Part shown: positions 1-64,000 of the stretch, one piece after another | Layout: every line of letters starts with the position of its first letter | How positions within the stretch are numbered: the first letter of the stretch is position 1 | Source of the DNA: Casimicrobiaceae bacterium | GTDB lineage: Bacteria; Pseudomonadota; Gammaproteobacteria; Burkholderiales; Casimicrobiaceae | Assembly: GCA_025056355.1 (NCBI GenBank) | Contig: JANWWI010000001.1 | Span: 124,001-188,000 of the forward strand | Direction: 5' to 3' | Length of the DNA: 64,000 bases | Made by a program: the position numbers and the translations under genes | The notes under the pieces: generated by a model | The model's input: only the letters and a program-made list of their open reading frames with translations | Told to the model about the DNA's origin: nothing | Database searches by the model: none

Positions 1-423
1 ACCGAAGGCCAACTGGCCGCGGTGCTCGGCCATGAGATTGGCCATGTGGTGGCGCGCCACAGTGCCGAGCGCATCGCCAAGGCGCAGTTTCACCAGGGGC
101 TGACCGGAGCCTTTGCCATCGGCACCGGCTCGCTTGAGGCCGCCCAGATCTCAAGCATGGTGAGCCAGATGCTCATGCTCAAGTACAGCCGCGAGGATGA
201 GTACGAGGCCGATGATCTCGGGCTGCGTGTGATGACCGAGGCCGGCTACGACCCGCGGGCAATGATCGGGGTCATGCGCATCCTCGAGCGTGCCTCGGGC
301 GGTGGCGGACGCATCCCGGAGTGGGCGAGTACGCATCCCTACATCGGAAACCGCATCGCGCGCATCGAGCAAACGCTTCGCGAGCGCTATCCGCAAGGCA
401 TTCCTGCGGGTCTGACGCCGTGA
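1..423 (+). CDS. M48-family zinc metalloprotease (C-terminal part)
   Basis: The reading frame is already open at base 1, so the N-terminus lies outside the window. The visible 140 residues contain HEIGH, the HEXXH zinc-binding motif of M48 peptidases with its catalytic glutamate, followed about 55 residues later by EYEAD, which supplies the third zinc ligand, and then a THPYIGNRI segment typical of BepA/LoiP-like periplasmic M48 proteases. These enzymes degrade misfolded envelope proteins or assist outer-membrane assembly. No membrane segment or TPR is visible in this part, so the subfamily cannot be fixed. Its stop overlaps the GTG start of murB by four bases, implying co-transcription. Confidence 0.85.
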   Translation, partial: TEGQLAAVLGHEIGHVVARHSAERIAKAQFHQGLTGAFAIGTGSLEAAQISSMVSQMLMLKYSREDEYEADDLGLRVMTEAGYDPRAMIGVMRILERASGGGGRIPEWASTHPYIGNRIARIEQTLRERYPQGIPAGLTP

Positions 424-1454
424 CCGCGCGTGCCGCGATCCCTCGCGCTGCATCACTTGCCGCCTTCAATAGCTTTGGGGTTCCTGTGGTTGCGGATTGC
501 CTCTGGCACATCCGCAAGCCCGAGGATCTGCCGGCCTTTCGTGCGGCTGCCTCTTCCACACCGCCGCTATTGCTCGGGGGGGGCACGAACGTGCTCTTCG
601 TGGCCGAGCGCCTCGCGCGGCCGGTGCTTCGCATCGAACTGCTCGGTCGCAGGATCCTCGAGGATGAGGGCGAGCAGGTGCTCGTCGAGGCAGCCGCGGG
701 CGAGAACTGGCACGGATTCGTGCGTTGGAGCCTCACGCAAGGGCTTTCGGGCCTTGAGAACCTCTCGCTGATTCCGGGCAGCGTGGGTGCCGCGCCGGTG
801 CAAAACATCGGCGCCTACGGGGTGGAACTCGAGCGTCTTTGCGAGGCGGTTGAGATCTTCGACCTCGCCTCGGGTCAGTTTCGCTGGCTCGCGCCCGGCG
901 AATGCGCTTTTGGCTACCGCGACAGTGTGTTCAAGCACGCCGTGGCGGATCAGTTCATCATCACCCGGGTGCGCTTTCGCCTCTCAAGGCGCTTCGAGCC
1001 TGTGCTCGACTATGGCGAGCTCAAGGCGGAGCTTGCCACCCGCGGCATCCGGCAACCGACGGCGCTTGAGGTCTCCGAGGCGGTCTGCGCGATCCGTCGA
1101 CGCAAACTGCCCGATCCTGCTGTGCTCGGTAACGCAGGCAGTTTTTTCAAGAACCCGATCGTGCCGAAGTCGCTGGCCGAGGCGCTTCTTGCGCGCCATC
1201 CCGACTGCCCGCACTACCCCGCACCGGCCGGGCAGGTCAAGCTCGCAGCCGGTTGGCTCATCGAGCGCGCCGGCTGGAAGGGCTACCGGCGCGGCGCAGC
1301 CGGCGTGCACGACCGGCATGCGCTTGTGCTTGTGAACCACGGTGGCGCAACGGGCGAAGCGATCTGGCGCCTCGCGTGCGATATCCGTGATGACGTTGCG
1401 CGGAAATTCGGGGTGTTGCTTGAGCCTGAGCCGCGCATCATCTTCGAGCCGTAG
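420..1454 (+). CDS. murB: UDP-N-acetylenolpyruvoylglucosamine reductase MurB
   Basis: Flavoenzyme that reduces UDP-GlcNAc-enolpyruvate to UDP-MurNAc with NADPH in cytoplasmic peptidoglycan synthesis. The 344-residue product matches the length of E. coli-type (type I) MurB. LLLGGGTN near residues 50-57 is the FAD-binding N-terminal motif, SLIPGSVGAAPVQNIGAYG follows, and NAGSFFKNP around residue 238 carries the catalytic serine; a glutamate in the C-terminal EPEPRII stretch fits the second acid. I chose GTG at 420 because it overlaps the protease stop as GTGA and begins just before family homology; the frame is open further upstream but that would run through the protease gene. Confidence 0.95.
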   Translation: MTARAAIPRAASLAAFNSFGVPVVADCLWHIRKPEDLPAFRAAASSTPPLLLGGGTNVLFVAERLARPVLRIELLGRRILEDEGEQVLVEAAAGENWHGFVRWSLTQGLSGLENLSLIPGSVGAAPVQNIGAYGVELERLCEAVEIFDLASGQFRWLAPGECAFGYRDSVFKHAVADQFIITRVRFRLSRRFEPVLDYGELKAELATRGIRQPTALEVSEAVCAIRRRKLPDPAVLGNAGSFFKNPIVPKSLAEALLARHPDCPHYPAPAGQVKLAAGWLIERAGWKGYRRGAAGVHDRHALVLVNHGGATGEAIWRLACDIRDDVARKFGVLLEPEPRIIFEP

Positions 1455-1607
1455 CCGGGCACGGCGCCTGCGTGCCGCGCCCGCCTGAGACCGCCGGTAT
1501 CACCGTCTGCATCGCTGTCACGGAACCGTCAACGCTTCGTCGCGATGCTGTCGTGCGAGGCACTCACACTTCTCGCCTTGTTTGTTCAAGATCAAGGGGA
1601 GCTCTGA
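1455..1607. other. Intergenic region with promoter of the TonB receptor unit
   Basis: This 153-base gap holds the candidate PHO box at 1515-1532 and, just before the receptor start, a GGGGAG ribosome-binding site. I see no other gene or convincing terminator for murB. Confidence 0.5.
1515..1532 (+). promoter_or_regulatory. Candidate PHO box
   Basis: CTGTCAC, four bases, then CCGTCAA: two 7-mers spaced 11 bases apart, as in the PhoB site (two CTGTCAT-like repeats separated by four A/T-rich bases). The first repeat matches at six of seven positions, the second at five; the spacer GGAA is less A/T-rich than usual. It lies 76 bases before the receptor start codon. The downstream nucleotidase makes phosphate control plausible, but this rests on reading by eye. 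Confidence 0.45.
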
Positions 1608-4022
1608 ATGCTTCGCAAGGAAGCTTCTTCGCAAGTTCGTCTGCGGCCGCTAGCGCTTGCGGTCGGCCTTGTTGTGACCAGTCTGGCCTGTGGAGCGTTG
1701 GCGCAGCAGGGCGCCACCGGCACCGAGGCGGCCGTGCCGCGTCCGCAAGAGGATCGGGTTCGCCTGGGGGTGGTGGAGGTGGTCGGCCAGGGCGACCGTC
1801 TGGGTGCCGGCCAAATTGTCGAAGAGGACGCGACCAAGGGACGTTCAACCGTCACCAAAGAGGCGATGGAGAAAGATCGCGCCACGACCAACCCCTTCCA
1901 GGCGCTGACCCTCCTTCCGGGGATCAACACCTACGACTACGACGGCACCGGCCTCTTCGGCGGGGCGATCTTTGTGCGCGGTTTTTCGGGCGAGCAGATC
2001 GGCTTCACGATCAATGGCGTGCCGGTCAACGACTCGGGCAACTACGCGCTTTATCCGCAGGAGTATGTCGATCACGAAAACAACTGCCTGCTTTCGGTCA
2101 CTCAAGGCGCGCCGGATCTCGATTCCCCGCACATCGGGGCAACAGGCGGGGCGATCGGCATGACCACTTGCAGTCCGCTCGATCGGCAGCGCATCCGTTT
2201 TGCACAGTCGCTTGGCCAGCGCGATCTCACACGCACGTTTGTGCGGTTTGACTCGGGGCGTTTCGCGGGCAATCAGGGGAAGGTCTTTTTGAGCTACTCC
2301 CACACCGAGGTCGACAAGTGGAAAGGCCTCGGCGGCGCAAAGCGCGACCACGTGGATGCCGCGTTCGCTTGGGACCCTACGCCCAAAGCCAAGCTGGTGG
2401 GGGTCATCAACTGGAACAAGGCGGTCAATCACAACATCCTCACGATGAGCCGCGCGCAGCTTGCGGCCAACGGCTACTTCTGGGACTTTTCGCCGACTTT
2501 CGTCGGGCATCTGCCGCCGGTCAATGGCACCGCACAGCGTGAGACCAGTCAGTTTCCAGCTTTCTACAAACTGAGCCAGAACCCATTTGAGAACTTGATT
2601 GCCTCGGTCTCCGGTGCTTTCGAGCTGTCGGACAACCTGCGCCTCAAGGTTCAGCCCTACTATTGGTACGGCTTCGGCACCGGTGGCACGCAGCAGCGGG
2701 TGATCGCCGAAAACGCCTTCCTCGACCGCACGACGCTGCGAGTCAACGCTGCACGTGATCTGAACGGCGACCGCGATACGCTCGATTCGATCATCGTGGC
2801 CGGCAGCAATGTCACCAAGACCCACCGCCCCGGTGTGAGCGCCGAGCTCATCTACACCGCCGGTGCCCACACGCTGCGCTTTGGGGCGTGGTATGAGCGC
2901 GCCTGGCATCGCCAGACCGGGCCGATCGTGCCCGTGGATAACGAGGGTAATGCCTTCGACATCTGGCTGCGCCGCGGCCAAATCACCCGACCCGATGGGA
3001 CGCCGTATCAGCTGCGCGACTGGAAGACGATCTCGCCGGCCTATCAGGTCTACCTCTCCGACACGATCGCCTTTGACGGTGATCGCGGCCAGGCGCTGCT
3101 TGGGGTGCGCTTACCCCGCATCGATCGCAACTTCACCAATTACCCGAGCGAGGGCACGAACTCGCAGGTGGCCTACACCATCAAGCGCAGCTACGACGAT
3201 GTCCTGCCGCAAGCAGGCCTGCGCTATCAGCTCACCCGTGAGCAGCAGCTCTTTGCCAGTGTGGCGAAAAACTTCCGCGCGCCGCCGAATTTCGCCTTTG
3301 CGCCGACCAACAACCTCGTGCAGGTGGTCAACGGCGTGCCGACGCTGCGCGGTTCCATTGCAGCCGAGACCGCTTGGGTAAGCGAGCTCGGTTACCGCTA
3401 TCAGGATCGCCTGCTGACGGCCTCCGCCACCGCCTTCTACATCGATTTCAAAAACCGTCAGGCAAACGCCTACGATCCCAACATCGACCGAAGCGTCTAC
3501 ACCAACGCGGGCGGTGTGCGTAACCGCGGGGTTGAGTTCGAGCTCGGCACCAAAGCGAGGGAGGGCTTTTCGGCGTATCTCTCGCTCACGGCACAAAAGA
3601 GCCAGATCAAGAACAACCTGCGTCTTTCGGCCACTGGAACGCTGCCCACGGCCGGCAAGGAATTTACGCTGACTCCCAGGCTCATGGCCGGGCTTGCGCT
3701 TCAATACCAAAGCGGGCCATGGTATGCGCGCCTGAAGGTCAAGCACACCGGCAAGCAATACGCCACGCTCATGAATGATGAGGAGGTGCCCAAGTACACG
3801 GTGGCGGATTTCGATGCCGGTTATCGCTTCGGCGACTTTCACTTCGTCAGGAACCTGACGCTGCGGGTCAACGTCAGCAACCTCGGCAACACGAAGTATC
3901 GGAACCCCACTTCGAACGGCGTCACGCATGCGGTGGCGGTCGGTGGCGTGAGCCCGAGCACGGTGTTTTATTACCTCGGTGCGCCGCGGATGGTGTCGGC
4001 CTCGATCACCGCGGATTTCTGA
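1608..4022 (+). CDS. TonB-dependent outer-membrane receptor
   Basis: An 804-residue protein with an N-terminal signal peptide (basic start, hydrophobic core, cleavage near ALAQQG), a plug domain (ALTLLPGINTYDY... FVRGFSGEQIGFTINGVPVND, about residues 95-145) and a long beta-barrel ending in a terminal phenylalanine (ASITADF). Such receptors import scarce ligands across the outer membrane using TonB energy. Two cysteines in the plug region (NNCLLS, MTTCSP) may form a disulfide. It is followed after 14 bases by a periplasmic CpdB-like nucleotidase and preceded by a PHO-like site, so the ligand could be a nucleotide or other phosphate ester. The ligand is inferred from context only. Confidence 0.85.
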   Translation: MLRKEASSQVRLRPLALAVGLVVTSLACGALAQQGATGTEAAVPRPQEDRVRLGVVEVVGQGDRLGAGQIVEEDATKGRSTVTKEAMEKDRATTNPFQALTLLPGINTYDYDGTGLFGGAIFVRGFSGEQIGFTINGVPVNDSGNYALYPQEYVDHENNCLLSVTQGAPDLDSPHIGATGGAIGMTTCSPLDRQRIRFAQSLGQRDLTRTFVRFDSGRFAGNQGKVFLSYSHTEVDKWKGLGGAKRDHVDAAFAWDPTPKAKLVGVINWNKAVNHNILTMSRAQLAANGYFWDFSPTFVGHLPPVNGTAQRETSQFPAFYKLSQNPFENLIASVSGAFELSDNLRLKVQPYYWYGFGTGGTQQRVIAENAFLDRTTLRVNAARDLNGDRDTLDSIIVAGSNVTKTHRPGVSAELIYTAGAHTLRFGAWYERAWHRQTGPIVPVDNEGNAFDIWLRRGQITRPDGTPYQLRDWKTISPAYQVYLSDTIAFDGDRGQALLGVRLPRIDRNFTNYPSEGTNSQVAYTIKRSYDDVLPQAGLRYQLTREQQLFASVAKNFRAPPNFAFAPTNNLVQVVNGVPTLRGSIAAETAWVSELGYRYQDRLLTASATAFYIDFKNRQANAYDPNIDRSVYTNAGGVRNRGVEFELGTKAREGFSAYLSLTAQKSQIKNNLRLSATGTLPTAGKEFTLTPRLMAGLALQYQSGPWYARLKVKHTGKQYATLMNDEEVPKYTVADFDAGYRFGDFHFVRNLTLRVNVSNLGNTKYRNPTSNGVTHAVAVGGVSPSTVFYYLGAPRMVSASITADF

Positions 4023-4036
4023 TTGGAGTCGCGTTG

Positions 4037-6205
4037 ATGGGTCAGGCGGGCGGAGGGCCGGTTTCGGGGGAAAACCGCTGGTCTGCGCCCTTGGGGCGAA
4101 GGCCCGACCGGCCTGGCCGCACCGAGGTGATTCGTGCGGCCAGAGGCGCTTTAGTTGCCGCGGCCTCGGCGCTTGTTGCTGCCTGGAGCTTCGCCTCGGA
4201 GCTGTTTTGGCCGGCGACAACGGCGATTTCGACGCCTCGGTCGCAACAGGCGCAGGAGGTTCATGCCGAACTTGCGATCCTGGCAACCGCCGATCTGCAC
4301 GCTCGGGTGCTTTCCTTCGACTACGACAAGTTGCGGCCGGAGCCGAGCTATGGCTTTGAGCGCACCGCAAGCTTGATTCGCGCCGCGCGGCGAGAGTTTG
4401 CCAACAGCTTGCTCTTCGATGTCGGCGACACGATCGAGGGCAGTGCCCTGGGCGACTTCGAGGCGCGTGTGCGTCCGATCGGCTGCCAGGAAACGCTCAC
4501 GATCTACCGCGCGATGAAGGCGCTCGGGTATGACGCCGGTACGCTCGGCAACCACGAGTTCAACTACGGGCTTGCCTTCCTCGCCCGGGCCACCGGGCAG
4601 ATGTTTGATGTGACGCTTCGGCCGGGCGATGGCCCCTTGCCAGAGACGCGCTGCCGCGGGCCGGGCTTTCCGCTCGTGCTTGCGAACGTCGTGTCGGCGA
4701 AAACCGGGCAGCCGCTTTTCCCGCCGTATGTGATCCTCGAGCGTGAGCTTGAGGCCAAGACGCCCGCGGGTCAAAGCCTCAAGCGACCGCTTCGCATCGG
4801 GGTCATAGGCTTCGCCCCCCCGCGCATCCTGGAGTGGGACAAGCGCTGGCTCGACGGGGTCGTGCAGACGACCGATGCGCTAGAGGCCTTTCGCCGCTAC
4901 GAGCGCGAGATGCGAGCAAGGGGGGCCGAGTTGATCATCGCGCTCGTGCACAGCGGGCTTGATGCGCGGCCCTATAGCGCGACGATGGAAAACTTTGCCT
5001 GGCATCTGGCCCAACAGGGCGGCATGGATGTGCTTTTGCTCGGCCACGCCCATCGCCGGTTTCCCGATCCCGAAGGCCCCATTGCGCGGTCGCAGTTGCC
5101 TGGGGTCGATGCCGCAAGGGGGTTCGTGCATGGCGTGCCTGCAGTGATGCCCGGGTTTTGGGGGCAGGCGCTCGGGGTGGTGCGGCTGCAACTTCGCTGG
5201 CGTGGCCACGCGCAAGCCCCGGCCGAGATCGTGCGCGAGGCCACGCGGGTCGAGCTGCGCCTGACGGTGGCTGCGGACGGACAGCCGGTTGCGGCCGACC
5301 CGGAAGTCGAGCATCTGGCCGCGGCTGCCCATGAACGCGTCGTTGCTCATCTGTCTCAGCCGCTCACTCAGAGCGACTACACGATCTCGACCTACTTTGC
5401 CGATGTGGGTGAGCTCTCGGCCCTTGAGCTCATCAACCGCGCTCAGGCCGCTTACGTGGCACGCGAGCTGCCGCGCGTGCGTCCGGATCTGGCACAGCTT
5501 CCGGTGCTCTCCGCCGCCGCGCCGTTCAAGACGGGCTTTTCCGGGCCGCAGGACTACACCTTCGTTCCCCCGGGGGCAGTGCGCTTGCATCATGTGAGCG
5601 ACCTCTACATCTACCCCAACACCCTTGAGGCGGTCCGCGTGAGCGGGGCGGAGCTCAAAGCCTGGCTGGAAGCCTCGGCGCGGCGTTTCAACCGCATCGA
5701 TCCGAGCAAGACCGAGCCACAAATGCTCATCGCCGCAGTGCCGGGATTCAACTTCGATGTCTTCACCGACCCCGAACTGCGCTACGAGATCGATGTGACC
5801 CGGCCTCTCGGGGAGCGCATCACGCGACTTGAGTATCGCGGGCGGCCGGTGGCGCCCGAAGACAGCTTCATCGTGGCCACCAACAACTACCGCGCAAGCG
5901 GCGGCGGCGGATTTCCAGGGCTCGACGGCTCGAAGACCGTCTTTGCACCGGGTGTTACAAGCCGCGAGGTCGTGAGCTCTTACCTGCGGGGCGAGCCGCG
6001 GCTTACGCGGGCCACTCATGCCAGCGCCCGCTCATGGCGCTTTGCACCGGTGGTAACCAACGGGCCGGTGCTTTTTCGCTCGAGCGCCGATGCGCAGAGG
6101 CTCCTGCCCGAGGCGGGCCTCGAAGGGGTGAGCCTGTGGTCAGCCAGCGAGGGGGTGGAGCGCGGCTACGCGCTTTATCGGATCGACCTGAGTGCCGCCC
6201 GCTAG
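4037..6205 (+). CDS. CpdB-like 2',3'-cyclic-nucleotide phosphodiesterase / 3'-nucleotidase
   Basis: Periplasmic two-domain metallophosphoesterase that releases nucleosides and phosphate from (cyclic) nucleotides. The catalytic domain has TADLHA (D-x-H), GDTIEGS, GNHEFNYG, VHSGLD and LLLGHAHRRFP in the order expected of the 5'-nucleotidase/CpdB superfamily, and the C-terminal substrate domain has NNYRASGGGGFPG. A hydrophobic segment (about residues 35-50) looks like the signal peptide, preceded by a longer-than-usual basic leader. A TTG sits immediately before the ATG at 4037; ATG is preferred because GGAG lies eight bases upstream. CpdB is favoured over UshA by the cyclic-phosphodiesterase-like length and motif wording, but sequence reading cannot fix the exact substrate. 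Confidence 0.85.
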   Translation: MGQAGGGPVSGENRWSAPLGRRPDRPGRTEVIRAARGALVAAASALVAAWSFASELFWPATTAISTPRSQQAQEVHAELAILATADLHARVLSFDYDKLRPEPSYGFERTASLIRAARREFANSLLFDVGDTIEGSALGDFEARVRPIGCQETLTIYRAMKALGYDAGTLGNHEFNYGLAFLARATGQMFDVTLRPGDGPLPETRCRGPGFPLVLANVVSAKTGQPLFPPYVILERELEAKTPAGQSLKRPLRIGVIGFAPPRILEWDKRWLDGVVQTTDALEAFRRYEREMRARGAELIIALVHSGLDARPYSATMENFAWHLAQQGGMDVLLLGHAHRRFPDPEGPIARSQLPGVDAARGFVHGVPAVMPGFWGQALGVVRLQLRWRGHAQAPAEIVREATRVELRLTVAADGQPVAADPEVEHLAAAAHERVVAHLSQPLTQSDYTISTYFADVGELSALELINRAQAAYVARELPRVRPDLAQLPVLSAAAPFKTGFSGPQDYTFVPPGAVRLHHVSDLYIYPNTLEAVRVSGAELKAWLEASARRFNRIDPSKTEPQMLIAAVPGFNFDVFTDPELRYEIDVTRPLGERITRLEYRGRPVAPEDSFIVATNNYRASGGGGFPGLDGSKTVFAPGVTSREVVSSYLRGEPRLTRATHASARSWRFAPVVTNGPVLFRSSADAQRLLPEAGLEGVSLWSASEGVERGYALYRIDLSAAR

Positions 6206-6238
6206 GACGCGCCGTTGCAGACGCGGCTCACGGGCTGC

Positions 6239-6976
6239 CTACCGCGCCGGCCACACACCAAGGGCCTCAAGCTGGGCACCCGCTTGCGCCGCCCAGCCGC
6301 GGTTGGCCGCCGGGCTTGCCGGTGAGGGGTGCAAGATCGAGGCGACCCGCAGCGCGCGCAAGCGGCCAGCCAGCGCGCGCTCGGCCTGCGCTTGCGCGAA
6401 CTTGCCAACGCCGATCACCCAGTGGGGTTCGAGTGCCTCGATGCAGGCGATGAGATGCCGGTCGCAGGCGGCAAAAAGCGCCTCGGTTGCACGGCTGGGC
6501 AGCTTGTCCGGCGTCACGTTGCGGCCGCGTTCGAAAAACGCCAGCGGACAGTAGTTGAGCACGAAGTGCTCGCGGAAAAACGCCTCGGCGCTGCCAAAGC
6601 GCGCGCGAAACAGCCCCCACAGACGGGCGCCGGAGACCTCCGAACGCGCGCAAGCGAAGCCTTCCACCGGCCGGTACGGGTTCGGTCGACCCGGTTGATC
6701 AACCGTTGCCTCAATGCCGAGCCAATCGCGCACCGCGGCCACTTCGCCAAAGGGCACGCCGGTTTGCACCATGCCGAAGGGCCCCGGGTTCATGCCGAGA
6801 AAGACCACACGCTTGGCCGTTGTTCCGTAGCGACGCAGGTAGGCCTCATGCGGCCCCCAGGCGTAAGAGAGCGGATTGAGCACATGCGTCACCGGCAAGG
6901 GAAAGGCGAGCGGCTCAACCGCGGCGGCGAGCTCGCGCGCCGCTTCAATCAGCCGGGTGCTTCGCGCTTGGGCCAC
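6239..6976 (-). CDS. SMUG1-type uracil-DNA glycosylase
   Basis: Base-excision repair enzyme of the uracil-DNA glycosylase superfamily, family 3. GMNPGPFGM at residues 61-69 is the SMUG1 active-site motif 1 (the family keeps Asn here instead of the Asp of Ung), followed by QTGVPFG, and HPSPASPAANRGW near residue 216 is motif 2 with the catalytic-loop histidine. At 245 residues it is the usual size. SMUG1 enzymes excise uracil, 5-hydroxymethyluracil or xanthine depending on the homologue. The start overlaps the upstream thioesterase stop by 28 bases, so the two are likely translated from one message, although their functions are unrelated. Confidence 0.88.
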   Translation of the reverse strand: MAQARSTRLIEAARELAAAVEPLAFPLPVTHVLNPLSYAWGPHEAYLRRYGTTAKRVVFLGMNPGPFGMVQTGVPFGEVAAVRDWLGIEATVDQPGRPNPYRPVEGFACARSEVSGARLWGLFRARFGSAEAFFREHFVLNYCPLAFFERGRNVTPDKLPSRATEALFAACDRHLIACIEALEPHWVIGVGKFAQAQAERALAGRLRALRVASILHPSPASPAANRGWAAQAGAQLEALGVWPAR

Positions 6977-7389
6977 AGGATCAGTTGCGTGCAGCGAAAC
7001 AGCGCGATCGTTCGGTTTGCCTCGACCTGCGTGACGATCGCATCCCAGACTTGGGTCGAGCGCCCGGCATGCACGACAGTGGCAACCGTCGCAATCGTTC
7101 CTTCGCGCGCGGTGCCGAGAAAGTTGGCTTTGAGCTCAACGGTGGTGAACCCTTCGGCGCCTTCGGGCAGGTGCGCAAAACAGCCGTAGCCGCACATCGT
7201 ATCGGCCAGCGCAACCACCGTGGCTGCGTGCAAAAAGCCGTTGGGCGCAAGCAGTTCCGGCCGTACGGCAAGACGCGCCTCCATGCGGCCTTCGGCCACG
7301 GCGGTGAGCTCGATGCCGATGAGGCCGGGCAAGCGCCCTCGGCCGCGATCGCGCATCGTCTCAAGCGTGAATCCCGGACGCAGAGGCAT
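6949..7389 (-). CDS. Hotdog-fold thioesterase, PaaI family
   Basis: A 146-residue single hotdog domain. The segment PNGFLHAATVVALADTMCGYG matches the PaaI/YbgC-type active-site helix (usual form H/N-G-x-x-H/A-G-G-x-x-x-x-x-x-D/E), here with HAATVVALAD, and the C-terminal half has VELKANFLG and the AIVTQ... strands of the fold. These enzymes hydrolyse acyl- or phenylacetyl-CoA thioesters in the cytoplasm. I chose ATG 7389 because GGAGG lies eight bases upstream; an in-frame start at 7440 lacks a site and runs into the neighbouring barrel gene. First of a pair with the uracil glycosylase. Confidence 0.8.
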   Translation of the reverse strand: MPLRPGFTLETMRDRGRGRLPGLIGIELTAVAEGRMEARLAVRPELLAPNGFLHAATVVALADTMCGYGCFAHLPEGAEGFTTVELKANFLGTAREGTIATVATVVHAGRSTQVWDAIVTQVEANRTIALFRCTQLILWPKREAPG

Positions 7390-7405
7390 CGCTTGCACCT
7401 CCCGC

Positions 7406-7969
7406 TTAGAAGCGATAGCCCACTGCGAACATGAGCGCATAGGTGCCGAGCAGGATCAGCTCGGCCGAGGCCTCACCGCTCAGTTTGACGCCGATCGACG
7501 GGATGATGGCGGGCGCCACACCAAACTTGTTGAAGGGGATTTTGTCGCGGTACTTGCCGCGATACCCCCAGAGGGGCCCGGCGGTGACTTTCGCGTAGAA
7601 CCAGTCGTTCAATTCCCAGCGTTGGCCCCAGTAGATGTAGGCCGATTGCTGGCCGAAGGAGTTCTTGAAGGTCGAAACACCAAAGAGCGTCTTGTCGGCG
7701 CCCCAGACGCGATCGAAGTCGGAGTGAATTTCAAAGGTCACCAGGTGATTGCGGCTCACGTGCTCGGGGTTTTTGTTCCGATGCAGGGTGTAGAGCGAGT
7801 AGCCGACGAAGAGCCGGTCGCCAGGCCGCCACCAGGTGTCGCCCGGCACCGGTGGCTGAGGAAGGACCGAGGTGGAGGCAGGAAGCGTGCCCGTTGGAAC
7901 GCTTTGTGCGTGAACGAAGCCGTAAGAAAGCGCAATCAAGGCGGACAACAGCGCGCCGATCCTACGCAT
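7406..7969 (-). CDS. Small outer-membrane beta-barrel protein, PagP-like
   Basis: 187 residues: signal peptide MRRIGALLSALIALSYGFVHA, then a mature domain rich in alternating aromatic strands (FVGYSLYTLHR, HLVTFEIHSDF, SAYIYWGQRW, WFYAKVTAGPLWGYR) and a terminal YRF typical of outer-membrane barrels. The arrangement NSFGQ...YIYWG..W and a proline-rich IIPSIGVKL loop recall the eight-stranded PagP lipid A palmitoyltransferase and its look-alikes, which are sometimes misannotated as glycerol-3-phosphate transporters. I cannot confirm the PagP catalytic His/Asp/Ser set, so enzymatic function is open. The upstream in-frame extension overlaps the lipoprotein gene and is rejected. Confidence 0.6.
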   Translation of the reverse strand: MRRIGALLSALIALSYGFVHAQSVPTGTLPASTSVLPQPPVPGDTWWRPGDRLFVGYSLYTLHRNKNPEHVSRNHLVTFEIHSDFDRVWGADKTLFGVSTFKNSFGQQSAYIYWGQRWELNDWFYAKVTAGPLWGYRGKYRDKIPFNKFGVAPAIIPSIGVKLSGEASAELILLGTYALMFAVGYRF

Positions 7970-7986
7970 GATCGCGGGTGGCGGGT

Positions 7987-8205
7987 TCACTTGTAGGGAT
8001 CCTTGTCGGCAGGGTTGGGCGCATCGGCCGCTTTGAGCCGCTCCTCGGCTTGCTTGGCGGCGCGATCGAGTTCGGTGGTGACCCGGTCGATGGTTTTTTC
8101 CTTGGTGGGAAGCGCAGTGGGCGGGGGGTTCGAGGGCTGGCAGCCCGCAACAAGCGCAAGCATGACCAACAAAGTGGCGAGCCGACCGAGTTTCATCTGC
8201 CGCAT
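7987..8205 (-). CDS. Small lipoprotein of unknown function
   Basis: A 72-residue protein with a lipoprotein signal: KLGRLATLLVMLALVAGC, where LVAGC is the lipobox and Cys the lipidation site. The mature part is short, proline-rich at first (NPPPTALPTK) and then helical and charged (ELDRAAKQAEERLKAAD), possibly a short coiled coil. I do not recognise the family. The start is two bases after the yajQ stop; an alternative ATG at 8196 gives a more canonical MKLG signal peptide. The position between yajQ and the barrel gene suggests an envelope role only by association. Confidence 0.7.
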   Translation of the reverse strand: MRQMKLGRLATLLVMLALVAGCQPSNPPPTALPTKEKTIDRVTTELDRAAKQAEERLKAADAPNPADKDPYK

Positions 8206-8207
8206 GC

Positions 8208-8699
8208 TCAGTCACGGAAATTTTTGAACTGTAGCGGCTGCTCGGTGACTTCTTTGCGAAGCAGCGCGATGGCCGTTTGGAGATCGTCTTTCTTGTTGCC
8301 CGAGACGCGCACCGCCGTGCCTTGAATCGACGCGGTCAGTTTGAGTTTACTTTCTTTGATGAGGCGAACGACCTTTTTGGCAAGCTCCGGCCCGAGCCCT
8401 TCTTTGAGGGTGTCGACCCGTTTCAGTTTGTCACCGCCGATTTTTTCGGGCTTGCCTTTTTCAACGCAGCGCACATCGACCCCGCGCTTGGCGAATTTCG
8501 CAAGCAGCACATCATCGACCTGCCCGAGCTTGAATTCATCGTCGGCGTACAGGACGAGCTGCCGTTCTTTCTCCTTGAGTTCGACCCGCGAATCCGACCC
8601 CTTGAAGTCGAAGCGGGTACCGATTTCTTTGTTCGCTTGGTCGACCGCATTTCGAATTTCGACCCAGTCGAGCTCGCTCACGGTGTCGAAGGAGGGCAT
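8208..8699 (-). CDS. yajQ: YajQ family cyclic-di-GMP-binding protein
   Basis: A 163-residue cytoplasmic protein of the UPF0234/YajQ family, which has two ferredoxin-like domains; homologues bind c-di-GMP or nucleic acid and act with transcription regulators. Diagnostic segments are [21 protein letters not shown] at the start, [14 protein letters not shown], and the ending [10 protein letters not shown]...[12 protein letters not shown] 8699 is preferred over 8705 because AAGGA lies nine bases upstream of it and the family begins MPSFD. It lies downstream of the KTSC gene with a small gap. Confidence 0.92.
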
Positions 8700-8704
8700 G
8701 GGCA

Positions 8705-8971
8705 TCAGTCCTTGCGAAAAAGCGCATCGAAGGCCTCTGCGGCCCCTGTCCTGCTTTCGCGCGAAACCCGGCGCTCGGGAAAGCGCTCCTCGATCTCATC
8801 GGCGTAGAACGCATCCGGCGAAGGCGCGGCGAGCAGGCGCCGATAGACCTCCGGGGACACTGCGAGATATTGCCGCAGCGTGCCGTCCCGGAATTCGAGC
8901 TCCAGGATTCGTTCGCGCTCGTCGTAACCGACCGAACGCAGGCGGGAGGCGGAGAGGGGCTTACGATTCAC
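8705..8971 (-). CDS. KTSC-domain protein
   Basis: An 88-residue protein whose core [45 protein letters not shown] is a KTSC domain, a small beta-rich fold of unknown role found alone or beside lysyl-tRNA-synthetase-like and phage proteins; it is thought to bind nucleic acid or proteins. Here the lysine-threonine-serine-cysteine signature is not conserved literally. GTG at 8971 is chosen because the domain begins there and because a longer start would overlap the yqaA-like gene. It sits immediately upstream of yajQ. Confidence 0.7.
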
Positions 8972-8997
8972 GAGCCGATTGTAGGTGCGGCGCTCGA

Positions 8998-9480
8998 TCA
9001 GACCGCGAACTTTCCCGGCCACACCCAGAGGATGGCCGCCGTCATGACCACATAACGGCAAAACTTGCCGGCCGCACCCCACCAAAAGCAGGGCCAAAAG
9101 GGCAGCTTGAGCCAGCCGGCCACTGTCGTGAGCGGATCACCGATTGCCGGCAAAAAGGCAAAAAAGCAGGCCTTCGGTCCGAAGCGCTTGAGCCAAGTCA
9201 GTGCGCGCGCCTCCACCTCACGGTGCTTCCAGTGTTCGTAGGCGCGTTTGGCGCCGTAGCCGAGCCACCAATTGACCGCGCCGCCCAGCGCGTTGCCGGC
9301 GGTGGCAACCACCATGGCCGGCCAGAAGAGCTCGGGGTTGAGCTTGAGCAACCCAACCACGGCAAATTCGCTGCCCATCGGCACGAGCGTGGCCGAGACG
9401 AGCGCGATCAGAAAGAGAGTGGTGAGCCCGTACTGCGGCAGGGCTAGCGCTGTGAGCAGGCTGTGGAACCAGGCTTCCAT
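8998..9480 (-). CDS. YqaA-type inner-membrane protein (DedA superfamily)
   Basis: A 160-residue membrane protein related to DedA/SNARE-associated proteins. It shows the YqaA pattern: an N-terminal helix LTTLFLIALVSATLVPMGSE, then GNALGGAVNWWLGYGAKRA, a cytoplasmic segment with RFGPKACFFAFLPAIGDPLTTVAGWLKLPFWPCFWWGAAGKFCRY, and a final helix. The G-D-P acidic motif in the re-entrant loop is retained. DedA relatives act as lipid flippases or in membrane homeostasis; YqaA itself is uncharacterised. ATG 9480 is chosen since the upstream in-frame stretch is arginine-rich and not membrane-like. Confidence 0.82.
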   Translation of the reverse strand: MEAWFHSLLTALALPQYGLTTLFLIALVSATLVPMGSEFAVVGLLKLNPELFWPAMVVATAGNALGGAVNWWLGYGAKRAYEHWKHREVEARALTWLKRFGPKACFFAFLPAIGDPLTTVAGWLKLPFWPCFWWGAAGKFCRYVVMTAAILWVWPGKFAV

Positions 9481-9781
9481 GCGCCGCGCATTGTGCCTGG
9501 AACGCATTGCAAGCCGTAGTAGGAAGCGGGCTGCCCATCCGCGATCAGCCCGTCCCCAAAGATTCAAGCTCGCGGTCCGGTCGCAAGCGCGCCTCCGGGC
9601 GCCACGGGACGAAAACAACGGCCGCTTCTTTTACGCGCTGCGCCGGTAGCGCGCTTTCCCCGTATGCGGGCGTACGGGAACCCGGTCGTTCCCGCACGCC
9701 GAGCCGAGGCTCAAGTGTGTTGCCGGCCGCGGGTGCGTTGCTGAGCGTGTGCGCTCACGCGTGCGTGCGGCCGAGGAGGTC
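9481..9781. other. Intergenic region, no gene seen
   Basis: About 300 bases between the yqaA-like gene and the cytochrome c gene. It holds an imperfect hairpin at 9675-9694 (CGGGAAC/GTTCCCG, six-base loop) that could end transcription from the oxidase operon, though no T-run follows on the minus strand. I see no coding sequence. Confidence 0.4.
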
Positions 9782-10117
9782 TCACGAGCGACGCCGGGCT
9801 TGCGCGAAGTAGGCGGCGATGTTTGCGATGTCGGCATCCGAGAGCGGCTTGGCCATCGCAGTCATCGCCGGGTCGTTTCGGCTTCCGTCACGGTAGGCGC
9901 GAAGCGACTTTTCGAGGTAGATCCGATCCTGGCCGGCAAGATGCGGTGTGCCGGGGATTTTCGACACGCCGTCTTCACCATGGCAGGCAAAACACGTGGC
10001 GGCGCGTTTTTTCCCGGCGCCGACGTCGGCGGGCGCGTTGGTCGGCATGGAAGCTTCGAGGGCCGGCGCCGCAAAGACCAAAGCAATCGCGATGCTCAAG
10101 AGGGCAGAAGGCTTCAT
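9782..10117 (-). CDS. Soluble class I cytochrome c
   Basis: A 111-residue secreted protein: signal peptide MKPSALLSIAIALVFAAPALEA, then CFACH (residues about 42-46), the CXXCH heme c site, and a methionine in AMTAMAKPLSD as probable sixth ligand, with the C-terminal helix SDADIANIAAYFAQ typical of cytochrome c4/c553 domains. It would be periplasmic. As the last gene after the two CydA-like subunits (36-base gap) it is a good candidate electron donor to that oxidase. Confidence 0.85.
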   Translation of the reverse strand: MKPSALLSIAIALVFAAPALEASMPTNAPADVGAGKKRAATCFACHGEDGVSKIPGTPHLAGQDRIYLEKSLRAYRDGSRNDPAMTAMAKPLSDADIANIAAYFAQARRRS

Positions 10118-10153
10118 GGCAAGACTCCTTTTGAAAAGGCAACCCGCCTCCGC

Positions 10154-11380
10154 TCAAAGGAAGCTGTTGCGGACCCAAATGACGATGCCGTAGGCGAAAA
10201 ACACGGTAATCCACGCAAGCAGGACGATGTTGGCCCACGAGGCAAGGCGTGCGGTCGTGCGCTCGGCGTTGGCATCAAACAGCCCTGCCACCCGGCCGCT
10301 GCGGTAAAGAAGCGTCACATAGAAGCCACCGACCAGTCCGCCGATCCCGAGCAGCGTGGAGACAAAGAGCACGCCGCTTGGGATGTCCCAGTGCACCGGG
10401 TACTGGGCAATGTCATAGCCGTGGGGCCTCATGTGCGCCACACGGATGATCTCGCGCCACAGCGAGAGCACCCCGAGGACGAGCAGCGATGCGGCATATG
10501 GCAGGTAGCCTTGCGCATCAAGCGGCCGCCGGGCCACCCAGGCCGTCATGGCGACGATGCTGAGCACAAGCAGCCAGCCGACTGGATGTTGAAGCAGTCC
10601 CAGCTGCGAGGGCTGGCCGAGTTGCCAAGCAAGCAGCGGCATGAGGCTCAAGCCAAAGCCCCACAGCGCAATCTGCCTGCCAAGGGCACGCACACGGTCG
10701 AGATAGTGTCTCGGCTTGTCCGAGCGCACGGAGAAGTACTGCGCGTAAGCGAGGAGGAACAAACCGATGGCCGGCGCCGAAAGGGCGATCATGAAAGCAA
10801 AGCGCGGCCAGTCGATCGCATGCAGATGCCGGCCGCTGGTGTCAACCACCCCGCCGGGGGCGTACCACTCCATCCAGCGCTCCGGGAAGAGCTGCTGGTA
10901 GGAGAGGGCATGCATGATGAGCCCATCAAGCAAGAAGAGCCCTAAACCGAGCCAGGCATAAACGCCGATGTGGCGCTTGGCCCCGGGCTTGTTGCCGAAG
11001 TAGAAGGCAAACCAAAGGCAGTAGGCGATGGTCAAGGTCAAGATAAAGCCCATCGCCCAGCTCGCCGAGAGGATGTTGGAGGTGTACCACTGCGGGTCGT
11101 AGATGACCTGAGTGAACAGCAGCGGTGCTACGCCGGTGACGATGAGCAGCGAGACGCCGACCTTGGCGACTTTGGTCATCGCCACCGAGAGTGGCACCCA
11201 GAACTCGGGGTCGCCTCGCCGGTGGAAGGCGTAGATGGCGAGCGCGGCCGCCCCGAGCGTCAGGTGCACGAAGGCGATGTGAATGATCCAGGTGAGCACA
11301 TAAAGCACCTGGAAGACAACCGGGTGCGCCGGCACACCGGCCGGGTCGCGCATCGCATTGAGAACACTTCCGATGTCCAT
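10154..11380 (-). CDS. CydA-like oxidase membrane subunit (second subunit)
   Basis: A 408-residue polytopic membrane protein. Near the N-terminus IIHIAFVHLTLG (residues 32-43) aligns with the first helix of CydA, where a histidine ligates heme b595, and the neighbouring subunit has the equivalent IHVVASHTSVG, so the two look like diverged copies of one another. I see no GRQPW-type quinol motif and no cytochrome c motif. This matches the CydB-less branch of the cytochrome bd superfamily, in which two CydA-like chains (CydA and CydA') form the complex. It lies five bases downstream of the cytochrome-c-tailed subunit. Confidence 0.7.
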   Translation of the reverse strand: MDIGSVLNAMRDPAGVPAHPVVFQVLYVLTWIIHIAFVHLTLGAAALAIYAFHRRGDPEFWVPLSVAMTKVAKVGVSLLIVTGVAPLLFTQVIYDPQWYTSNILSASWAMGFILTLTIAYCLWFAFYFGNKPGAKRHIGVYAWLGLGLFLLDGLIMHALSYQQLFPERWMEWYAPGGVVDTSGRHLHAIDWPRFAFMIALSAPAIGLFLLAYAQYFSVRSDKPRHYLDRVRALGRQIALWGFGLSLMPLLAWQLGQPSQLGLLQHPVGWLLVLSIVAMTAWVARRPLDAQGYLPYAASLLVLGVLSLWREIIRVAHMRPHGYDIAQYPVHWDIPSGVLFVSTLLGIGGLVGGFYVTLLYRSGRVAGLFDANAERTTARLASWANIVLLAWITVFFAYGIVIWVRNSFL

Positions 11381-11385
11381 GGGCT

Positions 11386-12804
11386 TTACTCCTTCGTGGT
11401 GCGTTGTGCGACAACTGCGCGCTCTTTGGCACGCTGCTCGGCGATTCTGCGCTCAACATCCTCGCCGCGGTTGACCGCGGCCAAGTAGTGCGCCAGAGCG
11501 CGCACCTCGTGCTCGGGCAGGTCGATGCGCGGCATGTAGGGCTGTGTGCCGTGCTTGAGCGCGCCGTTCAGGAACGCGGCGATCAAATCCTCATCCGTGG
11601 CACGGTGGAACTTGTCCGGCAAATTGCGAAGCGGCGCGCCGGGTTCGAGTGCATGGCAGTTCGAGCAGGCGGTCTTGGCCAGCAGTTGACCGACCTCAAG
11701 CTGGTTGTTCTCGGTGAGCGTGCGAAGCCGCGCCGGGATCCACGGATGGAGTTTCAGGTAGCCGTGTTCGGCCAGGCGATCGACCTCAGCGACGATGTTT
11801 TTGCCCGGCACATCGCGCGCGATGATTTGGTTGCTGTAGATGTACTGCCCGGCCACGAAGGGCTTGCGCATCGATTCGCGCATCCGCTCTTCGGGCCATA
11901 CGCCCATGAGGGAGACATAGGCAAAGACGGCCACGGCCAAACTCGTATAGATGCGCTGCGGCCTCCACCAGGCAAAAAGCAGCCACAAGGTGGCCACCAC
12001 GAACACCGACACCATGCCGGCGGCATACTGCGGGCGCAGATGGGCATTGAGCATCACGAGGGCGTTGTAGGGCAGCGTCTGCAGGTAGTAGATGAACATC
12101 ATCACCGCGAAGAGCCCGCCCACAAGACCGATGGGGGCCAACATCCGCACCACACTGCGGCGCAGCGCCTCGTCCTTCAGACGGCTTGCGACCATGAGGC
12201 CCACGATCACGGCCATCACAAACATGGCGCCAGTGCGCGTGCCAAGGTGCGCGAAGAAGTTCAGGTTGTAGAAAGCATCGTTCGTCGACCCGGTGCGATA
12301 CCAATCGTCGTTGCCGGGCCACATCATGAAGGAGAGGATCCCGACGATCAGCAACATCGTGGCCCAGGAGGCGAGCGCAAAGCTCCAGCAAAGCTTCATG
12401 TGGGTCTTGAGGTCAATCTTGCCGATCAGGTAGACGAGCGCGTAGACGCCGATGACCTCGACGACGAAAAACACCCACTCCGCGGCCCACACCCAGACAA
12501 AGTTGTGAATGAGACCGCCCACGCCGCGGGGGCTTGCCACGGTGATCGAGTACCAAATGCCCGGGCCGGTGATGGAGCCGATGATGTAGGAGAACACGAG
12601 CAAAAAGACCCCGTACTTCTTGACGAAGTCCATGAGCTCGGGTCGGTTGTCGCGCCAGGCCTTGGTGGCCAGCAGCGCAAACAGAAACGAGGCGCCGACC
12701 GAAGTGTGCGAGGCCACCACATGGATCGTGGCGATGATCCCCATCATCCAGGCGGTGCCGATCTCGGGGACGTAGAACTGCGGGTAGAGCCCAAGCCATT
12801 CCAT
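11386..12804 (-). CDS. Cytochrome bd-type oxidase subunit I fused to cytochrome c
   Basis: A 472-residue protein: about nine membrane helices, then a periplasmic cytochrome c domain. IHVVASHTSVG (residues 27-37) has the paired histidines of the CydA first helix; EWVFFVVEVIG resembles the CydA glutamate helix; CSNCH at 380-384 is the heme c site with a likely Met ligand in PYMPRI near 424. In canonical CydA a Q-loop with GRQPW binds quinol; I cannot find it, which suggests that electrons enter through the c heme. Transcribed after a GbsR-type regulator and before a second CydA-like subunit; no CydB, CydX or CydDC is nearby. Confidence 0.75.
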   Translation of the reverse strand: MEWLGLYPQFYVPEIGTAWMMGIIATIHVVASHTSVGASFLFALLATKAWRDNRPELMDFVKKYGVFLLVFSYIIGSITGPGIWYSITVASPRGVGGLIHNFVWVWAAEWVFFVVEVIGVYALVYLIGKIDLKTHMKLCWSFALASWATMLLIVGILSFMMWPGNDDWYRTGSTNDAFYNLNFFAHLGTRTGAMFVMAVIVGLMVASRLKDEALRRSVVRMLAPIGLVGGLFAVMMFIYYLQTLPYNALVMLNAHLRPQYAAGMVSVFVVATLWLLFAWWRPQRIYTSLAVAVFAYVSLMGVWPEERMRESMRKPFVAGQYIYSNQIIARDVPGKNIVAEVDRLAEHGYLKLHPWIPARLRTLTENNQLEVGQLLAKTACSNCHALEPGAPLRNLPDKFHRATDEDLIAAFLNGALKHGTQPYMPRIDLPEHEVRALAHYLAAVNRGEDVERRIAEQRAKERAVVAQRTTKE

Positions 12805-12917
12805 AAGAAGCGCTCCTTACTCTGATTCAGCACAGACTGGCCAAAGCGCCCAGATGGGCCAACCGGCGGTCGACACCTGTGCGCCCAAACGGTTGAATCC
12901 GCATCGCTTGTCTTGTC
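12805..12917. promoter_or_regulatory. Leader between regulator and oxidase genes
   Basis: A 113-base gap. On the minus strand AAGGAG precedes the oxidase start. A CTGATTCAG near-palindrome lies at about 12815-12823. No FNR- or ArcA-like box stands out. Confidence 0.3.
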
Positions 12918-13535
12918 CTAGCCATCGGTACCTGTCTCGGATCGTTGAGGCGGATGCGCCGGGTTGTCGTCCTTGGCTGCACCCGACCCGGCAAGCCATT
13001 CGCCCGCCCGCTCCTTGAGCACGACCAGCTTGCCGATCCGGCTGCCCAGGCTCATGAGCTTGACCAGCGTCTCGGGCGAGAGCTTTTGCAGCTCATCGAA
13101 CCATCGGCTGGCCATTTCGCAGAGCTCGTACATCTCGGTCATGCGCTTGAGCGCGAAGGCATCTTCGGGATTGCTTGAACCCTCAAGCAGCGCCTGACGC
13201 AGCATGGACAGCATCGGCTCAAGCTCCCGCCGCCGCCGCTCGGCCGCGATCGCTCGAAACATCTCCCAGACACTGTCGAGGGCGCGGTAGTAGTCGCGCC
13301 GATCGCCCGGCGTGCGGGTGACCCGCAGCAGGTTCCAGGATTCGAGCTCCTTCAGGCTCATGCTGACGTTTGAGCGCGAGATCCCCAGGGTCTCCGCGAT
13401 CTCGTCGGCATGCAGAGGCTGCGGGGCGACGTTGAGCAGGGCGTAGATCTGCCCAACCGTGCGGTTGACCCCCCAGCGGCTGCCCATTTCGCCAAAGTGG
13501 GCGATGAAGTCGGACATGAGCGGTGTGAGTTTCAT
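12918..13535 (-). CDS. GbsR/MarR-family transcriptional regulator
   Basis: A 205-residue protein. Residues about 20-95 form a MarR-like winged helix (NRTVGQIYALLNVAPQPLHADEIAETLGISRSNVSMSLKELESWNLLRVTRTPGDRRDYYRA) and the rest is a helical GbsR-type dimerisation region. GbsR relatives repress nearby transport or redox genes. It is the first gene of the strand run that includes the oxidase, with a 113-base gap, and a dyad lies at its own promoter, so autoregulation and control of the oxidase are likely. The signal it senses cannot be read from the sequence. Confidence 0.82.
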   Translation of the reverse strand: MKLTPLMSDFIAHFGEMGSRWGVNRTVGQIYALLNVAPQPLHADEIAETLGISRSNVSMSLKELESWNLLRVTRTPGDRRDYYRALDSVWEMFRAIAAERRRRELEPMLSMLRQALLEGSSNPEDAFALKRMTEMYELCEMASRWFDELQKLSPETLVKLMSLGSRIGKLVVLKERAGEWLAGSGAAKDDNPAHPPQRSETGTDG

Positions 13536-13544
13536 GGCTTCCGC

Positions 13545-13566
13545 AATTTCAGGAATGATTGAAATT
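13545..13566. promoter_or_regulatory. Dyad operator candidate upstream of the GbsR-type gene
   Basis: AATTTCA, eight bases, TGAAATT: a perfect 7-base inverted repeat 10 bases before the regulator start codon, in unusually A/T-rich sequence for this window. The size fits a MarR/GbsR dimer site, so autoregulation is inferred. Confidence 0.5.
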
Positions 13567-13670
13567 TATGATAGATCGGCAAGGAATGCAAGAGGGCGGA
13601 GGCGAGCGAAAGAGGAGGTCACGCCCAAAAAGCGCGGGCGGCGTTTTCGACTTCTTACGGTGGGAGGGGG

Positions 13671-14216
13671 CTAGCGGACGGTGCGGCTTGGTTCGAGCGC
13701 CTTGAGCGCGGCGGCGAGGCGGTCGGGCCCTGCGCCCTGGACGTTGGCATAGGCGATCCCGTGCGCATCCAGCGTGGTGCGTAGCAGCTGGTCGACGGCG
13801 GCACGCGTCTCGGGCCCGTCGCGCTGGATGCCGTCGGCGATCCACGGCAGATCCGGCGCGCAAAGCAGTGTCAGATCGAAGCGCCGCTGGAGCCTCAATC
13901 CACGCTCAACGAGCGAGTGATCGCCGAATACCTGGATGCTGTAGAGCGCGGGCATGAGCGCGGTGGTGTCGGCAAATACCCAGGCGAGGCGGCGCTGTTG
14001 AGCCTCTGCCCGTGCGGCAAGGATCGTGAGGTGTTGCATCTCGGCGATCAGCGCTTGCTCTTCGCGCCGCGGCGTACGGCCACGCGCATCGCAAAACGCC
14101 CGCAGGTATTCCGGCACCCAGAGCCCGCCGCAGCGCTCAGCCAGGGCTTGCGCGAGGGTCGTTTTGCCGGTGCATTCGGCCCCGAGGAGCGCGACCAAGC
14201 GCGGGGGCTCACGCAT
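13671..14216 (-). CDS. NadR-like P-loop kinase, predicted thiamine-salvage kinase
   Basis: A 181-residue P-loop protein resembling the ribosylnicotinamide-kinase domain of NadR. GAECTGKTT (residues 12-20) is the Walker A motif, and WVPEYLRAF and WVFADTTALMPALYS match the NadR kinase pattern. It lacks the NadR N-terminal adenylyltransferase. It overlaps the end of the PnuC-type gene by eight bases, in an operon led by a TPP riboswitch, so the likely substrate is thiamine (trapping it as thiamine phosphate) rather than nicotinamide riboside. That assignment is inference from context; homology alone would say NadR. Confidence 0.7.
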   Translation of the reverse strand: MREPPRLVALLGAECTGKTTLAQALAERCGGLWVPEYLRAFCDARGRTPRREEQALIAEMQHLTILAARAEAQQRRLAWVFADTTALMPALYSIQVFGDHSLVERGLRLQRRFDLTLLCAPDLPWIADGIQRDGPETRAAVDQLLRTTLDAHGIAYANVQGAGPDRLAAALKALEPSRTVR

Positions 14217-14811
14217 GGGCGAGTTGCCCTCTCCAGCGCACAAGGCCCCAGATCGCAAGGGCAAAGAAGATCGCATAGAGGATTGCCGTGAGCCAAAGCG
14301 CTTTGTAGAGAAACAGTGCGACGCTTGCCGCATTGACCACAAGCCAAACCCACCAGTTCTCGATGAACTTGCGGCCCAGAAGCACGGTTCCCACCACACT
14401 GCCGGCGGTGACAAAGGCATCGGCAAGCGGCACATCGGAATCGGTCGCCTGCGCAAGCAGCCAGGCAATCGCAGCCCAAAGGGCAAGCCATGCGGCGGCC
14501 GCAATTAGCCGCCCGCCGCGCGTGAGAGCCGCGACCCGCAACGGGCCAGTCTCATGCCTTCGGCGGCCGAAGAGCCATTGCCACCAGCCCCAAAGCGCGG
14601 CCCCGGCAAAGAAGAGGTTGACCGCCGCCTCGCCGTAGAGCTTGCTGGCCGCGAAAAGCCACACGTAGAGCAGGCTTGCGAGAAAGGCAAGCGGCCAGGC
14701 CCAGTGCCGCTCGCGCACCTGTTGCACGATGCAGGCGAGCGCAAGGGCAAAGGCGAGCAGCTCGAGCCGGCTGACCGTGTTGCCCCAAAGCTCAAACGCC
14801 GGCTCGAGCAT
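14209..14811 (-). CDS. pnuT: PnuC-family permease, probable thiamine transporter PnuT
   Basis: A 200-residue protein with about seven membrane helices. GWWQW (in the WGWWQW stretch) and ENWWVWLVVNAASVALFLYK are the conserved aromatic motifs of PnuC transporters. PnuC itself carries nicotinamide riboside; PnuT members carry thiamine and are recognised by TPP-riboswitch control. Here a riboswitch and a TonB receptor lie upstream and a NadR-like kinase overlaps downstream, which supports thiamine facilitated uptake coupled to phosphorylation. Starts 24 bases after the receptor stop. Confidence 0.82.
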   Translation of the reverse strand: MLEPAFELWGNTVSRLELLAFALALACIVQQVRERHWAWPLAFLASLLYVWLFAASKLYGEAAVNLFFAGAALWGWWQWLFGRRRHETGPLRVAALTRGGRLIAAAAWLALWAAIAWLLAQATDSDVPLADAFVTAGSVVGTVLLGRKFIENWWVWLVVNAASVALFLYKALWLTAILYAIFFALAIWGLVRWRGQLAHA

Positions 14812-14835
14812 GTGCGCTCTCCCTGCGCCTGGCGC

Positions 14836-17091
14836 TTACCAGCGGTGTGTGAGCGAAATGCGCAGCGTGCGCGGGCTGGTCGGGAACAGATAGACCCCGC
14901 CCCAGTAAGTGGCCGGCGCCTCGCGCCAACCCACGCGATCGAAGAGGTTGCTGACCGCCACGCGCAGCTCGCTCGTGCCAAGCGTGTGCGACCAGCGGTA
15001 AGTCGCCCCAAGATCGAGTCGCGTGAGCGCAGGAAGCCGCGGGCTGCCCGGCGCTTCGACAGGCTTGCCGCTCTCGTGGGTGAGCAAGGCATCGACGCTC
15101 AACTCGGGCAAGCTTGCGAAGCGATGGTGGGCAAAGGCTGCAAGCTTCAGGCGCGGCACGTTGGGGGCGCGCAGACCGAGGCGTTGCGGATCCAGCGAGC
15201 GCACGACCTCGGCCTCCAGGACGGTTGCCGAAAGATGCACCGAGGTGTGGGACTCGATGCGGCCAGAGACTCCGAACTCGATGCCGCGGTGGCGCTGAAG
15301 CCGGGCGTTGGCCACCCGCAGCAGCCGCTCGGCACTTGCGGGCGCGTCTTCCGCCGAAGGCTTTCGCAGATCGAAGGCAGCCAGCGTGGCGGCGAGCCGC
15401 GGACCCAGGCGCCACTTCATCCCGGCCTCCCACTGCCGGCTGCGCGCGGCAGGCAGCACGCTGCCCGCATTCGCATACAGACTCGGGCGGTTGGGCACCA
15501 CCTCGGCCTCCACGCCTTCGCCCCACGAGAGGTAACCCATCAAGCCAGGCACGCTCAAGAACTCATGCGCAAGACCAAGCCACGGCGTGGTGAGTTGCTG
15601 TTCGAGCCGAACCGCGCGTCGACCGTCCGAGCGGGCGCTTGCGCGGAGGAGCCAGGTGGCGTTGGCCCCCCAGAAAAGCGTGCTTGAAAGCGCGTCAAGG
15701 CGACTTTCGCCGCGCACCGATAGGCTTGTGGCGCGTTCATCGCTGTTGGTGTTGCGGTCCCCCTTGTCGGGGGCCGCTGGCACCGGGGTGGGCCGAAACG
15801 CGTTGATCGTACCGGCGAAGTTGTACGCCTGAAACGGCTCAAGCCGCGCCCGGGCCGCCCAGTGCTCAACGCCCACGGTCAGCTGGGTCGGAAGCCCCGG
15901 CAGGGAGAGCGTGCCACGAGCCTCGGCAAGTGCGCTGCGAAGGCGCCGGCGTTCGTTTTCGCTTCGGTAGTCGTAGAGATCCACCGAGCCATCGGCGCAC
16001 CAGCCGGGGTAGACCGGAACCGCCCCCGCCGAGCAGCCATCCGGAAAGGCCACCCGATCATCGAGACGGTTTCTCTGCTCGCGTGCCGCGAGGCGCAGCG
16101 TCCAGCCCCCCTCGAGGGCCTGGGTCCACTGCCCGCCCAGAAGCGTGTTCTCATAGAGCATGGGCAGCGACCAGGCTTGAGCGTTCAAGTTGTCGCGCGG
16201 CGTGAGCACCGAAGCGCCGGGCGAGCGGGTGCGTGCAAGCCTGGGAAGCGTTTCACCCACTCCGTCGCCGTCGGCATCAAGCAGCCCGAAACCCGGCACC
16301 GAAGGCTGCCGATGGCGCAGCCACTCGGCCTCAAGCTCAAGGGTTGTCTTCGGGCTGACGCGATGGCGAAGCGCCGCATGCACAAGCGCTCGGCGACCTT
16401 CGGCCCGATCCACCGGCGGGTCGAGCCCTTCGGCGGCGAGGTTGACCCGCACTGCGGTTGCGCCGAAGAGCTCGTTGCCGTCCAGATGCAGCCGCCGGTT
16501 GCCGTGCTCGGTGAGTTCGAGCGTGGCCTCACCCGTGCGCCCCGCAAGCGGCCGCTTCGGCACGAAATGCACAAGACCCCCCGGCGCGGCCACGCCGGTC
16601 TGCAGGCCCGCCACGCCCTTGAGCACCTCAACGCGCTCAAGGCTTTCCGTGGCAAGCGGGCTGAGCGGCTGCCACGGCAATCCCGCGCGGCGGTAATTAC
16701 CGAGCGAGCGCAATTCAAAGCCGCGCACCACCAGGTTTTCGAGGTAGCCCACCGCGTTGTAGCTGTCGGCGAGCGCTCCATCCAAGCGCGCGGCGGCCGA
16801 TAGCGTGCGGCTGCCGGTGAGCTCAAGCAGGTCGCGCGAAAGCACGCTCACGCTCTGCGGCGTGCGCTCAAGCGGTGCGGAAAAGCCGCCCACATCGGCC
16901 GCTTCGGCTTCAAGTACCGGTGTGGTTTTGCCCGTGAGGGTCACCGGTTCGGTACGAAGCGTGGCCGGGCTCTCTTGGGCCTGTGTCGCAAGCGCAACAA
17001 GCGATGCCGCAACCGCGGCGGCAAGCCGTCGGCGCTTGAGCGCGGGCGAAGGCGTTGGTTGGGAGGTCGGGACAAAAAGGCACGTTGCCAT
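14836..17091 (-). CDS. TonB-dependent receptor, predicted thiamine uptake
   Basis: A 751-residue outer-membrane receptor: signal peptide ending near ALATQAQES, plug with FSAPLERTPQSVSVLSRDLLE and ESLERVEVLKGVAGLQTG followed by GGLVHFVPKRP, then a barrel ending ISLTHRW. The plug wording resembles siderophore receptors of the FhuA/FecA branch, but the gene follows a TPP riboswitch, which marks it as a thiamine-regulon receptor. ATG 17091 is chosen because AAGGAG lies seven bases upstream; the longer frame would include part of the riboswitch leader. Confidence 0.88.
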   Translation of the reverse strand: MATCLFVPTSQPTPSPALKRRRLAAAVAASLVALATQAQESPATLRTEPVTLTGKTTPVLEAEAADVGGFSAPLERTPQSVSVLSRDLLELTGSRTLSAAARLDGALADSYNAVGYLENLVVRGFELRSLGNYRRAGLPWQPLSPLATESLERVEVLKGVAGLQTGVAAPGGLVHFVPKRPLAGRTGEATLELTEHGNRRLHLDGNELFGATAVRVNLAAEGLDPPVDRAEGRRALVHAALRHRVSPKTTLELEAEWLRHRQPSVPGFGLLDADGDGVGETLPRLARTRSPGASVLTPRDNLNAQAWSLPMLYENTLLGGQWTQALEGGWTLRLAAREQRNRLDDRVAFPDGCSAGAVPVYPGWCADGSVDLYDYRSENERRRLRSALAEARGTLSLPGLPTQLTVGVEHWAARARLEPFQAYNFAGTINAFRPTPVPAAPDKGDRNTNSDERATSLSVRGESRLDALSSTLFWGANATWLLRASARSDGRRAVRLEQQLTTPWLGLAHEFLSVPGLMGYLSWGEGVEAEVVPNRPSLYANAGSVLPAARSRQWEAGMKWRLGPRLAATLAAFDLRKPSAEDAPASAERLLRVANARLQRHRGIEFGVSGRIESHTSVHLSATVLEAEVVRSLDPQRLGLRAPNVPRLKLAAFAHHRFASLPELSVDALLTHESGKPVEAPGSPRLPALTRLDLGATYRWSHTLGTSELRVAVSNLFDRVGWREAPATYWGGVYLFPTSPRTLRISLTHRW

Positions 17092-17181
17092 CGAAACACT
17101 CCTTGTTGGTCGATGGCAGGGTGTGAGGGCGGCGGGGATGCGCCGGAGTGCTCGCACCGGAGCGTGGCGCTTCGCCGTCCA

Positions 17182-17270
17182 CGCTTCCCTGCGCAAGCAT
17201 TACCTTGGTCAAGTTCCGGGGTATGTTCTCAGCCGAGCGCCTCATATTCAAACCGCTCAGCACCCCCAGC
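17182..17270 (-). promoter_or_regulatory. TPP riboswitch (THI element)
   Basis: Read on the minus strand, the leader holds the conserved THI-box blocks in order: GGGGGTGCTGAG, then GCTGAGA, then ACCCC followed by GAACTTGACCAAGGTAATG and GCGCAGGGAAGC. These match the helices P1-P5 signature (CUGAGA and the ACCUGAUC-UGGAUAAUGC / GUAGGGA blocks) with minor changes. It lies about 90 bases before the receptor ATG, so it controls the receptor, PnuT and kinase, probably by translation or termination in response to thiamine pyrophosphate. Confidence 0.92.
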
Positions 17271-17462
17271 GTGGTGGCTTACTCCGAAGCCGATCGGGCC
17301 GATCCGCTTCGGGCAACCGAATCATACTCAAACATGACCGCCGCGTGACACGCGTCCGCGGGCTTTGTCATCGCGGCTCAACGGCGCAGCCCTAGTCTCC
17401 CCAAGGCCAGATGGGCGCTCATTGGGTGTGCGCTCAAGAAATTTCACGGGGAGAAAAAAGCC

Positions 17463-18818
17463 ATGCAGACACGGTCGCTTCAATCCTTCGTTGCGGCACT
17501 TGCGCTCGGTGCTGCAACAGCGCACGCGTTGCAGGAATTTCCCGCAACCCTTGCGGGGCACGCGATCCTGCCCGCAGAGACCTTTATCGAGCCGCCGGCC
17601 GATGCGCCTGAGGATTTGCGCGTCTCGGGCAAATTCACCGAAGGGCTCGTGCGCAATGAACGGATCGGTTCGGTCGAGGGCCGCTCAGCGGGCCGTCCGA
17701 CCGGCGTCCGGTTACCGTTTCGCGGGCAGCCGGTGCAGGGCCACTCGGGGATCAAACGCATGGCCGACGGCACCTACTGGGTACTTGCAGACAACGGCTT
17801 TGGCCGCAAGGTCAATTCACCCGATGCGGCGCTCATGCTCATGAACTACCGCATCGATTGGGACAGCGGCCGTGTGCAGTTGTTACGCACGGTTTTTCTC
17901 CATGACCCGGACAAAAAAATCCCGTTTCGCATCGTGCACGAGGGCACGGCCAAGCGTTATCTGACCGGCGGCGATCTCGACCCCGAGGGCTTCCAAATCA
18001 TCAACGGCAAGATCTGGATCGGGGATGAGTTCGGCCCGTTCCTCATTCGCACCTCGATGGATGGGCGAGTGGAGGCGTTTTTCGAAACGCTGGCCGATGG
18101 CAAGCCGGTGCGCTCGCCCGATCACTTCAGCGTGGTTGCTTCTCCGCCAGGGCAAGGAGCCCCCGCGGGGGTCAATCTGGGTCGTTCGCGCGGTTTCGAG
18201 GGCTTGGCGGCAAGCCCCGATGGGGGTTTCCTCTACGCGATGCTCGAGGGACCGCTCTGGGATGCGGGGAAAAACGACTGGGAGAGAGTCGACGGACAGC
18301 TTGCGCTGCGCATCCTCGAGTTTTCGGTGGCTGAAGAAAAGTGGACCGGCCGGCACTGGAAATATGTGCTCTCGCCGGGCGCGACCGCGATCGGGGACTT
18401 CAACATGCTTGATGCCACCACGGCCTTGGTGATCGAGCGTGACGACGGCGAGGGGACAAGCGATCGCGCCTGTGCCGATGGCAGGCCCGCCCCGAATTGC
18501 TTTCACAACCTCGCGCGCTTCAAGCGTGTGGTCAAAATCGAAATGACCGACGCGATGGCCGGCGGGGCGGTGCGCAAGATCGGTTACGTGGATCTCATGA
18601 ACATCCGCGACCCGAACCGCAAGGCGCGCAAGCCGCTCACGAACGGGGTGCTGACGTTCCCGTTTTTCACGATCGAGAATGTGGATCGTGTGGACGATCG
18701 GCACATCATCGTTGGCAACGACAACAATCTGCCGTTCTCATCCTCGCGGGATCCGAACCGCGCCGACGACAACGAGTTCATCCTGCTCGAGGTCGAGGCG
18801 CTTCTAAAAGCGCGCTAA
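17463..18818 (+). CDS. Secreted esterase-like activity of phytase family protein
   Basis: A 451-residue protein with signal peptide (MQTRSLQSFVAALALGAATAHA) and a beta-propeller-like body. Segments such as GHSGIKRMADGTYWVLADNGFGRK, GFEGLAASPDGGFLYAMLEGPL and DLDPEGFQIINGKIWIGDEFGPF are typical of the phytase-like esterase domain, with repeated acidic GD/DE patches that could bind metal. Members are poorly characterised periplasmic phosphodiesterases or esterases. ATG 17463 has GGGGAG nearby upstream. It stands alone, divergent from the thiamine operon and convergent with the symporter. A phosphate role is possible but I see no PHO box. Confidence 0.75.
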   Translation: MQTRSLQSFVAALALGAATAHALQEFPATLAGHAILPAETFIEPPADAPEDLRVSGKFTEGLVRNERIGSVEGRSAGRPTGVRLPFRGQPVQGHSGIKRMADGTYWVLADNGFGRKVNSPDAALMLMNYRIDWDSGRVQLLRTVFLHDPDKKIPFRIVHEGTAKRYLTGGDLDPEGFQIINGKIWIGDEFGPFLIRTSMDGRVEAFFETLADGKPVRSPDHFSVVASPPGQGAPAGVNLGRSRGFEGLAASPDGGFLYAMLEGPLWDAGKNDWERVDGQLALRILEFSVAEEKWTGRHWKYVLSPGATAIGDFNMLDATTALVIERDDGEGTSDRACADGRPAPNCFHNLARFKRVVKIEMTDAMAGGAVRKIGYVDLMNIRDPNRKARKPLTNGVLTFPFFTIENVDRVDDRHIIVGNDNNLPFSSSRDPNRADDNEFILLEVEALLKAR

Positions 18819-18880
18819 AAGACAAGCTCATCACGCTGCCGCCTCTTGCGACAACGGCGCGGCAGCGCTTGATAGGGCCC

Positions 18881-20308
18881 CTAGGCGTGGCGGGGTGCTT
18901 GTGAGGTTTTCTGTGTGGCCAGGGAGACCACCACCATGGCCACCAAGCCCGCCAGCAGTCCAAACAGCTGCGGTGGGATGGTCTCCGAGCCGACGAACTC
19001 GGCCAGGCCCCAGGTGAGCAGCCCGAAGAAGATCGAAGCGGCCGCGCCGGCGTTGGTGGCCTTCTTCCAGTAGATCCCGAAGACGAGCGGCACGAAGGCG
19101 CCCGCCAAGGTGACCTTGTAGGCGTTTTGAATCATCTGATACATCGTGAGCTCGGAGTTCACCGCAAAGACAAGCGCGGCCGCCGTGAACACAACCAGGC
19201 AGATGCGCGTGAGCATCAGCAGCCGCTCATCGCTCATCCCGGGCACGAAGGGCTTGACCACGTTGTTGGCAAAAAGCGCGGTTGGGGCAAGCAGCGCCCC
19301 GGCCGCTGTGGAAAGGATCGCCGAAAGCAGCGCGCCGAAGAAAAGCACCTGGATGGCAAGCGGTGTCTGCGCGAGGATGATGTCGGGCAGGATGCGCTGG
19401 ATCACCCGGGCATCGTCGCTTGCGAAGAGATCTTTCAAATTCGGCTGGATCATGAGCGCCGCATAGGCGATGAACATCGGCACGAAGGCCATCGCGAAGT
19501 AGATGATGGCGCCGAAGACCGTGCCGCGCACGGCGGTGTCTTCGTCTTTGGCCGAGGTCATGCGCTGGAACACGTCTTGCTGCGGGATCGAGCCGAGGGC
19601 GATGGTGAGAAACCCGGCGATGAAGGCGAGCCACTCCTTGGTGCCGCCGGATGGGAAGAGCTGCAACTTGCCATCGGCATGGGCCTGCGCGATCACTTTG
19701 CTTGCCCCGCCGGCAAGATCGCCGACGAAGTAGGCCACGATGAACAGCCCGATCACGATGACCACGGCCTGCACCATGTCGGTGAGCGCAACCGACCACA
19801 TGCCGCCGAAGATCGTGTAGACGAGCACGATGGCCGCACCGATCAGGATGCCTTGGGTGAGTGTGAGCGCCCCGCCCGAGATGACCCAGATGACAAGCCC
19901 GAGCGCCGTGAGCTGGGCGCTCGTCCAGCCAAGGTAGCTCACCACGATGGCGATACTGGTGACCACTTCGATGCGCGAGTCGTAGCGCTTGCGGTAGAAG
20001 TCCCCGAGGGTGACCAGGTTCATGCGGTAGAAGGCCCGCGCGAAAAACACCGCGGCCAGGATCAAGCACGCCGAGGCGCCGAAGGGGTCAGCCGGCACGC
20101 CTGAAAGACCATCCTTGGCAAAGGTCGCGGAAACCGAGAGAACCGTCTCGGCGCCGAACCAAGTCGCAAAGACGGTGGCCATGTTGATCGACAGCGGCAG
20201 CGACCGACCGGCGATCAGGTAGTCCTTGCTCGAGTGCACGCGCCGCGCAGCCCAGAGGCCGATGGCGATCGTGACGGCTAAATAGATGATGATCGAGGTA
20301 ATGAGCAT
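18881..20308 (-). CDS. Sodium:solute symporter (SSS family)
   Basis: A 475-residue inner-membrane protein with about 13 hydrophobic helices. The SSS signature appears as the N-terminal SSKDYLIAGRSLPLSINMATVFATWFGAETVLSVSATFAKDGL, and a later FGGMWSVALTDMVQAVVIVIGL segment. Relatives carry proline, pantothenate, acetate or other organic acids with Na+. No regulator or catabolic gene is adjacent, so the substrate is unknown. It ends 62 bases from the convergent esterase-like gene. Confidence 0.85.
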   Translation of the reverse strand: MLITSIIIYLAVTIAIGLWAARRVHSSKDYLIAGRSLPLSINMATVFATWFGAETVLSVSATFAKDGLSGVPADPFGASACLILAAVFFARAFYRMNLVTLGDFYRKRYDSRIEVVTSIAIVVSYLGWTSAQLTALGLVIWVISGGALTLTQGILIGAAIVLVYTIFGGMWSVALTDMVQAVVIVIGLFIVAYFVGDLAGGASKVIAQAHADGKLQLFPSGGTKEWLAFIAGFLTIALGSIPQQDVFQRMTSAKDEDTAVRGTVFGAIIYFAMAFVPMFIAYAALMIQPNLKDLFASDDARVIQRILPDIILAQTPLAIQVLFFGALLSAILSTAAGALLAPTALFANNVVKPFVPGMSDERLLMLTRICLVVFTAAALVFAVNSELTMYQMIQNAYKVTLAGAFVPLVFGIYWKKATNAGAAASIFFGLLTWGLAEFVGSETIPPQLFGLLAGLVAMVVVSLATQKTSQAPRHA

Positions 20309-20991
20309 GAAAGGGGTCCCCCGAACGACAGTCTTGACGCGGTGACGGCCGGATTCTAGGAGTGCCTCGGCATCAAACGTGCATGGATTGCCTGTAAAGC
20401 GCTCACGGCGTCAAGCGGGTGTGTGTTCCGGGCAACAGCGCACTTGCTTGCCCTCTGCAACTCAACTCTTGAGGCGTATGTCTTCCCGCGCTGAGGCGCG
20501 GCGGCGTTGGTGGCGGGAGGCTGCTACGTCACTAGCCGCGGCGGCGGAAAATCAGCGTGCGCGGTCATGCGCTCCTCTGAAGCGTTTGGCGGGGCGCCTT
20601 CGCGTCTTCCGCATCGTCGAGCGAGGTCAAAACCCGAGCGCCATTCTCGAGCGCAGGCTGCTGTGGCGCGCGGCAGGTGCGTCGGTGTTCTTGTTGTGCG
20701 CGCGATCTCACTGGAGCGAGCCTTTGGCCGTGATGGAGCAGCTGCGACGGCGGCGATCCCTGCGTGACAATGAGCATCGCAGCAGTCGGGAACGCCGCGC
20801 CGCTTGTCCACGTGATGCGTGGACGGGCCGGCGTGCGCCGGGTCGAGTCTCGCGCGGCTGAGGTTTCTCAGGCCGCTGAAGCCAGGGCAGTGAAACTTGA
20901 GGCAACAGCCATGCAACGCTCTGCTGAGACAGGCCGCGTTGGACCGGACGGGATAGCGGATCGAATGGCCCGACGGTGCGGCCTGAGGCCA

Positions 20992-21018
20992 CGTCTGACC
21001 GGCGCGCGCGGAGCTGAC
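20992..21018 (+). repeat. 27-base direct repeat, copy 1
   Basis: Starts CGTCTGACCGG and ends GGAGCTGAC. It matches the copy at 21051-21077 at 26 of 27 positions (one G/A difference), 59 bases apart. It may be a small tandem duplication within the decayed region. Confidence 0.75.
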
Positions 21019-21050
21019 GCGCGCCATGCCGGGCGTATGCGTCAACCGCT

Positions 21051-21077
21051 CGTCTGACCGGCGCACGCGGAGCTGAC
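21051..21077 (+). repeat. 27-base direct repeat, copy 2
   Basis: Second copy of the repeat at 20992, directly before and within the start of the FdhD-like fragment. Confidence 0.75.
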
Positions 21078-21216
21078 CGCTTTCGTGGAGGCGCGCGATG
21101 AGCGTGGAGAGTCCCACCGCATCGCCATCCCCGCCGAGCGCAGCTTGACGGTCTATCTCGACAAGCGCGAAATCGTGACGCGGATGACGCTCGGGGCGCA
21201 TCCCGAACGGCTCGAG
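21058..21216 (+). pseudogene. FdhD N-terminal fragment
   Basis: The frame translates as ...ELTAFVEARDERGESHRIAIPAERSLT, then VYLDKREIVTRMTLGAHPERL. This matches the conserved N-terminal part of FdhD, the sulfurtransferase needed for formate dehydrogenase molybdenum cofactor sulfuration (family pattern IPxERPLTVYVDKRELVTLMTLGxxPE). Past ERL the resemblance ends: the expected LGYLRNQ segment, the catalytic cysteine loop and the C-terminal domain are absent, and the frame runs into the ubiB end. A full FdhD is about 260-280 residues, so this is a remnant; a functional copy may exist elsewhere. Confidence 0.65.
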
Positions 21217-21310
21217 TGGTCAGGGCGGTCGATGATTAGCAAGGGGCGCGTCGGTGCTGCCGTCGGTATTGGCTCCCGGATCGGGGGCGGATGCACGCAC
21301 CGCTGAGGCC

Positions 21311-22855
21311 TCACCCGAACCACAGCGTGATCAAGAAGCCCCACAGGGCTAGCGAAATCAAGGCGAGCCAGAAGTTGGTCCAGCCACCGCTCCTCGGTGC
21401 GGGCAGGGCAATCTCACGCGGCGGCGGTGAGGCGGCGCGGCTGAGCGCCTCGTGGATCAGTCTGGGCCAGTCGGGCAGGGTCGCAGCCAGATACGCTCGT
21501 TGCTCGCGCAGTTTGCGCAGGTAAGCTTCAGGGCCGATCTGGGCGCGCATCCAGCGCTCCAGAAACGGTTTCGCCGTGGTCCAGAGGTCGAGCTGCGGGT
21601 CGAGTTGCCGGCCCAAGCCCTCGACGTTGAGCAGCGTTTTTTGCAGCAGTACAAGCTGCGGCTGAATTTCGACGTTGAAGCGCCGCGACACCTGGAACAA
21701 GCGCATGAGCACCTTGCCGAAGGAGATTTCGGCAAGCGGGCGGGCAAAGATCGGCTCGCAGACCGAGCGCACGGCGTTTTCCAGTTCGTCGACCCGCGTG
21801 CCGGGTGGTACCCAGCCAGACTCCAGATGCGCCACGGCCACGCGCCGGTAGTCTCGGTTGAAGAAGGCGAGGAAGTTCTCCGCAAGATAGCGCCGGTCGG
21901 TGTCGGTGAGCGTCCCCACGATACCGAAATCCATCCCGACGTATTGCCCGAGATGTTCGGGGTCCGTGCGAACGGCGATGTTGCCGGGATGCATGTCGGC
22001 GTGGAAAAACCCATCGCGAAACACCTGCGTGAAAAAGATCTCCACGCCGTCGCGCGCGAGCTTGCGTAAATCCACCCCGGCGGCCACAAGCGCGTCGACC
22101 TGGCTGATCGGCGTGGCGTGAAGGCGCTCCATCACCATGACTTCGCGCTCGCACCAATCCCAGTACACCTCGGGCATGTAGAGAATGGGCGAACCCTCGA
22201 AGTTACGGCGCAGTTGCGAGCAATTGGCCGCTTCGCGGATCAGGTCTAACTCATCGTGGAGATATTTGTCGAATTCGGCCACGACTTCGCGCGGACGCAG
22301 TCGCTTGGCATCGAAGGAAATTTTTTCCGCCCACCGGGCGAGGATGCGCAGGAGCGCCAGATCGCTCTCGATGATCGGCAGGATGTTGGGCCGCAGGACT
22401 TTGACGGCGACCTCGCGTTCGCTGTCCGGGTCGTCCGGGCGCAGCCGTATACGGCCGAAGTGCACCTGTGCCACCGAGGCACTTGCCACCGGCGTCCAAT
22501 CGAAGTGCGTGAAGCGCTGCTCGACCTTGGCGCCATAGGCGCGTTCAAGCACTTCTCGTACCTGTTCAGCTGGAAATGGCGGGACTTTGTCTTGGAGTTT
22601 GGCCAGTTCGCTGGCGATATCCGACGGGATCAGGTCGGGCCGGGTCGACAGGAGTTGTCCAAACTTGACGAAGATGGGACCGAGCTCTTCGAGCGCGCGA
22701 CGCAGCCGCACGCCGCGCGGCTCGCGATGCCGGCCCGTGGCGAGCAGCCGCCCTGCAGCGCGAAGCCACGGATTGGCGCCCTCGCAAAAGATGAACTCAT
22801 CGAGCCCGTAGCGGCGAAACACGCGCAAGATTCGGGCAAGGCGAATGAGGCGCAT
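21311..22855 (-). CDS. ubiB: UbiB-family atypical kinase, ubiquinone biosynthesis
   Basis: A 514-residue ABC1/UbiB protein with an N-terminal membrane-associated segment, the KxGQ motif ([16 protein letters not shown]), the ADCK-type kinase core with [14 protein letters not shown] (A-rich loop replacing the glycine loop) and [20 protein letters not shown] and GMDFGIVG (catalytic HAD and DFG), and two C-terminal hydrophobic segments ([21 protein letters not shown]). It supports ubiquinone synthesis, probably through ATPase-driven lipid extraction. ATG 22855 begins [12 protein letters not shown], as in the family. It usually clusters with ubiE/ubiJ; here it stands alone, divergent from heme A synthase. 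Confidence 0.93.
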
Positions 22856-22924
22856 GCGGCGGATTCTAGGGAGATCAAGCGGCCGAGCCCTTCGGAGCGA
22901 GCGTGCAAACAGCGCACCATTTCT

Positions 22925-22930
22925 AGAATC
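22925..22930 (+). promoter_or_regulatory. Candidate -10 element for heme A synthase
   Basis: TAGAAT lies about 50 bases before the heme A synthase start in the divergent ubiB/ctaA gap, preceded by an A/T-richer stretch; the -35 is unclear. The same hexamer precedes the tmRNA gene (36540) and the TRAP genes (around 26942), so it may be the common -10 form in this genome. Confidence 0.3.
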
Positions 22931-22980
22931 AGACAGGGCAAGTTGATGCTGTGTCGCTGTTGGCCGGACCACGGCCCGAG

Positions 22981-24180
22981 ATGTCTATGACGCAAGAGGA
23001 CCCGCTTTTTTGGCAGTTTTCGCTGACGTTCTTCAACCTGCTTGCCTGGGTGGCGATCCTGGCCGGTGCGCTTTGGATGGGATGGAAGCTTTCCTGGGGG
23101 AGGCTGGTTGCCGTCACGGCCTTCGTCACGCTAGATCTGATTGCCTTTGGCGCCTTTGTTCGCCTGACCGACAGCGGGCTCGGCTGTCCCGATTGGCCGG
23201 GCTGTTACGGCAAGTTTCTGCCGACCCAAGCGAAGGCCGAAATCGATGCGGCGATTGCCGAGCAGGGCGGCACCCACGGGCCGGTCTCGCACGGCAAAGC
23301 GTGGATCGAAATGCTGCACCGGTATGTGGCCAGTTTTATCGGCGCTCTAATCGTTGCGATGGTGATCCGCGCCGCCGCGGCACGCTTCCACGCAGCCGAT
23401 GCCGCCGCACGCGCCCGGGCGATGGCGCCGGTGGGGCTCGGCTGGCCGCTGTTGCTGCTTGCGGTGGTGCTCGTGCAGGGGCTGTTTGGCAAGTGGACCG
23501 TCACCCTCAAGCTCATGCCGATTGTGGTCACCGCGCACCTGCTCGGTGGCATGACGCTGTTTGCCCTGCTCGTATGGTTCTGGATGCGCGAGCGCGCCCG
23601 CGCGGGCGAGGACTCGGCGCAGCGGCTCGGGGCACCGGGCTCGGTGCGGCTGTGGCTGTGGGTGGCCATCGCCGCACTCTACGGGCAAATCTTTCTCGGG
23701 GGCTGGGTCAGTACCAACTACGCCGTCATGGCCTGTCCAGACTTCCCGGGCTGTCACGGCAGCCTGCTGCCCAAGGTGGACTATGCCGAAGGCTTCGCTC
23801 TGTTGCGCGAGCTTGGCAGAAACCCGGACGGCACGATGCTCTCGATTGAAGGCTTGCGGGCCATTCACTGGGCGCACCGGCTTGGTGCCGTGGCCGTCAC
23901 CGTCATCATCGTCGCCGCCGCGCTGGTCCTGATGCGGCGACAACCCGCCCTTAGGCGCGAGGCTCTCTGGATCAAATCGGCCCTGCTAGTGCAACTGCTC
24001 ATTGGTGTCGGCACCGTGGTGTTTGATCAGCCGATTGTGCTGGCTACCGCACACAACTTCTTCGCTGCGGTGCTTTTGGCCACGCTGTTGGTAGCGGCCT
24101 GGCGCGCGGGGCCGGTCGCGCAGGTCGAAACGGCAGGCCTCACGCCGGCGGCGACGGCCGCACGGCACTCTTCGGCCTGA
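22981..24180 (+). CDS. ctaA: Heme A synthase, COX15/CtaA family
   Basis: A 399-residue membrane protein that oxidises the C8 methyl of heme O to the formyl group of heme A for aa3-type cytochrome oxidase. Eight membrane helices, with conserved histidines ([58 protein letters not shown]) and paired cysteine loops CPDWPGC and CPDFPGC, which classify it as the COX15 form with Cys loops. Usually beside ctaB and the cox genes, but here isolated. ATG 22981 or 22987 are both possible. The 3' end overlaps convergent mogA by 41 bases. Confidence 0.92.
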
Positions 24181-24739
24181 AGGCTTTGCAGATGGATGCT
24201 TCGGTCTCGAGATAGGGGCCGCCGATCAGGTCGAGGCAGTACGGGATCGCGGCGAAGAGCCCACTCACGCGGAGCGCTCCATCGGGTCCGCGCACGCCTT
24301 CGAGCGTTTCCTGAATCGATTTCGGCTGTCCGGGCAGGTTCACGATCAAGCAGCGCCCCCGCACGACGGCAACCTGGCGCGACAGGATCGCGGTCGGCAC
24401 GAAGGCGAGCGAAATCTGCCGGGCCTGTTCGCCAAAGCCCCACATGATCTTGTGCGCAACGGCCAGCGTCGCCTCGGGCGTCACGTCACGCCGCGCCGGA
24501 CCGGTCCCGCCGGTGGTCAGAATCAGGTCGCAGGCTTCGAGGTCAGACAGTTCGATGAGGGTCCGCTCGATCAGCGGCGCCTCGTCGGCGATGAGCCGCG
24601 TGAGGTAAGTCACCGGATTCAAAACGGCGCGCGAAATCCAGTCCTGAAGCGCGGGAATGCCCTTGTCCTCGTAGATGCCCGAGGAGGCGCGATCTGAGAT
24701 CGAGACCAGACCGAGGCGAACCGTATCCATCGCGTTCAT
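24140..24739 (-). CDS. mog: Molybdopterin adenylyltransferase MogA
   Basis: A 199-residue MogA that adenylylates molybdopterin ahead of molybdate insertion. SISDRASSGIYEDKGIPAL near the start and TTGGTGPARRDVTPEAT are the MoCF-biosynthesis motifs with the expected spacing; ILSRQVAVVRGRCLIVNLPGQPKSIQETL follows. It overlaps darP by four bases (ATGA) and so is in an operon with it, and overlaps convergent ctaA. An fdhD fragment 3 kb away hints at a shrinking set of molybdoenzyme accessory genes. Confidence 0.92.
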   Translation of the reverse strand: MNAMDTVRLGLVSISDRASSGIYEDKGIPALQDWISRAVLNPVTYLTRLIADEAPLIERTLIELSDLEACDLILTTGGTGPARRDVTPEATLAVAHKIMWGFGEQARQISLAFVPTAILSRQVAVVRGRCLIVNLPGQPKSIQETLEGVRGPDGALRVSGLFAAIPYCLDLIGGPYLETEASICKAFRPKSAVRPSPPA

Positions 24740-25275
24740 GAAGCCTGGGAGAAGCTCTGATGCAGTAGACGGAACAGGGCCCGCGCTGCCGTGGTCCCTG
24801 CGTTTGTGCCGGCGCGTTGCCGCGCTTCGATCACGAGCGTCTTGAGCCGTGCACGATCGAGCTCAGGATACTGGGAAAGCAGGACCTCGAGCGCAGCGTG
24901 GTCTTCGAGCAGCCGTGCACGCCAGAGCTCGGCGTTTCGCACGGCCGCCTGCTCAGCGCGCGGCTGTGCCTCCCAGCGCGCGAGCTGGGCTTCGATCGGC
25001 GCCGGATCGATCGAGCGCATGAGCTTTCCAACGTACTGAAGCTGCCGCCGGCGCGCCTCGAAACTTTTCAAGCGCGACAGTTCCGTGAGCGCGTCGATGA
25101 GTGACTCGGGCAGCTCAAGCGCGCGCCACTGCTCGGGCGTCCGGCTTGCCAGTCGAGCGCCGAGGTTTTGCAAGGCATGCATATGACGCTTGCGCGCCGA
25201 TTTTGACGGCGGATTGCCCCGATCGCTCGCGGCGGCAAGTTCAAGTCGCGTGTAATGCTTGGCGCGTAGCGTCAT
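24736..25275 (-). CDS. darP: DarP/YjgA ribosome-associated protein (DUF615)
   Basis: A 179-residue protein of the DUF615 family, a 50S-assembly factor in E. coli. Features are the lysine-rich start (PPSKSARKRHMHALQNLGARL), SRLKSFEARRRQLQYVGKLMR and an alpha-helical C-terminus rich in basic residues. ATG 25275 starts just before the family homology; the frame is open much further upstream but would overlap the start of pmbA. It is divergent from pmbA, the conserved neighbour in many Proteobacteria. Confidence 0.88.
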   Translation of the reverse strand: MTLRAKHYTRLELAAASDRGNPPSKSARKRHMHALQNLGARLASRTPEQWRALELPESLIDALTELSRLKSFEARRRQLQYVGKLMRSIDPAPIEAQLARWEAQPRAEQAAVRNAELWRARLLEDHAALEVLLSQYPELDRARLKTLVIEARQRAGTNAGTTAARALFRLLHQSFSQAS

Positions 25276-25363
25276 CGCGATGAGCGGTGGTGGCGTCAAT
25301 ACAGTGAGATTCTGCCAGTCCGATATGCTCATGGGCTTGCGGAATTCGATTGCCAGTCCCCCG

Positions 25364-26698
25364 ATGTCCGACACTGCAACGACCGAACTGCTGCGAGATC
25401 GAACGCGGCTTGCCCTGGAAATTGCTCGCCGTTGCGGCGCCGAGCAGTGCGAGGTCGAGACCACGCGGTCGGGCGGCTTGAACGTCAGAGTGCGGATGGG
25501 CAAGCTCGAAACGCTCGAGCATCTTGGCGAGCAAAGCCTGTCGGTGACGACCTATCTCAAGGGCGCCAAGGGCAGTGCGACGACCTCGGATTTTTCAACC
25601 GAGGCGATCCGCGCAACCGTGGAAAAGGCGCTGACGATTGCCCGCTACACGAACCCCGATCCATGCGCCGGGTTACCCGATGCGGCCGAACTTGCGCGCG
25701 AATTCCCGCCGCTTGATTTGCACCATCCCTGGGCGATCGGCGTCGAGCAGGCGCAGGCCCTTGCGCTTGAGGCGGAGGAGGCCGCCTTCGCCGTCGATCC
25801 TCGGATTTTCAATTCTGAGGGCGCCACGGTCAGCGTGAGCGAGCATGCCGTCTGTCTCGGCAACTCGCTTGGCTTTTTGGCTGACTATGCCGGGACCCAT
25901 CATTCGCTCGACTGTGCAGTTTTGGCCAGAGAGGGCGATTCGATGGAGCGCGACGAGTGGTACACCGCGGAGCGTTCCCCCGCCGATCTTGAGCCGGCGG
26001 CTCAAGTGGGGCGCCGCGCCGGTGAGCAGGCCGTGGCGCGACTGCATGCGCGACGAGTGCCGACGCAGATGGCGCCGGTGCTACTGGCACCGTGGATCGC
26101 AAGCGGCTTTATCGGCCACGCGATGAGCGCCCTCAGCGGAGGGGCGCTTTATCGCCGGACGTCCTTCTTGCTCGACTCGATCGGGCGGCCGATTTTTGCG
26201 CCCCTGTTCACGATCCGTGAAGATCCGTTCATCCCGCGCGCTCAAGCGAGCGCCCCGTTTGACGCCGAAGGCGTCGCGGGCCGACAGCGTTTGATCGTCG
26301 AGGGCGGCGTCGTGCAGGGCTACTTTCTTTCGGTGTACTCGGCCCGCAAGCTGGGTCTGCGCACCACAGGCAACGCCGGCGGTCACTACAACTTGATCGT
26401 CGAGCCCACCACGGATCTGGACCTCCAGGGGCTTGCGCGCGAGATGAAACGCGGCCTCATCGTCACGGAGGTGATGGGGCAAGGAGTAAACCTCGTCACG
26501 GGGGACTATTCGCGCGGCGCGGCCGGGTTTTGGGTCGAAGGTGGCCAGATCGCCCATCCGGTCTCCGAGATCACGATCTCGGGAAATTTGCTCGAGCTGT
26601 ATCGACGCATCGTGGCCGTCGGCAGCGATATCGACCGACGCGGATCGCGCCATGTTGGCTCGATCTGGATCGAGGCGATGCAGATTGCCGGCGACTGA
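25364..26698 (+). CDS. pmbA: PmbA/TldE metalloprotease subunit
   Basis: A 444-residue protein, TldE partner of TldD in the zinc metallopeptidase that trims unfolded peptides (microcin and CcdA processing in E. coli). Typical segments are SVTTYLKGAKGSATTSDFS, EGVAGRQRLIVEGGVVQGYFLSVYSARKLGLRTTGNAGGHYNL and AAGFWVEGGQIAHPVSEITISGNL. TldE lacks the catalytic HEXXXH of TldD, and none is seen here. ATG 25364 is chosen by homology; in-frame ATGs at 25325 and 25331 are possible, and no clear ribosome site separates them. Confidence 0.9.
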   Translation: MSDTATTELLRDRTRLALEIARRCGAEQCEVETTRSGGLNVRVRMGKLETLEHLGEQSLSVTTYLKGAKGSATTSDFSTEAIRATVEKALTIARYTNPDPCAGLPDAAELAREFPPLDLHHPWAIGVEQAQALALEAEEAAFAVDPRIFNSEGATVSVSEHAVCLGNSLGFLADYAGTHHSLDCAVLAREGDSMERDEWYTAERSPADLEPAAQVGRRAGEQAVARLHARRVPTQMAPVLLAPWIASGFIGHAMSALSGGALYRRTSFLLDSIGRPIFAPLFTIREDPFIPRAQASAPFDAEGVAGRQRLIVEGGVVQGYFLSVYSARKLGLRTTGNAGGHYNLIVEPTTDLDLQGLAREMKRGLIVTEVMGQGVNLVTGDYSRGAAGFWVEGGQIAHPVSEITISGNLLELYRRIVAVGSDIDRRGSRHVGSIWIEAMQIAGD

Positions 26699-27092
26699 GG
26701 CATTCCCGGGCCGTCAGCCCCGCCAGGACACTCAACCCTCACCTGCGCGCATGCGAGGATCGGGTGGCCGCAAGCGCGCTTTCGGCCAGGCGAGGGGAGG
26801 CGCGGCTTTCTTGCTGCCGATTCCGCGTGAGAGCCGCTAAAACGGAAGTCCTAACACGCGCTCGTTGAGAGCTCTGCGCGCGGGGGGCGTGTGCGCTCGG
26901 TTTTTGTTGGGTTTCCCGCAATGGCTTCCGGCAAAGCCCGCCTAGAATCGCTGCGGCGCATCGGTTGGCCCATGCGCCGCAGTCAAAGCCTCTCGGGAGG
27001 ATGCGACGGCAAGCGCGTTTTCGCGCCTCGCTGCTGCGGTGAGGCAGATGACGCAGACACCGGGATGCGCGATTGGTCCAAAGGGGAGAACC
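26699..27092. other. Intergenic region before TRAP transporter genes
   Basis: About 390 bases. It contains a TAGAAT -10-like hexamer near 26942 and GGGGAG before the GTG start of the TRAP small subunit. I see no gene; the open frames here are short and lack recognisable domains. Confidence 0.4.
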
Positions 27093-27719
27093 GTGCAAGC
27101 ACTGTTGCGTATCAGCCGACTGATCGATGGCCTGAGTCTGATGGTCGGCAAGATCATCATGTGGTTGATCCTGGCGGTCACCTTGATCAGCGCCATCAAC
27201 GCCGTGGTGCGCAAGCTCTTCGATCTTTCCTCGAACGCCTGGCTCGAATTGCAATGGTATTTGTTCGCCTACGTCTTTCTGGTCGGTGCGGGCTACGTGT
27301 TTTTGAAAAACGGTCACGTGCGCATCGATTTCATCTCGGCACGCTTGTCGCCGAAGGCGCGCAACTGGATTGATGTGGTGGGCATCGTCCTGTTTCTGAT
27401 TCCGTTTTGCCTGCTGGTCATCAAGCTCGGCTGGCCGCTGTTCCACAACGCGTGGAAGACGGGCGAGATGTCGCTCAACGCGGGTGGGCTGATTCGTTGG
27501 CCTGCGTACCTGGCCATTCCGCTGGGCTTTGCCTTGCTCTTGCTGCAGGCGATCTCCGAGCTCATCAAACGCATTGCGTTTCTGCGCGGTCTCATTCCCG
27601 ATCCGCTCGTGACCGAGACGGAGAAACGCGATGAGGAGCGTCTCGTCGAAGAGCTCTCCGAAGCGGCGCGCCTCAAGGAAACGCCAGCGACGGCGGCCGG
27701 CCAGGAGGCGCGCGCATGA
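27093..27719 (+). CDS. TRAP transporter small membrane subunit (DctQ type)
   Basis: A 208-residue four-helix protein: IIMWLILAVTLISAINAVVRK, WLELQWYLFAYVFLVGAGYVFLKNGHVRIDFI (the DctQ-type conserved W-E-L-Q-W and GHVRID motif), WIDVVGIVLFLIPFCLLVI and a fourth helix. It pairs with the large permease to import a carboxylate-type solute. The GTG start at 27093 has GGGGAG about five bases upstream. It overlaps the large subunit by four bases. A charged C-terminal tail (about 45 residues) is longer than in standard DctQ. Confidence 0.88.
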   Translation: MQALLRISRLIDGLSLMVGKIIMWLILAVTLISAINAVVRKLFDLSSNAWLELQWYLFAYVFLVGAGYVFLKNGHVRIDFISARLSPKARNWIDVVGIVLFLIPFCLLVIKLGWPLFHNAWKTGEMSLNAGGLIRWPAYLAIPLGFALLLLQAISELIKRIAFLRGLIPDPLVTETEKRDEERLVEELSEAARLKETPATAAGQEARA

Positions 27720-29590
27720 GTCAGTTCATCGTCGCAAACTTCGTGCCGCTGCTGTTTCTCGGGCTGCTGGTGTTTTTGCTGACCGGCTTCCCGGTGGCTT
27801 TTTCGCTTGCGGCGGTGGGGCTTGCCTTCGGCGTGCTCGGCATGGAGCTTGGGATGTTCCCGCAGGCGCTCTTCCAGGCGCTGCCCCTTCGAATCGCAGG
27901 CGGCATCATGCAAAACGACACGCTGCTCGCGATTCCATTTTTCACTTTCATGGGCATCATCCTCGAACGCTCGGGGATGGCCGAGGACTTGCTCGACACC
28001 GTCGGTCAGGTCTTCGGGCCGGTGCGCGGCGGCATTGCCATCGCCGTGGTGCTTGTCGGGGCGTTGCTTGCGGCCACCACCGGCGTGGTGGCGGCGGCGG
28101 TCATTTCGATGGGCCTGATTTCCTTGCCCATCATGCTGCGCTACGGCTACAACCGCTCGATGGCCACGGGCACCATTCTCGCCTCCGGCACGCTCGCGCA
28201 GGCCGTACCGCCCTCGCTTGTGCTGATCGTGCTAGCAGACCAGATGGGCCGCTCGGTGGGGGATATGTATGCCGGCGCGCTCGTGCCCGCGCTCATGCTT
28301 GTGGGGCTTTACTTGATCTTTGTAAGCCTCGTGGCGCTCTTCAAGCCCAGCTGGATGCCGGCGCTTCCGCCCGAGGCGCGCATCTACCGCGAAGACAACG
28401 GTGCCTCGGGACACAAGTCGCTCGCGGTGCTCTTGGCGATTGCCGCCGTGGCGGGCTTTGCGTGGTCGCGTGTGCACGAGGGCATCATCAACCCGCTTGT
28501 CAAGCGCACACAGCCAGCGCCGAACGATGAAGTCTTCATTCTCTCGCTCACGGTGGCCTCGCTGGTGGCACTTGTGCTCGCACTCGGCAACCGGTGGCTC
28601 GGGCTCAAGCTGATTTCGCGGCTTGCTGAGCGAGTGACCTTTGTGTTGATTCCACCGCTCGTGCTCATCTTTCTTGTGCTTGGCACGATCTTTCTTGGCA
28701 TTGCCACGCCGACTGAAGGCGGCGCCATGGGTGCGGTGGGTGCGCTCGTCATGGCCGCGTTCAAACGCAAGCTGACGCTTCCGATGCTCAAGCAGGCGCT
28801 CGACTCAACCGCGAAGCTCGCAAGCTTTGTGCTTTTCATCCTGATCGGCTCGACCGTATTTAGCTTCACCTTCAACGCGGCCGACGGTCACAAGTGGGTC
28901 GAACAACTCTTCGAGGGCCTGCCGGGCGGCGCCTGGGGCTTTCTGATCCTTGTCAATCTGCTGATCTTCATCCTCGGGTTTTTCATCGATTTCTTCGAAA
29001 TCGCCTTCATCGTGATCCCGCTTCTGGCGCCTGTGGCAGAAAAGCTGCTCGCAGAGATCCTGCCGGGCGTGCCCCCTTCGGCCGTCATGATCTGGTTCGG
29101 CGTGATCGTGGCGATGAATTTGCAGACTTCGTTTTTGACACCGCCCTTCGGCTTCGCGCTTTTTTATCTGCGCAGCGTGGCGGCACGCGCCGACTATCGC
29201 GATCGGGTCACAGGGCAGCTGATCCCGGCGGTCAAGACCGGGCAGATCTACCGTGGCGCGATCGCCTTTATCGTGCTGCAGCTCATCATGGTTGCGGTGG
29301 TAATGCTCAATCCGGGGCTGGTGATCAATAGCCTCGACAGCGGGCCGAAGATCGATCCGGACAAGGTGTTGCTGCCGCCGGCAGAAGGCGCCTCGGGAAC
29401 ATCAGAGGATGACCCGATGAAAATCTTCGAACAAAAGCGCGAGCAAGCCGAGGAAGCTGCCGAGAAGAAATTCACAACCCCCTCGCCGGGTCTGCCCGGG
29501 ACAGGCGAGGCGCCGGCTCCTCCCAAAGCCGAGGATGACGCTGTCAAGGCGCTGCTTGAAGCCATCAAACGGGAACAGGGCAAGCCGTAA
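27716..29590 (+). CDS. TRAP transporter large permease (DctM type) with C-terminal extension
   Basis: A 624-residue permease with about 12-14 membrane helices (MSQFIVANFVPLLFLGLLVFLLTGFPVAFSLAAVGLAF..., FIDFFEIAFIVIPLLAPVAEKLL), followed by a hydrophilic, Pro/Glu/Lys-rich cytoplasmic tail of about 90 residues after residue 530. A loop of about 60 residues with an extra hydrophobic pair (KSLAVLLAIAAVAGFAWSR) interrupts the usual DctM layout. This resembles the TAXI/TRAP subgroup with enlarged permease. No DctP- or TAXI-type binding protein is in the window, so the substrate is unknown. Confidence 0.88.
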   Translation: MSQFIVANFVPLLFLGLLVFLLTGFPVAFSLAAVGLAFGVLGMELGMFPQALFQALPLRIAGGIMQNDTLLAIPFFTFMGIILERSGMAEDLLDTVGQVFGPVRGGIAIAVVLVGALLAATTGVVAAAVISMGLISLPIMLRYGYNRSMATGTILASGTLAQAVPPSLVLIVLADQMGRSVGDMYAGALVPALMLVGLYLIFVSLVALFKPSWMPALPPEARIYREDNGASGHKSLAVLLAIAAVAGFAWSRVHEGIINPLVKRTQPAPNDEVFILSLTVASLVALVLALGNRWLGLKLISRLAERVTFVLIPPLVLIFLVLGTIFLGIATPTEGGAMGAVGALVMAAFKRKLTLPMLKQALDSTAKLASFVLFILIGSTVFSFTFNAADGHKWVEQLFEGLPGGAWGFLILVNLLIFILGFFIDFFEIAFIVIPLLAPVAEKLLAEILPGVPPSAVMIWFGVIVAMNLQTSFLTPPFGFALFYLRSVAARADYRDRVTGQLIPAVKTGQIYRGAIAFIVLQLIMVAVVMLNPGLVINSLDSGPKIDPDKVLLPPAEGASGTSEDDPMKIFEQKREQAEEAAEKKFTTPSPGLPGTGEAPAPPKAEDDAVKALLEAIKREQGKP

Positions 29591-29684
29591 GCGCCAGACG
29601 GAGCGGTTGAATCGATCGACGGGGCAGGTGGCTTGTTTGCGTCGCCGCTCGCGGACGGTTCGTGGCAGCTTGAGACCGCTTGGT

Positions 29685-30305
29685 CTAGGACGAAGCGGGC
29701 GGCAGCGTTGCGGCAAACGACGGGCGCTGCTGCAATTTCTGGTAGAGCCTCGCCAGGTTCGGGCGGCTACGGTGCCAGGCGAGATCGGCCAAGCGTAGAT
29801 CGAGGTAGCCGAGCGCGACGCCGACTGCGATGTCGGCGAGCGTAAACGCTCGCCCGATGCAGTGTTCTCGTCCATTGAGTTCGGCCTCCATGAAATCAAG
29901 CGCCGAGACGATCTTGCCACGCTGCCGTTCGATTTGAGCAAGCGAGGAGGCAGTTTGATCAGGCCGCAGCGATTCGAGCCGCGCGAGCACCGCGGCATCG
30001 CAGACTCCATCGGCCAGTGCTTCCCAGCGGCGGATCAAGAGCCGCTCGCGGTTATCCTCCGAGAGCAAACGATGCACCGGACTCACATGATCAAGATATT
30101 CGACGATCACGCGCGAATCGAACAGCGTCAAACCGTCATCGAGCACGAGTGTCGGGACCTTGCCCAATGGGTTGGCGTGCAAGAGCTCGGCAGCGTCCCG
30201 CCAGGGATCGGTCGGGACGAGCTCGAGCTCGATCTTTTTCTCAGCGGCAACGATGCGCACTTTGCGCGCGTAAGGGCTCGTGGGAGAGTAGAGCAATTTG
30301 GGCAT
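29685..30305 (-). CDS. Glutathione S-transferase family protein
   Basis: A 206-residue cytosolic protein with the two-domain GST layout. The N-terminal thioredoxin-like half has SPTSPYARKVRIVAAEKKIEL (Ser-containing active-site motif) and NPLGKVPTLVLDDG...LFDSRVIVEYLD, the cis-proline and glutathione-binding block; the helical second half has FTLADIAVGVALGYLDLR with the N-capping D-x-A-x motif. The exact substrate cannot be read. It stands alone, convergent with the TRAP operon. Confidence 0.88.
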   Translation of the reverse strand: MPKLLYSPTSPYARKVRIVAAEKKIELELVPTDPWRDAAELLHANPLGKVPTLVLDDGLTLFDSRVIVEYLDHVSPVHRLLSEDNRERLLIRRWEALADGVCDAAVLARLESLRPDQTASSLAQIERQRGKIVSALDFMEAELNGREHCIGRAFTLADIAVGVALGYLDLRLADLAWHRSRPNLARLYQKLQQRPSFAATLPPASS

Positions 30306-32241
<1,936 letters not shown>

Positions 32242-32315
32242 CTCGCTGCGTGTCCTCCGTGTCTTCAGGTCGACCCTCCCGTCTTTAGGCCGTGTGCTTG
32301 GCGCTTGGGTTGCGT

Positions 32316-33074
32316 CTACGGTTTCCTGGCGTCTTCAAACAGCTTGCTCAAGTCTTCAGCGAATCCTGACCGGAAGTCGGCAATTCGGGCTAAGAACTCG
32401 TTGACCGCACTCAGGTCAGGTGTTGCGTTCTCTGGTTCGACGAGGACGGACTGACGGAACCTTCGGTAATGCTTGCGAAGCGTGATGAGGCCAACGCCCA
32501 GACGGGCGCATGCGGTGGTTATCTCTTCGTACGCATCGTCCGAGTCTTCTGGATGCGCGGGGATGACCAGGTATGCGTAGTTGGCGAACCGACGATGCGC
32601 GGCCGCCTCGTAGGCCGAGTTCAGATTCCAGCCGTTGGCTGCTTTTAATTCGTACGTCGTGACAATCGTTTCGGATGTTCTCAAATACTGGTGATTCCGA
32701 ACTTCGACCGTTACGATGTCTGGATTGCGCCACATACCGCGAAGTCGCATCGCTGAAATGTCGGCCACTACCAAATTGAGTTCGTCGTCCTCTGCGTTAC
32801 GTCTTAACGTCTGAACAAAAGGCTCGTAGAGGTCCGATTCCTTGCCCGATGGCTGCTTTGCGGTGCTAACAGCCGAGGTCTTTGATTCCAAAAGACGAAT
32901 ACCACCACCGCGACCACGTGCCGAGGCGATCAAGCCTTCGTCAAGCAGCGCTTTCTTGATCTCGGCATATCTCTCATCGGAAAGACCTAAATGGTCTTGG
33001 ATGCGAGCGTTGGACGCTCGCCCGCCTAGTTGCTCTAGAAGTCTTAGAACCCGCTCTTTGTCTGTCGGTCTCAT
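32316..33074 (-). CDS. Winged-helix protein with predicted PD-(D/E)XK-like domain
   Basis: A 252-residue protein. Residues 1-65 resemble a winged helix (DKERVLRLLEQLGGRASNARIQDHLGLSDERYAEIKKALLDEGLIASARGRGGGIRL). Residues about 100-180 carry RNPDIVTVEV, then TTYELKAANGWNLNSAYEAAAHRRFANYAYLVIP, in which D119 and E142-x-K144 fit a PD-(D/E)XK nuclease core. This combination occurs in defence- or restriction-associated genes, but I recognise no named family. Base composition looks lower in GC than its neighbours. It sits directly after a shortened livF, pointing to insertion by transfer. Start ATG 33074 is a reasonable choice; an upstream in-frame reading runs into livF. Confidence 0.65.
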   Translation of the reverse strand: MRPTDKERVLRLLEQLGGRASNARIQDHLGLSDERYAEIKKALLDEGLIASARGRGGGIRLLESKTSAVSTAKQPSGKESDLYEPFVQTLRRNAEDDELNLVVADISAMRLRGMWRNPDIVTVEVRNHQYLRTSETIVTTYELKAANGWNLNSAYEAAAHRRFANYAYLVIPAHPEDSDDAYEEITTACARLGVGLITLRKHYRRFRQSVLVEPENATPDLSAVNEFLARIADFRSGFAEDLSKLFEDARKP

Positions 33075-33108
33075 TCCGGTGATGAGGTAAGGAGTTGACG
33101 TGAAGGCG

Positions 33109-33774
33109 CTAAACGAGTTCGTTGGCAACGCCCCGTTCGAAGTGAATGACCCGATCCGCCACTGCGCGCGTGAAGCGCTCGTTTTGCTCGGAAAGCAGGA
33201 TGGTGAGCCCTTCGCGCTTGAGTTCGCGCACCGTCTCGGCGATGCGCTCAACCACAAGCGGCGCGAGCCCCTCGGAGGGCTCATCGAGCAGGAGCAGCCG
33301 CGGATTGCCCATGAGCGTGCGGGCAAGCGTGAGCATCTGCTGCTCGCCGCCTGAGAGGGCGCTGCCGGGCCGGTCGAGCAATTCGGTGAGCTTCGGAAAG
33401 AGCTCGAGTACCCGCTCGCGCGTCCAGGGGCGAAGCCGACTGCCCGAAGCAGGCGCCTTGCGTCCGGCCTCCAGGTTTTCCGCCACGGTGAGCTCGGTGA
33501 AGATCCGCCGATCCTCTGGCACATAGCCCACGCCGAGCCGTGCGATGGCATGCGGCGCGAGACCGAGGATCGGCGTACCGTCAAACTCGATGGCGCCCCG
33601 CACGTTGCGGGCGAGGCCCATGATCGCGCGCAGCGTGCTCGATTTACCTGCGCCGTTGCGGCCGGCGAGCACAAGCACCTCACCGGCCGAGACGGAGAAG
33701 CTCACATCGAAGAGCACCTGCGCTCGCCCGTACCAGAGCGAGAGATCGCGCACCGCAAGCAGTGGCGCGCTCAT
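33109..33774 (-). CDS. livF: Branched-chain amino-acid ABC ATPase LivF, shortened C-terminus
   Basis: A 221-residue ATP-binding subunit: Walker A GRNGAGKSS, Q-loop, YVPEDRR, signature LSGGEQQML, Walker B LLLLDEPSEGLAP, H-loop replaced by SEQN as usual for LivF. Typical LivF is about 233-237 residues. Here homology ends at HFERG and the protein closes with VANELV, so about 15 residues of the C-terminal tail are missing. The next gene on the strand is the probably foreign wHTH gene. ATPase core motifs are intact, so function may survive. Starts four bases before the livG stop (ATGA). Confidence 0.88.
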   Translation of the reverse strand: MSAPLLAVRDLSLWYGRAQVLFDVSFSVSAGEVLVLAGRNGAGKSSTLRAIMGLARNVRGAIEFDGTPILGLAPHAIARLGVGYVPEDRRIFTELTVAENLEAGRKAPASGSRLRPWTRERVLELFPKLTELLDRPGSALSGGEQQMLTLARTLMGNPRLLLLDEPSEGLAPLVVERIAETVRELKREGLTILLSEQNERFTRAVADRVIHFERGVANELV

Positions 33775-34553
33775 GGTGCCGCCTCCGCCGCCGTAGCGAT
33801 GGGCGAGCCGCCGAGGTAGACCTCGCGCACGGTCGCATCCGCCGCCACGGCCTCAGGCGGGCCGTCTGCGATCAGCCGACCGCGGTGCATGACCAGAATC
33901 CGGTCGGCATAGCCGAACACCACGTCCATGTCGTGCTCGGTGAAAAGCAGGGCAAGCCCTTCGCGCCGCGCCGTTTCGCGAGCAAGCTGCATGAGCGCGC
34001 CCCGCTCCTCGCCGCTCATGCCGGCTGTGGGTTCATCCATCAAAAGCACCCGCGGCGCCCCGGCCAGCGCCACCGCAAGCTCGAGCCGCTTCAGGTCGCC
34101 GTAGGCCAGCGCCGCGCAGGGCGCCTCCGCCAGCCGCTCAAGTCCCAGGCGCGCCAGAAGCGCTCGCGCGCGGTCTTCGTGGGCGCCTCGGCGAGCAAAG
34201 GCATACCGCAGCGCCCACGCCCAACCTTCTCGGCTTGCAAGTGCCAGGAGCACATTGTCGATCACCCGCATCGAAAGAAAGTTCGCGGTGATCTGAAAGG
34301 TGCGCGCGATGCCCACGTGAAAGCGCTCGGCCGGAGAAAGCGCCGTGATGTCGCGCCCGTCGAGCCGGACGCTGCCGCGATCCGGCCGAAGCTGGCCGTT
34401 GAGCAGGTTGAAGGTGGTGGTCTTGCCGGCTCCATTGGCGCCGATCAGTGCCACGGCCTCGCCTGCCGCGACCGAGAAGGAAACCTCGCGCACCGCCTGC
34501 ACGCCGCCGAAGCGTTTGACGAGCCCGGTGGCTTCAAGCCGTGGCGCGCTCAT
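33771..34553 (-). CDS. livG: Branched-chain amino-acid-type ABC ATPase LivG
   Basis: A 260-residue ATPase: GGVQAVREVSFSV, Walker A GANGAGKTT, GIARTFQITANFLSMRVIDNVLLAL (LivG-specific), LAYGDLKRLELAVAL in place of LSGGQ, Walker B VLLMDEPTAGMS and EHDMDVVFGYADRI. The LivG-type insertion after Walker A (about residues 115-135) is present. With LivF and the LivHM fusion it forms a HAAT importer for hydrophobic amino acids or short amides. Overlaps livHM by four bases. The in-frame upstream extension is within livHM and is rejected. Confidence 0.92.
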   Translation of the reverse strand: MSAPRLEATGLVKRFGGVQAVREVSFSVAAGEAVALIGANGAGKTTTFNLLNGQLRPDRGSVRLDGRDITALSPAERFHVGIARTFQITANFLSMRVIDNVLLALASREGWAWALRYAFARRGAHEDRARALLARLGLERLAEAPCAALAYGDLKRLELAVALAGAPRVLLMDEPTAGMSGEERGALMQLARETARREGLALLFTEHDMDVVFGYADRILVMHRGRLIADGPPEAVAADATVREVYLGGSPIATAAEAAP

Positions 34554-36433
34554 GGCTGCCTCCGTGCGCCTTGGCGCTGCTGCCACGCGGCAAGCGTTCC
34601 CAACACCCCGCGCGGAGCCACCAGCACCACGGCAAGAATGGCCGCCCCGAGGGCTGCGCGCCAGTATTCGGTCGCCCGCGCCAGAACATCGGCAAGCCAT
34701 GTGAAAAGCGCTGCCCCGAGCACCGGACCGAAGAGCGTATTCAGCCCGCCGAGGAGCACCATCACCAGCGCATCCACCGAGCGCGGAATCGAAAGCACAT
34801 CCGGGGAAATCGAACCTTTCGAGAAAGCATACACCGCCCCCGCAAGCCCGGCAAGCGCCCCGCCCACCGTGAAGGCTGTCCACTGCAGGCGCGTGGCGGC
34901 AAGCCCGATCGCCTCGGCCTTCACGCGTGCATCGCGCACCGCGCGCAGCGCATGCCCGAACGGCGTGAGCGCAAGCCAGGCGATGAGCAGCACCCCGCCG
35001 CCGCAGAGCGCAAGCGCGAAAAGGTAGAAGCGGTTTCGCTCGGCCAGCGCCTCGGGCGGCCAGACGCCGGTCAAGCCGTTGCTGCCGCCCGTGACCGCGT
35101 CCCACTGAAACACCACCGACCAGACGATCTGCGCGAAGGCAAGCGTGAGCATCGCCATGTAGGTGCCGGAGAGCCGCACCGAAAGCGCCCCGAAAAGCGC
35201 CGCGGCGAGTGCGGCAAGCGCCAATCCCGCGCCGAGCGCCATCGCAAACGGCCAGCCGGCCTGCGCCGCAAGCGCCGCCCCGTAGGCCCCAAGGCCGAAG
35301 TAGGCCGCGTGCCCGAACGAGCCCATGCCGCCCGTGCCGATGATGAAGGCGAGGCTTGCCGCAAAAAGCGCGAACACCGCGATGTCGGTGGCGAGCACCG
35401 CGCTGTAGTCATCGAGCACCACCGGCACCACGGCCGCGGCCAGGCAGCCCCCCGCCACCCAGGCGAGCGTGCGCGCCGAAGGGGCAGGGCGCGGCTCGTA
35501 GAGCGCTTCGCGATCGGCAGGCCCATGCCGAAGCGGTCGGCCGAAGAGCCCATGGGGACGCAGCAGGAGCACCACGGCCATCACCAGAAACTCCGCCACC
35601 AGCGTGAGCTTGGTGAAATCGAGCGTGAGCGTGCCAAGGTTCACCTGCCCAAGCGCGATGCACCACGCCTTCACAAGCGAGACGATCACCGCCGCGACGA
35701 ACGCGCCGGGGATCGACCCAAGGCCCCCGATCACCACCACCACGAAGACATCGGCAATGAGCGCCAGATCGAGCGCGAGGCTGGCCGGCTCGCGCGGCAA
35801 CTGCAGCGCCCCGCCCAGGCCCGCAAGCGCGCTTCCGAGCGCGAACACCGCCGTGAAGAGCGCGCGCTCGTTGACCCCCAACGCCGAGGCCATCTCCCGG
35901 TCCTCGGTGGCCGCCCGCACGAGGAGCCCGAAGCGCGTGCGCCGCGTGAGGAAGGTGAGCAGCGCGAGCATCGCAACGCCGATCGCGATCAGGCAGAGAT
36001 CCCAGATCGGAAACGCCCGCTCGCCCAGCGTGAGCGCACCGCCAAGCATCCCCGGCGCGCGCGGTCCGAGCCGATCCTCCGGCCCCCAGATCGCAAGCGC
36101 TACATCCTTGAGGATCAGCACGAGCGCGAAGGTGGCGGTCAGTTGCAAAAGCTCGGGCGCCGCGTAGATACGCCTGAGGATCGTGGTCTCGATCGCCACC
36201 CCCAGAAGCGCCACCGCGGCCGCGGCCGCCGCGAGCCCGGCCCAGAACCCGGCCGCCCCACCCACCGCCTCCGCCACCGTGAGCGCCACATAGACGCCCA
36301 GCATGTAAAAGCTGCCGTGGGCGAAATTCACGATCCGGGTCACGCCGAAGATCAGCGTCAACCCCGCCGCGACCAAAAAGAGCGAGGCGGCCGAGGCAAG
36401 GCCATTCAACGACTGAATCAGGAAGGCCGACAT
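34550..36433 (-). CDS. livHM: Fused LivH-LivM permease
   Basis: A 627-residue protein with two permease halves. Residues about 1-300 match LivH (MSAFLIQSLNGLASAASLFLVAAGLTLIFGVTRIVNFAHGSFYMLG), and after a short proline/arginine-rich linker (RHGPADREALYEPRPAPSA) residues about 330-620 match LivM (GTGGMGSFGHAAYFGLGAYGAALAAQ, then LRAVRDARVKAEAIGLAATRLQWTAFTVGGALAGLAGA). In E. coli these are separate genes. ATG 36433 is chosen by homology. No LivJ/LivK-type binding protein is near, so the ligand and regulator are not visible. Confidence 0.88.
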   Translation of the reverse strand: MSAFLIQSLNGLASAASLFLVAAGLTLIFGVTRIVNFAHGSFYMLGVYVALTVAEAVGGAAGFWAGLAAAAAAVALLGVAIETTILRRIYAAPELLQLTATFALVLILKDVALAIWGPEDRLGPRAPGMLGGALTLGERAFPIWDLCLIAIGVAMLALLTFLTRRTRFGLLVRAATEDREMASALGVNERALFTAVFALGSALAGLGGALQLPREPASLALDLALIADVFVVVVIGGLGSIPGAFVAAVIVSLVKAWCIALGQVNLGTLTLDFTKLTLVAEFLVMAVVLLLRPHGLFGRPLRHGPADREALYEPRPAPSARTLAWVAGGCLAAAVVPVVLDDYSAVLATDIAVFALFAASLAFIIGTGGMGSFGHAAYFGLGAYGAALAAQAGWPFAMALGAGLALAALAAALFGALSVRLSGTYMAMLTLAFAQIVWSVVFQWDAVTGGSNGLTGVWPPEALAERNRFYLFALALCGGGVLLIAWLALTPFGHALRAVRDARVKAEAIGLAATRLQWTAFTVGGALAGLAGAVYAFSKGSISPDVLSIPRSVDALVMVLLGGLNTLFGPVLGAALFTWLADVLARATEYWRAALGAAILAVVLVAPRGVLGTLAAWQQRQGARRQP

Positions 36434-36572
36434 GGGCGGCAAGGATAGCGCTCGGTCTCGTGCGGCCTTGGCTTGCGCGCCTGGCTTGTCGAGCCGGTGT
36501 TGCAAGCTTGCTTTTGCTTCAGCGGGGAACCAATCGCCCTAGAATTGCTCGAAGACGCACGAACGATTTCAC
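36434..36572. other. Divergent promoter region between livHM and ssrA
   Basis: 139 bases. Contains the ssrA -10-like TAGAAT at 36540-36545 and presumably the livHM promoter. Nothing else recognised. Confidence 0.4.
36540..36545 (+). promoter_or_regulatory. ssrA promoter -10 candidate
   Basis: TAGAAT, 28 bases before the tmRNA 5' end. A CTTCAG hexamer lies 17 bases upstream as a weak -35. Confidence 0.4.
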
Positions 36573-36948
36573 GGGCCCGAACTTGGATTCGACGGGAGTA
36601 CGGAGATCGGTTCGGGGCATGCCGAGGCGGTATACCTCGTAAATCCTGCCACTCGCATTAACTGCGAACGACAGCTTCTACGGCGAAAGCCGTCTCGCGG
36701 CCTAACCAACGTCCGCGAGTGCCGCACCGACGGGCGTGAACGTCGGGCCGGGCAACCGGCACGCGGTATCCCCTAACCACGCTGGGTTGCGCGGGTGTCC
36801 GTGACGCGCGGCCGAGATCGAGCGGACTGGCCCGAGGCGAGTGTGCCCCTGCACGCGCCGAGGGCGAGACCCAAACCAGCGGGCTAAGCATGTAGTCCTG
36901 ACCATCGAAGGCTTTCGGACGCGGGTTCGATTCCCGCCGGGTCCACCA
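36573..36948 (+). ncRNA. ssrA: Transfer-messenger RNA (tmRNA)
   Basis: One-piece tmRNA, 376 bases. The 5' end GGGCCCG pairs fully with CGGGTCC before the encoded ACCA; the 5' D-like segment has the hallmark GGATTCGACGGG; the 3' T-arm is GCGGGTTCGATTCCCGC. The resume codon GCG at 36664 opens a reading frame for the tag ANDSFYGESRLAA, ending at the TAA at 36703-36705. tmRNA with SmpB rescues stalled ribosomes and marks the protein for ClpXP, whose LAA end is kept. The middle is GC-rich pseudoknot sequence. SmpB is not in the window. The tag is longer than the common betaproteobacterial ANDERFALAA form. Confidence 0.93.
36929..36948 (+). repeat. tmRNA 3'-end direct repeat, copy 1 (in ssrA)
   Basis: GATTCCCGCCGGGTCCACCA, from the T-loop to the terminal CCA of ssrA. 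An exact second copy lies at 37121-37140, 192 bases away, the pattern left when an element integrates at a tRNA/tmRNA 3' end. Confidence 0.8.
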
Positions 36949-36958
36949 CCAAAAATGC

Positions 36959-36991
36959 AAAGGGTCGCCATGGGGCGGCCCTTTGGCTTTT
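36959..36991 (+). terminator. Intrinsic terminator of ssrA
   Basis: AAAGGGTCGCC, loop ATGG, GGCGGCCCTTT: an 11-base stem with one G-U pair, followed by GGCTTTT. It lies ten bases after the tmRNA 3' end. Confidence 0.75.
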
Positions 36992-37000
36992 GGGCGGCGC

Positions 37001-37040
37001 TGCTGGTGAGGCGGGGATCGAACCCGCGGCCACGCGGGGC
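37001..37040 (-). other. tRNA-like T-arm remnant
   Basis: On the minus strand the sequence reads GCGGGTTCGATCCCCGC, a perfect T-stem and TTCGATC loop, followed by CTCACCA. No matching acceptor 5' strand, D-arm or anticodon arm can be folded upstream, so this is not a complete tRNA. It may be a remnant carried by the element between the two tmRNA-end repeats. Confidence 0.4.
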
Positions 37041-37120
37041 GAGGCCCGCGGCTCCAGCCGCACCTGCGTGCGGCTGGACGGAGCCGAGCGACAGCGCGCA
37101 TGCAAGCGCGCTGGCTGGGT

Positions 37121-37140
37121 GATTCCCGCCGGGTCCACCA
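37121..37140 (+). repeat. tmRNA 3'-end direct repeat, copy 2
   Basis: Exact 20-base copy of the ssrA end. The sequence to the left does not continue as a T-arm, so it is only a partial duplicate, possibly an old attachment site. Confidence 0.8.
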
Positions 37141-37184
37141 ACCAACACAAACGCCCCCTCGCGGGGCGTTTGTGTTGGTTGGTG
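37136..37184. repeat. Perfect 22-base inverted repeat (terminator-like)
   Basis: Two perfectly complementary 22-base arms (37136-37157 and 37163-37184) around a five-base loop CTCGC. The core ACGCCCC/GGGGCGT is terminator-like, with A/T-richer flanks on both sides, so it could act in both directions. The outer bases use CACCA of the duplicated tmRNA end. A second strong stem of ten pairs lies at 37054-37077. Confidence 0.8.
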
Positions 37185-37318
37185 CACGCGACGCGATGTC
37201 GAACCGGCGTCCGCGGACGCGGGCGCGAGCTGGAGCGCACCGCGGGCAGCGCGCGAGTCGCGATGAACAGCGAGGGATTTTCCGGCAGCGCCTATTCCGG
37301 GCGGCAGAATGTGGCGCC

Positions 37319-38212
37319 ATGCCCGCCCGCGCTCATCCGCTCCTTGGCCTCCTTGCTGTGCTGCTAGCGGCCGCGCTGTGGGGCACGACCGGCACGGCGC
37401 AGGCGCTTACCGGCGGGGCGCTCTCCGCGCTCTGGTTCGGGGCGCTGCGGCTTGCCTTTGCGGCGGTCTTCTTCCTCGCTTTTGCCGGTGTGACCGGGGT
37501 GCTCGCTCGCGGTGCTTGGCGCGGGCTGTCGCCGGGTGCGGCGATCGGTGCCGGGCTGTGTATGGCGACCTACAACCTCGCCTTTTTTGCGGGGGTGAAG
37601 CTGACCGGCGTGGGCATGGGCACCGCGATCGCGCTCGGCAGCGGGCCGATCTGGGCGGGGCTCCTTCAGGGCTTGATCGAGCGCCAGCCGCCAACGGCGG
37701 CGTGGTGGCTGGGCACGGCGATGGCCGTGGCGGGCGGGGCGCTCCTCACCGCGGGCGGCGAGGGCGCGGGAGCCTCGGCGCTTGGCGTCGCGCTGTGCCT
37801 CGTCTCCGGGCTCGCCTACGCGGTCTACACGCTGCTCAACCAGCGCTTGGTCGGGCAGGCTCCTGCTGCCTTGATCACGCTTTCAGCCTTCAGCGTGGCC
37901 GCTGCGGTTGCGCTGCCGGTCGCAGGCATCCACGCCGGGTTGCCGCAGCTTGGCCGAGCGGAGTGGATCGCCACGGCCTACACCGGCATGGTGACTGCAG
38001 GCATCGGCTACCTGCTCTATAGCGCCGCGCTGCGCCATATTCGACCGGCCACAGCGGTGACGCTTGCGCTCGTCGAACCGGTGGTGGCCTTTGCGCTTGC
38101 CGTCTTCGTGCTCGGTGAGCCGACGGGCGGCGGGCCGTGGGTCGGCCTGCTGCTGGTGCTCGGCGGCGTGCTTATGGTGGGTCGCGCGGAACTCGCGAGA
38201 ACTTCGGGCTGA
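37319..38212 (+). CDS. EamA/DMT-family transporter
   Basis: A 297-residue inner-membrane protein with ten hydrophobic helices arranged as two five-helix EamA repeats (LLAVLLAAALWGTTGTAQALTGGALSALWFGALRLAFA... and LGVALCLVSGLAYAVYTLLNQRLVGQ..., VEPVVAFALAVFVLGEPTGGGPWVG). These carry metabolites or amino acids out of the cell. ATG 37319 begins MPARAHPLLGLL; upstream frame is the tmRNA-adjacent repeat region and is not credible. Not linked to neighbours by function. Confidence 0.85.
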   Translation: MPARAHPLLGLLAVLLAAALWGTTGTAQALTGGALSALWFGALRLAFAAVFFLAFAGVTGVLARGAWRGLSPGAAIGAGLCMATYNLAFFAGVKLTGVGMGTAIALGSGPIWAGLLQGLIERQPPTAAWWLGTAMAVAGGALLTAGGEGAGASALGVALCLVSGLAYAVYTLLNQRLVGQAPAALITLSAFSVAAAVALPVAGIHAGLPQLGRAEWIATAYTGMVTAGIGYLLYSAALRHIRPATAVTLALVEPVVAFALAVFVLGEPTGGGPWVGLLLVLGGVLMVGRAELARTSG

Positions 38213-38412
38213 AGTCAGGCCCGCACGGCTTGCACGGCGGAGCTGTGACGCGCACCATGCTGCCGGTCCCGCACGCTGCGCGCGAATGCAGCCAACGTCG
38301 GCGTGTTTCGAGCCTCAAAGGTCAGAGCGCAACGATCCCGGGTGTCCACGCTTGTGTGTTCAGCCCAGCACGCGGCAGACTCCGGGCAAGCCGTGGCTCT
38401 CCTCCCTCGGGC
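38213..38412. other. Intergenic, no feature seen
   Basis: 200 bases between the EamA gene and the photolyase. The frame of the photolyase is open through it, but the family starts at MTTQVLWFKRDLRL, so I treat it as non-coding. No clear promoter. Confidence 0.35.
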
Positions 38413-39969
38413 ATGACCACCCAAGTCCTCTGGTTCAAACGCGATCTTCGGCTCGAGGATCACGCACCGCTCGTTCAGGCGGCCGCACGCGGGCCAGTGC
38501 TTGCGCTCTGGCTCGATGAGCCCGGTTACTGGGCCGGGGAGGATGTCTCGGCGCGGCAGCGCGCCTGGTCCTTCGCCTGCGTGGCCGATCTCGACGGGCG
38601 GCTGCGTGCGCTTGGCGGGCGGTTGTGGGTGTTGCCGCTTGATGCGCCGGAAGCCTTCGCACGGCTGCGCTCGGCGCTTGGGCCGTTTGCGCTCTGGAGC
38701 CATGAGGAGACCGGTAGCGGCTGGACCTACGTCCGCGATCGCGCGGTCAGGCGCTTCTGCCGCGAGCACGGGATCGACTGGCATGAGCGGCCCTCGAACG
38801 CGGTTGTGCGGCGGCTCGATTCGCGCGACCGTTGGAGCGCGCATTGGGATCGGCGGATGCGGGAGCCGCCCTTGGAGGTACCGGGTGCGATTCGCTTTGC
38901 CTGCCTGCCGGATGCGCTTGCTGCACTTGCGGTGGACCCGGCCGAGGAGGCGCAGCGGGCCTCGCCCCACCTGCACCGAGCGCCGTTCGCACCGGGGCGG
39001 GCAGGGGGAAAGCGCGCGCTCGAGCGCTTTCTGACCGAGCGCCTTAGCCGCTACCGGCGCGGCATGTCCTCGCCCTTGACCGCGTGGGAGGATTGCTCAC
39101 AGCTTTCGGCGCACTTCGCGTGGGGGACGCTTTCGATTCGCGAGGCGGTGCATGCGGTCATCGAACACCGCCGCAGCCTGCTCGCCCTGCCGCGTGAGGC
39201 GCGTCCGCCTGGGGCGCTTGAGGGCCTGAAGAGCTTCGAGGCGCGGCTGCACTGGCACTGCCACTTCATCCAGAAACTGGAAAGCGAACCGGCGCTTGAG
39301 TTTCGCAACCTGCATCGCAGCTACGACGGCCTGCGCAACGAGGGCGAACTCACCGCGTTCGAGCGCGAGCGCCTGGCGCGCTGGGCGGAGGGCACGACCG
39401 GCTGGCCGATGGTCGATGCCTGCATGCGGGCACTGGCCACAACCGGCTGGCTCAACTTCCGCATGCGTGCGATGCTCATGAGCGTGGCGGCGTATCCGCT
39501 CTGGTTGCACTGGCGCGCGCCGGGGCTGCATCTGGCGCGGCTTTTCATCGATTACGAGCCCGGTATCCATTGGCCGCAAGTGCAGATGCAATCCGGCACG
39601 ACCGGCATCAACGCGGTGCGCATCTATGACCCGATCAAACAGAGTCGGGATCACGATCCGGAGGGTGAGTTCATTCGTCGCTGGTTGCCTGAGCTGCGTG
39701 CGCTTGCGGATCCCTACCTGCATGAGCCGTGGCTCGCACCGGTGCCGCCGCGCGGCTATCCAGCGCCGCTGGTGGATGTGAAGGCGGCCAGTCGCGAGGC
39801 CGCCGCGCGTATCCACGCTCTTCGACGTACGGGCCAGGCGCGGGCGGAAGCTGCGCGGGTCTATGCCGAGCACGGCTCGCGGCATCCGGGGCGCGAGGGC
39901 CTGCGTCGCGGGCGGCCACGGCGCCGCACACCAACCGATTCAGCGCCCGAGCAGGCGGAGCTGTTTTGA
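38413..39969 (+). CDS. Photolyase/cryptochrome family flavoprotein
   Basis: A 518-residue protein with the N-terminal alpha/beta antenna domain (QVLWFKRDLRLEDHAPL) and a C-terminal FAD domain (SSPLTAWEDCSQLSAHFAWGTLSIREAV, GTTGWPMVDACMRALATTGWLNFRMRAMLMSVAA). It would repair pyrimidine dimers with blue light or act as a photoreceptor. In the FAD pocket the usual NNTLGWQW is replaced by the sequence GIHWPQVQMQSGTTG and the tail has RIYDPIKQSRDHDPEGEFIRRWLPEL, so it is a divergent branch rather than a class I CPD photolyase. ATG 38413 is chosen by homology; no strong ribosome site. Confidence 0.78.
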   Translation: MTTQVLWFKRDLRLEDHAPLVQAAARGPVLALWLDEPGYWAGEDVSARQRAWSFACVADLDGRLRALGGRLWVLPLDAPEAFARLRSALGPFALWSHEETGSGWTYVRDRAVRRFCREHGIDWHERPSNAVVRRLDSRDRWSAHWDRRMREPPLEVPGAIRFACLPDALAALAVDPAEEAQRASPHLHRAPFAPGRAGGKRALERFLTERLSRYRRGMSSPLTAWEDCSQLSAHFAWGTLSIREAVHAVIEHRRSLLALPREARPPGALEGLKSFEARLHWHCHFIQKLESEPALEFRNLHRSYDGLRNEGELTAFERERLARWAEGTTGWPMVDACMRALATTGWLNFRMRAMLMSVAAYPLWLHWRAPGLHLARLFIDYEPGIHWPQVQMQSGTTGINAVRIYDPIKQSRDHDPEGEFIRRWLPELRALADPYLHEPWLAPVPPRGYPAPLVDVKAASREAAARIHALRRTGQARAEAARVYAEHGSRHPGREGLRRGRPRRRTPTDSAPEQAELF

Positions 39970-39970
39970 C

Positions 39971-40089
39971 CGACCCCTCTGTCGGCTCGCGCCGACGTCT
40001 CCCCTACGGCTAACGCCGCAGGGGAGAACAACAAGTCCTCCCCTTCGCTTGCGAAGGGGAGGTCCGCGCGAAGCGCGGGAAGGGGTTGG
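39971..40089 (-). repeat. Dispersed palindromic repeat, copy 2 (inverted)
   Basis: Reading inverted relative to copies 3 and 4: CGACCCCTCT, CCGACGTCTCCCCTACGGCTAACGCC-type block, then CTCCCCTTCGCTTGCGAAGGGGAGG, a near-perfect hairpin, then AAGGGGTTGG. About 120 bases, filling the gap after the photolyase. Confidence 0.8.
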
Positions 40090-40120
40090 CGGAGCAACGC
40101 TCGTGCACACTTGGCCCTGC

Positions 40121-41086
40121 ATGATTCAGGCAGCGCTTGAGCGATATCAACTTCCGATCTATCTCGTCGCGATCGGCGCAGGTCTTGGGCTGGGCAGTGT
40201 GCGGCCCACGCTGCGCGAGCCCTTCGAAGCCTTGCTCTGGCCCGCGCTCGCGCTGCTTTTGTTTGCGACCTTCCTGCAGATCCCGCTTCTGCATCTGCGC
40301 GAAGCCTTTGCCGACCGACGGTTCCTGAGCGCCAACCTGATCGGCAACTTCCTCTTGGTCCCCGCAGTGCTTGCGCTCGTGCTGCCGCTTTTGCCGGAGG
40401 ATCCCGCGGTGCGGCTTGGCGTGGTGCTTGTGCTGGTGGTGCCGTGCACGGACTGGTTTATCACCTTCACCGCGCTTGGCCGCGGTGATGCGGCGCGAGC
40501 GCTTGCGGTCACACCGGTCAATCTCGTGTTGCAACTCTTGCTTCTGCCGGTGTACCTGTGGCTACTCGTGCCGACGGCCGATCTCGCGCGGGCCTTTGCT
40601 TGGACCGAGGTGTTGCCGGCAGCCCTGGCGTTGATCGCTGTGCCGCTTGCCGCTGCGGGGCTTGCCGAGCGCTGGATCGAGGCGCCTGGGGCCCCTTCCA
40701 CGCGCGCGCGTTGGCGGGCGTGGGCGGCGCTTTGGCCGGTGCCGCTTCTGGCGCTCGTGGTTTTTTTGATCGCTGGGGCGCAGGTCGGCACAGTGCGTGG
40801 CCAGACGATCACACTTTTGGCGGTGGTGCCGGTTTTCGTCGGCTACCTGGCATTGGCGCTTGTTCTTGCCCGGTGCTTGGCCCGATTCGGCGGACTGGCG
40901 CCGCCAGCCGGGCGGACGCTGGCCTTCAGCCTCGGCACCCGCAACTCCTTTGTGGTGTTGCCGCTTGCGCTCGCGCTGCCGCCCGGATGGGAGGGCACGG
41001 CGGTGGTGATTGTCGTGCAGTCGCTCGTCGAGCTCGGCGGAATGGTTGTCTTCCTGGCCGTGGTGCCGCGGCTTTTTCGGAGCTGA
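40121..41086 (+). CDS. ACR3/bile-acid:sodium symporter family transporter
   Basis: A 321-residue membrane protein with about ten helices. The stretch VLVLVVPCTDWFITFTALGRGDAARALAVTPVNL carries the cysteine and the charged motif of ACR3-type arsenite permeases within the BASS superfamily, and SLGTRNSFVVLPLALALPPG follows at the second repeat. No arsR, arsC or other arsenic gene is near, so arsenite export is only one possibility. ATG 40121 starts MIQAALERYQLPIYL. GC-rich codon use like its neighbours. Confidence 0.75.
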   Translation: MIQAALERYQLPIYLVAIGAGLGLGSVRPTLREPFEALLWPALALLLFATFLQIPLLHLREAFADRRFLSANLIGNFLLVPAVLALVLPLLPEDPAVRLGVVLVLVVPCTDWFITFTALGRGDAARALAVTPVNLVLQLLLLPVYLWLLVPTADLARAFAWTEVLPAALALIAVPLAAAGLAERWIEAPGAPSTRARWRAWAALWPVPLLALVVFLIAGAQVGTVRGQTITLLAVVPVFVGYLALALVLARCLARFGGLAPPAGRTLAFSLGTRNSFVVLPLALALPPGWEGTAVVIVVQSLVELGGMVVFLAVVPRLFRS

Positions 41087-41136
41087 GCGCTCGGCGCGGG
41101 CTTGCCATGCTCGGTTGCGCGCTATGCTCGCGCGCT

Positions 41137-41952
41137 ATGAGCCGTGGCGCAGCATCGGTCTTTGGCCTCATCGTCATTGGCGATGAGATCCTCACTGGCC
41201 GTCGTGCCGACAAGCATTTGTCGAAGGTGATCGAGTTGCTCGCAGCCCGTGGGCTTGCGCTTTCGTGGGCGCACTACGTGGGCGATGATCGCGCGCGTAT
41301 CGCGGAGGTGCTGCGGCGCGCCTTCGCAAGCGGCGACATCGTGTTTTCAACCGGTGGGATCGGAGCCACGCCCGACGATCACACGCGACAGGCGGCCGCG
41401 GAAGCGCTTGGGCGGCGGCTCGTGCTTCATCCCGAGGCCGAGCGGCTCATCCGCGAGCGCATGCAGGAGGTGGCGCGCGAGCGCGGTGAGCCCTACGATC
41501 CCGAGCGGCCCGACAATGTGCATCGGCTCAACATGGGCGTCTTTCCCGAGGGCGCAACGATCATCCCGAATCCGTACAACAAGATCCCCGGGTTTTCGGT
41601 GGGGGAAGTGCACTTCCTGCCGGGCTTTCCGGTGATGGCGTGGCCGATGATCGAGTGGCTGCTCGATACCCGCTATGCGCATTTGCATCGCCGCGGCGCG
41701 GCGCTCGAGCGCTCGGTGGTTGTATTCGGCGCCTACGAGGCGCAACTCACCCCGCTCATGGAGGCGATCGAACGCGACCATCGGCAGGTGCGTGTGTTTA
41801 GCCTGCCCTCGGTTGACCATCCGGAATTGGGCCGCCATGTCGAGCTCGGTCTCAAGGGGCCGCCTGAGGCGGTCGATGCCGCCTGGCCGGCGCTCATGGA
41901 AGGTTTGCAGTCGCTTGGTGCGCGGCTGGGGCCAGAGGCACGGCGCATCTGA
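41137..41952 (+). CDS. MoCF/CinA-like molybdopterin-binding protein
   Basis: A 271-residue protein similar to the N-terminal CinA/MoaB-type domain: VFGLIVIGDEILTGRRADKHLSKVIELLAARGLALSWAHYVGDDRARIAEVLRRAFASGDIVFSTGGIGATPDDHTRQAAAEALG. It lacks the CinA C-terminal deamidase domain. It stands apart from mog and has the longer form of unknown-function proteins annotated as competence/damage-inducible CinA-like; a nucleotide or NAD salvage role is possible. ATG 41137 begins shortly before the conserved core. Confidence 0.8.
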   Translation: MSRGAASVFGLIVIGDEILTGRRADKHLSKVIELLAARGLALSWAHYVGDDRARIAEVLRRAFASGDIVFSTGGIGATPDDHTRQAAAEALGRRLVLHPEAERLIRERMQEVARERGEPYDPERPDNVHRLNMGVFPEGATIIPNPYNKIPGFSVGEVHFLPGFPVMAWPMIEWLLDTRYAHLHRRGAALERSVVVFGAYEAQLTPLMEAIERDHRQVRVFSLPSVDHPELGRHVELGLKGPPEAVDAAWPALMEGLQSLGARLGPEARRI

Positions 41953-41982
41953 ATCGACGTTTTGAATGCAAGGAGTGTGTTC

Positions 41983-43158
41983 ATGTCATCCCTCATCGAG
42001 ACGCTCTCGGCCAAGGCCGAACCCTTCATCGCGATCCGGCGCCAGATCCACCGCGAGCCCGAGCTGGGCTTCGAGGAAGAGTTGACCTCCGCGCTCGTCG
42101 CTGAGCGCTTGCAGTCGTTCGGCTACACGGTGCATCGGGGGCTGGCGAAGACCGGCGTGGTCGGCGTACTCAAAAAGGGGACGAGCGCGCGTTCGATTGG
42201 GCTTCGCGCGGACATGGATGCGCTGCCGATTCTGGAGGCCAATCGCTTCGCGCATGCGAGCCGCTTTCCGGGCAAGATGCACGCCTGCGGTCATGACGGG
42301 CACACGGCGATGCTGCTTGCGGCGGCGGAGCACCTCGCGCAGACCCCCTTTGATGGAACGCTCCACCTGATCTTTCAGCCGGCCGAGGAAGGCCAAGGCG
42401 GTGCGCGGCGCATGGTTGAAGAGGGGCTCTTCGAGCGCTTTCCGTGTGATGCGGTGTTTGCGATGCACAACATGCCGGGCTTGCCGCAAGGCCACTTTGC
42501 CATCCGGCCCGGCCCGGCCATGGCTTCTTCAACCACGGTGACCGTGCGTCTGGCCGGCAAAGGCGGCCACGGCGCGATGCCGCATCATGCCAATGACGTG
42601 GTTGTGGCGGGTTCGAGCATCGTGATGGCGCTTCAGACGATCGTTGCGCGAAACATCGATCCTCTGGCGATGGCGGTGGTGACCGTGGGGGCATTTCATG
42701 CGGGCGAGGCGCCCAATGTGATCCCGGCTTCGGCGGAGATGAGGCTGTCCGTGCGCTCGCTCGATCCCGAGGTCGATCGGCTGCTTGAACGGCGTATCCG
42801 TGCCGTGATCGAGGGGCAGGCAGCGAGTTACGGCGTGACCGCCGAGATCGACTACGACCGACGCTATCCGGTGCTTGTGAACCACCTGCGCGAAGCGGAG
42901 CTTGCCTGTGAGGTCGCGCGCGATCTGGTTGGACCTGAGCGGGTGCGCTGGAACGCACCGCCCGTGACCGGTAGCGAGGACTTCGCCTTCATGCTGGAAA
43001 AGGTCCCAGGCTGCTATCTCTTCATCGGCAACGGCGATGGCGATTCACCCGGCGCCTGCATGGTGCACAACCCGAACTACGACTTCAACGACGCCAACAT
43101 TGCGGTGGGGGCGGCGTTCTGGGTGGCGCTCGTGAAGCGGGTGCTGGCCACGGACTAA
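41983..43158 (+). CDS. M20 family amidohydrolase
   Basis: A 391-residue M20D-type zinc aminoacylase/hippurate hydrolase: RRQIHREPELGFEEELTSALVAERL, RADMDALPILEAN, KMHACGHDGHTAMLLAAAEHLA (metal site), FQPAEEGQGGARRMVEEGLFE and PVTGSEDFAFMLEKVPG. It cleaves N-acyl amino acids or hippurate in the cytoplasm. The ATG 41983 has AAGGAG upstream; the frame opens earlier without a site. It lies alone, 30 bases after the CinA-like gene. Confidence 0.9.
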   Translation: MSSLIETLSAKAEPFIAIRRQIHREPELGFEEELTSALVAERLQSFGYTVHRGLAKTGVVGVLKKGTSARSIGLRADMDALPILEANRFAHASRFPGKMHACGHDGHTAMLLAAAEHLAQTPFDGTLHLIFQPAEEGQGGARRMVEEGLFERFPCDAVFAMHNMPGLPQGHFAIRPGPAMASSTTVTVRLAGKGGHGAMPHHANDVVVAGSSIVMALQTIVARNIDPLAMAVVTVGAFHAGEAPNVIPASAEMRLSVRSLDPEVDRLLERRIRAVIEGQAASYGVTAEIDYDRRYPVLVNHLREAELACEVARDLVGPERVRWNAPPVTGSEDFAFMLEKVPGCYLFIGNGDGDSPGACMVHNPNYDFNDANIAVGAAFWVALVKRVLATD

Positions 43159-43266
43159 GCCTTACTTCCCTCCCGGGGCAAAGGCAGCCGTCGGCGCGGC
43201 CGAACGAGGGGTCATGGCGCAAACTGCTCGAGCGCCTGACCTCGAAAAGCGAGAGGTCGCCTCTTC

Positions 43267-43455
43267 AACCCCTCCGGCGCTTCACGCGCCACCTCCCCTT
43301 CGCAAGCGAAGGGGAGGACGATTTTCGAGTTCTCCCCTGCGGCGCGAGCGCCACTGACCGCGGAGCAGAGCGATTTTGTGCGGAGGACGGCTTTCGAGTT
43401 CTCCCCTGCGGCGCAAGCCGTAGGGGAGATGCCGACGCAGTGGGCAGAGGGGTCG
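43267..43455 (+). repeat. Dispersed palindromic repeat, copy 3
   Basis: Starts AACCCCTCCGGCGC, contains the perfect-type hairpin CCTCCCCTTCGC/GCGAAGGGGAGG, then TTTCGAGTTCTCCCCTGCGG, and ends ATGCCGACGCAG...GGGCAGAGGGGTCG. The TTTCGAGTTCTCCCCTGCGG block occurs twice (about 43324 and 43391), so the copy has an internal duplication. Confidence 0.85.
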
Positions 43456-43465
43456 ACCGCACACA

Positions 43466-43530
43466 CAACCCCTCCGGCGTTCCACGGGCCACCTCCCCCT
43501 CGCAAGCGAAGGGGAGGCAATGCTCGAGCT
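43466..43530 (+). repeat. Dispersed palindromic repeat, copy 4 (partial)
   Basis: A second start of the same element (AACCCCTCCGGCG... CCTCCCCCTCGC/GCGAAGGGGAGG) directly after copy 3, cut short after the first hairpin. Confidence 0.75.
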
Positions 43531-43662
43531 GTCCCTCGGCTTCGGCGTCACTCGAAAACACTGCTAGAGATCGAGATGAAGAGCCTGGCCGTTTCCCGGT
43601 CCTCCCTCTCCCACCGGGAAAGGCAGGCGCGTAGCGCTAGGCGAGGGTGGCGAGCCTTCGCT

Positions 43663-45045
43663 TCAGCGCACCCGCCGGAACTGAATCGGCGGGGCGCGCT
43701 CACCGACGGCGCGGGCGCGGAAGCCGTTGCCGGTCTCTTCGACCTGATAGCGGTTGAAGCCAAGGTAGAGCTCGCCGTTGCGGAAGTAGCCATCCATCCG
43801 CGCCCGGTTGGGCAGCATCAGTGCGACCACGCCGTCGGAGTAAACCGCGAGCTCGACCGCTCCCCCGAACTCCTCGGCATGAGCCGTGAACACCCCAATT
43901 GCATAGGGCGGAGGCGGCTCAGCCCAGCTTTGATGCAAGTTGCCTGCGACGGGATTCGGATCAGGACGCGCGCTCCACTGTGGGCCGCTGCCGCGAATTT
44001 CGATGCGCCACTGCTGGTTTTCGCCCCCGTGGCAGTCGTATTGCTGGATGTTCACACCGTCCTCACCGCGCCCGCCTTCGAGATCGAGACATTTGCCGCT
44101 GCCCACATTGATGAAGCGACTAAAGCCCCGGCCAGCCGGTTCGATACGCCAGCGCTGATGCGCGCTGCCGTACCAGGTCTGTTGCGCGACGTTGGCACCG
44201 CTGCGATAGTCTCCGTAGACATCCATGACCTTGCCGCTTGCGCGTGAGACGATCGCATGCTCGCCGCGGCCGAGGTCGATCACATCCCAGAGCTGTGCGT
44301 CGGTGCCGTTACAGTGCCACTGACGGATGTTGACCCCGTCCTCGCGCCGCGATCGCTCCACATCGACGCATTTGCCGGTGGCGCGCGAGACGATCATGCC
44401 TGCGTAGACAAGGCGTCCCTGTGGACGCGCTTCAACCGCGACAGGCGGCACCGGCGGTGAAACGACCGCCGGCGGACGGCCGGGTAGCGCTGGCCCGCCA
44501 GCCACAGCAGGGCGCAGCTGCCAGAGCTGGTTGGCACCCCCCGTGCAGCGGTATTGCTGAACGTTCGCGCCGGGCTGACGAGACCGAAATTCGACATCGA
44601 GGCACTTGCCGCTGCCTTGGTTGACGATCTGCACGAGATCCCGGCCCATGTTTTCCACGCGCCAGCGCTGCGCGAAGGTGCGGTTCCAGCCCCACTGCTG
44701 GACGTTGGCGCCGTCTTCCATCGAACTGCGCGTGACATCGAGCGCATAGCCAGTGTCTTCGTTGATGATGGCGAACTCGCGCCCGCCCAGGTCGCGCAGC
44801 GACCAGACGGTGCCGGCGCTGCCACAGGTGTCTTGGATGACATTGGAGCCCTCGCCACCCCAGCCGGCCTGTACCGCAAGGCACAGACCGCTGTTGGCGC
44901 TGACGATGTAGCCGGTTTTCCAGAGTCGGCCGTCGCGGACCGGGTCGGGGCGGCTGGGGCCGATCTGAATCGTGATCTGCGCGGCGGCGACACCAACCGC
45001 GAGGCTGCCAGCGATTGCCAGCGCAGCACGAAGCGGGCGTTTCAT
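43663..45045 (-). CDS. Secreted protein with two ricin-type beta-trefoil lectin domains
   Basis: A 460-residue protein: signal peptide MKRPLRAALAIAGSLAVGVAAA, a first ricin-B domain (residues about 45-180), a proline-rich linker (PPAVVSPPVPPVAVEARP), a second ricin-B domain (about 210-360) and a C-terminal domain of about 100 residues (TAHAEEFGGAVELAVYSDGVVAL...FRARAVGER). Six QxW-type repeats are visible (for example VQQWGWNRTFAQRW, VQQYRCTGGANQLW, IRQWHCNGTDAQLW, IQQYDCHGGENQQW), three per domain, with cysteine pairs. It likely binds galactose-type glycans outside the cell. The C-terminal domain is not recognised. A GGAGG site precedes the start. Confidence 0.85.
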   Translation of the reverse strand: MKRPLRAALAIAGSLAVGVAAAQITIQIGPSRPDPVRDGRLWKTGYIVSANSGLCLAVQAGWGGEGSNVIQDTCGSAGTVWSLRDLGGREFAIINEDTGYALDVTRSSMEDGANVQQWGWNRTFAQRWRVENMGRDLVQIVNQGSGKCLDVEFRSRQPGANVQQYRCTGGANQLWQLRPAVAGGPALPGRPPAVVSPPVPPVAVEARPQGRLVYAGMIVSRATGKCVDVERSRREDGVNIRQWHCNGTDAQLWDVIDLGRGEHAIVSRASGKVMDVYGDYRSGANVAQQTWYGSAHQRWRIEPAGRGFSRFINVGSGKCLDLEGGRGEDGVNIQQYDCHGGENQQWRIEIRGSGPQWSARPDPNPVAGNLHQSWAEPPPPYAIGVFTAHAEEFGGAVELAVYSDGVVALMLPNRARMDGYFRNGELYLGFNRYQVEETGNGFRARAVGERAPPIQFRRVR

Positions 45046-45088
45046 GGATCCTCCCTCCTGACACGTTGCGATTTCGAGCATAAACGCA

Positions 45089-46006
45089 TCAGGCGAGCAA
45101 ACAGTGCACCGCAGCGAGATCCTCAACCGCTGTGCCGACCGACTTGAACAGCGTGATGTCGCTTGCGCTTTCGCGCACCGGATGAGCGCCTGCCAGCCAT
45201 TCGGAAAGTTCTGCTTTGATCGCATCGCGTGAGATCACCCCCTGTTCAAGCGGTTGCACCAAATCGCCGGCTTCGGAGAGCGCCCCGGCATAGGTGTCAA
45301 CCAGGATGCGGCTTTTGCGCACGGCCTCATCATCGGCTTCGCGCATCGTGCGTCGAAAGCCGCCGACCAGGTCGAGGTGTGTGCCGGGTGCGAGCCACTC
45401 GCCACAGATGATCGGTGCGTCGGCGGTGGTGGCGGCGCTGATGAGTCCGCTTTGGGCCACCGCTTCGGCGAGCACATCGGCCACCTCGACCGGGCGGCCG
45501 GCGCATTCCGGGCTCGCGGCGATGGCGGCAGCGCAGGCCTGCGCGCGTTCGTGCCGTCGTCCCCACACGCTCACGCATTCGATGCGCGGGTTGAGCGCGA
45601 GGTGTGCACGTGCGAGCCAGGGCGCGAGCTGCCCCGTGCCAATGACGAGGAGTCGTTCGGGCCTTGGCGCAAGCCTCGCCGCCACGAGGGCCGAAGTGGC
45701 GGCAGTGCGGCGCAGCGTGACCGCTTCGCCGTCGAGCGCCGCAAGGGGCGCACCACTTGCTCGATCAACGACCAGCACGGTGGCCTGCACCGACGGCGTT
45801 GCCGCGGGCAGCACCGTGACGAGCTTGGTGATTACGAAGCGTTCATCCCAGGCCGGCATGAGCAGCAAGTGATCGCGTTCGGCAAGCGCATGCACATGAC
45901 GCACAGGCACGGTTGGCTGCGCAAGAAACAAGCGCTCGATCGCGGCGGCCAGGCGCGGCCAGTCGAGTGCGGCATGGACCTCAGCGGCTGAGTAGACTCG
46001 AAGCAT
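45089..46006 (-). CDS. Ornithine cyclodeaminase/mu-crystallin family oxidoreductase
   Basis: A 305-residue NAD(P)-binding protein: VFxVxT-like strand set, LDGEAVTLRRTAATSALVAARLA (substrate/Lys region of the family), LLVIGTGQLAPWLARAHLAL (GxGxxA dinucleotide motif) and GGFRRTMREADDEAV. Family members are ornithine cyclodeaminase, alanine dehydrogenase, ketimine reductase and delta1-pyrroline-2-carboxylate reductase. Its start lies 26 bases from the divergent FAD oxidoreductase, suggesting joint action on an imino acid. The exact reaction is not determinable here. Confidence 0.82.
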   Translation of the reverse strand: MLRVYSAAEVHAALDWPRLAAAIERLFLAQPTVPVRHVHALAERDHLLLMPAWDERFVITKLVTVLPAATPSVQATVLVVDRASGAPLAALDGEAVTLRRTAATSALVAARLAPRPERLLVIGTGQLAPWLARAHLALNPRIECVSVWGRRHERAQACAAAIAASPECAGRPVEVADVLAEAVAQSGLISAATTADAPIICGEWLAPGTHLDLVGGFRRTMREADDEAVRKSRILVDTYAGALSEAGDLVQPLEQGVISRDAIKAELSEWLAGAHPVRESASDITLFKSVGTAVEDLAAVHCLLA

Positions 46007-46032
46007 GATTCAGGCGGGGCGAGGGTGCGAAG

Positions 46033-47220
46033 GTGAAGGAGGCTGACTCACCGCGCATTCTCATCATCGGGGCCGGCGTCATGGGCGCGGCGAGCGCCTA
46101 CTTTCTTGCGGCGCGCCACGGCGTGCGTGCCACACTGCTCGAACGCGACCTGAGTTTCGCACGCGCCTCGAGCGCACGCTCGGCCAGTTCCATCCGCCAG
46201 CAGTTCACAACCGCCGTCAACATCGAGCTTTCGCGCCGCAGCTGGCAATTTCTTGCCCAAGCGGCGGAGGCGCTTGCCGTGGACGGGATCGCCCCAGCGC
46301 TTGCTCTCGAGGAACGGGGCTATCTCTACCTGGCCACCGAGGCACAGCGCGAAAGCCTCTGGCAACGCTACCGCTTTCAACGCGAGCAGGGCGTTGCCGT
46401 GCGCTGGCTCGAGGCCCGCGAACTGGCTGCGCAGTGGCCTTGGCTCATCGTGGAGGATCTGGCCGCCGGCGTCTGGGGCGAGCGTGAGGAGGGCTGGTTC
46501 GACGGCCCGGCGTTGCATGCGGCTTTTCTGCGTAAAGCGCGCTCGCTCGGGGTTCGGCTTGAGCGGGTCACCGTGAATCGCCTCATCGCCGACGGCCGGC
46601 GGGTCGTGGCGGTCGAGACCGCCGAGGGCGAGAGAATGGCCGCCGACGCTGTGCTGGTTGCGGCCGGGGCGTGGAGCGGGGCGCTCGTTGCCACGCTCGG
46701 GGACGTGTTGCCCATCGCGCCTAAAAAACGCGATGTGTTCGTGCTCGATTCACCGGCGCGGCTTGAGCGCTGTCCGCTGGTGATCGATCCTTCGGGGGTC
46801 TGGTTTCGACCGGAAGGCGGTGGCTTTCTGGCCGGTGCGCCGCCGCGCGCAAGGCCTGGCGAGCCTTTGGATCCCGATGAAGCACCGCTTGAGGCCATCG
46901 ACTACGGACTCTTCGACGCGGTCATCTGGCCGGCGCTTGCGCGTCGGGTCGTCGGGTTCGAGGCGCTTCGGGTGCGATCGGCCTGGGCCGGCTACTACGA
47001 GATGAGCGGCTTCGACCACAACGCTTTCGTCGGCCCGTGGCCGGGCGTCGAAGGCTTGTGGGTGGCGGCCGGTTTTTCCGGGCATGGCATGCAGCAGGCG
47101 CCGGCGGTCGGCGAGGCGGTCGCGCTGATGATTGTGGGTGAATCGGTGCCGTGGCTCGCGCCGCTATCGCCGATGCGCTTCTTCGAAGGGCGGCCGCTCG
47201 TCGAGGGAAATGTGATCTAA
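46033..47220 (+). CDS. DAO-family FAD-dependent oxidoreductase
   Basis: A 395-residue flavoprotein with GxGxxG near the start (ILIIGAGVMGAASAYFLAARHG), a DAO-type substrate domain and the closing WVAAGFSGHGMQQAPAVGEAVALMI stretch that contacts FAD. It resembles glycine/sarcosine/D-amino-acid oxidoreductases (FOXRED1-like). The gene starts with GTG at 46033, in the narrow gap with the divergent OCD-family gene, so a shared promoter is likely. One enzyme may make an imine that the other reduces. Confidence 0.82.
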   Translation: MKEADSPRILIIGAGVMGAASAYFLAARHGVRATLLERDLSFARASSARSASSIRQQFTTAVNIELSRRSWQFLAQAAEALAVDGIAPALALEERGYLYLATEAQRESLWQRYRFQREQGVAVRWLEARELAAQWPWLIVEDLAAGVWGEREEGWFDGPALHAAFLRKARSLGVRLERVTVNRLIADGRRVVAVETAEGERMAADAVLVAAGAWSGALVATLGDVLPIAPKKRDVFVLDSPARLERCPLVIDPSGVWFRPEGGGFLAGAPPRARPGEPLDPDEAPLEAIDYGLFDAVIWPALARRVVGFEALRVRSAWAGYYEMSGFDHNAFVGPWPGVEGLWVAAGFSGHGMQQAPAVGEAVALMIVGESVPWLAPLSPMRFFEGRPLVEGNVI

Positions 47221-47247
47221 AGCCGCAGCGCGCCCAACCTGCGGCGA

Positions 47248-47439
47248 CTAACTCCACAGCTGCACGAGCCAGTAGCCAATGAGGCCCGCGGCGATGCACA
47301 TGAGGCCGACCGTGCGTAACTGCCCGTCGCTCAACTGCGCGGCGCGCTGCATCGTCTCGCGCCACTGCGCGGGGAAGAGAAAGGGCATCAAGCCCTCGAG
47401 CACGAGGACCAGGCAGATCGCTGCGATCAAGTCACTCAT
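47248..47439 (-). CDS. yjeT: DUF2065 family membrane protein YjeT
   Basis: A 63-residue protein with two hydrophobic helices (LIAAICLVLVLEGLMPFLF and LRTVGLMCIAAGLIGYWLVQLW), a DUF2065/YjeT match by length and layout. In E. coli it lies between hflC and purA. Here hflC is present, 42 bases upstream, but purA is not next; the FAD oxidoreductase takes that place. Function unknown, likely membrane-associated with HflKC. Confidence 0.82.
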   Translation of the reverse strand: MSDLIAAICLVLVLEGLMPFLFPAQWRETMQRAAQLSDGQLRTVGLMCIAAGLIGYWLVQLWS

Positions 47440-47481
47440 CAGGGGCGTGTGCCGAGGAGGCCACGCGAGCGTTGCCGTGGG

Positions 47482-48363
47482 CTAACGCGCGCGCCCGTCA
47501 CGGGCTCCTTGGCGCAAGAAACGGAAGAACTCCGAGTTCGGATCGAGCACGAGCACGTCGCTCTTGTTCGCGAATGAGGCCTTGTACGCTTCGAGCGAGC
47601 GGTAGAAGGCGTAGAACTCCGGATTGATGCCATAGGCGCTTGCATAGATGGCCGTGGCCTTGGCGTCGCCCTGGCCCTTTTGTTCCTGGGCCTTCTTGTA
47701 GGCCTCGGCCAGGATCACCTGCGCCTGCTTGTCGGCCTCAGCCTTGATGCGTTCGCTTTCGGCTGCGCCGGTCGAGCGTAGCTCTGCGGCAACCCGCTGA
47801 CGCTCCGAGCGCATGCGGTCAAACACCGCGTTGGTGACGCGCTCGTCGAGATCCACCCGCTTGAGTCGGACATCCACCACATTCACACCGATTTTGGCCG
47901 CATCGGGCTGCACCCGTTCGCGCACGATGTTCATGACGCGGTCGCGGTCGGTGGTGACGACTTCCTGCAGCGTGCGTTTGCCAAATTCCTCGCGGATCGT
48001 GGCCGTGATCACTTGCGAGAGTCGGATTTGCGCCTGACGCTCGTCGGTGCCGACGGCTTGGCGGTAGAGCCGCGCGTCCGTGATGCGCCATTTGACGAAG
48101 TAATCCACAAGCAGCGGCTCGTTGTCTTTGGTGATCATGCGTTCGCTTTCCGGTTCATCGATCGTCAGCAGCTGCTTGCTGAAGCGATCGACCGACTGAA
48201 TGAACGGCAGCTTGGCCGAAAGGCCCGGCTGATCGACGGTGCGGACGACTTCACCCAACTGTCGAACGACGGCGATCTCGCGTTCGTCAACGACGAAAAG
48301 GATCTGCGAAAGGCCGAAGATTGCAAGCAGTGCGAGGGTCGAAAGCGTAGCGAAACGGTTCAC
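47482..48363 (-). CDS. hflC: HflC, FtsH protease modulator
   Basis: A 293-residue SPFH/prohibitin protein: N-terminal membrane anchor (TLSTLALLAIFGLSQILFVV), VDEREIAVVRQLGEVVRTVDQPGLSAKLPFIQSVDRFSKQLLTIDEP typical of HflC, and a helical C-terminal region (AESERIKAEADKQAQVILAEAYKKAQE). It forms with HflK the membrane complex around FtsH. GTG 48363 is chosen: GGAG lies six bases upstream and the family begins just before the membrane anchor; a TTG six codons upstream is also possible. Downstream of hflK by 14 bases. Confidence 0.92.
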   Translation of the reverse strand: MNRFATLSTLALLAIFGLSQILFVVDEREIAVVRQLGEVVRTVDQPGLSAKLPFIQSVDRFSKQLLTIDEPESERMITKDNEPLLVDYFVKWRITDARLYRQAVGTDERQAQIRLSQVITATIREEFGKRTLQEVVTTDRDRVMNIVRERVQPDAAKIGVNVVDVRLKRVDLDERVTNAVFDRMRSERQRVAAELRSTGAAESERIKAEADKQAQVILAEAYKKAQEQKGQGDAKATAIYASAYGINPEFYAFYRSLEAYKASFANKSDVLVLDPNSEFFRFLRQGARDGRAR

Positions 48364-48377
48364 GGCACGCTCCAAGG

Positions 48378-49781
48378 TCAAGGTCGGCTATCGCGGCCGC
48401 TGCGGCCGCTGTCGCGCGCGTTAGTTCTCTCGGTGGCCGTCGAGGCCCCCGGGGCCGGCGATGCGGCGGGGGCCGGGGAGACGCTCGAGGAGGGTAATTC
48501 GGAGCTCGCGGCGGCCGCCTCACGCGTGGCTTGCATCAGCCGGTCGAGCGGTAGATAGAGCAGGCTGTTGCCACCGGAGCGTTGATCGACGAGCACTTTA
48601 CTGGCATTGCCGAGCACGGTTTGCATCATTTCGATGTAGAGCCGCTCACGGGTGACGCCGGGAGCCTTGTTGTATTCGGCCACAATCGAGCGAAAGCGCG
48701 CCGCATCACCCTCGGCGCGCGCTACCACCGATTGCTCGTAAGCGGCGGCCTCCTCAAGCAAGCGCGAAGCGCGGCCGCGCGCTTCGGGAACGACCCGGTT
48801 CGCATAGGCCTGGCCTTCGTTGCGCACGCGCTCGGCGTCCTGCTGCGCCTTGACCACGTCCTGGAAGGCATCGACCACCGCCTCGGGGGCAGCGCTTTGC
48901 AGGTTGAGTGCGCGGATCGTGATGCCGGTTCCGTAGCGGTTCAAGATCTCCTGCAACAGCTGCCGGGCATCGGCCGCCACCTTCTCGCGGCCTTGGGAGA
49001 GCAGAAAGTCCATCTTGTAACGGCCCACCACCTCGCGCATGGCACTTTCGGCCGACTGGATCACGGCCTGATCGGGACGTCGGTCGTTGAACAGATAAGC
49101 CCGCGCATCATTGAGCACATACTGCACGGTGAAGTTGATATCGATGATGTTCAGGTCTTCGGTCAGCATGAGCGATTGCTTGGCATCCTTGCTGCGCTGC
49201 GGGCCACGCGTGCCGATCTCGACGTTTCGTACATCGGTCAAGCGCACCTTGGTGACGGTGTCGATCGGCCAGGGCAGGCGCCAGTTGAGACCTGGACCCG
49301 TGGTTTCGAGGTATTTGCCGAAGCGCTGCACGACCCCGCGCTCGCGATCGTCGACGACGTAGAAGCCGGAGGCGAGCCAGAGCAATACCGCTAAGCCGAA
49401 CAACAGCCCGAAGCCGCCGGCGGCAGCGCGCGGGTTGATCGACGGCAGTTGAGGTCCTCCCGCGCCGCTACCGCCACCACCGGTTCCGCGCATGGTCGGG
49501 CGTCTGCGTCGTTTGCCGCCGAAGATTTCGCCGAGACGCTCGTTGAGCTTTTTGAGCAGCTCATCGAGATCAGGAGGGCCGCTCGATGGACCGCTTCCGC
49601 CCGGACGTCCGCCTTCCGGCGCACTGCCGCGCGACTCTCCGCGGGTTTCGGCCGACTCGGTCGGTTTGTCCGTCGCGGGGGAAGTGGCCGGCGGTGCCGG
49701 CGACGGCGAATCCGCGCCGTTTGTTGCGCCAGGTCGGGCAGCGCTTGGCTTGCGACCCCACTGGGGATCGTTGAGCGACAT
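48378..49781 (-). CDS. hflK: HflK, FtsH protease modulator
   Basis: A 467-residue SPFH protein: a long Pro/Gly-rich N-terminal cytoplasmic arm (RPGATNGADSPSPAPPATS... ), a membrane helix (GGFGLLFGLAVLLWLASGFYVV) then VDDRERGVVQRFGKYLETTGPGLNWRLPWPID, and the HflK band-7 domain with a coiled C-terminal tail. The chosen start MSLNDPQWGRKP resembles the E. coli HflK beginning; an upstream ATG at 49841 would overlap the hflX stop and lies in sequence of different character. Confidence 0.9.
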   Translation of the reverse strand: MSLNDPQWGRKPSAARPGATNGADSPSPAPPATSPATDKPTESAETRGESRGSAPEGGRPGGSGPSSGPPDLDELLKKLNERLGEIFGGKRRRRPTMRGTGGGGSGAGGPQLPSINPRAAAGGFGLLFGLAVLLWLASGFYVVDDRERGVVQRFGKYLETTGPGLNWRLPWPIDTVTKVRLTDVRNVEIGTRGPQRSKDAKQSLMLTEDLNIIDINFTVQYVLNDARAYLFNDRRPDQAVIQSAESAMREVVGRYKMDFLLSQGREKVAADARQLLQEILNRYGTGITIRALNLQSAAPEAVVDAFQDVVKAQQDAERVRNEGQAYANRVVPEARGRASRLLEEAAAYEQSVVARAEGDAARFRSIVAEYNKAPGVTRERLYIEMMQTVLGNASKVLVDQRSGGNSLLYLPLDRLMQATREAAAASSELPSSSVSPAPAASPAPGASTATERTNARDSGRSGRDSRP

Positions 49782-49837
49782 CAGAATGCGATCAAACAGC
49801 GATCGCCACGATTGCAGCACACGAGCGGCAAACACTT

Positions 49838-51145
49838 TCATAGGGAACTGCTGTCATCGAACTCGTCGCAGCGCTTGGCCTCAAGCAGCGCAGCCGCGGG
49901 GGCAGCTACACACGAGCTCCAGGTTGGCAAGGTCATCTCGGGTCGGCACGTTGAGTCGGGGAACTGCGCCTGCAGCGCGGCCCGAAGTGCAGGAATACCC
50001 GCGCCGGTCTGGGCCGAGACGAAGATGCGCGTGATGCGACCTGTGCTGTCGCGTTCGACTCGTCCAGCCTGATCGGCTAGGGGGGGCAAATCGCATTTGT
50101 TGACAAGGGTCAGGCGCGGAATATGCGCCGCACCGATCTCTTCGAGTACCGATTCGACCGCCTCGACCTGACGCTCGCGTTCCTCGCTTGCGCCGTCGAC
50201 CACATGCAACAGAAGATCGGCCTCGGTTGCCTCCATGAGCGTTGCACGGAAGGCCGAGACCAGTGCATGCGGCAGGTCGCGCACGAAGCCTACCGTGTCC
50301 GACACGACGATCGGACGGGCTCCGGGGAGATAGAGTCGACGCACGGTCGTATCGAGCGTCGCGAAGAGCTGGTCGGCGGCAAAGCTACGCGCAGCGGTCA
50401 AGCGATTGAACAGCGTTGACTTGCCGGCATTCGTATAGCCGACGATGCCTACGCTGACGACCTCGCGCCGCTGGCGCAGTCGCCGTTGGGTTCTGCGCTG
50501 CCGCGCGATGCGTTCGAGGCGTTCCCTGAGAGCGCGGATGCGCGTCGCGATCAATCGGCGATCGAGTTCGAGCTGCTGCTCACCGGGTCCGCGCAAACCG
50601 ACGCCGCCGCGTTGCCGCTCGAGGTGCGACCAGCCGCGTACGAGGCGGGTTGACAGGTGCTCCAGCTGTGCAAGCTCGACTTGCAGCTTGCCCTCAGCGG
50701 AACGAGCGCGCTGCGCGAAGATGTCAAGGATGAGCGCCCGGCGATCGACGACCCGACAACCCAACGCGCGCTCGAGGTTGCGCTCCTGGATGCCTGAAAG
50801 CTCGTGATTGAAGACCACCAGATCGGCCGCATCGGCTCGGCAGGCCGAGGCGATCTCCTCGACCTTGCCGCGACCGGCAAACAACGCCGGATCAGGCCGA
50901 TCTCGCCGTCCGGCCACAGTGCCCGCCACCTCAACCCCCGCCGAGCGAACAAGCGCCTTGGCCTCATCCAAGTCGGCCTGGGTTTGCGCTGCCGAGGCCT
51001 TGCCCAAGGCGAGTTGCACGATCACGGCGCGTTCGGCACGGCGGCGGCGCTGCAGTGAGCTCAGCTCGCCTGCGTGCGTCGGGCGCAGCGCTTCCCGCGG
51101 CGCCCCCTCGCTCGGACTCGATGGATTTCGACTCACTTGCCTCAA
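49838..51145 (-). CDS. hflX: HflX GTPase
   Basis: A 435-residue ribosome-splitting GTPase. The N-terminal domain (ALVRSAGVEVAGTVAGRRDRPDPALFAGRGKVEEIA) is followed by HLSTRLVRGWSHLERQRGGVGLRGPGEQQLELDRR, typical of HflX, and by the G domain GYTNAGKSTLFNRLTAA, DTVGFVRDLPH and NKCD. No ATG lies near the start: TTG at 51145 is taken here and GTG at 51136 is equally plausible. Lies 48 bases after hfq. Confidence 0.92.
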   Translation of the reverse strand: MRQVSRNPSSPSEGAPREALRPTHAGELSSLQRRRRAERAVIVQLALGKASAAQTQADLDEAKALVRSAGVEVAGTVAGRRDRPDPALFAGRGKVEEIASACRADAADLVVFNHELSGIQERNLERALGCRVVDRRALILDIFAQRARSAEGKLQVELAQLEHLSTRLVRGWSHLERQRGGVGLRGPGEQQLELDRRLIATRIRALRERLERIARQRRTQRRLRQRREVVSVGIVGYTNAGKSTLFNRLTAARSFAADQLFATLDTTVRRLYLPGARPIVVSDTVGFVRDLPHALVSAFRATLMEATEADLLLHVVDGASEERERQVEAVESVLEEIGAAHIPRLTLVNKCDLPPLADQAGRVERDSTGRITRIFVSAQTGAGIPALRAALQAQFPDSTCRPEMTLPTWSSCVAAPAAALLEAKRCDEFDDSSSL

Positions 51146-51193
51146 AGGCTCCGAGGTCGCCAGAGCGTCCGTCGGATGCCATGCAAGCTGCGG

Positions 51194-51457
<264 letters not shown>

Positions 51458-51577
51458 TTAGATTCTTGACAACACGTCTCGTTCCGGGCGCAAGGGAAGA
51501 TCGATGAGCATCCGCCGTGGGGCGCGAGTCACCGCCAGGACTGACTGCGACGTTTCCACGCGGGCAAAGGCTTGCCT

Positions 51578-52975
51578 TCACCGCCGAGCCGAGCTGCGCC
51601 CTGAACGCACACGCGCAGTGGGTGCGTAAGGATTATGCCCGGTTCTGAGTTCGAGTCTGAGCGGCGCGCCACGCAAACCGAAGCTCGAACGCAGAAAGCC
51701 TTCGAGGTAGCGCAGATAGGTGGCTGGCAGCCGATCGAGTGCAGTGCCGTGAATGACCACGGTGGGCGGGTTGCTGCCGCCCTGATGCGCGTAGCGCAGT
51801 TTTGGCCGCACGAGACCCGCGCGCGGTGGCTGCTGGCGCATCACCGCTGCTTGAATCGCCCGCGTGAGCTTCGGGGTCGGAAGCCGCGCAAAGCTGGCCG
51901 CATGCGCATGCTCAACAGCCCGCATCAGATCGTCGAGGCCCATGCGCTCTTGCGCCGAAATCGGGATTGCCTCGGCGTAGTCGAGGAAATAAAGCTTGCG
52001 CGCGTAGTCTTGCTTGAGATGCTCGCGCGCGGCTCGATCGAGCCGATCCCATTTATTGAGCGCGACGACGAGTCCCCGGCCGGATTCCTGAATGTAGGCC
52101 GCCAATTGAACGTCCTGATCCGACACGCCGTGCTCGGCATCGAGTACGAAGACAACTACCTGTGCTTCGTCGATCGCCTGTAGCGTCTTGATCGCCGAAA
52201 ACCGCTCGAGGGGATCGCTCACCTTGCTGCGCTTGCGCACCCCCGCGGTGTCGATGAGCACGTAGGGGCGCCCTTGCCAACTCCAGTCGATGCGGATTGC
52301 ATCGCGCGTCGTGCCGGGCTCGTCGAATGCGATCACGCGGGCTTCGCCGAGCAGCGCGTTGATGAGTGTGCTTTTGCCGACGTTGGGGTGTCCAACCACG
52401 GCGAGGGCACAGCGTTTCGGCTCGGATTGCGCCTCGAGCGTCTCCGCGCTCGATTCACAGCGATCCGCCTCCACCGCAGGCGGCGCGAGCCGCTCAAGCG
52501 CGTGCTCGATCAGTGCGCTTACCCGGTCGCCATGCGCCGCGGAGATGGCGTAGGGCTCACCGAGCCCCAGCTCGTGGAATTCCGCGACGGCCTGCTCCGG
52601 CACGAGACCCTCGGTTTTGTTGACGGCGACCAACACCGGTCGCTGGCGGCGCCGAAGGACATCCGCGATCGAGTGATCTTGTGCGGTCAGTCCCTCGCGG
52701 CCATCGACCACGAAGATCACAAGATCGGCCTCGTCGATGGCGGCGAGCGTTTGGCGCGCCATTTCACGCAGGATGCCGTCTTTGGCCACCGGTTCGAATC
52801 CGCCGGTATCGATGACCACGAAGCGGCGCTCACCGAGCTGACCTCGCCCGTACTGTCGATCGCGAGTGACCCCAGGCACGTCCGCTACGAGCGCGGCGCG
52901 CGAGCGGGTCAGGCGATTGAATAGCGTGCTTTTCCCCACATTCGGGCGTCCGACGAGGGCGATCGAGGGCAGCAC
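51578..52975 (-). CDS. der: Ribosome-assembly GTPase Der (EngA)
   Basis: A 465-residue double GTPase: first G domain GRPNVGKSTLFNRLTRSR, DTGGFE, NKTEG; second GHPNVGKSTLINALLGE, DTAGVRKRSK, NKWDRLD; then a KH-like C-terminal domain. It supports 50S assembly. GTG start at 52975 begins VLPSIALVGRPNVG. It sits between hfq and bamB; the 143-base gap to hfq holds nothing recognised. Confidence 0.96.
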   Translation of the reverse strand: MLPSIALVGRPNVGKSTLFNRLTRSRAALVADVPGVTRDRQYGRGQLGERRFVVIDTGGFEPVAKDGILREMARQTLAAIDEADLVIFVVDGREGLTAQDHSIADVLRRRQRPVLVAVNKTEGLVPEQAVAEFHELGLGEPYAISAAHGDRVSALIEHALERLAPPAVEADRCESSAETLEAQSEPKRCALAVVGHPNVGKSTLINALLGEARVIAFDEPGTTRDAIRIDWSWQGRPYVLIDTAGVRKRSKVSDPLERFSAIKTLQAIDEAQVVVFVLDAEHGVSDQDVQLAAYIQESGRGLVVALNKWDRLDRAAREHLKQDYARKLYFLDYAEAIPISAQERMGLDDLMRAVEHAHAASFARLPTPKLTRAIQAAVMRQQPPRAGLVRPKLRYAHQGGSNPPTVVIHGTALDRLPATYLRYLEGFLRSSFGLRGAPLRLELRTGHNPYAPTARVRSGRSSARR

Positions 52976-53016
52976 GGCGGCTTGCTCCCGGAGCTGGCCT
53001 AGGCGGACCGCTCAGG

Positions 53017-54204
53017 CTAACGTGCCGCCAGGGCCACCAGTTGCCCGCTGCGGGTTTGCGTCACAAACGCGTGGGCACTGGCAACGAGCGGCGCAAGTGA
53101 TTCAAACCCCTCGCCAAGCGCGCGGGCAAGGATCCGGCCGTTAGCGCGGTCAAGCACATGCACGTGTCCTTGCATGTCCTGAATGGCGAGGCGCTCGCCA
53201 AGCAGCGCGAGCCCGCTCGCGCGCCGTCCAGCGAGCACGTCGCGGCGCCAGACGGTTGCGCCCGTCGACAGGTCGAGCGCATACGCGACGCCTTTTTCGT
53301 CCACCGAGTAGACGAAGCGCTCATCCATGAGCGTGCCGACGAGGGAAGAGATGTCACGGTGCCACAGCAGCGTTCCGCGTGCGGCATCGAAACACGCGAT
53401 GCGGCCCTGATAGGCCGCCGCGCATACGCGGTTGTTGCCGAGGCTCGGCTGACCGAGCACATCGATCAGTCGCTCAAGCTCTGAGGTACCCCGTGGCGTA
53501 GCCACGGTGTTTTCCCAAAGCACGGCGCCATTGCTCGCATCGAGCGCAAGCAGTCGTCCGGAAGGCGTTCCCCAGTAGACGAGCTCGCCGGCTGCCTTGG
53601 GAGGGGCTGCCGCCCGCAGCGTGAGTGCGGGCAGTTGCCGTTGCAGGAACCAGCGCCGCGCCCCCGTGCGCGCATCGAGTCCCGTGACGCCGCCATCGAT
53701 TGTGACCACAACCACGGTGGAGGCCGTCAACGCGGCCGGCGAAATCGCCTCGGTGGGAAGGCGCGCCTCCCAAAGCCGCCGTCCCGTCTCATCGAAGGCG
53801 AGTGCCCAGCCGCCAGCGGTGGTCACCACGATGAGCCCCTCGCGCGCCGCGACACCGCCTGCCAACGCGCCGCGCGCTGTGCCGGTGGAAAAGCGCTGCT
53901 GGACGGCGCCACTTCTTGCATCGACCACGACCACCGTGCCGTCCGGGTGTGCGGCCACGATGCGATCGCCGAGCAACGCCGGCGTAAGCAGCGACTGCTG
54001 CCGTGCTCCCACCGAGACTTGCCAGAGGACCGGCACGGCGGTGCCGCCCTCGATCGGCGGGAGAGGGGGGAACTTCGCTTCCGTGCTACCGCCAAGCCAA
54101 GTGGGCAGCAAGCTGCAGCCGGTCAGGCTGCCGAGCAGGAGGACACACAACGCCCCGAGCAGGCCACGGTGCCTCCGACCGGTGCCTTCGCATCGCGGTC
54201 TCAC
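53017..54204 (-). CDS. bamB: Outer-membrane assembly lipoprotein BamB
   Basis: A 395-residue PQQ-like beta-propeller lipoprotein: lipobox LLGSLTGCSLL, then repeated propeller blades (GALAGGVAAREGLIVVTTAGGWALAFDETGRRLWEARL, GQPSLGNNRVCAAAYQGRIACFDAARGTLLWHRD). It is a BAM-complex subunit for outer-membrane protein folding. GTG at 54204 overlaps the yfgM stop as GTGA. The longer frame is rejected. Confidence 0.93.
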   Translation of the reverse strand: MRPRCEGTGRRHRGLLGALCVLLLGSLTGCSLLPTWLGGSTEAKFPPLPPIEGGTAVPVLWQVSVGARQQSLLTPALLGDRIVAAHPDGTVVVVDARSGAVQQRFSTGTARGALAGGVAAREGLIVVTTAGGWALAFDETGRRLWEARLPTEAISPAALTASTVVVVTIDGGVTGLDARTGARRWFLQRQLPALTLRAAAPPKAAGELVYWGTPSGRLLALDASNGAVLWENTVATPRGTSELERLIDVLGQPSLGNNRVCAAAYQGRIACFDAARGTLLWHRDISSLVGTLMDERFVYSVDEKGVAYALDLSTGATVWRRDVLAGRRASGLALLGERLAIQDMQGHVHVLDRANGRILARALGEGFESLAPLVASAHAFVTQTRSGQLVALAAR

Positions 54205-54842
54205 TTGGCCGCCTCCGTCGCGTAGTCGAGTTTGAGTTGCACGTATTGCCGCAGCCCGCCGCGAGAGTCGAGCTTGGACAGCGCCGCCTCGTAGGCGGCC
54301 TTGGCGTCGGCGAATTTGCCCATTGCGAGGAACACATCCCCGCGCGCATCGAGGAACAACCCTTCGAAAGCGGCGGGTCGTTTGCCGTCGAGCACCGCAA
54401 GCGCTGCTTCGGGCTTTTTGAGGTCCAGAAGCACCGAGGCAAGCCGAAGCCGCGCCGTGGCGCGAAGCTCTTCCTCTTTCGAGTGGGCCACCACCCACTC
54501 CAAGTGGGTGCGGGCCTGGTCGAGCTCGCCGGCATCAAAGGCGGCCTTCGCCGCCAAGAGCGCGGCACGAGCCGCGTAGGCGGTCCCGGCGTAGCGTTCG
54601 AGTAGTTGCGTCGTGGCATCTTTCACGCGCGCCGGCTCGTTCTTGGCAAGCCCTTCCTGGAGCGCGAAATAAAGCGCGCTGGCTTCGGCGGCGCGCTTGT
54701 TTTGCCACCACGCCCAGCCGTTCCAGCCGGCAAGCGCGAGCGCCACTACAACAAGCGCCGCCGTGATCGCGGTGCCAAAGCGCGCCCACCAGGCTTTGAG
54801 TTCAGCGAGTTTGTCCTGTTCTTCGAGGTCGTAGGCTGCCAT
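54201..54842 (-). CDS. yfgM: YfgM, ancillary SecYEG translocon-associated protein
   Basis: A 213-residue bitopic membrane protein: charged start (MAAYDLEEQDKLAELKAWWARFG), a membrane helix (ITAALVVVALALAGWNGW), and a periplasmic TPR-like helical region (AAFDAGELDQARTHLEWVVAHSKEEELRATARLRLASVLLDLKK). It works with PpiD as a periplasmic chaperone near SecYEG. Sits between hisS and bamB in the conserved order. Confidence 0.9.
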   Translation of the reverse strand: MAAYDLEEQDKLAELKAWWARFGTAITAALVVVALALAGWNGWAWWQNKRAAEASALYFALQEGLAKNEPARVKDATTQLLERYAGTAYAARAALLAAKAAFDAGELDQARTHLEWVVAHSKEEELRATARLRLASVLLDLKKPEAALAVLDGKRPAAFEGLFLDARGDVFLAMGKFADAKAAYEAALSKLDSRGGLRQYVQLKLDYATEAAK

Positions 54843-54909
54843 GGAGACGATCGGGAAAAGCCGGGGCAGGAGGCGCACGCCCCACTCATACGCCCGTTTG
54901 AAGCAACGT

Positions 54910-56184
54910 CTACGCCGTCACCGAGCGCAGGTAACTGGGCGCGGCCGAAGTCTGAATTATCACTTGCACGCCTTGAATCGCCTGGCCGGAGGCATCCCGC
55001 AGCGGCTTCAAACTGACTCGACCCGTGGCGGCCTCCTCATCGCCAAGAATGAGTGCGAAGCGCGCCCCGCTTGCATCGGCCTTTTTCATCTGGCTTTTGA
55101 AACTGCCGCCCCCGGCGTGCAAGATCACCGCAAAGCCCTCATCGCGCAGCTGCTCGGCAAGCCGGCGCGCAGCGCGGCTTGCCGCCTCGCCCGCATGGAC
55201 GATGTAGGCATCCGGCCGCCATGGGGCCTGGATCGGTGCGGCCAGCATCAGCACCCGCTCGATGCCCATGCCAAAGCCGATGGCCGGCGTCGGCTTGCCG
55301 CCGAGTTGCTCAAAAAGGCCGTCGTAGCGACCGCCGGCGCAGACCGTGAGCGGCGAGCCGAGCGCTTCGGAGACGAACTCGAAGGTGGTGCGGTTGTAGT
55401 AATCCAGGCCTCGCACGATGCGTGGGTTGACGACAAAGGGAACCCCGGCCTCGGCCAAAAGCGCCTGCACGGACTCGAAGTGCGCCCGGGATTCAGCCTC
55501 CAGCGCATCGAGAATGCTCGGGGCGCTTGCGTTGACCTCGATCACCGAGGGCACTTTGCTGTCGAGAATGCGCATCGGGTTGCTGTAGAGGCGGCGCCGC
55601 GCCTCTTCGTCGAGCGCGGAAAGATGCCTCTCGTAATGCGCGATGAGCTTGGCCCGGTAGGCTGCGCGCTCCGGCGGATTGCCGATCGAATTGATCTCCA
55701 GTCGCACGTCGTTGAGCCCCAGCGCGCGCAGGATGCGCCAGGCCAGCAGCATGAGCTCGGCATCGATGTCCGGTCCCTCGAAGCCGAAGGCCTCCACATC
55801 GAATTGATGAAACTGCCGGTAGCGCCCCTTCTGCGGCCGCTCATGGCGAAACACCGGGCCCATCGAGTAGACGCGCTGCGGCCCGGGGTAGGTGAGATTG
55901 GCCTCGATGGCCGCGCGAACGAGCCCCGCGGTGATCTCGGGGCGCAGGGTCAGGGCCTCGCCGTTCAAGCGGTCTTCGAAGGAGTACATCTCCTTTTCCA
56001 CGATGTCGGTGACCGCGCCGATCGAACGCACGAAAAGCGGCGTGTGCTCCACAATCGGCGTGCGCATGTTGCGGTAGCCGTAGGCGCGTGCAATCGATGC
56101 GGCGAGCTGTTCGAAGTGTTCCCAGGCAGCCGAGTCCTCGGGCAGCAGATCGTGCATGCCGCGGACAGCTTGAATGCGATCCAT
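54910..56184 (-). CDS. hisS: Histidyl-tRNA synthetase
   Basis: A 424-residue class II synthetase: IQAVRGMHDLLPEDSAAWEH, motif 1, motif 2 (FRHERPQKGRYRQFHQFDVEAFG), His-specific RGLDYYNRTTFEF and motif 3 (GFGMGIERVLML), with a C-terminal anticodon-binding domain. It charges tRNA-His. The usual upstream partner ispG is not present; instead a gap and then a plus-strand lipase. Confidence 0.96.
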   Translation of the reverse strand: MDRIQAVRGMHDLLPEDSAAWEHFEQLAASIARAYGYRNMRTPIVEHTPLFVRSIGAVTDIVEKEMYSFEDRLNGEALTLRPEITAGLVRAAIEANLTYPGPQRVYSMGPVFRHERPQKGRYRQFHQFDVEAFGFEGPDIDAELMLLAWRILRALGLNDVRLEINSIGNPPERAAYRAKLIAHYERHLSALDEEARRRLYSNPMRILDSKVPSVIEVNASAPSILDALEAESRAHFESVQALLAEAGVPFVVNPRIVRGLDYYNRTTFEFVSEALGSPLTVCAGGRYDGLFEQLGGKPTPAIGFGMGIERVLMLAAPIQAPWRPDAYIVHAGEAASRAARRLAEQLRDEGFAVILHAGGGSFKSQMKKADASGARFALILGDEEAATGRVSLKPLRDASGQAIQGVQVIIQTSAAPSYLRSVTA

Positions 56185-56525
56185 CGGGGAAGGGGCGAGT
56201 CAATGAAGAAGAAGGCGTCGGAGCCGTCCAGAGCCAAGCGGCATCAGCGCTGCCGGTGCGCCTGCCCTGAACGAGCGGTAATGTTAGTGCGCGAGGGCCT
56301 CGTGCACTGGCCCAAGGCATCGCTTGCGCGGGCGTGCTCAAGCGCTGCCGCTTCGGCGCTCGAAAGCAGCAAACGCCCGAGCCCTGAGCGCGGTTTTTCC
56401 ACGGGGCCGTGCCCGCCCCAAGGGACGATGCGAAAAAACACCGCGCAAGACGGCGGGGTTTGCGACCCATCCACCCTGAGCGAGCCTGCCATGGCCGCAC
56501 GCTTGCGCTACAACCACGACCTCAC
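56185..56525. other. Intergenic region between hisS and lipase
   Basis: About 340 bases. The divergent hisS and lipase genes both start here, so promoters are expected, but no clear pair is visible. Short open frames are low-complexity and unsupported. Confidence 0.4.
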
Positions 56526-57527
56526 GTGAAAGCCGTTCATCCGCAATCGCCAGCGCTCGATTTCGGTGGCGTGCCGACTTGGCTCGGCGCGCTCTTGCTC
56601 GCCTATGGCGAATGGACGCTTTGGGCGATCCTCTTTGCGCGTGGATTTTCGACCGGCTGGCTGTGGGCGATCGTTCTGGGCCTGCTCGGCGTGCTCGGCA
56701 CGCGCCTGCTCGTGGCCGCAGTGGTGCTCGTGCTGGCGCGCCCCTCGTGGCGCGAAGCGCCGCCCGAGGTACGGATGTCGCCGGGGCAGGCGCTGCGGCT
56801 TTTCGTACGCGAGTACGGGCAGTTCCTGCTCGCTGCGCTCGTTCGGCTGCCTTTCCCGTGGCTCTTTCGCTCGCGCGGCGATCGGGCGCTTGCGCGCGGT
56901 GAAGGGCTTGCTGTGCCGCCCGGCGCACGCGTGGTGCTCCTGCAACACGGCTACCTCAACAACGGCGCGGTCTGGTGGCGCATGGTGCGCGCGCTTGAAG
57001 CGGCGGGGCATGTGGTTTTCACGATCGATCAGCCGCTCTATGGGCCGATTGAGGCCTACGCCGATCGCCTCGCGATCCGCATCGATGCCGTGCTTGGGGC
57101 CACCGGGCGCACGCAGCTCACGCTCATCGGCCACAGCATGGGCGGGCTCATCATCCGCAGCTATCTTGCGCGCTATGGGGCGCAGAAGGTCGACCGTGTC
57201 CTCACCATCGGTTCGCCGCATCACGGCTCGCGCCTCGCTTTCCTTGCGCTTGGCGAAAACGGCCGCCAGATGCGCCCCGGCAGCGCCTTCCTTGGCGCGC
57301 TCAACGCGACGGCACTGCCTACGGGCGTACCTTTCCTGAGCCTTTGGGGCTGGCACGACACGCTCGTTCTGCCGCCGACAAGCTCTCGGCTTGCCGGCGC
57401 CGAGGAACGAACGCTTGCTGGCCTGGGCCATGTGACCCAACCAGGCGCGGTCGAGGTTCACGCGGTCGTGCTTGACTGGCTGCGCGCGAACTCGGCGGCA
57501 AGCGCTTCGACCGACGGCCAAAGCTGA
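56526..57527 (+). CDS. Alpha/beta-hydrolase lipase
   Basis: A 333-residue protein: one or two N-terminal hydrophobic segments (TWLGALLLAYGEWTLWAILFARG and AIVLGLLGVLGTRLLVAAVVLVLAR), then a lipase domain with HGYLNNG (oxyanion region, residues 141-147), GHSMGG with the nucleophile Ser204, and C-terminal WGWHDTLV and LGHVT for the acid and histidine. It resembles bacterial membrane-anchored triacylglycerol lipases. GTG 56526 begins VKAVHPQSPALD. Its 3' end overlaps the convergent PhnZ-like gene by 70 bases. Confidence 0.75.
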   Translation: MKAVHPQSPALDFGGVPTWLGALLLAYGEWTLWAILFARGFSTGWLWAIVLGLLGVLGTRLLVAAVVLVLARPSWREAPPEVRMSPGQALRLFVREYGQFLLAALVRLPFPWLFRSRGDRALARGEGLAVPPGARVVLLQHGYLNNGAVWWRMVRALEAAGHVVFTIDQPLYGPIEAYADRLAIRIDAVLGATGRTQLTLIGHSMGGLIIRSYLARYGAQKVDRVLTIGSPHHGSRLAFLALGENGRQMRPGSAFLGALNATALPTGVPFLSLWGWHDTLVLPPTSSRLAGAEERTLAGLGHVTQPGAVEVHAVVLDWLRANSAASASTDGQS

Positions 57528-58072
57528 GCAAGCGGTGGCGTGCGCCGCCCCGGCACCTTGGCCGCGTCGTCCCAGCGCCGCAGTCGAATGGCCGCCTCGA
57601 AGAAGGGCTCGCGTTCGAAGAGGCTTCTCTCATCGGCCGACATCGGCCCGCCTTGGAGTGCAAGGCTGCGCCGCGAATCCTCCGAGAGCGCGCGCAGGTA
57701 GGCGGAGTCGCAAGCGAGGTAGCGCTTGGCTGGCACATGCAGGCGCACCGGTTCGGCGACCTCGGGGCCAAAAAGCGGGGCAAGCGCTGCCGCGCCGAGC
57801 CATTCATGCGCATCATTGATGCCCGCGGCGCTCGGCGTGCCGGGCAGCCCCGTGAGCAGATGCCCGAGGTCATGCAGCAGCGCTGCCACCACGAGCGGTG
57901 CCGCGGCCCCGGCACGCTGAGCGACCTGGGCGCACTGGAGCGCATGCTCAAGGTGCGAGACCGGTTCGCCGGTGTAGCGCTCGCCGCCACGCGCTTCGAG
58001 CAGTGCATGCAGCGACGCAAGCGGCGCAGATGAGGAGGCGATGGCGCTCGATGCGGGAGCCTTGACTGTCAC
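57458..58072 (-). CDS. phnZ: PhnZ-like HD-domain phosphonate oxygenase
   Basis: A 204-residue HD-domain protein matching the phosphonate-operon HDIG family. The PhnZ fingerprint is kept: ERYTGEPVSHLEHALQCAQ, in which Y33 and E36 correspond to the tyrosine and glutamate of PhnZ that gate the di-iron site, then LLHDLGHLL (HD at 67-68), NDAHEWLGA, LHVPAKRYLA and LQGGPMSADE...RRWDDAAKVPG. PhnZ cleaves 1-hydroxy-2-aminoethylphosphonate to glycine and phosphate. GTG 58072 is chosen because homology starts soon after; ATG 58126 would overlap the operator region. The usual partner PhnY is not in the window. Confidence 0.85.
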   Translation of the reverse strand: MTVKAPASSAIASSSAPLASLHALLEARGGERYTGEPVSHLEHALQCAQVAQRAGAAAPLVVAALLHDLGHLLTGLPGTPSAAGINDAHEWLGAAALAPLFGPEVAEPVRLHVPAKRYLACDSAYLRALSEDSRRSLALQGGPMSADERSLFEREPFFEAAIRLRRWDDAAKVPGRRTPPLAQLWPSVEALAAEFARSQSSTTA

Positions 58073-58102
58073 GGTCCGGTCATCAAGGGGCGGGAGACTC
58101 AA

Positions 58103-58115
58103 GGAGATTTTCTCC
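58103..58115. promoter_or_regulatory. Short palindrome in the divergent phosphonate promoter gap
   Basis: GGAGA-TTT-TCTCC: five-base arms around three bases, between the PhnZ-like start (58072) and the binding-protein start (58129). It may be a regulator site for both directions; no PHO box is seen in this gap. Confidence 0.35.
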
Positions 58116-58128
58116 GGGAGTCGCATTC

Positions 58129-59160
58129 ATGTTCCATCGCATTCTTCGCACGTTCACACGGGCGCTTTCCGCCTTCGCGCTTGTTCCAGTTGCCGCACTC
58201 GCCCAGGGCAAGACCGAACTGCTCGTCTACACCGCGCTTGAGGCCGACCAGATCAAGGCTTATCAAGAGGCTTTCGAGAAAGAGCATCCCAACATCTCGC
58301 TCAAGTTCGTACGCGATTCAACCGGCATCATCACGGCGAAGCTCCTCGCCGAGAAAGCGAACCCGCAGGCCGATGTGATCTGGGGGCTGGCGGCCACCTC
58401 GCTCATGCTGCTCGACCGCGAGGGGATGCTGATGCCCTACGCACCGAAAAACCTTGCCGCCATCAAGCCGAACATGCGCGATCCGCGCAATCCGCCGACC
58501 TGGGTCGGCATGGATGTGTGGTCTTCGGCGATCTGCTTCAACACGGTTGAGGCGGCCAAACGCAATTTGCCCAAGCCCACGAGCTGGGAGGATCTGACCA
58601 GGCCCGTCTATCGCGGCGCGATCACGATGCCGCATCCGGCCTCCTCGGGCACGGGTTACCTGATGGTGAGCGCGTGGCTCCAGATGATGGGCGAACAGAA
58701 GGGCTGGGCCTTCATGGATGCGCTGCATCAAAACATTGGGGTCTACACACACTCGGGGTCCAAGCCCTGCCGTCAGGCCGGCGCGGGTGAGTATCCGATC
58801 GGGCTTTCCTTCGAATACCGGGCCAACAAGACCAAGAAAGACGGCGCGCCGATCGACATCATTCTGCCGCGCGAGGGCTTGGGCTGGGACATGGAGGCGA
58901 CCGCCATCCTCAAGACCACGAAGAAGCCCGAGGCCGCCAAGGCGCTTGCCGATTTTGCGGCCTCGCGCAAGGCCAACGAGCTCTACGCCAAGAATTTCGC
59001 GATCGTGGCGATTCCGGGCATCCAGGAAAAGCTCGAATTCATCGATGCCGACATCGAAAAGCAGCTCGTGAAAAACGACTTCGCCTGGGCTGCGGCCAAC
59101 CGCGAGCGCATTCTCACCGAGTGGAGTCGGCGCTACGAGGCGAAAGCTGAGAAGCGCTGA
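58129..59160 (+). CDS. phnS: 2-aminoethylphosphonate ABC transporter binding protein
   Basis: A 343-residue periplasmic binding protein: signal peptide (ALSAFALVPVAALA), then KTELLVYTALEADQIKAYQEAFEKEHPNISLKFVRDSTGIITAKLLAEKANPQADVIWGLAATSLMLLDREGML, characteristic of the AEP-binding PhnS2-type subfamily of Fe/spermidine-like proteins, and HSGSKPCRQAGAGEYPIG. GGGAG lies eight bases before the ATG. First gene of the transport operon, divergent from phnZ. Confidence 0.9.
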   Translation: MFHRILRTFTRALSAFALVPVAALAQGKTELLVYTALEADQIKAYQEAFEKEHPNISLKFVRDSTGIITAKLLAEKANPQADVIWGLAATSLMLLDREGMLMPYAPKNLAAIKPNMRDPRNPPTWVGMDVWSSAICFNTVEAAKRNLPKPTSWEDLTRPVYRGAITMPHPASSGTGYLMVSAWLQMMGEQKGWAFMDALHQNIGVYTHSGSKPCRQAGAGEYPIGLSFEYRANKTKKDGAPIDIILPREGLGWDMEATAILKTTKKPEAAKALADFAASRKANELYAKNFAIVAIPGIQEKLEFIDADIEKQLVKNDFAWAAANRERILTEWSRRYEAKAEKR

Positions 59161-59227
59161 GAAAACGCCGCTCGATTTGCTGCGCAGCCCGATTGCATTG
59201 TCGCGTGTTGGCTTCGGCCGCTTCGCT

Positions 59228-59250
59228 TAACCTCGGCTTCGCCGAGGTTA
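59228..59250 (+). terminator. Hairpin between binding-protein and ATPase genes
   Basis: TAACCTCGG, loop CTTCG, CCGAGGTTA: a nine-base perfect stem with a UUCG-type loop, extendable by one G-U pair, 68 bases after the binding-protein stop. It lacks a T-run, so it more likely stabilises the upstream message or partly attenuates, keeping binding protein in excess over the ATPase and permease. Confidence 0.5.
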
Positions 59251-59383
59251 GCCTTCGCCGAAACTTCGTTTTCGCTCATCGCTCGCCGACCTTCAGGGTA
59301 TGTCTCGCTCTTCGCTGCGCGGCTTCGCGCACTCGGGCTTGCTCGCGACAATCGATCCGTGTTTTCCCGCAGCACCTGCGCCC

Positions 59384-60511
59384 GTGACCGGCGGCTCGGG
59401 CAACGAATTTCTGCGTGCCGAGGGCATCCTCAAGCGCTACGGCGCAGCCACCGTGCTCGACCGTGTCGATCTGACGGTGGCCGAAGATGAGTTCGTGTGC
59501 CTGCTTGGGCCTTCGGGCTGCGGAAAGACCACCCTGCTTCGCATCCTCTGCGGCCTCGAGCGCCCCGAGGCCGGGCGCGTGGTCTGCGACGGGCGTGACA
59601 TCACCCACGCTTCACCCGCCGAGCGGCGTTTCGGGATCGTCTTTCAATCCTACGCGCTCTTTCCGAATCTGACCGCGCTAGAGAACGTCGCCTACGGCCT
59701 GCGCAACATGGGCCGCGAGGCGCGTGAGGCCCGTGCGCGGGCGATGCTCGAACTCGTCGATCTCGTGGGCCATGCGCACAAGTACCCGGCCCAGCTCTCC
59801 GGCGGGCAGCAGCAGCGCGTCGCACTGGCGCGGGCGCTTGCGCCGGAGCCGCGGCTCCTTCTTCTCGATGAGCCGCTTTCGGCGCTCGATGCCCAGGTGC
59901 GGGTGACGCTGCGCAGCGAAATCCGGGCGCTTGCCAAGCGGCTTTCGATGCCGGTGGTCATGGTCACGCACGATCAGGACGAAGCGCTTTCGATGGCCGA
60001 CCGTGTGGTGCTCATGAACGCTGGGCGCATCGAGCAAGAGGGCACGCCCAGTGCGCTCTACCTGCGCCCTGCGACCAGTTTCGCGGCAAGCTTTATCGGC
60101 CGCGTGAATTTGCTTGAGGCCGTGCACGAAGGCGGTGGGCGAATCCGTCTCGGCGATGCCTGGCTTCGCCTCGAGGCACCGCCGGCGCGTACGGGTGTGC
60201 TCAAGGTGGCGATCCGTCCATCGCATGTGCGGCTTCGGCTCTATGACCCCGCAGCGGAACGGGCGGCATGGATGGGGGACGGGGAGGCGGCCGACCCGTT
60301 CCCGCTCAACCTCGTGCCCGCGTGGGTGGAGCGCTTCACCTTCAGCGGCGCTTCGATCAGCGTTTACCTGCGGGCGCCAGTTCTTGGCGAGGCTCAGTCG
60401 CATCTTGAGGCGGAAGTGAGCACGCCACCCGATGGAATCATCCCGTGGCGCGAAGGCGAGCGGCTGTGGGCCGAGCTTCCTGCCGAGGCGCTACGCGAGG
60501 TGGCACCGTGA
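59384..60511 (+). CDS. phnT: 2-aminoethylphosphonate ABC transporter ATPase
   Basis: A 375-residue ATPase with Walker A LGPSGCGKTT, Q-loop FQSYALFPNLTALENVAYGLR, signature LSGGQQQRV, Walker B LLLLDEPLSALDAQVR, H-loop VTHDQDEAL and a C-terminal TOBE domain. Together with the binding protein and permease it forms the AEP importer. GTG 59384 is chosen because the longer frame from ATG 59300 has unlikely composition; neither has a clear ribosome site. Its stop overlaps the permease start as GTGA. Confidence 0.9.
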   Translation: MTGGSGNEFLRAEGILKRYGAATVLDRVDLTVAEDEFVCLLGPSGCGKTTLLRILCGLERPEAGRVVCDGRDITHASPAERRFGIVFQSYALFPNLTALENVAYGLRNMGREAREARARAMLELVDLVGHAHKYPAQLSGGQQQRVALARALAPEPRLLLLDEPLSALDAQVRVTLRSEIRALAKRLSMPVVMVTHDQDEALSMADRVVLMNAGRIEQEGTPSALYLRPATSFAASFIGRVNLLEAVHEGGGRIRLGDAWLRLEAPPARTGVLKVAIRPSHVRLRLYDPAAERAAWMGDGEAADPFPLNLVPAWVERFTFSGASISVYLRAPVLGEAQSHLEAEVSTPPDGIIPWREGERLWAELPAEALREVAP

Positions 60512-62223
60512 CGAGCGCGGCTTTACCCCCGCCCACGCTCGCGCCGCCCGCGGCGTCGCGCTTGCCTCGGGTGGAGACGGCGCTTGAAGGGCTGCTCGCC
60601 TGGGGGCTGCTTGCGGCGGCTTCGCTCTTCATCGCGGCACCGATGCTTGCGCTCCTGGGCCGGGCGCTCTTTGATGCGCAGGGCGCGTTCGTGGGCCTGG
60701 CCAACTTCGCGACCTATTTCGCCTCGCCCGCGCTGACCGATTCGGCGTGGCGAAGTTTGCGGCTCTCCGCGCTTTCCGCGTTCATCACGGTGGCGCTCGC
60801 CTACCTCTACGCCTATGCGCTCACCCTCACCTGCATGCCGCACAAGGGCTTTTTTCGCGCGGTGGCGCTCGTGCCCTTGCTTGCGCCTTCGCTTTTGATG
60901 GCGATCAGCCTGGTCTACCTTTTCGGCCAGCAGGGCATCCTCAAGCCGTGGCTCGGTCGGCCGATCTACGGCGAACTCGGCATCGTTGTGGCCTCGGTGC
61001 TGTGGACCTTTCCGCATGCGCTCCTGATCCTCGTGGCGAGCCTCTCGGCCATCGATCAGCGGCTCATCGAAGCGGCGCGCATGATGGGCGCCTCACCCTG
61101 GGAGGTGTTTCGCACCGTGATGCTGCCCGCCTCGCGCTACGGGCTTCTGATGGCCTTCGTGGTCGTCTTCGTGCTCGTGATCACCGACTTCGGCGTGCCG
61201 AAGGTGATCGGCGGGCAGGCCAATGTGCTTGCCACCGACCTCTACAAGCAGGTGGTGGGCCAGCAAAACTTCGCAATGGGGGCGGTGGTCGGCGCGGTGC
61301 TGCTGCTGCCCGCGGTCGGGGCGTTTCTGATCGAGCGGCATCTGCGGCGCCGGCAGCTGGCCACCTTCGGTGCGCGCGCGGTGCCCTACACGCCCGAGCC
61401 GTGGGCGCTGCGCGACCGGTTGGCCTGGGGCTATTGTGCGCTGGTGAGTGTGGCGCTTCTCGGGGTGATCGCGATGGCGATCTATGCCTCCTTCGTGCGG
61501 CTTTGGCCCTACGACCTGTCGCTGTCGCTGCGCCACTACGACTTCGACAACATGGACGGCGGCGGCTGGGTCACCTACTGGAATTCGCTGCGCATGGCCT
61601 TCGGCACTGCGCTTGTCGGCACCGTGCTCGCATTTCTGAGCGCCTGGCTCGTGGTCAAGCCGCGCCGCTATCCGCGCGTGCGCGATGGTGTGAATCTGCT
61701 CGCGACGCTGCCGCTTGCGATTCCGGGGCTCGCGCTTGGCGTGGGCTACATCTTCTTTTTCAACCACCCGGGCAACCCGCTTTCGCTGCTCTACGGCACG
61801 ATGACGATCCTCGTGCTCTGCACGGTCGTGCATTTCTTCGCGGTTGCGCATCTCACGCTGGTGACCGCGCTTTCGCAGCTCGACCGTGAATTCGAAGCGG
61901 TGGCCGAATCGCTTGCCGTGCCGTTCTGGCAGACGATTCGTCGGGTGCACCTGCCGGTCTGCCTGCCGGCGCTGCTTGAAGTGGGGGGCTACTTTTTTGT
62001 GAATGCGATGACCACGGTCTCGGCGGTGGTCTTTCTCTATGCGCCGCACACACAGCTTGCCTCGGTGGCGGTGCTCAACATGGACGATGCCGGCGACATC
62101 GCCCCGGCGGCAGCGATGGCGGTGCTGATCTTTGCGACCGCCGCGCTCGTGCGGCTTGCCTTCATGGCGGTTGAGCGCTGGGCGAACGCGCGCGCCGGGC
62201 GTTGGCGGCTGCGCACGGCGTGA
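60508..62223 (+). CDS. Fused 2-aminoethylphosphonate ABC permease
   Basis: A 571-residue permease made of two ABC inner-membrane halves (PhnU/PhnV-like fused as in TIGR03262-type proteins). Each half has an EAA-type loop: IEAARMMGASPWEVFRTVMLPASRYGL in the first and ESLAVPFWQTIRRVHLPVCLPALLEV in the second. About 12 helices. GTG start at 60508 overlaps the ATPase stop. It imports aminoethylphosphonate with the neighbouring genes. Confidence 0.9.
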   Translation: MTSAALPPPTLAPPAASRLPRVETALEGLLAWGLLAAASLFIAAPMLALLGRALFDAQGAFVGLANFATYFASPALTDSAWRSLRLSALSAFITVALAYLYAYALTLTCMPHKGFFRAVALVPLLAPSLLMAISLVYLFGQQGILKPWLGRPIYGELGIVVASVLWTFPHALLILVASLSAIDQRLIEAARMMGASPWEVFRTVMLPASRYGLLMAFVVVFVLVITDFGVPKVIGGQANVLATDLYKQVVGQQNFAMGAVVGAVLLLPAVGAFLIERHLRRRQLATFGARAVPYTPEPWALRDRLAWGYCALVSVALLGVIAMAIYASFVRLWPYDLSLSLRHYDFDNMDGGGWVTYWNSLRMAFGTALVGTVLAFLSAWLVVKPRRYPRVRDGVNLLATLPLAIPGLALGVGYIFFFNHPGNPLSLLYGTMTILVLCTVVHFFAVAHLTLVTALSQLDREFEAVAESLAVPFWQTIRRVHLPVCLPALLEVGGYFFVNAMTTVSAVVFLYAPHTQLASVAVLNMDDAGDIAPAAAMAVLIFATAALVRLAFMAVERWANARAGRWRLRTA

Positions 62224-62233
62224 GGTGCTGGGG

Positions 62234-63355
62234 ATGAGCGAGCACGCCTTCGATGTGGTCATTGCCGGGGCCGGTATCGTGGGGCTTGCCCACGCCTGGG
62301 CCGCGAGCGAACGCGGGCTCTCGGTCGCGGTGGTCGAGCGCGATGCCCGCGCGATCGGCGCCTCGATCCGCAACTTCGGCTTCGTCACCGTGACCGGCCA
62401 GCGTGCGGGTGAGACCTGGCGGCGGGCGCGCCGCAGCCGCGACGTCTGGGAGCAAATCGCGCCGCGGGCCGGGATCGCGATCCTGCATCGCGGGCTCTGG
62501 GTCGTGGCGCGGCATGCGCTTTCGGTGCCGGTGCTTGAAGCGTTCGCGGCAACTGACATGGGCCGCGAATGCGAACTCGTCTCGCCGGGCGAGGCCGCCG
62601 AGCGCGCGCCCTGGCTCAACCTGCGTGAGGCGAAGGCGGCGCTCTGGAGCCCGCATGAACTGCGCGTCGAATCGCGCGAGGCGATTCCGGCCCTTGCGCG
62701 CTGGCTTGAAGCCGAGCGCGGTGTGCGCTTCTTCTGGCGCGAGAGCGTGCTTGAGGCCTCGTCGCGCGGCGTGCGCACGCCCGATCGGCGGCTCGATGCC
62801 GGGCGCGTCGTGCTTTGTCCCGGCACGGAGCTCTCCGGTGTGGCCGCGCCGTACCTGCGCGACTTTGCGCTTGAGCTCACACGGCTTCAGATGCTGCGCG
62901 TGCGGCCGCTGCCCGCGATCCGGCTCGGCAGCGCCGTCATGAGCGATCTGTCGCTCGTCCGCTATGCGGGCTACGCCACGCTGCCGGAGGCGCAGGCGCT
63001 CCGGGTCGCGCTCGAGTACGAAGAACCCGAGAGCCTCGCTGCCGGCATCCATCTGATTGCCGTGCAATCGGCCGACGGCACGCTGGTGGTCGGTGACTCG
63101 CACCAGAACGACGCTGCGCCGTGGCCGTTTGCCAGCGAGACGATCGACCGCTGGATCCTGCGCCATCTGCGCGATGCGGTGGCCGTCGAAGATCTGGAGG
63201 TGGTCGAGCGCTGGACGGGAGTCTACCCGGTTGGTGCCGGGCGCGACTGCCTGCAACTCAAGCCCGAGCCCGGGCTCGATGTGGTCATCGTCACGAGCGG
63301 CACCGGGGCTTCGACCGCGTTTGCGATCGCCGAGGAGACCTTCGCCGATGCCTGA
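62234..63355 (+). CDS. FAD-dependent oxidoreductase of phosphonate clusters
   Basis: A 373-residue DAO-family flavoprotein with [26 protein letters not shown] near the start and [19 protein letters not shown] as the diagnostic motif of the phosphonate-associated branch (TIGR03364-like). Homologues in such clusters are reported to oxidise AEP or its N-methyl form to phosphonoacetaldehyde. Here it lies between the permease (10-base gap) and phnX (eight-base overlap), so it may feed PhnX directly in place of the aminotransferase PhnW, which I do not see before the window end. Confidence 0.88.
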
Positions 63356-64000
63356 TCTGCCCAAATTCCAGCACCTGCGCGCGGTCGTGTTCGACTGGGC
63401 CGGCACGGTCATCGATTTCGGCTCGCATGCGCCGATGGGCGCTTTCGTGCGGCTTTTCGCCGAAGAGGGGGTGGCGATCTCGATCGAGGAGGCGCGCGTG
63501 CCGATGGGCCTGCCCAAGTGGGAGCACATCGAGGCGCTCCTGAATGCGCCGCGCATTACCGAGGCTTGGGCGCGGGCCAAGGGGGCAGTGCCGACTCGTG
63601 AGGACGTCGATCGGCTCTACGCGCGCTTCACGCCCATGAGCGCGGCGGCGGTGCGCGAGCATGCAACGCTCGTCCCCGGCGTGAGTGAGCTTGTCGCGGC
63701 CCTCCGCGAAGCGGGCCTCAAGCTCGGCTCGACCACCGGCTACAACCGCGCCGTGATGGCTGAGCTTGCCCCCCTCGCTACGGCGCAGGGCTTTGCGCCG
63801 GATGCGCTGGTGTGCGCCGAGGATGTGCCCGAAAGCCGCCCATCGCCGCTTGCGATCTATCGCTGTCTGCTCGATCTGGCGGTCTGGCCGGCGCATGCGG
63901 TGGTCAAGGTCGATGACACCGTGCCGGGCTTACTCGAAGGCGCGCATGCCGGCTGCTGGACGGTGGGCGTGCTTGCCTCGGGCAATGAAGCCGGACTCAC
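63348..64000 (+). CDS. phnX: Phosphonoacetaldehyde hydrolase PhnX (partial, runs off end)
   Basis: 217 of about 270 residues, a HAD-superfamily phosphonatase. [11 protein letters not shown] near residue 15 carries the nucleophile Asp16; [14 protein letters not shown] gives the Schiff-base lysine at position 57; [11 protein letters not shown] and [11 protein letters not shown], then KVDDT, are the remaining HAD motifs. It splits phosphonoacetaldehyde to acetaldehyde and phosphate. ATG 63348 overlaps the previous stop. The stop codon and the next genes are outside the window. Confidence 0.94.

Follow-up and report, generated by a model that had tools for sequence, protein, structure and literature searches.

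A four-gene operon from a Casimicrobiaceae bacterium, most likely gained by horizontal transfer, probably specifies a terminal oxidase of the OR-C branch, that is, a cytochrome c-dependent O2 reductase of the cytochrome bd type that is kept under CydE-type repression. The operon lies in a 64,000-nucleotide stretch of genomic DNA (the window), to which all positions refer unless another locus is named. As judged from the list of open reading frames, its genes follow one another head to tail on the minus strand and encode a regulator, two membrane proteins (chains A and A') and a cytochrome c. The relevant features are the following.

9483-13670, no strand: segment most likely inserted, relative to same-genus genomes, as delimited by the homology breakpoints
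9669-9700, minus strand: GC-rich inverted repeat after the last gene, with 13-bp arms, a 6-nt loop and no T-tract
9782-10117, minus strand: soluble class I cytochrome c with signal peptide, 111 aa, last gene (Pfam Cytochrom_C, 2e-9)
10154-11380, minus strand: chain A', CydA-fold membrane protein of 408 aa without a cytochrome c domain (AF2 pLDDT 91, CydA Z 26.5)
11386-12804, minus strand: chain A, CydA-fold protein of 472 aa with a C-terminal cytochrome c fusion (AF2 pLDDT 86, CydA Z 27.7, conservation 51/51)
11464-11703, minus strand: cytochrome c domain of chain A, residues 368-447 (VIA-align match to cytochromes c)
12918-13535, minus strand: GbsR/MarR-family regulator, probably of the CydE/CioR type, first gene (Pfam MarR_2, 4.7e-13)
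13545-13566, no strand: probable CydE-type operator AATTTCA-N8-TGAAATT, an exact dyad 9 nt before the start codon of the regulator

The initial annotation had delimited the system at 9782-13566, the exact bounds set by the last stop codon and the far edge of the dyad. Its description of a GbsR-type regulator with an operator-like dyad and of a soluble cytochrome c after the second chain holds. The intergenic gaps measure 113 nt (regulator to A), 5 nt (A to A') and 36 nt (A' to cytochrome c); given these short gaps and the shared direction, a single transcript is plausible. The two gaps around A' leave no room for a CydX gene, whose absence had also been noted. A scan for sigma-70 promoters found none in the operon region, and a PHROGs search returned no match. 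The inverted repeat at 9669-9700 is a possible terminator, on which the terminator scan gave no call. The signal peptide of the soluble cytochrome c was recognized by eye, and the protein is probably an electron carrier to chain A.

Chains A and A' had been described as mutually similar and CydA-like. BLASTP found no similarity between them, but the description did hold at the level of profiles (probability 96%, E 3e-9, with profiles built from 34 homologues of A and 33 of A') and at that of the fold. The AlphaFold models of A (51 sequences, mean pLDDT 86) and A' (46 sequences, mean pLDDT 91) both had CydA as their top match in the PDB, with Z 27.7 over 302 residues for A and Z 26.5 over 345 residues for A'. 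The next structural families, namely alternative complex III (ActC/ActF) and PsrC, scored Z 14.1-17.7, so that CydA led by about 9-10 Z units for both chains. In every bd entry listed by VIA-align, A' matched the CydA chain better than CydB.

Neither chain passed any cut-off in Pfam or NCBIfam. The Pfam CydA family (PF01654) scored 9.0 bits on A, against a cut-off of 26.2 (E 0.62), and gave nothing on A'; this failure argues against a canonical CydA, but not against membership in the bd superfamily. Searching the PDB by sequence retrieved CydA at E 4.8 for A and no CydA match for A', and hhalign of both chains against four canonical CydA sequences aligned TM1 sensibly, at probabilities of 10-23%. 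Since sequence similarity to CydA thus stays below threshold, the superfamily argument is carried by the fold comparison: on the strength of the models, A and A' have the CydA fold and belong to the cytochrome bd superfamily. The mapping of ligands from CydA onto the two chains is approximate outside TM1 and TM8.

In E. coli cytochrome bd, heme d is held by His19, heme b595 by Glu445, and heme b558 by His186 and Met393 (PMC8585947), while Glu99 of CydA faces heme d (PMC6853902). The profile alignment places His19 opposite His28 of A and His34 of A'. Seven residues of A (H28, E109, E116, E310, R313, K314 and P315) are invariant in 51/51 sequences, and the last four recur unchanged in the distant copies from Thermus and Agrobacterium. 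The end of TM8 reads E310-S-M-R313-K314-P315 in A and E445-Y-G-R448-Q-P450 in CydA, with identical spacing. The initial annotation had reported the lack of a GRQPW motif; the literal string is indeed absent, but its core persists in A as the invariant E310-x-x-R313-K314-P315. In TM3, E109 and E116 of A lie seven residues apart, and Glu99 and Glu107 of E. coli eight; as TM3 of E. coli CydA was reported to contain an inserted Leu101 (PMC6853902), the shorter spacing in A need not be anomalous. The comparison with CydA therefore bore out the expected conservation of active-site ligands, with A retaining the full set of the superfamily as putative heme ligands. Chain A' keeps only His34 (equivalent to His19) and E310-x2-R313 (equivalent to E445-x2-R448), and is without the TM3 glutamates. 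Its invariant residues, in 46/46 sequences, are H34, H157, E310 and R313; His157 is peculiar to A'.

The Q-loop, which spans 136 residues in E. coli (PMC6853902), is absent, the TM6-TM7 loop being 3 residues long in the model of A. When we scanned the conservation of the TM7 Met and the nearest His, the b558 His/Met pair proved not to be conserved in A: residue 186, the nearest His to the b558 ligand His186, is H/Q/M in 27/6/1 sequences, and no Met in TM7 reaches 90% conservation. The C-terminal cytochrome c that had been recognized on one of the chains is present on A, with an invariant CxxCH at residues 380-384 and a nearly invariant axial Met424; Pfam Cytochrome_CBB3 matched it at 2e-5, just short of the cut-off. 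The fused and soluble cytochromes c, together with the loss of the Q-loop and the lack of a conserved b558 pair, point to cytochrome c rather than quinol as the likely electron donor, as had been suggested from the start.

The genomic context is compatible with such a donor. No match to CydB (PF02322) was obtained in the operon or anywhere in the 98%-complete genome, so the absence of CydB claimed for the operon extends to any partner encoded elsewhere, and canonical CydA (PF01654) had no match in the genome either. We detected one COX1 of the heme-copper oxidases, accompanied by a CoxB-like subunit with CxxCH (hence caa3-like), and a bc1-type cytochrome b is also encoded. The operon thus appears to specify the only detected bd-type oxidase of a cell that should have reduced cytochrome c on hand. 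Canonical CydA was found in 20/40 relatives searched.

These elements can be assembled into a working scheme. A and A' would form a pseudo-symmetric heterodimer, with A' occupying the position of CydB as a structural partner. Electrons from bc1 would reach the fused cytochrome c of A, with or without the soluble cytochrome c as an intermediary, and would pass straight to a high-spin di-heme site in A (His28, Glu109/Glu116, Glu310/Arg313), where O2 would be reduced to water; a quinol site and heme b558 would be dispensed with. The regulator would bind TTTCA-N8-TGAAA and repress its own operon, derepression occurring when a bd-type oxidase is needed, which by analogy with CydE and CioR may mean low O2, or sulfide, NO, cyanide or metal stress.

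The regulator does lead the operon, as the initial annotation had it, but it is not private to this enzyme, being of a CydE/CioR type that otherwise precedes canonical cydAB. It shares 53-57% identity with a homologue that adjoins canonical CydA in 9/12 loci of relatives. Its identity to plasmid-borne regulators is 47-58%; three of these precede cydAB or cydDC-cydA (the fourth, from Cupriavidus, is unannotated). Canonical cyd genes are shown nearby for 12 of the 13 related regulators. The dyad at 13545-13566 has perfect 7-bp arms and an 8-bp spacer, and the exact sequence TTTCA-N8-TGAAA stands upstream of the window regulator and of 13/13 related ones. Among the other OR-C-linked regulators, three have this sequence with at most one mismatch and the remaining one is truncated by the edge of its contig. 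The same core occurs in site 1 of Alishewanella CydE, TATTTCAGAAATTTCTGAAAGTTCA, which was identified by DNase footprinting (PMC6096048). In a shuffle control over 64 kb, 45/100 shuffles yielded one match when 3 mismatches were allowed, and on these grounds a chance match was at first judged possible; that view was overturned by the conservation in 13/13 cases and by the published footprint. CioR, also of the GbsR type, is a direct repressor of cioRAB, and in vitro Zn or Fe releases it (PMC11837568). From these sequence relationships, the window regulator is probably a CydE/CioR-type repressor with a CydE-type operator.

In a tree of 18 sequences, which includes one long branch, the OR-C-linked regulators clustered together, separate from those linked to cydAB, with 96% bootstrap support. 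Besides the window, a homologue of the regulator occurs at 4/83 homologous loci. Two divergent OR-C operons, on plasmids of Methylosinus and Agrobacterium, are instead followed by RegB/RegA-type genes, whose best matches are RegB/ActS/PrrB and RegA/ActR/PrrA, below the curated cut-offs. With CydE-type neighbors in some cases and RegB/RegA-type neighbors in others, different redox or oxidase regulators adjoin the same type of enzyme.

Some of these loci have further peculiarities. In Hydrogenophaga sp. (L006), two CydE-type dyads, at 4579 and 4880 of that locus, lie ahead of the OR-C regulator, the first of them just before a small open frame with a good ribosome-binding site. On plasmid pMSC49c of Methylosinus sp. 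C49 (L001, 8001-17365), the OR-C operon and the RegB/RegA-type genes are located between feoB and mbnC/M/F; as the latter are methanobactin biosynthesis genes, the setting hints at a link between copper scarcity and a copper-free oxidase. The conjugative plasmid pLN1-183666 of Agrobacterium tumefaciens (L003, 5675-10539) carries an OR-C pair that has diverged very far (28% identity for A) with its RegB/RegA-type genes, beside traR/traM; two small open frames, one of 321 bp ahead of A and one of 177 bp behind A', could encode accessory subunits.

Genes for A and A' are adjacent in 83/83 homologous loci (80 genome contigs and three plasmids) from Proteobacteria to Thermus, hence their pairing is not due to chance. 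A homologue of the soluble cytochrome c directly follows A' in most proteobacterial loci, and no third gene besides cytochrome c was found consistently linked at the homologous loci. Carriers include Tepidimonas, Hydrogenophaga, Paraburkholderia, Thiomonas, Thiomicrorhabdus, Halothiobacillus and methanotrophs, as well as Sulfurimonas/Sulfurospirillum/Arcobacter, Thermocrinis and Thermus. In a tree of the A family alone, the window protein groups with Tepidimonas (80-81% identity).

Within the host family, chain A was found in 1/64 genomes, namely that of the window. The flanking genes are common in other genomes of the genus (yqaA in 15/16, pnuC in 16/16), and in the closest of these, G020, yqaA and pnuC are 0.6 kb apart with a nadR-like gene between them. 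Homology between the window and G020 breaks off where yqaA starts (start codon, 9482) and is picked up again inside nadR (gene at about 13671-14205). Judging from these breakpoints, the operon most likely arrived by horizontal transfer, as an insertion of 4.2 kb that separates nadR from yqaA; its loss by all the relatives would be a less simple explanation. We noticed no repeat or transposase at the ends of the insertion, and its GC content is not unusual.

Elsewhere in the window, a minus-strand cluster at 13671-17196 comprises genes for a TonB-dependent receptor, PnuC (NMN_transporter) and an AAA_28/NadR-like kinase, in an arrangement conserved in G020; it looks like a system for nicotinamide riboside uptake and salvage. 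Further along, a minus-strand open frame at 32316-33683 (455 aa), whose GC3 is lower at 0.66, gave no Pfam match at 1e-6.

Other functions can be conceived for this system. The enzyme might draw on cytochrome c to reduce NO, H2O2 or an incompletely reduced oxygen product, serving detoxification and not respiration. Canonical bd enzymes, under the same type of regulator, do protect against NO, sulfide, cyanide and H2O2 (PMC11837568, PMC6096048), and many OR-C carriers are sulfur oxidizers or low-O2 dwellers. We nevertheless deem this unlikely, given that the active-site ligands are those of the O2-reducing CydA, that a control equivalent to that of cydAB points to a terminal oxidase that can be replaced, and that no detoxification gene is consistently linked at the homologous loci. 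There is also a small chance that a functional high-spin heme site exists in A' as well as in A, since both keep the TM1 His and the TM8 E-x2-R and A' has the invariant His157; such a double-sited enzyme would be fed by cytochrome c and exchangeable with CydAB under one repressor, with a chemistry other than the simple reduction of O2 to water.

A retained quinol oxidase activity, with quinol bound at another site and the cytochrome c domain acting as a regulatory element or electron sink, seems very unlikely to us. The Q-loop and a conserved b558 pair are missing, CxxCH is invariant in every aligned A, and the operon supplies a soluble cytochrome c partner. Against this, archaeal CydAA', which has no CydB, reportedly uses quinol according to the 2021 work of Murali, a precedent in favor of such an activity. 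Moreover, all bd enzymes biochemically characterized up to 2021 are quinol oxidases (PMC8509429). Finally, the second-ranking structural matches could be taken to mean that the two chains belong, as subunits, to an alternative complex III or to a polysulfide-reductase-like quinone membrane module. We give this almost no credence in view of the much higher CydA scores of both chains, of the invariant TM1 His and bd-specific E-x2-R-x-P (the latter in A), and of the lack of any Act or Psr catalytic subunit among the conserved neighbors.

A cytochrome c-dependent bd-type O2 reductase would be of some consequence, because a bd enzyme with a non-quinol donor was still to be found as of a 2021 review (PMC8509429). 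The operon represents a compact candidate: it has four genes, brings its own cytochrome c and lies in a genome where we detected no further bd enzyme, and the predicted operator provides a way to address its expression. That the CydE switch is shared argues independently that, for the cell, the OR-C enzyme is a functional substitute for cytochrome bd. Plasmid records label A and A' 'cytochrome c' and 'hypothetical protein'; with such labels, and with Pfam and NCBIfam missing both chains, OR-C oxidases have likely been overlooked in genome-based statements on respiration, for example on sulfur oxidizers and Campylobacterota.

As to its placement, we take OR-C enzymes to be members of the bd superfamily without a quinol site and with a cytochrome c domain on the CydA-like chain. 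The CydA fold, missing Q-loop and fused cytochrome c of A agree with that definition, which follows secondary papers, and by the same descriptions the window enzyme is probably a member of the OR-C branch. The initial annotation had favored a CydAA'-type family; it was right as to a CydB-less enzyme of the bd superfamily, but OR-C is the better class, the term CydAA' being applied to an archaeal quinol enzyme and also to the OR-N enzymes of nitrite oxidizers.

The superfamily is divided, after Murali et al. 2021, into qOR, OR-C and OR-N (PMC8509429, PMC13189123, PMC10839748). Only qOR keeps the quinol site, and the other two are inferred users of cytochrome c (PMC8509429, PMC10839748), none of them biochemically characterized by 2021 (PMC8509429). 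With the OR-C branch, which is named in PMC13189123, PMC10839748 and PMC11707229, the window enzyme shares the CydA-like core, the lack of a quinol site and of CydB, the inferred cytochrome c donor and a wide bacterial distribution; by secondary descriptions we found no difference in the enzyme itself, and the window adds the CydE-type regulator and operator. Among open-licence papers, we found no report of such a regulator and operator on a non-quinol bd enzyme. The OR-N CydAA' of Nitrospirota/Nitrospinota likewise has two CydA-like chains, no CydB and a proposed cytochrome c donor but is assigned by the papers that describe it to a separate clade (PMC10839748, PMC12342949). Canonical bd enzymes (qOR; E. 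coli CydAB 6rko/6rx4, Geobacillus 5doq) have in common with the window enzyme the fold, the TM1 His, the TM3 glutamates and Glu-x2-Arg-x-Pro, whereas the latter lacks the Q-loop, a conserved His186/Met393 pair and CydB and has a C-terminal cytochrome c. Like cydEAB of Alishewanella and cioRAB of Chromobacterium violaceum, the window operon begins with a GbsR-type repressor gene co-directional with a bd-superfamily oxidase, and its TTTCA-N8-TGAAA is that of the footprinted CydE site; its genes, however, are A, A' and cytochrome c instead of those for a quinol-oxidizing CydA-CydB, and the OR-C-linked regulators form a separate group. New here are the probable 4.2 kb insertion between nadR and yqaA and the CydE/CioR-homologous regulator with its matching dyad.
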